From: a virus | IMG/VR virus record: IMGVR_UViG_3300011416_000149 | Coordinates: 1 to 20,305 of that record | DNA length: 20,305 nt | Reading direction: 5' to 3' (one strand) | Shown: one piece after another, positions 1-20,305 of the stretch | Position numbering within the stretch: the stretch's first letter is position 1 | Layout: each line of letters opens with the position of its first letter | The notes under the pieces: generated by a model | What the model was told of the DNA's origin: nothing | The model's input: the letters and a program-made list of their open reading frames with translations, nothing else | Database searches by the model: none | Program-made: the position numbers and the translations under genes

Positions 1-1095
1 GATGGCACGCGCAACAAGGTCGCCGCGTGGGCCGCGAAAGACGCCGATACGTCGCCATTCTCGCAGCTGTACGCGTGGGGCAAAACGGACAAATCAATCC
101 TGCTGATCAACCCAACTGACGGCACGGTCGATGGCGAAGCCACGATCACGATGATCACCGACGGCGTGCAAGTCTCGTGGTCGAATCTTCCGGCGGCGGC
201 CTACTTCATCGAAGTCGTTATGTTCGGAGGCGACATCCAGGGCTACGTACAGCATCACAATGTCAACAGTAACCAACTTCCCGTGGACGTTGAGTACTCG
301 CTCACTGGATTCGGGTTCGAGGTTGATTGCGCCTTCTTCGGCGGCTGTATGCAGTCGGACTGGGACAGCGGCGTTGAACAGGCGCCTTGGATCTGCGCCG
401 GGCACGCCTCACTCGTAAACGGCATCACCCAGAACACGCTGAGCCTATTCGTCGGAGAGGATGTATCCAATAACGCCGATCTCCGTGCCCACATGAGCGA
501 CGATCGGTGCATGATCTCGCAACAGTTGGGCAGCACGAATCATGAGATCGAAGTAACCGGCCGGCACAACGACGGGCTGAAGATCACGCCGCGCGTTTTC
601 GACGCCGTGCTCGGCTCGTTCTGGTGTCTGGGTATTCGCTTCTTGCAACCCGGTGGCCAGGCGAGATGCACAACCGTCGCGTCGGTCAACGCAACTACCG
701 TTGACGTTGTTGGGTTCTCGTTCGATCCGATCTGCGTTTTCTCGCTCAACAGCATTCTGACCGCCTTGAACACAGACGAAACGGGCACGAATGGAAGCTG
801 TTTCGGGATCGGGGCATCAACCGAGAACGAGGAATTTGCTTGCGCGGTGACCTGGCGAGATGGGGTCGCAACCAGTGACGCCAATAGTCGTAGCGATACC
901 GCCGCGATTCGCGGGGCGACCGGAACCGGCAGTTCGCTGATCAAGGCGACTCGTTCGTTGTTCGATCCCAACCTCGCGAGATTGAGCTACAGTACTGCAA
1001 CCGCCGGGCGGATGTCTGCGCTAATGTTGATCGGGCAGCCAACGGGCTTGGATCGTCCAATCGGCATGGGCGTTGGTCGGGGGGTTATTGAATGA
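1..1095 (+). CDS. Modular beta-rich phage structural protein, 3' part (5' truncated)
   Basis: The frame is open from base 1, so the gene starts outside the window; 364 residues are visible. I do not recognise a named family. The visible part looks like repeats of one module of about 130-140 residues: the strand-like segments AYFIEVVMFGG (about residues 67-77), WCLGIRFLQPGG (208-219) and MSALMLIGQPTG (338-349) occupy equivalent places, each preceded by a charged or polar stretch (DKSILLINPTDG, DVSNNADLRAHMSDD, GVATSDANSRSDT). It is rich in Ser, Thr, Gly and Cys, has no membrane segment, and looks like a beta-structured virion surface or tail protein. It is followed by a fibre gene through a 4-base ATGA overlap, so the two are probably co-translated. 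Function as a tail or host-contact protein is inferred from context only. Confidence 0.75.
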   Translation, partial: DGTRNKVAAWAAKDADTSPFSQLYAWGKTDKSILLINPTDGTVDGEATITMITDGVQVSWSNLPAAAYFIEVVMFGGDIQGYVQHHNVNSNQLPVDVEYSLTGFGFEVDCAFFGGCMQSDWDSGVEQAPWICAGHASLVNGITQNTLSLFVGEDVSNNADLRAHMSDDRCMISQQLGSTNHEIEVTGRHNDGLKITPRVFDAVLGSFWCLGIRFLQPGGQARCTTVASVNATTVDVVGFSFDPICVFSLNSILTALNTDETGTNGSCFGIGASTENEEFACAVTWRDGVATSDANSRSDTAAIRGATGTGSSLIKATRSLFDPNLARLSYSTATAGRMSALMLIGQPTGLDRPIGMGVGRGVIE

Positions 1096-2852
1096 TCTCC
1101 TGGGCGAAATACAACCAAGCCGCGGACATTTACATTCCACTTCGCACGCGAGCCTCGGCAGACCTGAAGTCGAATCCAACACTAGCAAGCGGCGACGCGA
1201 AGGTCAGCAAGGACGGCGGCGCGTTTGCGAACCTGACGACGCTGCCGGCCGTTACGCCGGCATCCGGAATTGCGGTAAAGGTTGCGCTTTCGGCGACCGA
1301 ACTCTCGGCCGAGTTCCTGTTCGTCCAGCTCGTAGATCAGACCAATCCGAAAGAATGGGAAGATCAGGTTTTGCTGGTCTACACCTACGGCCATGCCAGC
1401 GCGCGGCACGCGTTCGATCACGATTCGGCGACCGTGAGCCCAGCCAACGGTTCGATCAGCTCCTCGACCTTCGCTGCCGCGGCAATCACCGCCGGTGTTC
1501 TGGCCAACGATTGCATAACCGCGGCGAAAATAGCGACGGCTGCGATCGACGCCGACGCATTGGCCGCGAACGCCATCGGTGCGGCCGTGATCGCAACCGG
1601 GGCCATCACCGCTGCGAAGTTCGCGGCTGGGGCCATAGATGCGGCCGCAATTGCGGACAGCGCTATTGACGCAGGGGCGATCGCCGACAACGCGATCACG
1701 GCGGCAAAGATCGCAACCGGGGCCATTGACGCCGACGCCATTGCCGATGGTGCGATCGACGCGGGTTCAATTGGTGCGGGCGCGATTACCTCGGCCAAAT
1801 TTGCGGCGGATGCCATCACGGCCGCTGCGATTCAGGACGGCAGCATTACGGCCGCGAAGATTGCGACGGGCGCGATTGACGCCGACGCGCTAGCTTCCGA
1901 CGCGGTGGCCGAGATCGCCGCGGCAATCCCTGCGGATTTCGTGGGCAGCGACCGTACTATGCTTCAGGCGGTGTTCGATAAGCTCCCCTTGGCTGGCCCT
2001 ATCGCCTCCTGGGATGCGCTTCTCGCCAATCACACGGTGGATGGGTCGTTCGGCCAGCGACTTGGCGTCATCCATGCTGGAACCGCGACAGCCGGAGGAG
2101 CCGCAACGCTGACGCTCGCGGCGAGCGCATCGGGCACGAACGATTTCTTTCGTTCGCATATTTGCTGGCTGGTGGGTGGTACGGGCTCCGGGCAGGCACA
2201 GGTATGCGGCAGCTACATCGGGGCTGCAAAGCTGGCCGTGTTCCCCGTGAATTGGCCAATCACGCCGGATGGGACAACCAAGTATCTGTGGCTGCCGCTC
2301 GGCTCGGTTAATGTCGGTCAAATGGAAATCAATACGCTTACGGCCGCAGCGATAGCTACGGACGCAGTGACTAAGTTAACGGCCGGGGTGTGGAATGCTG
2401 TTCGCGCTACCTATCAGGCCGCGAATTCGATGGGTGAGCTGATGAAGTGGCTCGCTGAGATGACCGAGAACGATGGCGGAATCCGTCGTTTGACCACGAA
2501 CGCGCTTGAGCAAGGGCCGGCCGGTGGTGGGTCTGGCAACGTGACGGCGATCGATGGTAGCGCTCCGGCGGCCGTCGCCCTCAAGGAAATCATGCTCACC
2601 GTGATCGGTGGCGCTGTAGCCGATGTTGGCGCATCGACAACGAGTTTTATGACCAACCTCGCCGAGGCGACTACAAACGCCTACGTCGGCAAGTTCGTCG
2701 AGTGGATCACTGGTGCGAACGTTGGGCACAGGCCGCGCGTCGTCTCAGCGTTCAACCCGGCCGACACGGGGCGCATAACGGTGGCCTCGGCAATGGATTC
2801 GGCGCCTGCTAACGGCGACACGTTCCGGCTGATTGCGAGCGACGGGACATGA
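1092..2852 (+). CDS. Tail fibre-like protein with decapeptide repeat shaft
   Basis: A 586-aa protein with clear modular build. Residues 1-105 form a beta-rich head domain (KVSKDGGAFANL, then VQLVDQTNPKEWEDQVLLVYT) resembling N-terminal domains of phage baseplate or fibre proteins. Residues 131-270 hold 14 consecutive 10-residue units of type AI(T/D)AxxIAxG with no insertion or deletion. Such Ala/Ile repeats (AITAAKIADG-like) are common in phage fibre shafts and are expected to trimerise or form a beta-helix. Residues 328-402 and 510-581 appear to be two copies of one small beta domain (RSHICWLVGGTGSGQAQV against VGKFVEWITGANVGHRPRV), the second ending in SAPANGDTFRLI, a common fibre tail-end pattern. 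The ATG at 1092 overlaps the previous stop (ATGA). The role, binding the host surface or forming a fibre, is inferred from architecture. Confidence 0.85.
   Translation: MISWAKYNQAADIYIPLRTRASADLKSNPTLASGDAKVSKDGGAFANLTTLPAVTPASGIAVKVALSATELSAEFLFVQLVDQTNPKEWEDQVLLVYTYGHASARHAFDHDSATVSPANGSISSSTFAAAAITAGVLANDCITAAKIATAAIDADALAANAIGAAVIATGAITAAKFAAGAIDAAAIADSAIDAGAIADNAITAAKIATGAIDADAIADGAIDAGSIGAGAITSAKFAADAITAAAIQDGSITAAKIATGAIDADALASDAVAEIAAAIPADFVGSDRTMLQAVFDKLPLAGPIASWDALLANHTVDGSFGQRLGVIHAGTATAGGAATLTLAASASGTNDFFRSHICWLVGGTGSGQAQVCGSYIGAAKLAVFPVNWPITPDGTTKYLWLPLGSVNVGQMEINTLTAAAIATDAVTKLTAGVWNAVRATYQAANSMGELMKWLAEMTENDGGIRRLTTNALEQGPAGGGSGNVTAIDGSAPAAVALKEIMLTVIGGAVADVGASTTSFMTNLAEATTNAYVGKFVEWITGANVGHRPRVVSAFNPADTGRITVASAMDSAPANGDTFRLIASDGT
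1482..1901 (+). repeat. 14 x 30-bp in-frame repeat encoding decapeptide shaft
   Basis: Fourteen contiguous 30-bp units run in register inside the fibre gene, each coding for a variant of AI(T/D)AxxIAxG. The core AAKIATGAIDADA or a close variant recurs around 1524, 1704 and 1854. At DNA level the copies diverge mainly at third codon positions, so the array is held by selection on protein rather than being a fresh duplication. It is not a CRISPR: there are no unique spacers and the units abut directly. Confidence 0.9.
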
Positions 2853-3094
2853 CGCACTGGTGGTATCGTGGCCAAGCGGCGGTCGTCGGCGGGATCGTCG
2901 ATCTCTGCCTATGCGGCGCATCGGCCTCGCCTCGCTTCGTATTCGACGCAGCCTGCTCGCCGCGTTTTGCATTCGATGCCACGGCTAAGGCGGCGTTTGT
3001 GGTGGACGCACAAGCGGCCGAACGATTCGAGTTTGACGCAGGCGGCCAACCGCGATTCCGCTGGTCGGAGGATGATATATGTCCGTGTACATAG
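2849..3094 (+). CDS. Small decapeptide beta-repeat protein (unknown function)
   Basis: An 81-aa protein whose ATG overlaps the fibre stop (ATGA). After about 25 residues with a Trp-rich start and an LCLCG segment, residues 27-72 carry a strict 10-residue period: SPRFVFDAAC, SPRFAFDATA, KAAFVVDAQA, AERFEFDAGG, QPRFRW. Phe falls at 30, 40, 50, 60 and 70, and (F/V)D at 32-33, 42-43, 52-53 and 62-63. Alternating hydrophobic residues separated by turns suggest short beta strands, as in a beta-helix or a meander. It ends with CPC near the C terminus. I do not recognise a family. Its place between a fibre gene and another small beta protein suggests a virion appendage or fibre accessory protein; that is inference. 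Confidence 0.7.
   Translation: MTHWWYRGQAAVVGGIVDLCLCGASASPRFVFDAACSPRFAFDATAKAAFVVDAQAAERFEFDAGGQPRFRWSEDDICPCT
2927..3064 (+). repeat. 30-bp in-frame repeat, about 4.6 units
   Basis: Codes for the (S/A)xxRFxFDAx repeat of the 81-aa protein. The period is 30 bp, the same as the unrelated repeat in the preceding fibre gene. Units are diverged at DNA level but the Phe-x-Phe-Asp spacing is exact. Confidence 0.75.
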
Positions 3095-3396
3095 ATAGCG
3101 ACTTCCCGTGGACAACGCTTCCCGTTGTGGACGGCATCACCGGAGCCGTGGTGACCGATGCCACGGTCACGGCACAGATATATGAACTGGACGGAACGGC
3201 CGTTGGTGCGCCGCTGTCCCTGGAACATACCGCAGGCGGTATCTATCAAGGCCAGTTCCCGCTTGCGACAGCGTCGCTGCTGGAACGTGGCACTAAGTAT
3301 GAAGTCGAGACGAAGGTCATCAAGGCAGGCAAGCAGCAGGTGCGACGCACCAAGCACGTGGCCGACTACTACGGGCAGCGAGAGGTGTACGATTGA
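3079..3396 (+). CDS. Small beta-sandwich phage structural protein (hypothetical)
   Basis: A 105-aa protein preceded by a strong SD, GGAGG at 3067-3071, seven bases before the ATG; it overlaps the end of the previous gene by 16 bp. The sequence alternates short hydrophobic strands with turns (LPVVDGITGAVVTDATVTAQ, then IYELDGTAVGAPL) and a G-IYQGQFPL segment, consistent with an immunoglobulin-like or bacterial-surface-type beta sandwich. The C terminus is basic (KAGKQQVRRTKHVADYYGQR). No catalytic motif or membrane segment is visible. By position it belongs with the fibre genes; a role as fibre base or chaperone is inference. Confidence 0.7.
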   Translation: MSVYIDSDFPWTTLPVVDGITGAVVTDATVTAQIYELDGTAVGAPLSLEHTAGGIYQGQFPLATASLLERGTKYEVETKVIKAGKQQVRRTKHVADYYGQREVYD

Positions 3397-3824
3397 ACCG
3401 CAGAAATCGTAATGTCGTTGGTGCTGTCGGCGAAGTGGTTGAGGTTCGCTGCGCCCTGCTTCGCAGGAAGGGGCCGAACGGCGTGCCGCAATGGGAGTTG
3501 GTTGCGACTGATCGCGGATGGCTGGAAACCCTGTGGATCGTTCCGGTGGAATGGTGCCAAGTGGCACCGAAACCGCACCTGAAAGCGTGGAACGCGGGTG
3601 CGACCGAACGTAAGTCGAGTACTTTGCGAGATGACACGCACTGGCGCTATCGAAAACGCGTTGAAGTACAGCTTGGGTCCCTTCCGGGGTGTACCGGTCG
3701 GGCTCCGCCCGGAGGATCAGCGAACTTTTTCGCAAGTGAAGTCGTGAAATGGGTTTACGTTTGGCAGGTCGGAAGGAAAACGGCTGGTTCAACCGGCAGA
3801 CGGTCGCGGCGATGTTCGGTGTGA
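3393..3824 (+). CDS. Doubtful hypothetical ORF upstream of terminase
   Basis: A 143-codon frame starting at TTG 3393, overlapping the previous stop, with AGAGG at 3381-3385 as a fair SD seven bases away. Residues 1-95 look plausibly coding, with a Trp-containing segment (GWLETLWIVPVEWCQVAPKP) and basic stretches. The C-terminal part is low in plausibility (STGRRSRRCSV), and it overruns the start of the terminase small-subunit gene by 76 bp in another frame. That overlap argues either that the gene is decayed at its 3' end or that the spacer 3397-3748 is not coding at all. If non-coding, the stretch holds three short hairpins (3455-3467, 3553-3568, 3699-3711) and would be the natural place for a terminase recognition site. 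I cannot decide between these from sequence alone. Confidence 0.35.
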   Translation: MNRRNRNVVGAVGEVVEVRCALLRRKGPNGVPQWELVATDRGWLETLWIVPVEWCQVAPKPHLKAWNAGATERKSSTLRDDTHWRYRKRVEVQLGSLPGCTGRAPPGGSANFFASEVVKWVYVWQVGRKTAGSTGRRSRRCSV

Positions 3825-4246
3825 CGGTGGTTCACTTCGACCAGACGATCCGGCCGCTCATTCCGAAGGACGCGATTAGAAAAGAGAAGCAGTCTCGCAT
3901 GTTCTACGCTCGGGCGGTCATCGACGCCTGGGCGGCGCGCCGTGGTCCGGGCCCTGCGGTTCCGCGGGATGAGGACGAGGCGTTGGTATTCGGCGGGTCG
4001 GACTCGCCGGCACTTGAGCGGCTGCGAGATGAGAAGGCAAAGATCGCGAAATTGGATCGGGAGGAGCGGGAAGGCCAGCTCCTGCCGCTGGATGCGGTCC
4101 AGCAGGTGCTGACGGCGGTGGCGGCGCGGCTGCAAAACCTTGGCGAGACGTTGCAGCGGGACTTCGGACCGGAGGCATCTCGGGTTTTGAATGAAGCGAT
4201 CGAAGACGCACGCCGCGACTTTCGCGGTTGGCTTGGGAGTGAATAG
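3749..4246 (+). CDS. Terminase small subunit (Nu1-like)
   Basis: A 165-aa DNA-recognition subunit of the packaging motor. Residues 12-60 form a helix-turn-helix or winged-helix-like region (WFNRQTVAAMFGVTVVHFDQ, then a basic linker and MFYARAVIDAWAARR), the MerR/Nu1-type layout in which a small HTH is followed by a Trp-containing helix. Residues 85-165 hold a charged helical segment (LRDEKAKIAKLDREEREGQL) and a C-terminal helix, typical of Nu1-type subunits that oligomerise and bind the large subunit. The ATG at 3749 is the first possible start after an in-frame stop at 3737. The gene directly abuts the large-subunit gene. Known for the family: it binds cos or pac and positions the large subunit. 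The subtype is judged from pattern, not a database search. Confidence 0.8.
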   Translation: MGLRLAGRKENGWFNRQTVAAMFGVTVVHFDQTIRPLIPKDAIRKEKQSRMFYARAVIDAWAARRGPGPAVPRDEDEALVFGGSDSPALERLRDEKAKIAKLDREEREGQLLPLDAVQQVLTAVAARLQNLGETLQRDFGPEASRVLNEAIEDARRDFRGWLGSE

Positions 4247-6331
4247 GTGTCGCGGTGCGTCATTGGAGCTTTGTTGTTTATGTTGACGGCTCCGGCGCCA
4301 ACGCGGGCGTCGTTTCGCGATCGGTTTGAGCGATTCTTCGATGCTTCGGCAACGGCTCCCGTCCGCACGATGCGTCAGTTCGCAGAGGAAGAGTTGATCC
4401 TGTTCACGGGCGACTACCGCGGCAAGCGGTTCCGGGTCGCGCGGCAGCCGGTGACGGGCCTGTTGCTCGATGCTATCGACAGCGGCCGCTACACGATGTT
4501 TGTGATCACCGGGCCGTCGCAGAGCGGAAAGACGGTCGTGGGGTTCATCCTGCCGACGCTGTATCACCTGTTCGAACACGGCGAGGACGTGATCTGCGGC
4601 GTTCCCGACCTCAACATGGTTCGGGACAAGTGGGAGAAGGCTCTCTATCCCGCGATCGAGGCCACGCGGTATCGGGATCTGCTGCCGAGGCGTGGAGCCG
4701 GGTCGCGGGGCGGGTCGAACATGAGCGCCGTGCAGTTCCGCAACGGAGCGACGCTGCGTTTTATGACGTCGGGCGGCGATGACAAGAATCGGGCCGGATA
4801 CACGGGCCGCGTGCTGGTGGTGACGGAGTTCGAGGCGTTCGGCGAGTCCGCGGAGAAGAGCACCGAGGCCGACAAGCTCGAGCAGCTCCTGGCACGGCAG
4901 CGGTCATACCGCGGGCCTCGCCGGCGGACTTACCTCGAGTGCACGGTCACGATCGAACAGGGCGCCACGTGGCGGATGTATAAGGCGGGCACCGAGAGTC
5001 GGATTGCGATGCCGTGTCCGAAGTGCAACGGGTGGATGGTGCCGAGCAATGCGGATAGCGACCGCAAGCAACTGGTGGGTTGGGAGGACGCTGCGAATGA
5101 GTTTGAGGCTCACGAGGGCGCCTCGTATGCGTGCGGGCTGTGCGGACAGCGGCTGAGCGAGGCTGAGCGGTTTGAAGCCAACCGCTGGGCTGTGCTGGTG
5201 CATCGCGGGCAGACGATCGAGGGCGGCGCGGTGGTTGGCGAGCATCCCAAGACGCGGACCCTGGGTTTTCGGTGGTCGGCGTTCAATAACGCGTTCCTGA
5301 CGGCCGGTGACATCGCCGAGGACGAGTTCCGGGCTCGCAACGACCCGGACGAGGACAACGCGAGCCGGCGGATCCATCAATTCGTTTGGGCGCTGCCGTA
5401 TCAGCCGAGCGCGATGGACTCTACGCCACTGAATTGGGAAGACGTGAAGCGGAGGACGGACCGCGAGGCCAAGGGCATCGTCCCGATCAACACGCAGTGG
5501 CTGACGGTCGGGTTGGATCTTGGCAAATACCTGGCTCACTACGTGGTGATCGCGTGGCGGGCGGACCTGCGCGGACACGTCGTAGACTATGGCCGGTTCG
5601 AGATCCCGACGGATCAGCTCGGTGTCGAGCGTGCGACCCTGGCGGCGCTGCGGCAGCTTCGAGACGAAACGCTGTTGATGGGCTGGGCGTGGCCTGGCGG
5701 GACGGCGAAGGACGGCCACAAGCGTCCGGATCAGGTGTGGATCGACTCGAACTACCATGAGTCACAGCAGGCAGTTTATACCTGGTGCCGTGAGACGGCA
5801 CAGAATTTGCGGTCCGAGCTGTGTCGGCCGTGCGTGGGCCGTTCGGCCGGTCAGCAGCGGAGCCTTGTGTACCGGCATCCGAAGGCGACGTCGGCGACGA
5901 TCAAGCTGGTCGGCGAAGAGTTTCACATCGTATGGCTGAAGGCCGACGCCATGCACGTCGTCGAGGTAAACGCCGACTATTGGAAGAGTTGGGTTCATCA
6001 GCGATTTCGAACGCCGGGCACGGAGCCGGGTTCGTTGACCCTGTTCCATTCTCCGAGCGCAAACGAACACCATGCGTTTGCGAAGCACATCACGGCCGAG
6101 AAGCAGCTTGAGGAGTTTATCGCCGGCAAGGGTATGCAGGTTCGGTGGGACCGCATCCGTCGGGATAACCACTGGTTCGACTGTTCGTATCTGGCGTGCG
6201 CTGCGGGAAGTTTCTGCGGCGCACGCATTATTCCGACGGGCGTCACGCGTCCGGCGCGGCGCGGAGGCATCACGGGCACGCCGTTGACGATGCCTGACGG
6301 GAGGCCGTTTTTTGTGGGAGATCGCACATGA
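4247..6331 (+). CDS. terL: Terminase large subunit, GpA family
   Basis: A 694-aa ATPase-nuclease that cuts concatemers and pumps DNA into the prohead. Visible parts: Walker A GPSQSGKT at residues 89-96; a Walker B-like strand VLVVTEFE at 189-196, with Thr-Glu where Asp-Glu is usual; a zinc-ribbon-like Cys quartet C257-x2-C260 and C296-x2-C299; and an RNase H-like nuclease domain with acidic residues D424 (VGLDLGKY), D500 (QVWIDSNY) and D645 (HWFDCSYL). The length suits GpA-type terminases. GTG 4247 has GGGAG seven bases upstream and follows the previous stop directly. An alternative ATG at 4280 (GGAG 11 bases upstream) would remove a hydrophobic N-terminal stretch and begin closer to the usual RDRFERFFD segment. 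It partners with the small subunit and docks on the portal. Confidence 0.95.
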   Translation: MSRCVIGALLFMLTAPAPTRASFRDRFERFFDASATAPVRTMRQFAEEELILFTGDYRGKRFRVARQPVTGLLLDAIDSGRYTMFVITGPSQSGKTVVGFILPTLYHLFEHGEDVICGVPDLNMVRDKWEKALYPAIEATRYRDLLPRRGAGSRGGSNMSAVQFRNGATLRFMTSGGDDKNRAGYTGRVLVVTEFEAFGESAEKSTEADKLEQLLARQRSYRGPRRRTYLECTVTIEQGATWRMYKAGTESRIAMPCPKCNGWMVPSNADSDRKQLVGWEDAANEFEAHEGASYACGLCGQRLSEAERFEANRWAVLVHRGQTIEGGAVVGEHPKTRTLGFRWSAFNNAFLTAGDIAEDEFRARNDPDEDNASRRIHQFVWALPYQPSAMDSTPLNWEDVKRRTDREAKGIVPINTQWLTVGLDLGKYLAHYVVIAWRADLRGHVVDYGRFEIPTDQLGVERATLAALRQLRDETLLMGWAWPGGTAKDGHKRPDQVWIDSNYHESQQAVYTWCRETAQNLRSELCRPCVGRSAGQQRSLVYRHPKATSATIKLVGEEFHIVWLKADAMHVVEVNADYWKSWVHQRFRTPGTEPGSLTLFHSPSANEHHAFAKHITAEKQLEEFIAGKGMQVRWDRIRRDNHWFDCSYLACAAGSFCGARIIPTGVTRPARRGGITGTPLTMPDGRPFFVGDRT

Positions 6332-6492
6332 GCGTAAAGCTTCGCGCGGTCTCCGGTGGAAACGACTACGACATCACCCAATGGGAGTGCTCTGGTTGTC
6401 ACGGATTTATAGCGTCGCCGGATTCCGCAGAGAAAATCGAAGACTGGCCACCCGATTCCTGTCCGCATTGCGGCGAGGAAATTGAGACGTGA
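6328..6492 (+). CDS. 54-aa zinc-ribbon-like protein
   Basis: A short gene coupled to the terminase by an ATGA overlap, with GGGAG at 6316-6320 seven bases before the ATG. It encodes 54 residues with two cysteine pairs, WECSGCHG (C21, C24) and SCPHCGEE (C45, C48), the classic four-cysteine zinc-ribbon spacing. The rest is acidic with no membrane segment. It overlaps the next gene by 4 bases (GTGA). No enzymatic motif is visible. Possible roles include a terminase or DNA-binding accessory; this is inference from position and the metal-site pattern. Confidence 0.75.
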   Translation: MSVKLRAVSGGNDYDITQWECSGCHGFIASPDSAEKIEDWPPDSCPHCGEEIET

Positions 6493-6668
6493 AACACTGC
6501 GAGAAGTGCAAGAAGCCGATGAAGCGCATCAAGGATCGGTTCTGTCCTGCGTGCGAGAAATACGTTCTCACGAAGATGGAAAACGACGGTTATTTACAGC
6601 ATCTTCCGGCAAGCCGCCAGTCGGAAGACTTTACGGAAAAGCGGCACGTTCGTGTTCGAGAACAATAA
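6489..6668 (+). CDS. 59-aa zinc-ribbon-like protein
   Basis: Starts at GTG 6489 in a GTGA overlap with the preceding stop; GAGG at 6475-6478 gives an SD 10 bases away. The 59-aa product is basic with two cysteine pairs, CEKC (C4, C7) and FCPACEKY (C19, C22), then a short helix-like segment (TKMENDGYLQHLP) and a basic tail. Small proteins with this C-x2-C, C-x2-C, GYL pattern are common near terminase genes in phages. Basic charge and a likely zinc site suggest nucleic-acid contact, but the function is unknown. The longer frame at 6482 that overlaps it is a shadow of this gene and of the next one. Confidence 0.75.
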   Translation: MKHCEKCKKPMKRIKDRFCPACEKYVLTKMENDGYLQHLPASRQSEDFTEKRHVRVREQ

Positions 6669-6685
6669 GAAAGGACGCTTTGAAG

Positions 6686-7042
6686 ATGCCCCCGAAAGCC
6701 CCCGCCGCAGTTCGACCGGTGGCCGTTGACAATCTCGGCCGTGAGATTGCACCAGGAACGCCGGTCGGGATCACCAGTGCCAGCGACGCCGACCCCGTGA
6801 CGGGCGTGCAATACGTGACGATCCGCCTTCCGCTCGGTCCGTTGCATGAAGCCCGCAGGCTGACGCCTGGCACCAACTATCAATCGACTATCGGCGGCGA
6901 GCAAGTGGACACGCTGCGGCGCATCCTACTGGGTATGAGAATGTCGGCGTCGAGCGATCCGGAAATACAGGGAATGCTCGGCTGGGCCGACGTGATGCGT
7001 CGCGTCCTCAACGAAGTTGCCAAGCAGGTCAACGGGCGATGA
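6686..7042 (+). CDS. Hypothetical phage protein, 119 aa
   Basis: I chose ATG 6686 because AAGGA at 6671-6675 sits 10 bases upstream and because the upstream extension of the frame (from 6482) overlaps the better-supported 59-aa gene. The N terminus is Pro/Ala-rich (MPPKAPAAVRPVAVDN), followed by a segment with beta-strand character (TGVQYVTIRLPLGPL) and a helical C terminus (MRRVLNEVAKQVNGR). No cysteine pairs, catalytic motif or membrane segment. I do not recognise the family. It sits among small genes between terminase and the head connector. Confidence 0.65.
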   Translation: MPPKAPAAVRPVAVDNLGREIAPGTPVGITSASDADPVTGVQYVTIRLPLGPLHEARRLTPGTNYQSTIGGEQVDTLRRILLGMRMSASSDPEIQGMLGWADVMRRVLNEVAKQVNGR

Positions 7043-7043
7043 C

Positions 7044-7412
7044 ATGCCAGCGTGCAAGCGATGCGGCCATACCATCCAAGCAAACAACAGCGTCGGTATC
7101 TGTCAAACGAATCCGCGCTGCGAGTCGGCGTACGTGGTCGCTCTAACGCGGCTGCGCATGGGCAAGGGTCCGTCCGTTATTGGGCATCGCGCCGACCCTC
7201 CGCCGGCCCAGCTCGGCCACGGACGAGTCAAGATCGTGCCGCGCGGCGACGGCGACGAGTACGAACTCGATGTGTATGACGGGATCGACTTTTCGCCCGT
7301 CGTGGTGTCACGCGACCTGGGCGTGATCGAAGCTGCCGCGGGCATTCTGCGTGCGGCAATTCGTGACGCCGTGCTGTGTGATCGAAGCTTTTCCACCAAA
7401 CAACGCCCGTAA
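7044..7412 (+). CDS. Small protein with N-terminal Cys4 motif
   Basis: ATG 7044 begins immediately after the previous stop; an upstream TTG at 7017 would only add residues overlapping the previous gene. The first 30 residues have ACKRCGHT (C4, C7) and then C20 and C26 (GICQTNPRCESAY), consistent with a small zinc-binding knuckle. The remaining 90 residues are an alpha-beta segment (VKIVPRGDGDEYELDVYDG, then GVIEAAAGILRAAIRDAVL) with no recognised motif. It is the third gene in a row here with paired cysteines. Function unknown. Confidence 0.65.
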   Translation: MPACKRCGHTIQANNSVGICQTNPRCESAYVVALTRLRMGKGPSVIGHRADPPPAQLGHGRVKIVPRGDGDEYELDVYDGIDFSPVVVSRDLGVIEAAAGILRAAIRDAVLCDRSFSTKQRP

Positions 7413-7465
7413 TGACATTGTCGATATGTCCGCTATGTCCGCTATGTCTATTCCATTCTGACTGA
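7412..7465 (+). CDS. Possible 17-residue Cys-rich micro-ORF
   Basis: ATG 7412 overlaps the preceding TAA by one base and opens 17 codons reading MTLSICPLCPLCLFHSD. The CPLCPLC core is written by a 9-bp tandem repeat. No separate SD is seen, so translation would depend on coupling from the gene before it. It may be a leader peptide, a remnant, or chance; the case rests only on the coupled start and the cysteine pattern. Confidence 0.2.
   Translation: MTLSICPLCPLCLFHSD
7425..7448 (+). repeat. Short tandem repeat, 9-bp unit, 2.7 copies
   Basis: The unit TATGTCCGC is repeated at 7425 and 7434, followed by a partial TATGTC at 7443, in the spacer between the Cys4 gene and the gpW-like gene. It is followed at 7470-7486 by an inverted repeat with 7-bp arms (GTGCCAA and TTGGCAC around CAA). 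Confidence 0.85.
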
Positions 7466-7488
7466 ATTCGTGCCAACAATTGGCACTC

Positions 7489-7776
7489 GTGGCCACGTTC
7501 ACCGAAATCCAGGTCGCTCTCGATGACAACGCCGACTATGCCGAGGTTGGCAGCGTCGTCAAAGCCAAGGCGTATCAGACTGCACTGAAACGCCTGCTGC
7601 ACTCGCCGCAGGAAGCGGTCCACGGTGGCCGTGGGCAGGGTGAATCCACGAAATACGACATGGAGCAGATCAAGTCGCTGCTCGATGACGTTGAGCAGTG
7701 GATCGGCGGCAACGACACCAGTTCAACGACTGGCGCCCGCGTGAAGTACGCCAGTTTTCGGGAATACCGCACGTGA
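7489..7776 (+). CDS. Head-tail connector, gpW-like
   Basis: A 95-aa mostly helical protein between terminase and portal, the place gpW holds in lambda-like phages. GTG 7489 gives a usual-looking N terminus (MATFTEIQVALDDNADYA); TTG 7480 would add three residues, and neither has a clear SD. The middle (KAKAYQTALKRLLHSPQE) and the later helix (YDMEQIKSLLDDVEQWIGG) match the two-helix pattern of gpW-type connectors. The C terminus ends in a basic aromatic stretch. The gene overlaps the portal start by 4 bases (GTGA). Known for the family: a small ring protein filling the portal channel after packaging. The assignment rests on position and helix pattern. Confidence 0.55.
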   Translation: MATFTEIQVALDDNADYAEVGSVVKAKAYQTALKRLLHSPQEAVHGGRGQGESTKYDMEQIKSLLDDVEQWIGGNDTSSTTGARVKYASFREYRT

Positions 7777-9359
7777 GAGACCCGCACGGGAAATGGGATC
7801 CGCCGTCGATCTCCCAAATTTTGGAGACGATGCGTGATGCGCGTGCGGAGTATTCGGCATCTAAGGAAAGCCGATATCGGCCGCGAATGAAGGGCGTGAA
7901 CCCGGCCGGGTCCAACGCCGACTACCACTACGCCAACGAGGCCGACTTTTTCCGCATGATCGAGCGGTTCCGCGACTACGCGCGAAACGACGTGATCGTG
8001 CGGCAGGGAATCCGCCGCGTTGTGGACAGCGTCCTGAAGGGCGACGGTATCAAGCCTGATCCTGATACCGGCGACAAGGATCTCGACAAGCGCATCGGCG
8101 AGGCGTGGCACACGTGGTGCAACACGCCACGGCTGTGTGACGCCGCAGAGGAGTGGACGTTCAAGCGTATCGCGCGGTTCGCGCTCAAGCAGACGATGAT
8201 CGAGGGCGACTACTTCGGGCTCGGCCTCAAAAGTGGCCAGCTGCAGTCGGTTGAGGCCCATCGCGTCCGTACGCCGAATCGCAGGCTCGCCAAGGGCCAG
8301 GCCGACAACATCATCCACGGCGTTCAGCTCAGTGAGGTCCGCAAGCGGGTGACGTATTGGGTTCTCCGAGATGAGATTGATCCCACGAGGCAGCACTACA
8401 GCCCGGATATGTTCTCGCAGATTCCGGTCCGTGACGAGGACGGCGGTCGCGTGGCGTTCCAGGTGTACGACCCGGACCGCTACTCGCAGACTAGAGGTGT
8501 CAGTGTCATGGCACCGATTTGCGACATGATCGGAATGCATAATGATTTGCAGTTCGCCAAGTTGGTACAGGCCAACATCGTGTCCGCGTTTGCCATTTTC
8601 CGGCAGTACGAGGGCACGTTCAGCGGCCAGCAAAGCGACATGCGGACCGGCGAGCGAGAAACCGAGTCGATGACCAGTGGTGGCACCAAGACCATCGAGG
8701 GCCTCGGGCCCGGCATGATCATCAAGGGTGACCCCGGCGAGAAGTTGATGGGTTTCTCGCCGAACGTTCCGAACGCCGAGTTTTTCCCGCACGCGATGAT
8801 CATCCTCACCATCATCGCCATCAACCTCGGGATGCCGGTGGCGGTGCTGCTGCTGGATCCAACGAAGACGAATTTCAGCGGCTGGCGCGGCGCCATCAAC
8901 GAGGCGCGGTCCGGCTATCGATCCATTCAAGAATGGATGATCGAGCGGCTATTTCAGCCGGTCTACGAGTGGAAGCTGCGGCAGTGGCAGGCAGCCAGTG
9001 AAGACGAAGCGCTCGTAAGGCTGCTCAAGGCGGCCGGGCCCAAGGCGTTTTACACCAAGTGGAATTGTCCTGTTTGGGAATATATCCAGCCCGAGGTCGA
9101 GGCCGAGGCCGACGCGGTGCGGCTGGACAACATGCTAATCAGCCCGCGGCGGCTGCATGCGGAGCGCGGCCGCGAGTGGGGAGAGGTCGCGGACGAGATC
9201 GTTGAGGACCGGGAACGCATCATCACGAAGGCGATCGAAGCGGCGGCGAGACTCAAGGTGAAGGATGAGGACGTGAGCTGGCGAGACTTGGCGCCAGTCG
9301 AGGCGAAGGGTCAGACGCAGCCGGAACCGGAGCCGGCGGAGACGGACAATGCTTCCTGA
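7773..9359 (+). CDS. Portal protein, lambda gpB family
   Basis: A 528-aa protein forming the dodecameric ring at the special vertex through which DNA enters. GTG 7773 is preferred because it makes a GTGA overlap with the connector gene; an in-frame start at 7698 would overlap it by 79 bp. Family features: N-terminal SRYRPRMKGVNPAGSNADYH; RDYARNDVIVRQGIRRVVD, then a GDGIKPDPDTGD segment and a Trp-rich helix (GEAWHTWC); the central crown region SQTRGVSVMAPICDMIGMHN; and late Trp-containing wing helices (NFSGWRGAINEARSGYRSIQ, WMIERLFQPVYEWKLRQW). The C terminus is Pro/Glu-rich and probably disordered. It overlaps the protease gene by 11 bp. Confidence 0.9.
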   Translation: MRDPHGKWDPPSISQILETMRDARAEYSASKESRYRPRMKGVNPAGSNADYHYANEADFFRMIERFRDYARNDVIVRQGIRRVVDSVLKGDGIKPDPDTGDKDLDKRIGEAWHTWCNTPRLCDAAEEWTFKRIARFALKQTMIEGDYFGLGLKSGQLQSVEAHRVRTPNRRLAKGQADNIIHGVQLSEVRKRVTYWVLRDEIDPTRQHYSPDMFSQIPVRDEDGGRVAFQVYDPDRYSQTRGVSVMAPICDMIGMHNDLQFAKLVQANIVSAFAIFRQYEGTFSGQQSDMRTGERETESMTSGGTKTIEGLGPGMIIKGDPGEKLMGFSPNVPNAEFFPHAMIILTIIAINLGMPVAVLLLDPTKTNFSGWRGAINEARSGYRSIQEWMIERLFQPVYEWKLRQWQAASEDEALVRLLKAAGPKAFYTKWNCPVWEYIQPEVEAEADAVRLDNMLISPRRLHAERGREWGEVADEIVEDRERIITKAIEAAARLKVKDEDVSWRDLAPVEAKGQTQPEPEPAETDNAS

Positions 9360-10689
9360 CGAACCATTCATTCCCCACATTGAGCAATACACGTCGTCGC
9401 CGTGGGCGATCACTGAGCGCGAATTCAACGCGCTGCGGGAGTTCATGACGGGTCGCGACATGCTGGCCCACGTGCGCGAACACCAGGCGAAGGCCAAGAC
9501 GGTCGAGCCGAGCAACGGCGCCCCGTATGAGCTTGAGGACGGCATCGCGACGGTGGAACTGCGCGGCACCATGACCAAGTACGGTTCGTCGTTCTCTGGC
9601 TATCACGGCAGTGTGCGTTTGCGGCGCACCATCCGCCAGCTTGCATCTAATGAAGACGTGTCGGGCATCATGCTGCGCATCGACAGTGGCGGCGGATCGG
9701 TCATGGGCACGGGCGATCTTGCGGACGAGGTGTACGAAGCCGCGAAAGCCAAAACTGTCACCGCGTTCATCGAGGACATCGGCGCATCGGCCGCCTACAT
9801 CGTCGCCTCGCAGGCGACGCGCGTCGTGGCCGGGCCAAACGCAAGCGTTGGCAGCATCGGCGTTTACACCGCTTTGCAGGACTGGTCGGGCCTCTACGCG
9901 CGTGAGGGCGTCAAGGTTCACGTAGTGCGTGCGGGGCGTTTCAAGGGCATGGGCACGGCCGGCACCGAGGTCACGGCCGAGCAGCTCACCGAACTCCAGC
10001 GCGAGGTTGATGAGATCAACGCTCAGTTCGTCGGCGCGGTCGCGCGAGGCCGGCGCATGACGGATGAGGCGGCGATGGAGCTTGCCGATGGTCGCATTCA
10101 CCGGGCGAATGCCGCGAAAGAGATGAAGCTCATCGACGCCGTGCAGACGTTCGACGCGGCGATGAGCGAGATGAGGGGGAAGGTTCAAACGAAGACAAAA
10201 GCCGGAGCGCGTGCTTCGGCGACTGGTGCCATACAGGAGATAGTCATGGCTGATGAAACCAAGGATGTGAAGCCGGTCGCCGAAGCTCCCAAGGCGGCAA
10301 CGATCGGCGAGATCAAGGCCGCGATTCCCGACGCAGAGCCGGGCAAGATCATCGGCTGGCTCGAAAAGAGCTTCACGCTCGCGCAGTGCAAGGATGCGCA
10401 CATGGACCATTTGCGTGTCGAGGTTCTGGCGGCCACTGCGGCCGCACAGAAGGCCGAGTCGGCATTAAAGAAGCCGGGCCTTGATCCGGTGAAAGACGTC
10501 GGCGGATCGTCCGCGAGTAGTTCGGGCGGCGATGCCATCAACGAATGGAACGCCGCACTTGATGAAAAGATCAAGGGCGGAATGAGCCGCGAGAAGGCCG
10601 CTCGCCAGCTCGCGAAGGAAAAGCCGGAGCTGCGACAAGCGATGATCGTCGCATGGAATGATCCGGCGCGGCTGCGCATGGTCGGCTAG
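9349..10689 (+). CDS. S49 (SppA/gpC-type) prohead protease with C-terminal scaffold region
   Basis: A 446-aa protein. The N-terminal 290 residues are an S49 serine protease: IDSGGGSV (112-118), the nucleophile S147 in DIGASAAY and the general base K199 in RAGRFKGMGT. The Ser-Lys spacing of 52 residues matches that of Bacillus SppA. SVGSIGVYT (166-174) is a family signature. In lambda-like phages gpC processes the prohead. Residues 300-446 are Ala/Lys/Glu-rich and helical, like a scaffold, and can start independently at an internal ATG (separate entry). SD GGAG at 9338-9341 lies seven bases before ATG 9349. Confidence 0.9.
   Translation: MLPDEPFIPHIEQYTSSPWAITEREFNALREFMTGRDMLAHVREHQAKAKTVEPSNGAPYELEDGIATVELRGTMTKYGSSFSGYHGSVRLRRTIRQLASNEDVSGIMLRIDSGGGSVMGTGDLADEVYEAAKAKTVTAFIEDIGASAAYIVASQATRVVAGPNASVGSIGVYTALQDWSGLYAREGVKVHVVRAGRFKGMGTAGTEVTAEQLTELQREVDEINAQFVGAVARGRRMTDEAAMELADGRIHRANAAKEMKLIDAVQTFDAAMSEMRGKVQTKTKAGARASATGAIQEIVMADETKDVKPVAEAPKAATIGEIKAAIPDAEPGKIIGWLEKSFTLAQCKDAHMDHLRVEVLAATAAAQKAESALKKPGLDPVKDVGGSSASSSGGDAINEWNAALDEKIKGGMSREKAARQLAKEKPELRQAMIVAWNDPARLRMVG
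10246..10689 (+). CDS. Nested scaffold protein (Nu3-like) in the protease gene
   Basis: An in-frame internal ATG at codon 300 of the protease gene is preceded by AGGAG at 10235-10239, six bases upstream, a better SD than most genes in this window. The product would be 147 aa, acidic to mixed charge, helical, with Ala-rich repeats (LAATAAAQKAESALKK) and a charged C terminus (SREKAARQLAKEKPELR). The layout is that of lambda, where scaffold gpNu3 is made from an internal start within gene C. The capsid protein lacks an extended N-terminal scaffold-like region, which fits a separate scaffold. Assignment is by architecture and SD; no homology search was done. Confidence 0.65.
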   Translation: MADETKDVKPVAEAPKAATIGEIKAAIPDAEPGKIIGWLEKSFTLAQCKDAHMDHLRVEVLAATAAAQKAESALKKPGLDPVKDVGGSSASSSGGDAINEWNAALDEKIKGGMSREKAARQLAKEKPELRQAMIVAWNDPARLRMVG

Positions 10690-10756
10690 GCAACACACAC
10701 AGCGTTCGAAAGTCAACTTCTTTCGGTCGAACCCCGCGACGTGAAGGAGTTGACGA

Positions 10757-11116
10757 ATGAGTCAGTTCATTGATGGGAACTATCGAACCTTCGCCGCAGG
10801 CGCGGCGATCGAACAGCACGCCTTGGTGAAGCTTTCATCCGGCAAACTCGCCGCAGCGGGTCTCGGCGAAGCATTCATCGGAACACTCGATCAGCAGTCG
10901 TTTGCTGACCTCGATGTTGTGCGCGTGCGACTGCGAACCGCCGCAGGCACGCACAAGGTTGTCGCCAGCGGCGCGTTTGCGGCTGGTGCGCTGGTCTACG
11001 GGCGCGCGGCCGGTCGTGTGGATGACATTTCCACAACTTCCGCCGTGCTCGTGGGAACTGCACTGGAGGCCGCGACCACGGCCGGTGACATCGTAGAAGT
11101 GGTGCCGTCCTTCTAG
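10757..11116 (+). CDS. Head decoration protein, DUF2190-like
   Basis: A 119-aa small beta protein directly upstream of the major capsid gene, where decoration proteins (lambda gpD, DUF2190 cement proteins) are encoded. AAGGAG at 10744-10749 is seven bases before ATG 10757. Its sequence, with NYRTFAAGAAIEQHALVKLS at the start, AFAAGALVYGRAAGRV in the middle and a short valine-rich end (GDIVEVVPSF), matches the DUF2190 pattern of Gly/Ala-rich strands with a VxLVYG-like turn. The protein would bind the outer capsid after expansion and stabilise it. An imperfect inverted repeat (arms GTTCG/CGAAC) lies in the gap before it, at 10704-10732. Confidence 0.75.
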   Translation: MSQFIDGNYRTFAAGAAIEQHALVKLSSGKLAAAGLGEAFIGTLDQQSFADLDVVRVRLRTAAGTHKVVASGAFAAGALVYGRAAGRVDDISTTSAVLVGTALEAATTAGDIVEVVPSF

Positions 11117-11185
11117 GCGGCGTTGGTGGTTTTCGGAAACGCATTGCGGTCCGTCCCCCCGACGCAACCTGAAAGGTAAACGGCA

Positions 11186-12160
11186 ATGCCTAATCCGTCA
11201 CAAGCACTCGCCACCCTGCGGCCCGACCTCGCGTCGAGCTTCATGGAGTGGCAGGAACAGAGCGCCCTACAGGGCTTTCGTGCGGCGCAGATCCTTCCCG
11301 TTCTTCCGGTCGCCAAGCCGCAGGGCACGTTCGGCGTGATTCCGGTCGAACAACTGTTGATGAACCGCGACACATTGCGTGCGCCGGGCACGAACTACAG
11401 TCGCAGCCAGTTCAAGTTCGAAAAGCAGACGTTCATCTGCGATGAACACGGCGCGGAGGAGATGGTCGACCGCAACTCGGCGGCGATGTACTCGGAGTAT
11501 TTTGATGCCGAGCAGATCGCAGCGTTCCGCGCGTATCGGGCCGTGCTTGAAAACTTCGAGAAGCGCGTCGCATCCCTGGTGTTCAACACTACGACCTGGA
11601 CCGGCGCTTCGCTGTTTACTGACGTTGCGGTGATTTGGGCGACCGCCGCCACTGCCGTTCCGATCACGGACGTTAACGCGGCTAAAAAGAGGGTGTTCGA
11701 CAACTCGGGTATGTGGCCGAACGCGGTCATTATGAACCGGGCCACCTTCAACAATGCGCGCAACACCGTGAACGTTAAAGACGCGATCGCATCGGCCGGA
11801 GCCGGCGACAGCGTCCTTCAGGGCCGCATCACCGAACGGCAGCTTGCGCAGGCGTTCGATGTGGACTTCGTCGTCGTGTGCGGATCACCGAAGAACACCG
11901 CGGCTGAAGGCGCGGCGCCGGTTCTGTCGCACATATGGGCTGACGCCAACGTGATGGTCGCCAAGATCGCCAAGGGCAGCGACCCGGCCGAGCCGTGTAT
12001 CGGGCGCACGTTCCATTGGGGCGAAGACGGTTCGCAGTTCGGAGGCACTACGGAGTCGTACTACGAGGAGCAAACGCGGTCCGACATCATCCGCGTCCGT
12101 CATCAGGTGGAAGAAAAGATCATCTATCCGCAGTGCGGCCACCTGCTCGACGTTGTGTAG
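11186..12160 (+). CDS. Major capsid protein (HK97 fold, gpE-like)
   Basis: A 324-aa protein with AAAGG at 11172-11176 nine bases before ATG 11186. Features: an N-terminal helix (SSFMEWQEQSALQGF), a segment resembling the N-arm and E-loop (FKFEKQTFICDEHGAEEMVD), a long spine-type helix (FDAEQIAAFRAYRAVLENFE), an A-domain segment with MWPNAVIMNRATFNNARN, and a C-terminal strand (RSDIIRVRHQVEEKIIYP). The size suits lambda gpE-like capsid proteins. It lies just after the decoration gene and after the protease-scaffold gene, the usual lambda-like order. It would form the icosahedral shell. Confidence 0.85.
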   Translation: MPNPSQALATLRPDLASSFMEWQEQSALQGFRAAQILPVLPVAKPQGTFGVIPVEQLLMNRDTLRAPGTNYSRSQFKFEKQTFICDEHGAEEMVDRNSAAMYSEYFDAEQIAAFRAYRAVLENFEKRVASLVFNTTTWTGASLFTDVAVIWATAATAVPITDVNAAKKRVFDNSGMWPNAVIMNRATFNNARNTVNVKDAIASAGAGDSVLQGRITERQLAQAFDVDFVVVCGSPKNTAAEGAAPVLSHIWADANVMVAKIAKGSDPAEPCIGRTFHWGEDGSQFGGTTESYYEEQTRSDIIRVRHQVEEKIIYPQCGHLLDVV

Positions 12161-12184
12161 TTTTCTGTCGCGGGGGCGACCGTT

Positions 12185-12214
12185 GCTGGGGCTCGGCGAA
12201 AGCCGGGCCCTGGC
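12185..12214 (+). other. GNRA-type stem-loop in capsid-cargo gap
   Basis: A 13-bp stem (12185-12197 with 12202-12214, three G-U pairs) closed by a GAAA tetraloop. No T-run follows, so it is a poor intrinsic terminator. Candidate roles are protection or processing of the capsid mRNA 3' end, or partial attenuation before the next gene; none can be shown here. Confidence 0.6.
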
Positions 12215-12232
12215 ATATACCCCGAGGATTGC

Positions 12233-12775
12233 ATGGACGACAGGCCATCGGTGGGAATTCTGTGTTCGGGTCCGTGTTTTGCTGAGTTTCTGAAGTGGCG
12301 ACCGTTCCATGACATCTTCATCACCATCAATCGAACGGCAGAAATTTTCGGAGCCCAGTACTGGGTGTGCGGAGACGGCGAGCCGTTTGATTGGATCACG
12401 GAGATGGGATCGCCAAGTTGTGTCACGTGGAAGGGCGCGCACCAGCGAATGAATCGCCCGAAGGAACGACGGCAATGGTTGTGGCTGGACGACACGAAGA
12501 TCGGGACGCGATGTCCGAGCGAAAAGAATTGGATGGGCCAGTCACTAACGTGCGCGATGGTGTTCGCCGAGCACTTGTTGCGGCCTTCGGAAGTTTGCAT
12601 TTACGGAGCTTCCTGGTCCGGCGATCAAGACTGGGACGGCCGGACTGCGAGTGTCAGGCACAGCGACCGCTGGGCCAATGAGATCAATTGCACCGGCCTC
12701 GTGGCTGGTTGGCTGAGAAGCGCGTGCGGGATTGAAACGAAACGATTCATCAACGGTAGATATGAATCGGTTTGA
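12233..12775 (+). CDS. Rossmann-like, glycosyltransferase-type cargo protein
   Basis: A 180-aa protein not typical of a head module. The N terminus GILCSGPCFAEFLKW, then DIFITINRTAEIF and QYWVCGDGEPFDW, resemble the nucleotide-binding start of the GT42 sialyltransferase and motility-accessory-factor type of Rossmann-like fold, in which a G-x-GPS-like loop is followed by an N-R segment and a strand ending in Asp. A later YGASWSGDQDWDGR resembles the second conserved region of such phage proteins. Seven cysteines and many Trp are present. ATG 12233 has GAGGA four bases upstream. It lies between the capsid and head-completion genes, as morons do. Possible roles are host-surface or virion modification. 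The family link is by eye and should be treated as tentative. Confidence 0.55.
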   Translation: MDDRPSVGILCSGPCFAEFLKWRPFHDIFITINRTAEIFGAQYWVCGDGEPFDWITEMGSPSCVTWKGAHQRMNRPKERRQWLWLDDTKIGTRCPSEKNWMGQSLTCAMVFAEHLLRPSEVCIYGASWSGDQDWDGRTASVRHSDRWANEINCTGLVAGWLRSACGIETKRFINGRYESV

Positions 12776-12807
12776 CTAGGGTCTGGAAAACGGAAAGGAA
12801 TCGACAC

Positions 12808-13035
12808 ATGAAATACACACTCACCCTCAACCGCGAACTTCCCTACGACAAGGTCATGCTGAAGCCCGGAAACGTGCTTGCAACCTTGGAGATCGAGGAA
12901 GTTCAAGGCGAGAAAAAGTTCACGCCGCAATTCATCGGCGGCGCGATTTCCAACGGGTTTGTTGACTTCAATGAACCCAAGGATGCGCAGAAGGTGGCCG
13001 CTGCCGCTCCGAAGCCGGGCGCCAGTCACCATTAA
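12808..13035 (+). CDS. Small hypothetical head-module protein, 75 aa
   Basis: ATG 12808 follows AAAGGAA (12794-12800) with seven bases between; an in-frame TTG at 12772 is far weaker. The product begins with beta-like segments (MKYTLTLNRELPYDK, VLATLEIEEVQGEK), then a short loop, and ends in an Ala/Pro/His tail (AAAAPKPGASHH). No motif is recognised. Position after the capsid gene is where short lambda FI-type or head-completion helpers occur, but no specific function is supported. Confidence 0.65.
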   Translation: MKYTLTLNRELPYDKVMLKPGNVLATLEIEEVQGEKKFTPQFIGGAISNGFVDFNEPKDAQKVAAAAPKPGASHH

Positions 13036-13047
13036 CGGCCGAGTCCT

Positions 13048-13416
13048 ATGAGTAGGTTCGATCAGGGATTCGCCCGCGGTGCCGAGATGCTGGCCATGAA
13101 CAACGGCAGCTCGGTCATCTACCGCCGGCCGGACGTCAACGCCGTCACGCTTACGTTGGCGATGGTGGGCAACGTCGAGACGCGCGAGGACTTCGAAGAC
13201 GGCGGGAAACGCAACCTGCGGCTGATGCGGTCGCTGACGATCAGCACGGGCGTGGGCGGCATCGCAGCCCCGACGACGCGGGACGAGGTCGAGATCGACG
13301 GCGAGCTGTGGAAGGTCGAACACATTCGGATGATGAGCGGCAACCTTGCATCGCTTGAGCTGCTGAAGGTTGGACGGCTGGAAACGGCACGACCCGGGTT
13401 TAGAGGGAGGTCCTGA
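13048..13416 (+). CDS. Head-closure/head-tail joining protein (FII-like)
   Basis: A 122-aa protein of mostly beta character: SVIYRRPDVNAVTLTLAMVG, then a charged loop and DEVEIDGELWKVEHIRMM. A strand-rich fold with a conserved GxxWxV segment near the end is what head-closure proteins of the gpFII or gp16-type show. It sits between the capsid and tail-completion genes. No strong SD is visible before ATG 13048; it starts 12 bases after the previous stop. It would join the connector to the tail tube. Assignment is by position and fold pattern. Confidence 0.55.
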   Translation: MSRFDQGFARGAEMLAMNNGSSVIYRRPDVNAVTLTLAMVGNVETREDFEDGGKRNLRLMRSLTISTGVGGIAAPTTRDEVEIDGELWKVEHIRMMSGNLASLELLKVGRLETARPGFRGRS

Positions 13417-13420
13417 TCGA

Positions 13421-13645
13421 ATGACGAAAAAGCATGGGCCGCATCATCACCATCCGCACGCGCCCTATCCGCCGCCGCGGGCACATTGCCGCGTGTTCAG
13501 CCCGCCGTCACCAGTGAAGGATATTTTCCTCAAGCCGGTGGACGGCGACTCGATGCTTGAACAACTGAGGGCCATGAAGGATCGGTTCACGAAAGCAATA
13601 ACGAAGATCGACGAGCTGATCGATCTCATCGACGATGTAGAGTAG
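13421..13645 (+). CDS. His-rich small protein with C-terminal helix
   Basis: ATG 13421 is preceded by GAGGGAGG at 13403-13410, ten bases upstream; an earlier in-frame start at 13370 overlaps the previous gene. The 74-aa product has an N terminus with six His in the first 13 residues followed by a Pro-rich stretch (GPHHHHPHAPYPPPR), then a single amphipathic helix (LRAMKDRFTKAITKIDELID) likely to form a coiled coil. This may be a metal-binding or flexible linker protein. No family recognised. Confidence 0.55.
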   Translation: MTKKHGPHHHHPHAPYPPPRAHCRVFSPPSPVKDIFLKPVDGDSMLEQLRAMKDRFTKAITKIDELIDLIDDVE

Positions 13646-13701
13646 GTGCCGCCGTGTGGCACTTTATCGCAAGAATTGTCTCGTTTTTTAGGAGTCTGAC
13701 C

Positions 13702-14106
13702 ATGCCTAGCAAAGTTTTCTCGCCCGCCAGTGCCACGAAAGACGTGAGCGTCGTAGCTCTCGACCACGCACCCGGAAGCCCGTTCTATGTGACGGAGCCG
13801 GTCTACGTGAACGGCAACATCGAATTCAAGGCGAAGCTCAACCCCAATGACTTCGACGGAAGCCAGCTTACCGGCTCCGACGACTTCTGGGCAATGGGCG
13901 CTTTCCGCAGTGAGGGCACCAGCCAGATTGAAGGTCTCAGCGGTCAGCAGTGCATCGACGCGGGGTACGAGATGTTCCACCTTCCCGTTGCCTCCGCGAT
14001 GGCGGCGAGCGGCGAGGAGATCTTCGTGAGTTTCCCGAAGAGCCCGGCACCGGATGGCGCCGTGTTCCAGGTCGTGATCTTCACGAGCGACAACAACGGC
14101 CCGTGA
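13702..14106 (+). CDS. Hypothetical structural protein, 134 aa
   Basis: ATG 13702 has AGGAG at 13690-13694 seven bases upstream, so I prefer it over the GTG at 13654. The sequence is beta-rich (KVFSPASATKDVSVVALDHA, then EPVYVNGNIEFKAKLNP) and ends in strands (GAVFQVVIFTSDNNGP). It contains no membrane segment once the upstream leader is excluded. It lies among head-tail completion genes and may be a minor capsid or neck component, but no family is recognised. The 5' leader carries a GTGCC/GGCAC hairpin at 13646-13662 followed by a T-run. Confidence 0.6.
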   Translation: MPSKVFSPASATKDVSVVALDHAPGSPFYVTEPVYVNGNIEFKAKLNPNDFDGSQLTGSDDFWAMGAFRSEGTSQIEGLSGQQCIDAGYEMFHLPVASAMAASGEEIFVSFPKSPAPDGAVFQVVIFTSDNNGP

Positions 14107-14219
14107 CTGACGAAGTAATCCGCGAAAACCCCCTGGCCGGGCAAGCAAAGCCCGGCCGGGCCGCGGTCTTTGGGATGAGATCGCTTGCGACACCTGATGG
14201 CACACAAAGGAATTCATAG
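14103..14219 (+). CDS. Possible 38-aa micro-ORF
   Basis: GTG 14103 overlaps the previous stop as GTGA, and its TAG (14217-14219) overlaps the next gene's GTG by one base, so both ends fit the coupled packing seen elsewhere in this operon. The peptide begins MTDEVIRENPLAG and is basic in the middle. No SD is visible, and a GC-rich stem-loop lies inside it. It may only be the non-coding spacer between genes. Confidence 0.25.
   Translation: MTDEVIRENPLAGQAKPGRAAVFGMRSLATPDGTQRNS
14132..14160 (+). other. GC-rich stem-loop between genes
   Basis: Eight perfect pairs (GGCCGGGC with GCCCGGCC) plus a G-U and two C-G pairs around an AAGCAAA loop. Only a weak TCTTT follows after several bases, so it is at most a poor terminator. 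It precedes the two membrane-protein genes. Confidence 0.6.
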
Positions 14220-14437
14220 TGGACTATTCATCGCTCGGCGGGCTGCCTGCGCAAGCACTGGTGGTCGTCGTGGTGATCGTTTTTGTGGGTTACCTGTGGC
14301 GCAAGGATGTCCGCGACGAGAAGTTGACATCCGAGACGGTCTCGCAGCTCAAGGAAAACTCGGCGATGCTTGGTCGCAGTAACGAGATCCTCAATCGAGC
14401 GATGACGAAATTCAAAAGCGGCGACTTAAAGGCATGA
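14219..14437 (+). CDS. Small single-pass membrane protein
   Basis: GTG 14219 is preceded by AAAGGA (14206-14211) at seven bases. The 72-aa product has a short polar N terminus, a hydrophobic segment at about residues 11-27 rich in Val (LVVVVVIVFVGYLW), then basic residues and a charged amphipathic helix (QLKENSAMLGRSNEIL). Topology is likely N-out, C-in by the positive-inside rule. It overlaps the next gene, also a membrane protein, by ATGA. Such pairs can be holin-type, exclusion-type or tail-assembly factors; no endolysin is present in the window to decide. Confidence 0.65.
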   Translation: MDYSSLGGLPAQALVVVVVIVFVGYLWRKDVRDEKLTSETVSQLKENSAMLGRSNEILNRAMTKFKSGDLKA

Positions 14438-14799
14438 ACGGCGACAATAAACGAGACCTAGAGGGCGACCTGCGGGAAGCGTTCAACAACCGCATGGACC
14501 GCATGGAGGAGCGCATCGACTCCGCTATTGCGGACCTTCAGAAGTCGATCACTGAGAATGCCAAGACTCCCTGGGGCGACATCTTCAAGTCGATGGTTGT
14601 TGTGACGATCCTCGTGAGTCTCGGCGGAGCCGCTGCGATCGCTCCTTGGGCGGAGCGAATCAAGATTCTTGAAAAGTTGCTCGACGATGAGCGGGCGGCC
14701 CTTGCAAAAATTGGGCATGACGCGGAACGCGAAGCCGGGCGACGGGAAGTCATCGAGCAATTTGGGGAGTTTCCGCCTCACAGGAAAGCGGGGCAATGA
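14434..14799 (+). CDS. Single-pass membrane protein with coiled coils
   Basis: A 121-aa protein coupled to the previous gene by ATGA. Residues 8-43 form a charged helix (NNRMDRMEERIDSAIADLQK), residues 51-71 a hydrophobic segment (FKSMVVVTILVSLGGAAAIA), and 73-108 another charged helix (ERIKILEKLLDDERAALAKI). One transmembrane pass flanked by two coiled coils is the visible architecture. Together with the 72-aa neighbour it may form a two-component membrane complex. No family is recognised; lysis, superinfection exclusion and virion-membrane contact are all possible. Confidence 0.65.
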   Translation: MNGDNKRDLEGDLREAFNNRMDRMEERIDSAIADLQKSITENAKTPWGDIFKSMVVVTILVSLGGAAAIAPWAERIKILEKLLDDERAALAKIGHDAEREAGRREVIEQFGEFPPHRKAGQ

Positions 14800-15344
14800 G
14801 CATCGCCGTTACACCAACCGGACCGCTGAGCCTGCCGCTGTTCCATCTGCGCGAGATGCTGGCGGACTCGCCCGCGTTCCAGGCGTTCGTGAACGCGGCC
14901 AACGCGGCCGAGGCGCGCGAACGCATTCATTACAGCGCGCTGCCTGCGCAATATGGAGAGACCTACACGGTTGAGGAACTGAACGAGCTCCGGCCGTTCG
15001 CGATGATCGGCATTCCGTCGGAAGAGTCGTACGAGATGACGACGATCGCCGGCGGCGGGCCGTTCAACTGGACGGACGAAGGTCAGATCATCCTCTACCT
15101 CGAATGGGACGTGGCGGACGCGTTTCAGCGCGACCGAGCTGCCGCGGATGTGGATGCCATGAACACGATCGGCGCGATCCTGTCGGAGATTCAGGACCGT
15201 TCGGGCCTGGCCGGGTTTCTGTGCATCGACAGGATCAGGCTGTCGGCGATCTTTCGCACGAAGACCGAAGAGCACAACACGCAAGGCGACGCGTACATGG
15301 TCGAGCTGACGCTCAATTGGAACGGGGGTCGATCGGGCGAATGA
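14796..15344 (+). CDS. Tail-terminator/tail-completion-like protein
   Basis: A 182-aa protein. ATG 14796 overlaps the previous stop (ATGA) and has AGGAAAG at 14782-14788. The layout is alpha-beta: an N-terminal helix (FHLREMLADSPAFQAFVNAA), a central segment with RPFAMIGIPSEESYE, a Trp-containing strand (NWTDEGQIILYLEWDV), a helix (DAMNTIGAILSEIQDRS) and a final strand (AYMVELTLNWN). This order of a long helix and ending strand fits tail-terminator proteins of the gpU type. It lies between head-closure and tail-tube genes, as such proteins do. The identity is inferred. Confidence 0.5.
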   Translation: MSIAVTPTGPLSLPLFHLREMLADSPAFQAFVNAANAAEARERIHYSALPAQYGETYTVEELNELRPFAMIGIPSEESYEMTTIAGGGPFNWTDEGQIILYLEWDVADAFQRDRAAADVDAMNTIGAILSEIQDRSGLAGFLCIDRIRLSAIFRTKTEEHNTQGDAYMVELTLNWNGGRSGE

Positions 15345-15784
15345 TCCTTAAGTTCACCATCAAGCGCCGCCCGCGATGGCTGAGTAAACGAGCCTGGCAG
15401 GGGGTCACGCGCGAGTCATTCCACGCGCTCGGCGTGTACTGGCATAAGTACCTGCGAAAGAAGCACTTCACGCAGACGGGCGCGCGAGAGTACGGCTACG
15501 ACGTGCGCAGCAGAAAATACGAGGCACTGAAGCTGCGACGCTTCGGGCACCGCGACCCGCTGGTGTACACCGGGACCTCGAAGGCTCTGACGGCTATCCG
15601 CGACGTGCGCTCTACCGCCAAAGGCGTGCGGGTGGTGATGCGGGCGCCGGGCTTGAACCGGCGAGCGCGCGGCAAGCGAACCGCGATGTATGACGAGATG
15701 ACGATGATCTCGGACCGCGAGCGTCCGGAGCTCGTGGACGTGTTTCGCAAGGAAGTGAACCGGCGGCTGAAGGATATGCAGTAA
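15341..15784 (+). CDS. Tail-completion protein (gpZ/HK97 gp10-like)
   Basis: ATG 15341 overlaps the previous stop (ATGA); a longer frame upstream (from 15104) is a shadow. The 147-aa product is very basic: MILKFTIKRRPRWLSKRAWQ, then YWHKYLRKKHFTQTGAREYG, a PLVYTGTSKALT loop and a C-terminal helix (ERPELVDVFRKEVNRRLKDM). A basic protein with a central YTG-type loop at this position is typical of neck or tail-completion proteins of the gp10/gpZ group. Assigned from position and charge pattern. Confidence 0.55.
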   Translation: MILKFTIKRRPRWLSKRAWQGVTRESFHALGVYWHKYLRKKHFTQTGAREYGYDVRSRKYEALKLRRFGHRDPLVYTGTSKALTAIRDVRSTAKGVRVVMRAPGLNRRARGKRTAMYDEMTMISDRERPELVDVFRKEVNRRLKDMQ

Positions 15785-15872
15785 CAGGACGGGGCCGCCG
15801 CAAGCGTGCGGCGACCAGGTGGGCTGAAGGCGGCTGATCCCCGTCGAGTTGCCCGAACGACGTTGCCCTTCG
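15785..15872 (+). ncRNA. Structured non-coding spacer before the terminator
   Basis: This spacer can fold several ways: a local hairpin CGCCGC/GCGGCG (15796-15801 with 15808-15813); a longer-range stem GACGGG plus GCCGCC (15788-15799) with GGCGGC (15829-15834) and CCCGTC (15840-15845), with a 5-base bulge; and CCCGAA/TTCGGG (15852-15857 with 15869-15874), whose last bases overlap the terminator's left arm. The short hairpin and the long-range stem compete, which is what an attenuator or RNA element would show, but no known class is recognised. It may simply be a processed mRNA end. Confidence 0.4.
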
Positions 15873-15909
15873 GGGGGCTGCGCGAGTGTGCGCGGCCCCC
15901 TACTTTTTT
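15873..15909 (+). terminator. Intrinsic terminator between head and tail genes
   Basis: An 11-bp stem, GGGGGCTGCGC (15873-15883) with GCGCGGCCCCC (15890-15900), one G-U pair, a 6-base loop GAGTGT, and a six-T run at 15904-15909. This is the strongest terminator signal in the window. It lies only 14 bases before the start codon of the tail tube gene, whose SD falls right after the T-run, so termination could lower tail-gene transcription relative to head genes. Confidence 0.75.
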
Positions 15910-15923
15910 CGAAGGGCACGACA

Positions 15924-16955
15924 ATGTCGGTGACACGAGCACACGTACTCCATGCAATCAGCATTGGCGACCCGTCTGTTGAGGCCAACGTCATTCGTAG
16001 CATCACCCAGCAGAGCTTGCCGCTGGGTATCGACCTCGACAGCGAGGCAACCGGCGGCGAGGTGTATCCGCGGTTCCAGGCGGTGCGCGGCGTCGCTCCG
16101 CGGCTGATGTTCACGACCCTGGACGTGGCCAAGATTCTGGCGCTGGTCGACTTCGATGGCGTGTCCATCAACTCGATCGCGGGTGCCGACAAGCTCAAGG
16201 CGTACCTCAACAAGACCGTTCTCGGCGGAACGCGGGCGGCCGGATCCGCACACAAGAGCTTCCAGGCTGAGCACGGCCTCATCGTGCCGCGGCGGCTTTC
16301 CTGTGACCACCAGGGCAACGCCTCACTGAGCTATGAGGCGTTTATCACCGACGCAGCGGGCGATCTCGGGACCGACAGTGCCCTCATCATCTCTGAGGCG
16401 GTTGCACTGCCTGCGATTACCGCTCCGACGATGCTCCGGCACACACTCGGACCGCTGTCGCTCACCAATCGGGCGGGGACCGGCGTCGTCGTCTACGACC
16501 ACCTGAAGGGCTTCGAACTCGACTTCGGCGTCGACGTGGTCGTCGAGGGCAGTGACTCGGATTTGATCGGGACGTACCCCTGGATTCGTGGCATCGCGCC
16601 AACGGTGACATTTCGTGGCATCGATTCCGATTGGCTCGCGAACACGGCCGCGGCGATCGCGGCCACCGAAACAACGATCCCATTCCAGACCGATAACGAC
16701 ACGAACCCGGGGTTCTGCCGTTCCGTAATTCACACGCAGTCAAAGTTTTTCCTCCGCAAGCGGCTTGAGGGCGGGACCTACGTGCCCGATGCGACGGCCG
16801 AGCACGTCAAGATGACGTTCAAGGGTCTGGCGTATCTGGAGAACGCCTTCGACGTGAACGGGCAAGACCTGAACACGATGAATTTGATCATTCGCGCGGC
16901 GTTCGACAACACCAACGCGCCGGTGGCCATCACTCTCAATCAGGCGATCGCGTAA
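15924..16955 (+). CDS. Putative major tail tube protein
   Basis: A 343-aa protein. ATG 15924 has GAAGGG at 15911-15916 seven bases upstream; the frame extends upstream through the terminator region to 15849 but that part is not likely coding. The protein has alternating strands and loops: VYPRFQAVRGVAPRLMFTTL, VPRRLSCDHQGNASLSYEAF, a middle domain with LKGFELDFGVDVVVEGSDSD, then PTVTFRGIDSDWL, HVKMTFKGLAYLENAF and a C-terminal ITLNQAIA. VxxRFxx and VxMTFxG segments are seen in phage tube proteins. It sits just upstream of the tape-measure module. No sheath gene is visible. The assignment is from position and beta character. Confidence 0.5.
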   Translation: MSVTRAHVLHAISIGDPSVEANVIRSITQQSLPLGIDLDSEATGGEVYPRFQAVRGVAPRLMFTTLDVAKILALVDFDGVSINSIAGADKLKAYLNKTVLGGTRAAGSAHKSFQAEHGLIVPRRLSCDHQGNASLSYEAFITDAAGDLGTDSALIISEAVALPAITAPTMLRHTLGPLSLTNRAGTGVVVYDHLKGFELDFGVDVVVEGSDSDLIGTYPWIRGIAPTVTFRGIDSDWLANTAAAIAATETTIPFQTDNDTNPGFCRSVIHTQSKFFLRKRLEGGTYVPDATAEHVKMTFKGLAYLENAFDVNGQDLNTMNLIIRAAFDNTNAPVAITLNQAIA

Positions 16956-17746
16956 TGGCCGGGTTTCTCTACTTCATTCCGCAGGGCGCCAGCCCGGCCG
17001 ACCGCGGCGGGCTCTCGTACGCGCTCGGCAAGTCCTTGGAAAGTCGCAAGTGCCTCGCGGGGCCCGACAAAAACGCCGGCACCATGCTCGCCGATCCTGC
17101 GCGGGTTCCGGCCGATCTCGTCGGCTACTACCCGGAACGTCAGACGTGGCGGCAGATACCGGGCAGCACGTGCTGGGTTGGCTTCACGAACGACAAGCCG
17201 CCGACGCCTACAGATCTCGCGCGAGCGGAACAGCTTCGCGGACACATGGTCACGCTGAGCGACGGGAATGAGTGGCTGATTCCGGTGGCGCGGGCGCTGC
17301 GTGAGACGGAAGGTGGCGAGATCATCAACGGCGGGTGCGTGCTCCCGACCATGGTGGACGTGAACGCAAGCGGCGAGTGGGTCGTCGGCGTGGTGCATCC
17401 GAAACACGCGAAGCTCTGGGACGCGGCTTGCGCGTGGCTGCCGGCGCTCACCGGGGCGGTCGAAGACGCGGGCCAGTTCACATTCGACATGGCGGACGCG
17501 TTGGACGCTGCGCTCGTGGCACTGGGAACCAATTACGCGGTTGGCAAGATTGAAGCGGCGATGTTCGGTTTGTTCGACGATCAGCGAGTATTTGGCGTGC
17601 TGGGTGCGGTAATTGACCTGCCGACCTTCGCGGCGTGGCACAAAAAAAAAGCAGCGCAGCAGAGCCAAGCGGCGCCCGCTGGCTCGAATATCGACGCTGG
17701 TCCGTCGGCCGACACGGCGGATACCGGCCTAGTGTTGCAGACCTGA
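16955..17746 (+). CDS. Tail assembly chaperone-like protein (zero-frame product)
   Basis: A 263-aa protein. Its ATG overlaps the previous TAA by one base. The N-terminal part has short Gly/Pro-rich strands and Trp residues (GYYPERQTWRQIPG, STCWVGFTNDKPPTPTDL); the C-terminal half is helical (FTFDMADALDAALVAL, NYAVGKIEAAMFGLFD) and ends in a low-complexity Ala/Gln/Ser tail. Lambda-like phages encode the G and GT chaperones directly before the tape measure gene and make GT by -1 frameshift. This gene has that position and carries an A9 run with a downstream stem-loop near its end (separate entry). A -1 shift at codon 232 would replace the last 31 residues with 39 others ending at 17769. The family match is positional; I do not recognise the sequence itself. 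Confidence 0.55.
   Translation: MAGFLYFIPQGASPADRGGLSYALGKSLESRKCLAGPDKNAGTMLADPARVPADLVGYYPERQTWRQIPGSTCWVGFTNDKPPTPTDLARAEQLRGHMVTLSDGNEWLIPVARALRETEGGEIINGGCVLPTMVDVNASGEWVVGVVHPKHAKLWDAACAWLPALTGAVEDAGQFTFDMADALDAALVALGTNYAVGKIEAAMFGLFDDQRVFGVLGAVIDLPTFAAWHKKKAAQQSQAAPAGSNIDAGPSADTADTGLVLQT
17642..17685 (+). other. Probable -1 ribosomal frameshift signal
   Basis: Nine consecutive A at 17642-17650 read CAC AAA AAA AAA G in the zero frame and contain the slippery heptamer A AAA AAA. After an 11-base spacer comes a 10-bp GC-rich stem (17662-17685) with one bulged A and a CGC loop: GAGCCA(A)GCGG with CCGCTGGCTC. A slip of -1 opens a new frame to a stop at 17767-17769, three bases before the tape measure ATG. 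The spacer is somewhat longer than is usual. The run could also be a sequencing or assembly risk point. Confidence 0.6.
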
Positions 17747-17772
17747 GAGCTTTGGAACTGGGATGGTAGTCG

Positions 17773-19263
17773 ATGGCACGCGGACTTGTTATCGAGATGA
17801 CCGGCGACGACGCGGACGTCATGCGCCGGTTTATGAAACTCGAAGGCAAGTTGAAAGACACAGAAGCGAGATTGCGAGAGCTGGGCAGCACCAGCCGTAA
17901 GACTTCGAAGGATCTGTCGGAGGGTTTCGGGACGCAGGCGATCAGCTCGCTCGCCAGTTACGCTACGGGATTGCTCAGCATCGGAGCCGCCTGGCGCGGC
18001 ATCACCGGGACGATGGAGAATGCACTTCGTGTGCAAAGCCTCTTCGCAACCGAGGCGGGCAAGGCTGCACGGGAATACATCACCCTAGCCGCACTCCAAG
18101 AGGGTGGAACCAAACAACAACGCGTCCTTGAAGCCGCAAAGCTCGCATCGCGATATGGAGTCACAGACCGAGCCGCAGCGTTCGACGTTGTGCAGGGTCT
18201 TCAGTCGGCCCGCGGCGGCGACTTCAAGGCCGGTATGGCCGCCGCGCGCGAGGTGTTTGCGGCCTCGCTGCTGGGCGTTCCACCGGCGATCGGTGCGGAA
18301 CTCGAAATGACCGGCGCGGCCCTTGGCGCGGGGCCGGGACAGTTCCTGCGGCAAGCCTACGTGGCGGGACAGTTGTCGGCTCGCGACCCCAAGACTATTG
18401 GCAAGGCCGCGGCCGCGATGGCGTTCTTTCCCGACAAGGCGTTCGGGTTTGCGTCCGCTGGTGTGCTCGCGGGCCCGTTCGGGGCCGAGGTGGACACCTA
18501 CGCGAAGGCGGCCGGTCGATCTCTCGGCCGCACGGCGGACATGCCGTTTCAGAAGACGCTGAAAAAACTCGGTGTGCTCGACGCCTCGCAGATGGGAATG
18601 GTCGAAGCGCTGGCGGGCGCTGGCATGGGAACGCCGGCGGCACTCAGTAGGGCAGGGTTGCGCGATATTCGCGAGATGCAGGGCGTGTTGATGCTGGTGC
18701 AGAACCTGCCCGAGCTGAAACGCATCTATGCGGGCATTCAGTCTGGCGCGGGCCCCGGAATTCTCGACACGCAACGCCTGGCTGTTGAATCAGAGATTCC
18801 GGTCGCCGCGGCTGCGCGGGAGCGGGAACAGCTTCAGACGATGTTCCGCGACGTGCCCATGATGAACGAGGATTCCGTGCGCGGCGAGAACCTTCGCCGG
18901 GCGAAGGGCGTGGCGCTTCGACGCATGGGCATGGAATATCTCGGACCTATTCCGCTGGTGAATGACGAGGGCCTTCCCTACTGGTTCACCGAGTGGGTGA
19001 CCACGATGTTCGGCAACGTCCAAGAATTTGGACGCATGGTCGGCGGTCGCGGCAGGCGAATGGCCGGAATGGAAGGCATGACACTACGCGCGGACGAACA
19101 GTCCGTGACCGAACGTTTTGTTGAAAAGCTTGATGAGGTGTTGCAAGAACTCAAGCGTCAGACCGGCGCACTCGAACGCAGTCCGGCCGGTCCGCTGAAA
19201 TATCCGCCCGGCGTCGAGCCTGGCGCGTTCGGCGTGCCGAACTATCAGCCGTCGGTGTTTTGA
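17773..19263 (+). CDS. Tape measure protein (short)
   Basis: A 496-aa protein, Ala/Gly-rich and mostly helical. The N terminus (MARGLVIEMTGDDADVMRR, then a Lys/Glu/Arg helix such as LKDTEARLRELGS) is typical of tape measure proteins, followed by a hydrophobic segment near residues 55-75 (ISSLASYATGLLSIGAAW). The middle has Ala/Gly helices (AREVFAASLLGVPPAIGAEL), and the end a coiled-coil-like helix (TERFVEKLDEVLQELKRQTG). It follows the chaperone-like gene and precedes tip genes. By the rule of about 1.5 angstrom per residue the tail would be near 74 nm; the rule is general knowledge, the length is an estimate. No lysozyme or M23 domain is seen. Confidence 0.7.
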   Translation: MARGLVIEMTGDDADVMRRFMKLEGKLKDTEARLRELGSTSRKTSKDLSEGFGTQAISSLASYATGLLSIGAAWRGITGTMENALRVQSLFATEAGKAAREYITLAALQEGGTKQQRVLEAAKLASRYGVTDRAAAFDVVQGLQSARGGDFKAGMAAAREVFAASLLGVPPAIGAELEMTGAALGAGPGQFLRQAYVAGQLSARDPKTIGKAAAAMAFFPDKAFGFASAGVLAGPFGAEVDTYAKAAGRSLGRTADMPFQKTLKKLGVLDASQMGMVEALAGAGMGTPAALSRAGLRDIREMQGVLMLVQNLPELKRIYAGIQSGAGPGILDTQRLAVESEIPVAAAAREREQLQTMFRDVPMMNEDSVRGENLRRAKGVALRRMGMEYLGPIPLVNDEGLPYWFTEWVTTMFGNVQEFGRMVGGRGRRMAGMEGMTLRADEQSVTERFVEKLDEVLQELKRQTGALERSPAGPLKYPPGVEPGAFGVPNYQPSVF

Positions 19264-19281
19264 AAACTTAATGTCTGGTTC

Positions 19282-19333
19282 CCGGGCCTGATCAGCCCGG
19301 CGGATCGTCTGAGACTTCGGCCTTCGGGGGCCG
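19282..19333 (+). other. Two stem-loops after the tape measure gene
   Basis: CCGGGC/GCCCGG (19282-19287 with 19295-19300, loop CTGATCA) and CGGCC/GGCCG (19318-19322 with 19329-19333). No T-run follows either. They fill the gap between the tape measure and the next tail gene. Confidence 0.55.
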
Positions 19334-19349
19334 CGAGTTGGGAAAACTC

Positions 19350-19739
19350 GTGGCCACCCTCGTTTACACAGACCCGATCAGCGGACTCGTGACCACGACG
19401 TGGGACATGATCAAGGGCCGCGCGCAGGGTCGGCAGGAGCGGCTTGAGACGTGGCAGGTGCCCGGTGTCGACGGCTACGGCGCGCAGCGGCTGGGCGTGG
19501 GCGAGTCGCCGCTGTTCTTCCGGCTCATCAAGTTCGACACCATTGCGAACCTCAACACGCTCTATGGGAATCTTCTGCCCGCGAAAAAGTACCCCGTGAC
19601 CATCACGGACGATCGAGGCATCGTGTACACGAATTGCATCATCGAGATGGTGGGCGAGTTTGACCCGGTCGTGGCATACAACCCGGCCGCACCGACCAAT
19701 TTCCGGGTTGAGGTCATCGTGCAAGGGAAGCTGAGTTAG
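19350..19739 (+). CDS. Tail-tip/baseplate-type protein, 129 aa
   Basis: I prefer GTG 19350, which has GGGA six bases upstream and gives MATLVYTDPISG; TTG 19338 is an alternative. Sequence: an LETWQVPGVDGYGAQRLGV segment, followed by SPLFFRLIKFDTIANLNTLY, a strand-loop (KYPVTITDDRGIVYTNCIIE) and an ending strand (NFRVEVIVQGKLS). The pattern of a xVPGxxG turn, a long FRLxxF strand and a regular C-terminal strand resembles distal-tail or tip proteins. It lies right after the tape measure gene. The exact role is inferred. Confidence 0.6.
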   Translation: MATLVYTDPISGLVTTTWDMIKGRAQGRQERLETWQVPGVDGYGAQRLGVGESPLFFRLIKFDTIANLNTLYGNLLPAKKYPVTITDDRGIVYTNCIIEMVGEFDPVVAYNPAAPTNFRVEVIVQGKLS

Positions 19740-20300
19740 ATGGCGATCGTCGCGGGACCAACCGTCAGCCGCCTCGACAACGTGACCACGGTCACGGTGA
19801 CGTCGGACCTCACGCCAGCCTATTACCACTGGTACGTAGACGGAGCCTGGGTCGGTATGACGGTTGTCGGATCGCGTTCGTTCGTATTGGAAGCTGGCGA
19901 CGACGTACGCATCGAGGTTCAAGACACGAACGATCCGTCCTATGACTCGATCGCTAATGCTCCGGAAGGCTGGCCGGCGCGGCGAACGCTGTACTGGGTG
20001 CGGTCCACGGACGCGGACGTGTTGGCGTATCTGATTGAACAACAGCGCGAAGCCGCCGCATTCACGATGATCGGTCGCGTACCTCAGCTCGCGGACGTTT
20101 GGTCGTTTTCGTTTTTGACGCCGCGGCTCGACGATCTCACGAACTACACCTGGCGAATCACCCCAGTCGATGCAGCCGGAAACTCGGGAACGCCTGTGAC
20201 GATCGGACCTGAGAAGATCGTGCGGAAACCGAACGCACCGAATTGGACTCTGACCTGGAACTCTGGAACGCAGTTCATCACCGTAAGTGCAGCAGCATGA
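19740..20300 (+). CDS. Beta-sandwich (Ig/FnIII-like) tail protein
   Basis: A 186-aa protein beginning immediately after the previous stop, with AAGGGA at 19723-19728, eleven bases before ATG. It has at least two sandwich-type regions: residues 1-60 (TTVTVTSDLTPAYYHWYVDG, then SFVLEAGDDVRIEVQD) and residues 110-165 (WSFSFLTPRLDDLTNYTWRI, then DAAGNSG), the YxWRxxxxDxAGNxG pattern being typical of fibronectin-III-like domains. Such domains sit on phage tail-tip proteins and bind carbohydrates or serve as spacers. The next gene overlaps it by ATGA. Confidence 0.65.
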   Translation: MAIVAGPTVSRLDNVTTVTVTSDLTPAYYHWYVDGAWVGMTVVGSRSFVLEAGDDVRIEVQDTNDPSYDSIANAPEGWPARRTLYWVRSTDADVLAYLIEQQREAAAFTMIGRVPQLADVWSFSFLTPRLDDLTNYTWRITPVDAAGNSGTPVTIGPEKIVRKPNAPNWTLTWNSGTQFITVSAAA

Positions 20301-20305
20301 TGGAA
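20297..20305 (+). CDS. Start of next gene (partial)
   Basis: ATG 20297 overlaps the TGA at 20298-20300 in the ATGA pattern used throughout this operon; only the first three codons (MME) are inside the window, so no function can be assigned. Confidence 0.4.

Follow-up and report, generated by a model that had tools for sequence, protein, structure and literature searches.

A nine-adenine run and a conserved -1 extension point to a programmed frame transition in a tail-assembly-chaperone-like phage gene

Frameshifting between a G and a GT product is well known in phage tail assembly, and P2 E/E' and the HK97-type chaperones are related programmed -1 systems. In lambda, binding of the tape measure is the task of the G part and recruitment of the tube protein that of the T part, and both are absent from the virion (PMC5009743). 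A run of nine adenines (A9) is used for transcriptional slippage in the dnaX gene of Thermus thermophilus (PMC5009743), and likewise in IS elements (PMC1088944, PMC5009743). Conserved A9 length has been put forward by Baranov et al. as a sign of polymerase slippage (PMC1088944), and conserved shift direction is regarded by Antonov et al. as the sign of ribosomal shifting (PMC3711429). That study describes, within one family, shifting of 10% for 7 A's, 40% for 9 and 63% for 11, using A-run reporters that do not appear to tell ribosome from polymerase; the slippage directions of IS630 elements were 495 against 185 (PMC3711429).

The window, i.e. the whole stretch of DNA analyzed in this work, is a viral record of 20.3 kb. 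Its head module is of the lambda type, with a GpA terminase, a portal of the lambda family and an S49 protease, and is followed by a cement protein and, further on, the tail genes; portal, terminase and protease all lie upstream of the chaperone gene considered below. The placement of this gene in the tail module agrees with that of lambda G/GT, between tail-tube and tape measure genes; the tube gene itself was not identified by profile. Two further ORFs gave no Pfam match, namely an insert of 180 aa (12233-12775) lying between the major capsid-like gene and the head-tail genes, and one of 586 aa at the left end (1092-2852), which contains many short repeats (AIDADALAANAI and similar units) and perhaps encodes a fibre-like protein.

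The G-like product of the locus is encoded in frame 0 by a tail-assembly-chaperone-like gene of 263 aa (16955..17746, + strand), delimited as an ORF and characterized through its homologues, an AlphaFold model and Foldseek. The protein has a folded domain covering approximately residues 1-232, while the residues past the A-run form a short tail of poor conservation. It gave no match in Pfam, PHROGs, NCBIfam, PDB sequences or 50,697 phage records, its sequence family being unrecognised by the libraries searched, and a fold search against the PDB returned no matches either. The AlphaFold model, with 41 relatives in the alignment, reached a pLDDT of 93.5 and consists mostly of strands in its N-terminal part and of helices in its C-terminal part. 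The sole significant Foldseek match among viral models was A0A6J5LCU1, "Tail assembly chaperone" (E 9.7e-4, probability 1.00), with a TM score of 0.51 on the target and a name that is itself an annotation. This single fold match, together with the tape-measure-like gene downstream, suggests that the frame-0 gene encodes a tail assembly chaperone.

Codons 229-232 of this gene read CAC AAA AAA AAA and are followed by GCA. The A9 run occupies positions 17642..17650 (+ strand) in phase, its heptamer A_AAA_AAA corresponding to 17644-17650. The -1 frame from this point (17650..17769, + strand) encodes a T-like extension of 39 codons, SSAAEPSGARWLEYRRWSVGRHGGYRPSVADLRALELGW, closed by the TAG at 17767-17769; it is basic and rich in Trp and Tyr, and its most conserved core, WLEYRRWSVGRHGGYRPSVADL (17680..17745, + strand), carries the family motif W..G....YRPTxADL. 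The ATG of an ORF of 496 aa (17773..19263, + strand) stands 3 nt past the extension stop. The first-pass annotation had reported the A9 site, an 11-base spacer, a bulged stem of 10 bp at 17662-17685 and a -1 extension of 39 codons ending three bases ahead of the tape measure ATG, and all these coordinates were confirmed.

The window's own 17773..19263 protein had no direct profile match. Among relatives, proteins at the tape measure position matched PF10145 PhageMin_Tail above the cut-off (L007) and the phrog_167 tape measure at 2e-6 (L014), and we regard the gene downstream of the extension as tape-measure-like by sequence. The earlier proposal of a GT-like extended chaperone preceding the tape measure gene is supported both by the comparison of relatives and by these profiles. 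In some relatives a small gene intervenes between chaperone and tape measure. It resembles the window gene at 15299-15781, which belongs to a type of about 155-220 aa across loci with an HF...Y.Y pattern and lies upstream of the tail tube region; its counterparts follow the extension in L004, L033, L034, L039, L051, L053, L054, L093 and L096. The placement of this gene differs between the window and these relatives, which constitutes a gene-order swap within the tail module.

The comparison rests on 91 distinct relatives that have the C-terminal extension and in which the shift site could be placed; they come from environmental phage contigs, from planctomycete genomes and, in a few cases, from Lentisphaerae genomes. 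Scans of IMG/VR yielded about 45 frame-0 homologues, with identities mostly of 25-47%. A DNA scan for the extension motif, requiring neither the A-run nor the upstream protein, matched 34 stretches, one of which, L060, was a chance match within another protein; a second variant of the motif gave 11 matches. Bacterial genome collections contributed seven loci from Planctomycetota and Lentisphaerae metagenome-assembled genomes, and the locus was detected in 11 of 392 and 11 of 397 further sampled bacterial genomes, several times on multi-megabase contigs, these two samples overlapping and including the already known G001 and G002 among their matches. In the phylum sample of the Lentisphaerae locus, that locus was the only match, and scans with single proteins (L009 against genome contigs, L097 against viral contigs) returned none. 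Since relatives lie in such genomes, the host of the window phage would be a member of the Planctomycetota. Six chaperone relatives (L041, L048, equal to L005/L006, L092, L122, L129 and L130) lack both the slip site and the extension; the flanks available for L041, L048, L092 and L122 do not contain the motif, and in most of them the next gene starts at once.

The -1 extension is conserved as protein across the relatives, as judged from the alignments, with the consensus RWLxYRxWxxGLxPxYRPTxADL. The conserved motif lies in the -1 frame in 89 of the 91 relatives. As loci retrieved through the motif had been selected for it, frames were compared separately in 43 loci found via frame-0 homology only: over the 40 residues past the run, the mean pairwise score of 58 in the -1 frame exceeded those of frames 0 and +1 (about 26), and -1 was the best-scoring frame in 97% of 903 pairs. 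This alignment, proposed in the first-pass annotation as a check, came out in its favor, and the losses that it had named as evidence against a shift were not the rule: besides the constancy of the -1 frame just described, a heptamer takes the place of the poly-A where the latter is missing. Furthermore, a -1 stop within 90 nt of the run occurs in a single locus of 71, compared with frame-0 stops in 60 of the 71.

The slip element itself varies little in length. Of the poly-A loci, 87 in number after removal of duplicates, 73 have A9, seven A10, three A8 and four A7, so that 80 of the 87 carry A9 or A10, all codon phases being represented; even in the motif scan without A-run requirement, a run was present in 33 of the 34 matches. 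Elsewhere in 611 kb of related loci only one A/T run of nine was found. Given this rarity and the nearly universal placement of the run in relatives, the A9 of the window is not a product of chance. A heptamer A_AAA_AAA or A_AAA_AAG is in phase in every poly-A locus scored. In a set of 73 loci, the 61 A9 runs are distributed over codon phases 0, 1 and 2 as 22/22/17, and runs of at least nine occur in 66 loci, against 9% expected if the heptamer alone mattered (binomial p ~1e-60, computed with relatedness uncorrected). Both the excess of long runs and their even spread over phases point to selection on run length as such, whatever the codon phase. Of the 87 poly-A loci, 85 have the motif in the -1 direction. 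Just two need +1 to reach the motif, L044 (A10, 4689-4698) and L105 (A7, 9717-9723 of the reverse complement, reverse strand); a single added A would restore the ordinary arrangement in both, and therefore sequencing error or polymorphism is possible, as is real polymerase slippage.

The evidence for a stimulatory structure is uneven. The candidate in the window is a stem-loop of 10 bp (6+4 bp with one bulged A; 17662..17685, + strand), separated from the A9 by 11 nt (17651-17661), with an MFE of -16.7 kcal/mol and a z-score between -1.8 and -2.1, 9-17 of 200 shuffles being equally good. The first-pass annotation had drawn this structure correctly, but it barely exceeds shuffled sequences, its spacer is long and no counterpart exists at the matching position in relatives; for these reasons we treat it as a possible but unproven stimulator. 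Nor does the family as a whole conserve a hairpin or pseudoknot at a distance of about 5-9 nt (mean z -0.5) downstream of the slip site, and the overall hairpin signal is weak (paired Wilcoxon p 0.06; z below -2 in 13/73 against 11/292). The A9 majority shows neither a conserved stem-loop nor an upstream Shine-Dalgarno-like stimulator, and the Shine-Dalgarno-like words that adjoin the run may reflect codon content only. Shorter runs behave differently. Four loci with A7 or A8 (L012, L083, L085 and L109) have A_AAA_AAA or A_AAA_AAG in phase, and in L012, L083 and L085 a strong stem follows 6 nt downstream. All three in-phase A7 loci have stems of 11-12 bp located 6 nt past the heptamer (z -3.2, -2.0 and -3.6), and hairpins with z below -2 were counted in 3/3 A7 against 10/66 A9/A10 loci (Fisher p 0.005), a test with small numbers in which L012 and L083 may be related.

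Four relatives have an in-phase X_XXY_YYZ heptamer in place of the poly-A, close to where the run would stand and with the motif in the -1 frame. The heptamer is G_GGA_AAA in L094 (hairpin z -2.2, 4 nt past the heptamer), G_GGA_AAC in L124 (10-bp hairpin, z -5.2, also at 4 nt), C_CCT_TTT in L097 and G_GGG_GGC in L108, the latter two with no hairpin of note. A heptamer of this kind is expected by chance in about one quarter of random overlaps of this size, and therefore each of them alone is weak; jointly, and with the hairpins, they are not. Separately, the stretch L098:901-1130 contains the extension motif in the -1 frame, and neither a poly-A nor an X_XXY_YYZ heptamer was found there by eye.

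Taken together, these results indicate that a programmed transition into the -1 frame almost certainly takes place in the chaperone gene. Two other accounts of the -1 frame were considered and rejected. The -1 peptide might come from an independent small gene that has a start of its own, or be translated by coupling at the frame-0 stop, as could be imagined for L002, where ATG and frame-0 stop overlap as ATGA just ahead of the motif. However, the window extension contains no ATG or GTG and a TTG only at codon 35, and no -1 start codon separates the run from the motif W in 50 of 73 loci, including that of the window. A frame so devoid of starts speaks against a separate gene, which would moreover leave the nearly universal A-run without a role, and we consider this account very improbable. 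Even harder to credit is an error in the homopolymer, made in sequencing or in assembly, or an open frame arisen by chance: A9 is error-prone and the window represents one metagenomic contig only, but the run and its -1 relation recur across dozens of independent assemblies, including the multi-megabase bacterial contigs L114, L116, L117 and L119-L121.

The substantial question is whether ribosome or polymerase makes the transition. RNA polymerase may slip on the 9-bp A/T hybrid and add an A in some mRNAs, the resulting A10 allowing the -1 frame to be read normally, in the manner of Thermus dnaX and numerous IS transposases, either as the main route or jointly with the ribosome in A9 members, with the short-run and heptamer members being ribosomal. 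The conservation of A9 length among homologues, which is the sign named by Baranov et al. 2005 (PMC1088944), argues for it, as do the independence of this length from phase (22/22/17; a run of at least nine has a probability of 0.09 given the heptamer) and the rarity of hairpins in A9/A10 loci (10/66) by comparison with their presence in 3/3 A7 loci, as if A9 needed none; L044, with A10 and its motif in +1, would fit as well. Against it, the direction is constant in 85/87 poly-A loci, unlike in slippage families, which show a mixture of the two (PMC3711429), and both directions occur among these homologues through the two +1 cases L044 and L105 only. Additionally, the members with heptamer and hairpin show that ribosomal shifting is used, at least there, and no tail chaperone made by slippage was found in the literature searched. 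A ribosomal slip on A_AAA_AAA accounts for the single direction, for the heptamer that is in phase wherever scored and for the heptamer-plus-hairpin members, and as ribosomal shifting alone covers all members, we are inclined to favor the ribosome as the main route. The missing conserved stimulator in the A9 majority, the +1 cases L044 and L105 and the six extension-less relatives count against the ribosomal reading, and a ribosome needing only the heptamer leaves unexplained that A9 occurs about equally in all phases. The programmed -1 shift of the first-pass annotation is thus strongly supported by the comparison, but its ribosomal nature is unproved for A9 members because their phase-independent length of nine also fits polymerase slippage. 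That the ratio of short to long product is set mainly by RNA-polymerase slippage on the phase-independent A9, with the other members using a ribosomal heptamer and hairpin, is a tentative alternative that we hold to be rather doubtful.

We propose that the locus probably belongs to a tail module of the lambda type and encodes its G/GT pair, the extended product arising mainly via a ribosomal -1 shift. Most ribosomes would complete the 263-aa chaperone in frame 0, and a minority would slip -1 on A_AAA_AAA within the A9, presumably by a tandem tRNA-Lys slip, adding a 39-aa basic domain rich in Trp and Tyr that ends just short of the tape measure gene. By analogy with lambda gpGT, the frame-0 domain would bind the tape measure and the extension would recruit the tail-tube subunit; a short, basic and aromatic-rich extension would suit a docking peptide.

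Neither the family nor its motif nor the fixed A9 switch turned up in the literature and databases searched. They add a frameshifted tail chaperone family unrecognised by the searched libraries, with relatives in Planctomycetota, a host group from which few phages are on record, and about 90 natural variants as a ready comparison set. Annotators gain a rule for detecting a C-terminal domain that would be lost from standard gene calls. As the slip element alternates between A9 without hairpin and a short heptamer with hairpin, the product remaining constant, the question of ribosome or polymerase becomes testable in one family. If the polymerase reading were true, the family would be a phage parallel to the dnaX pair of Thermus and E. 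coli, and possibly the first case in which a tail chaperone does not depend solely on the ribosome for its frameshift.

Compared with known systems, the locus resembles lambda gpG/gpGT in that a chaperone-like gene directly ahead of the tape measure gene would undergo a -1 shift yielding a minority product extended at the C-terminus, and in that the extension stops just before the tape measure gene and is conserved across distant phages. It differs from lambda in showing no detectable sequence relation and in the presence of the family in Planctomycetota and Lentisphaerota genomes, as well as in proportions, with a larger G-like part (about 230 aa, against about 140 aa in lambda) and a very short T-like part (about 35-60 aa in the family). 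Whereas lambda uses the heptamer G_GGA_AAG, the slip site here is a fixed A9 with no conserved stimulator. In this respect it recalls the A9 sites of Thermus dnaX and of IS elements, where a nine-A run of conserved length among homologues likewise leads to two products that differ past the run; unlike those, shifts here run to -1 with hardly an exception, and heptamers with hairpins replace the A9 in some members. The A7/A8 members L012, L083, L085 and L109, with an in-phase heptamer and, in the first three, a downstream stem, are similar to E. coli dnaX (A_AAA_AAG plus hairpin), although shifting gives the shorter product in E. coli and would give the longer one here.
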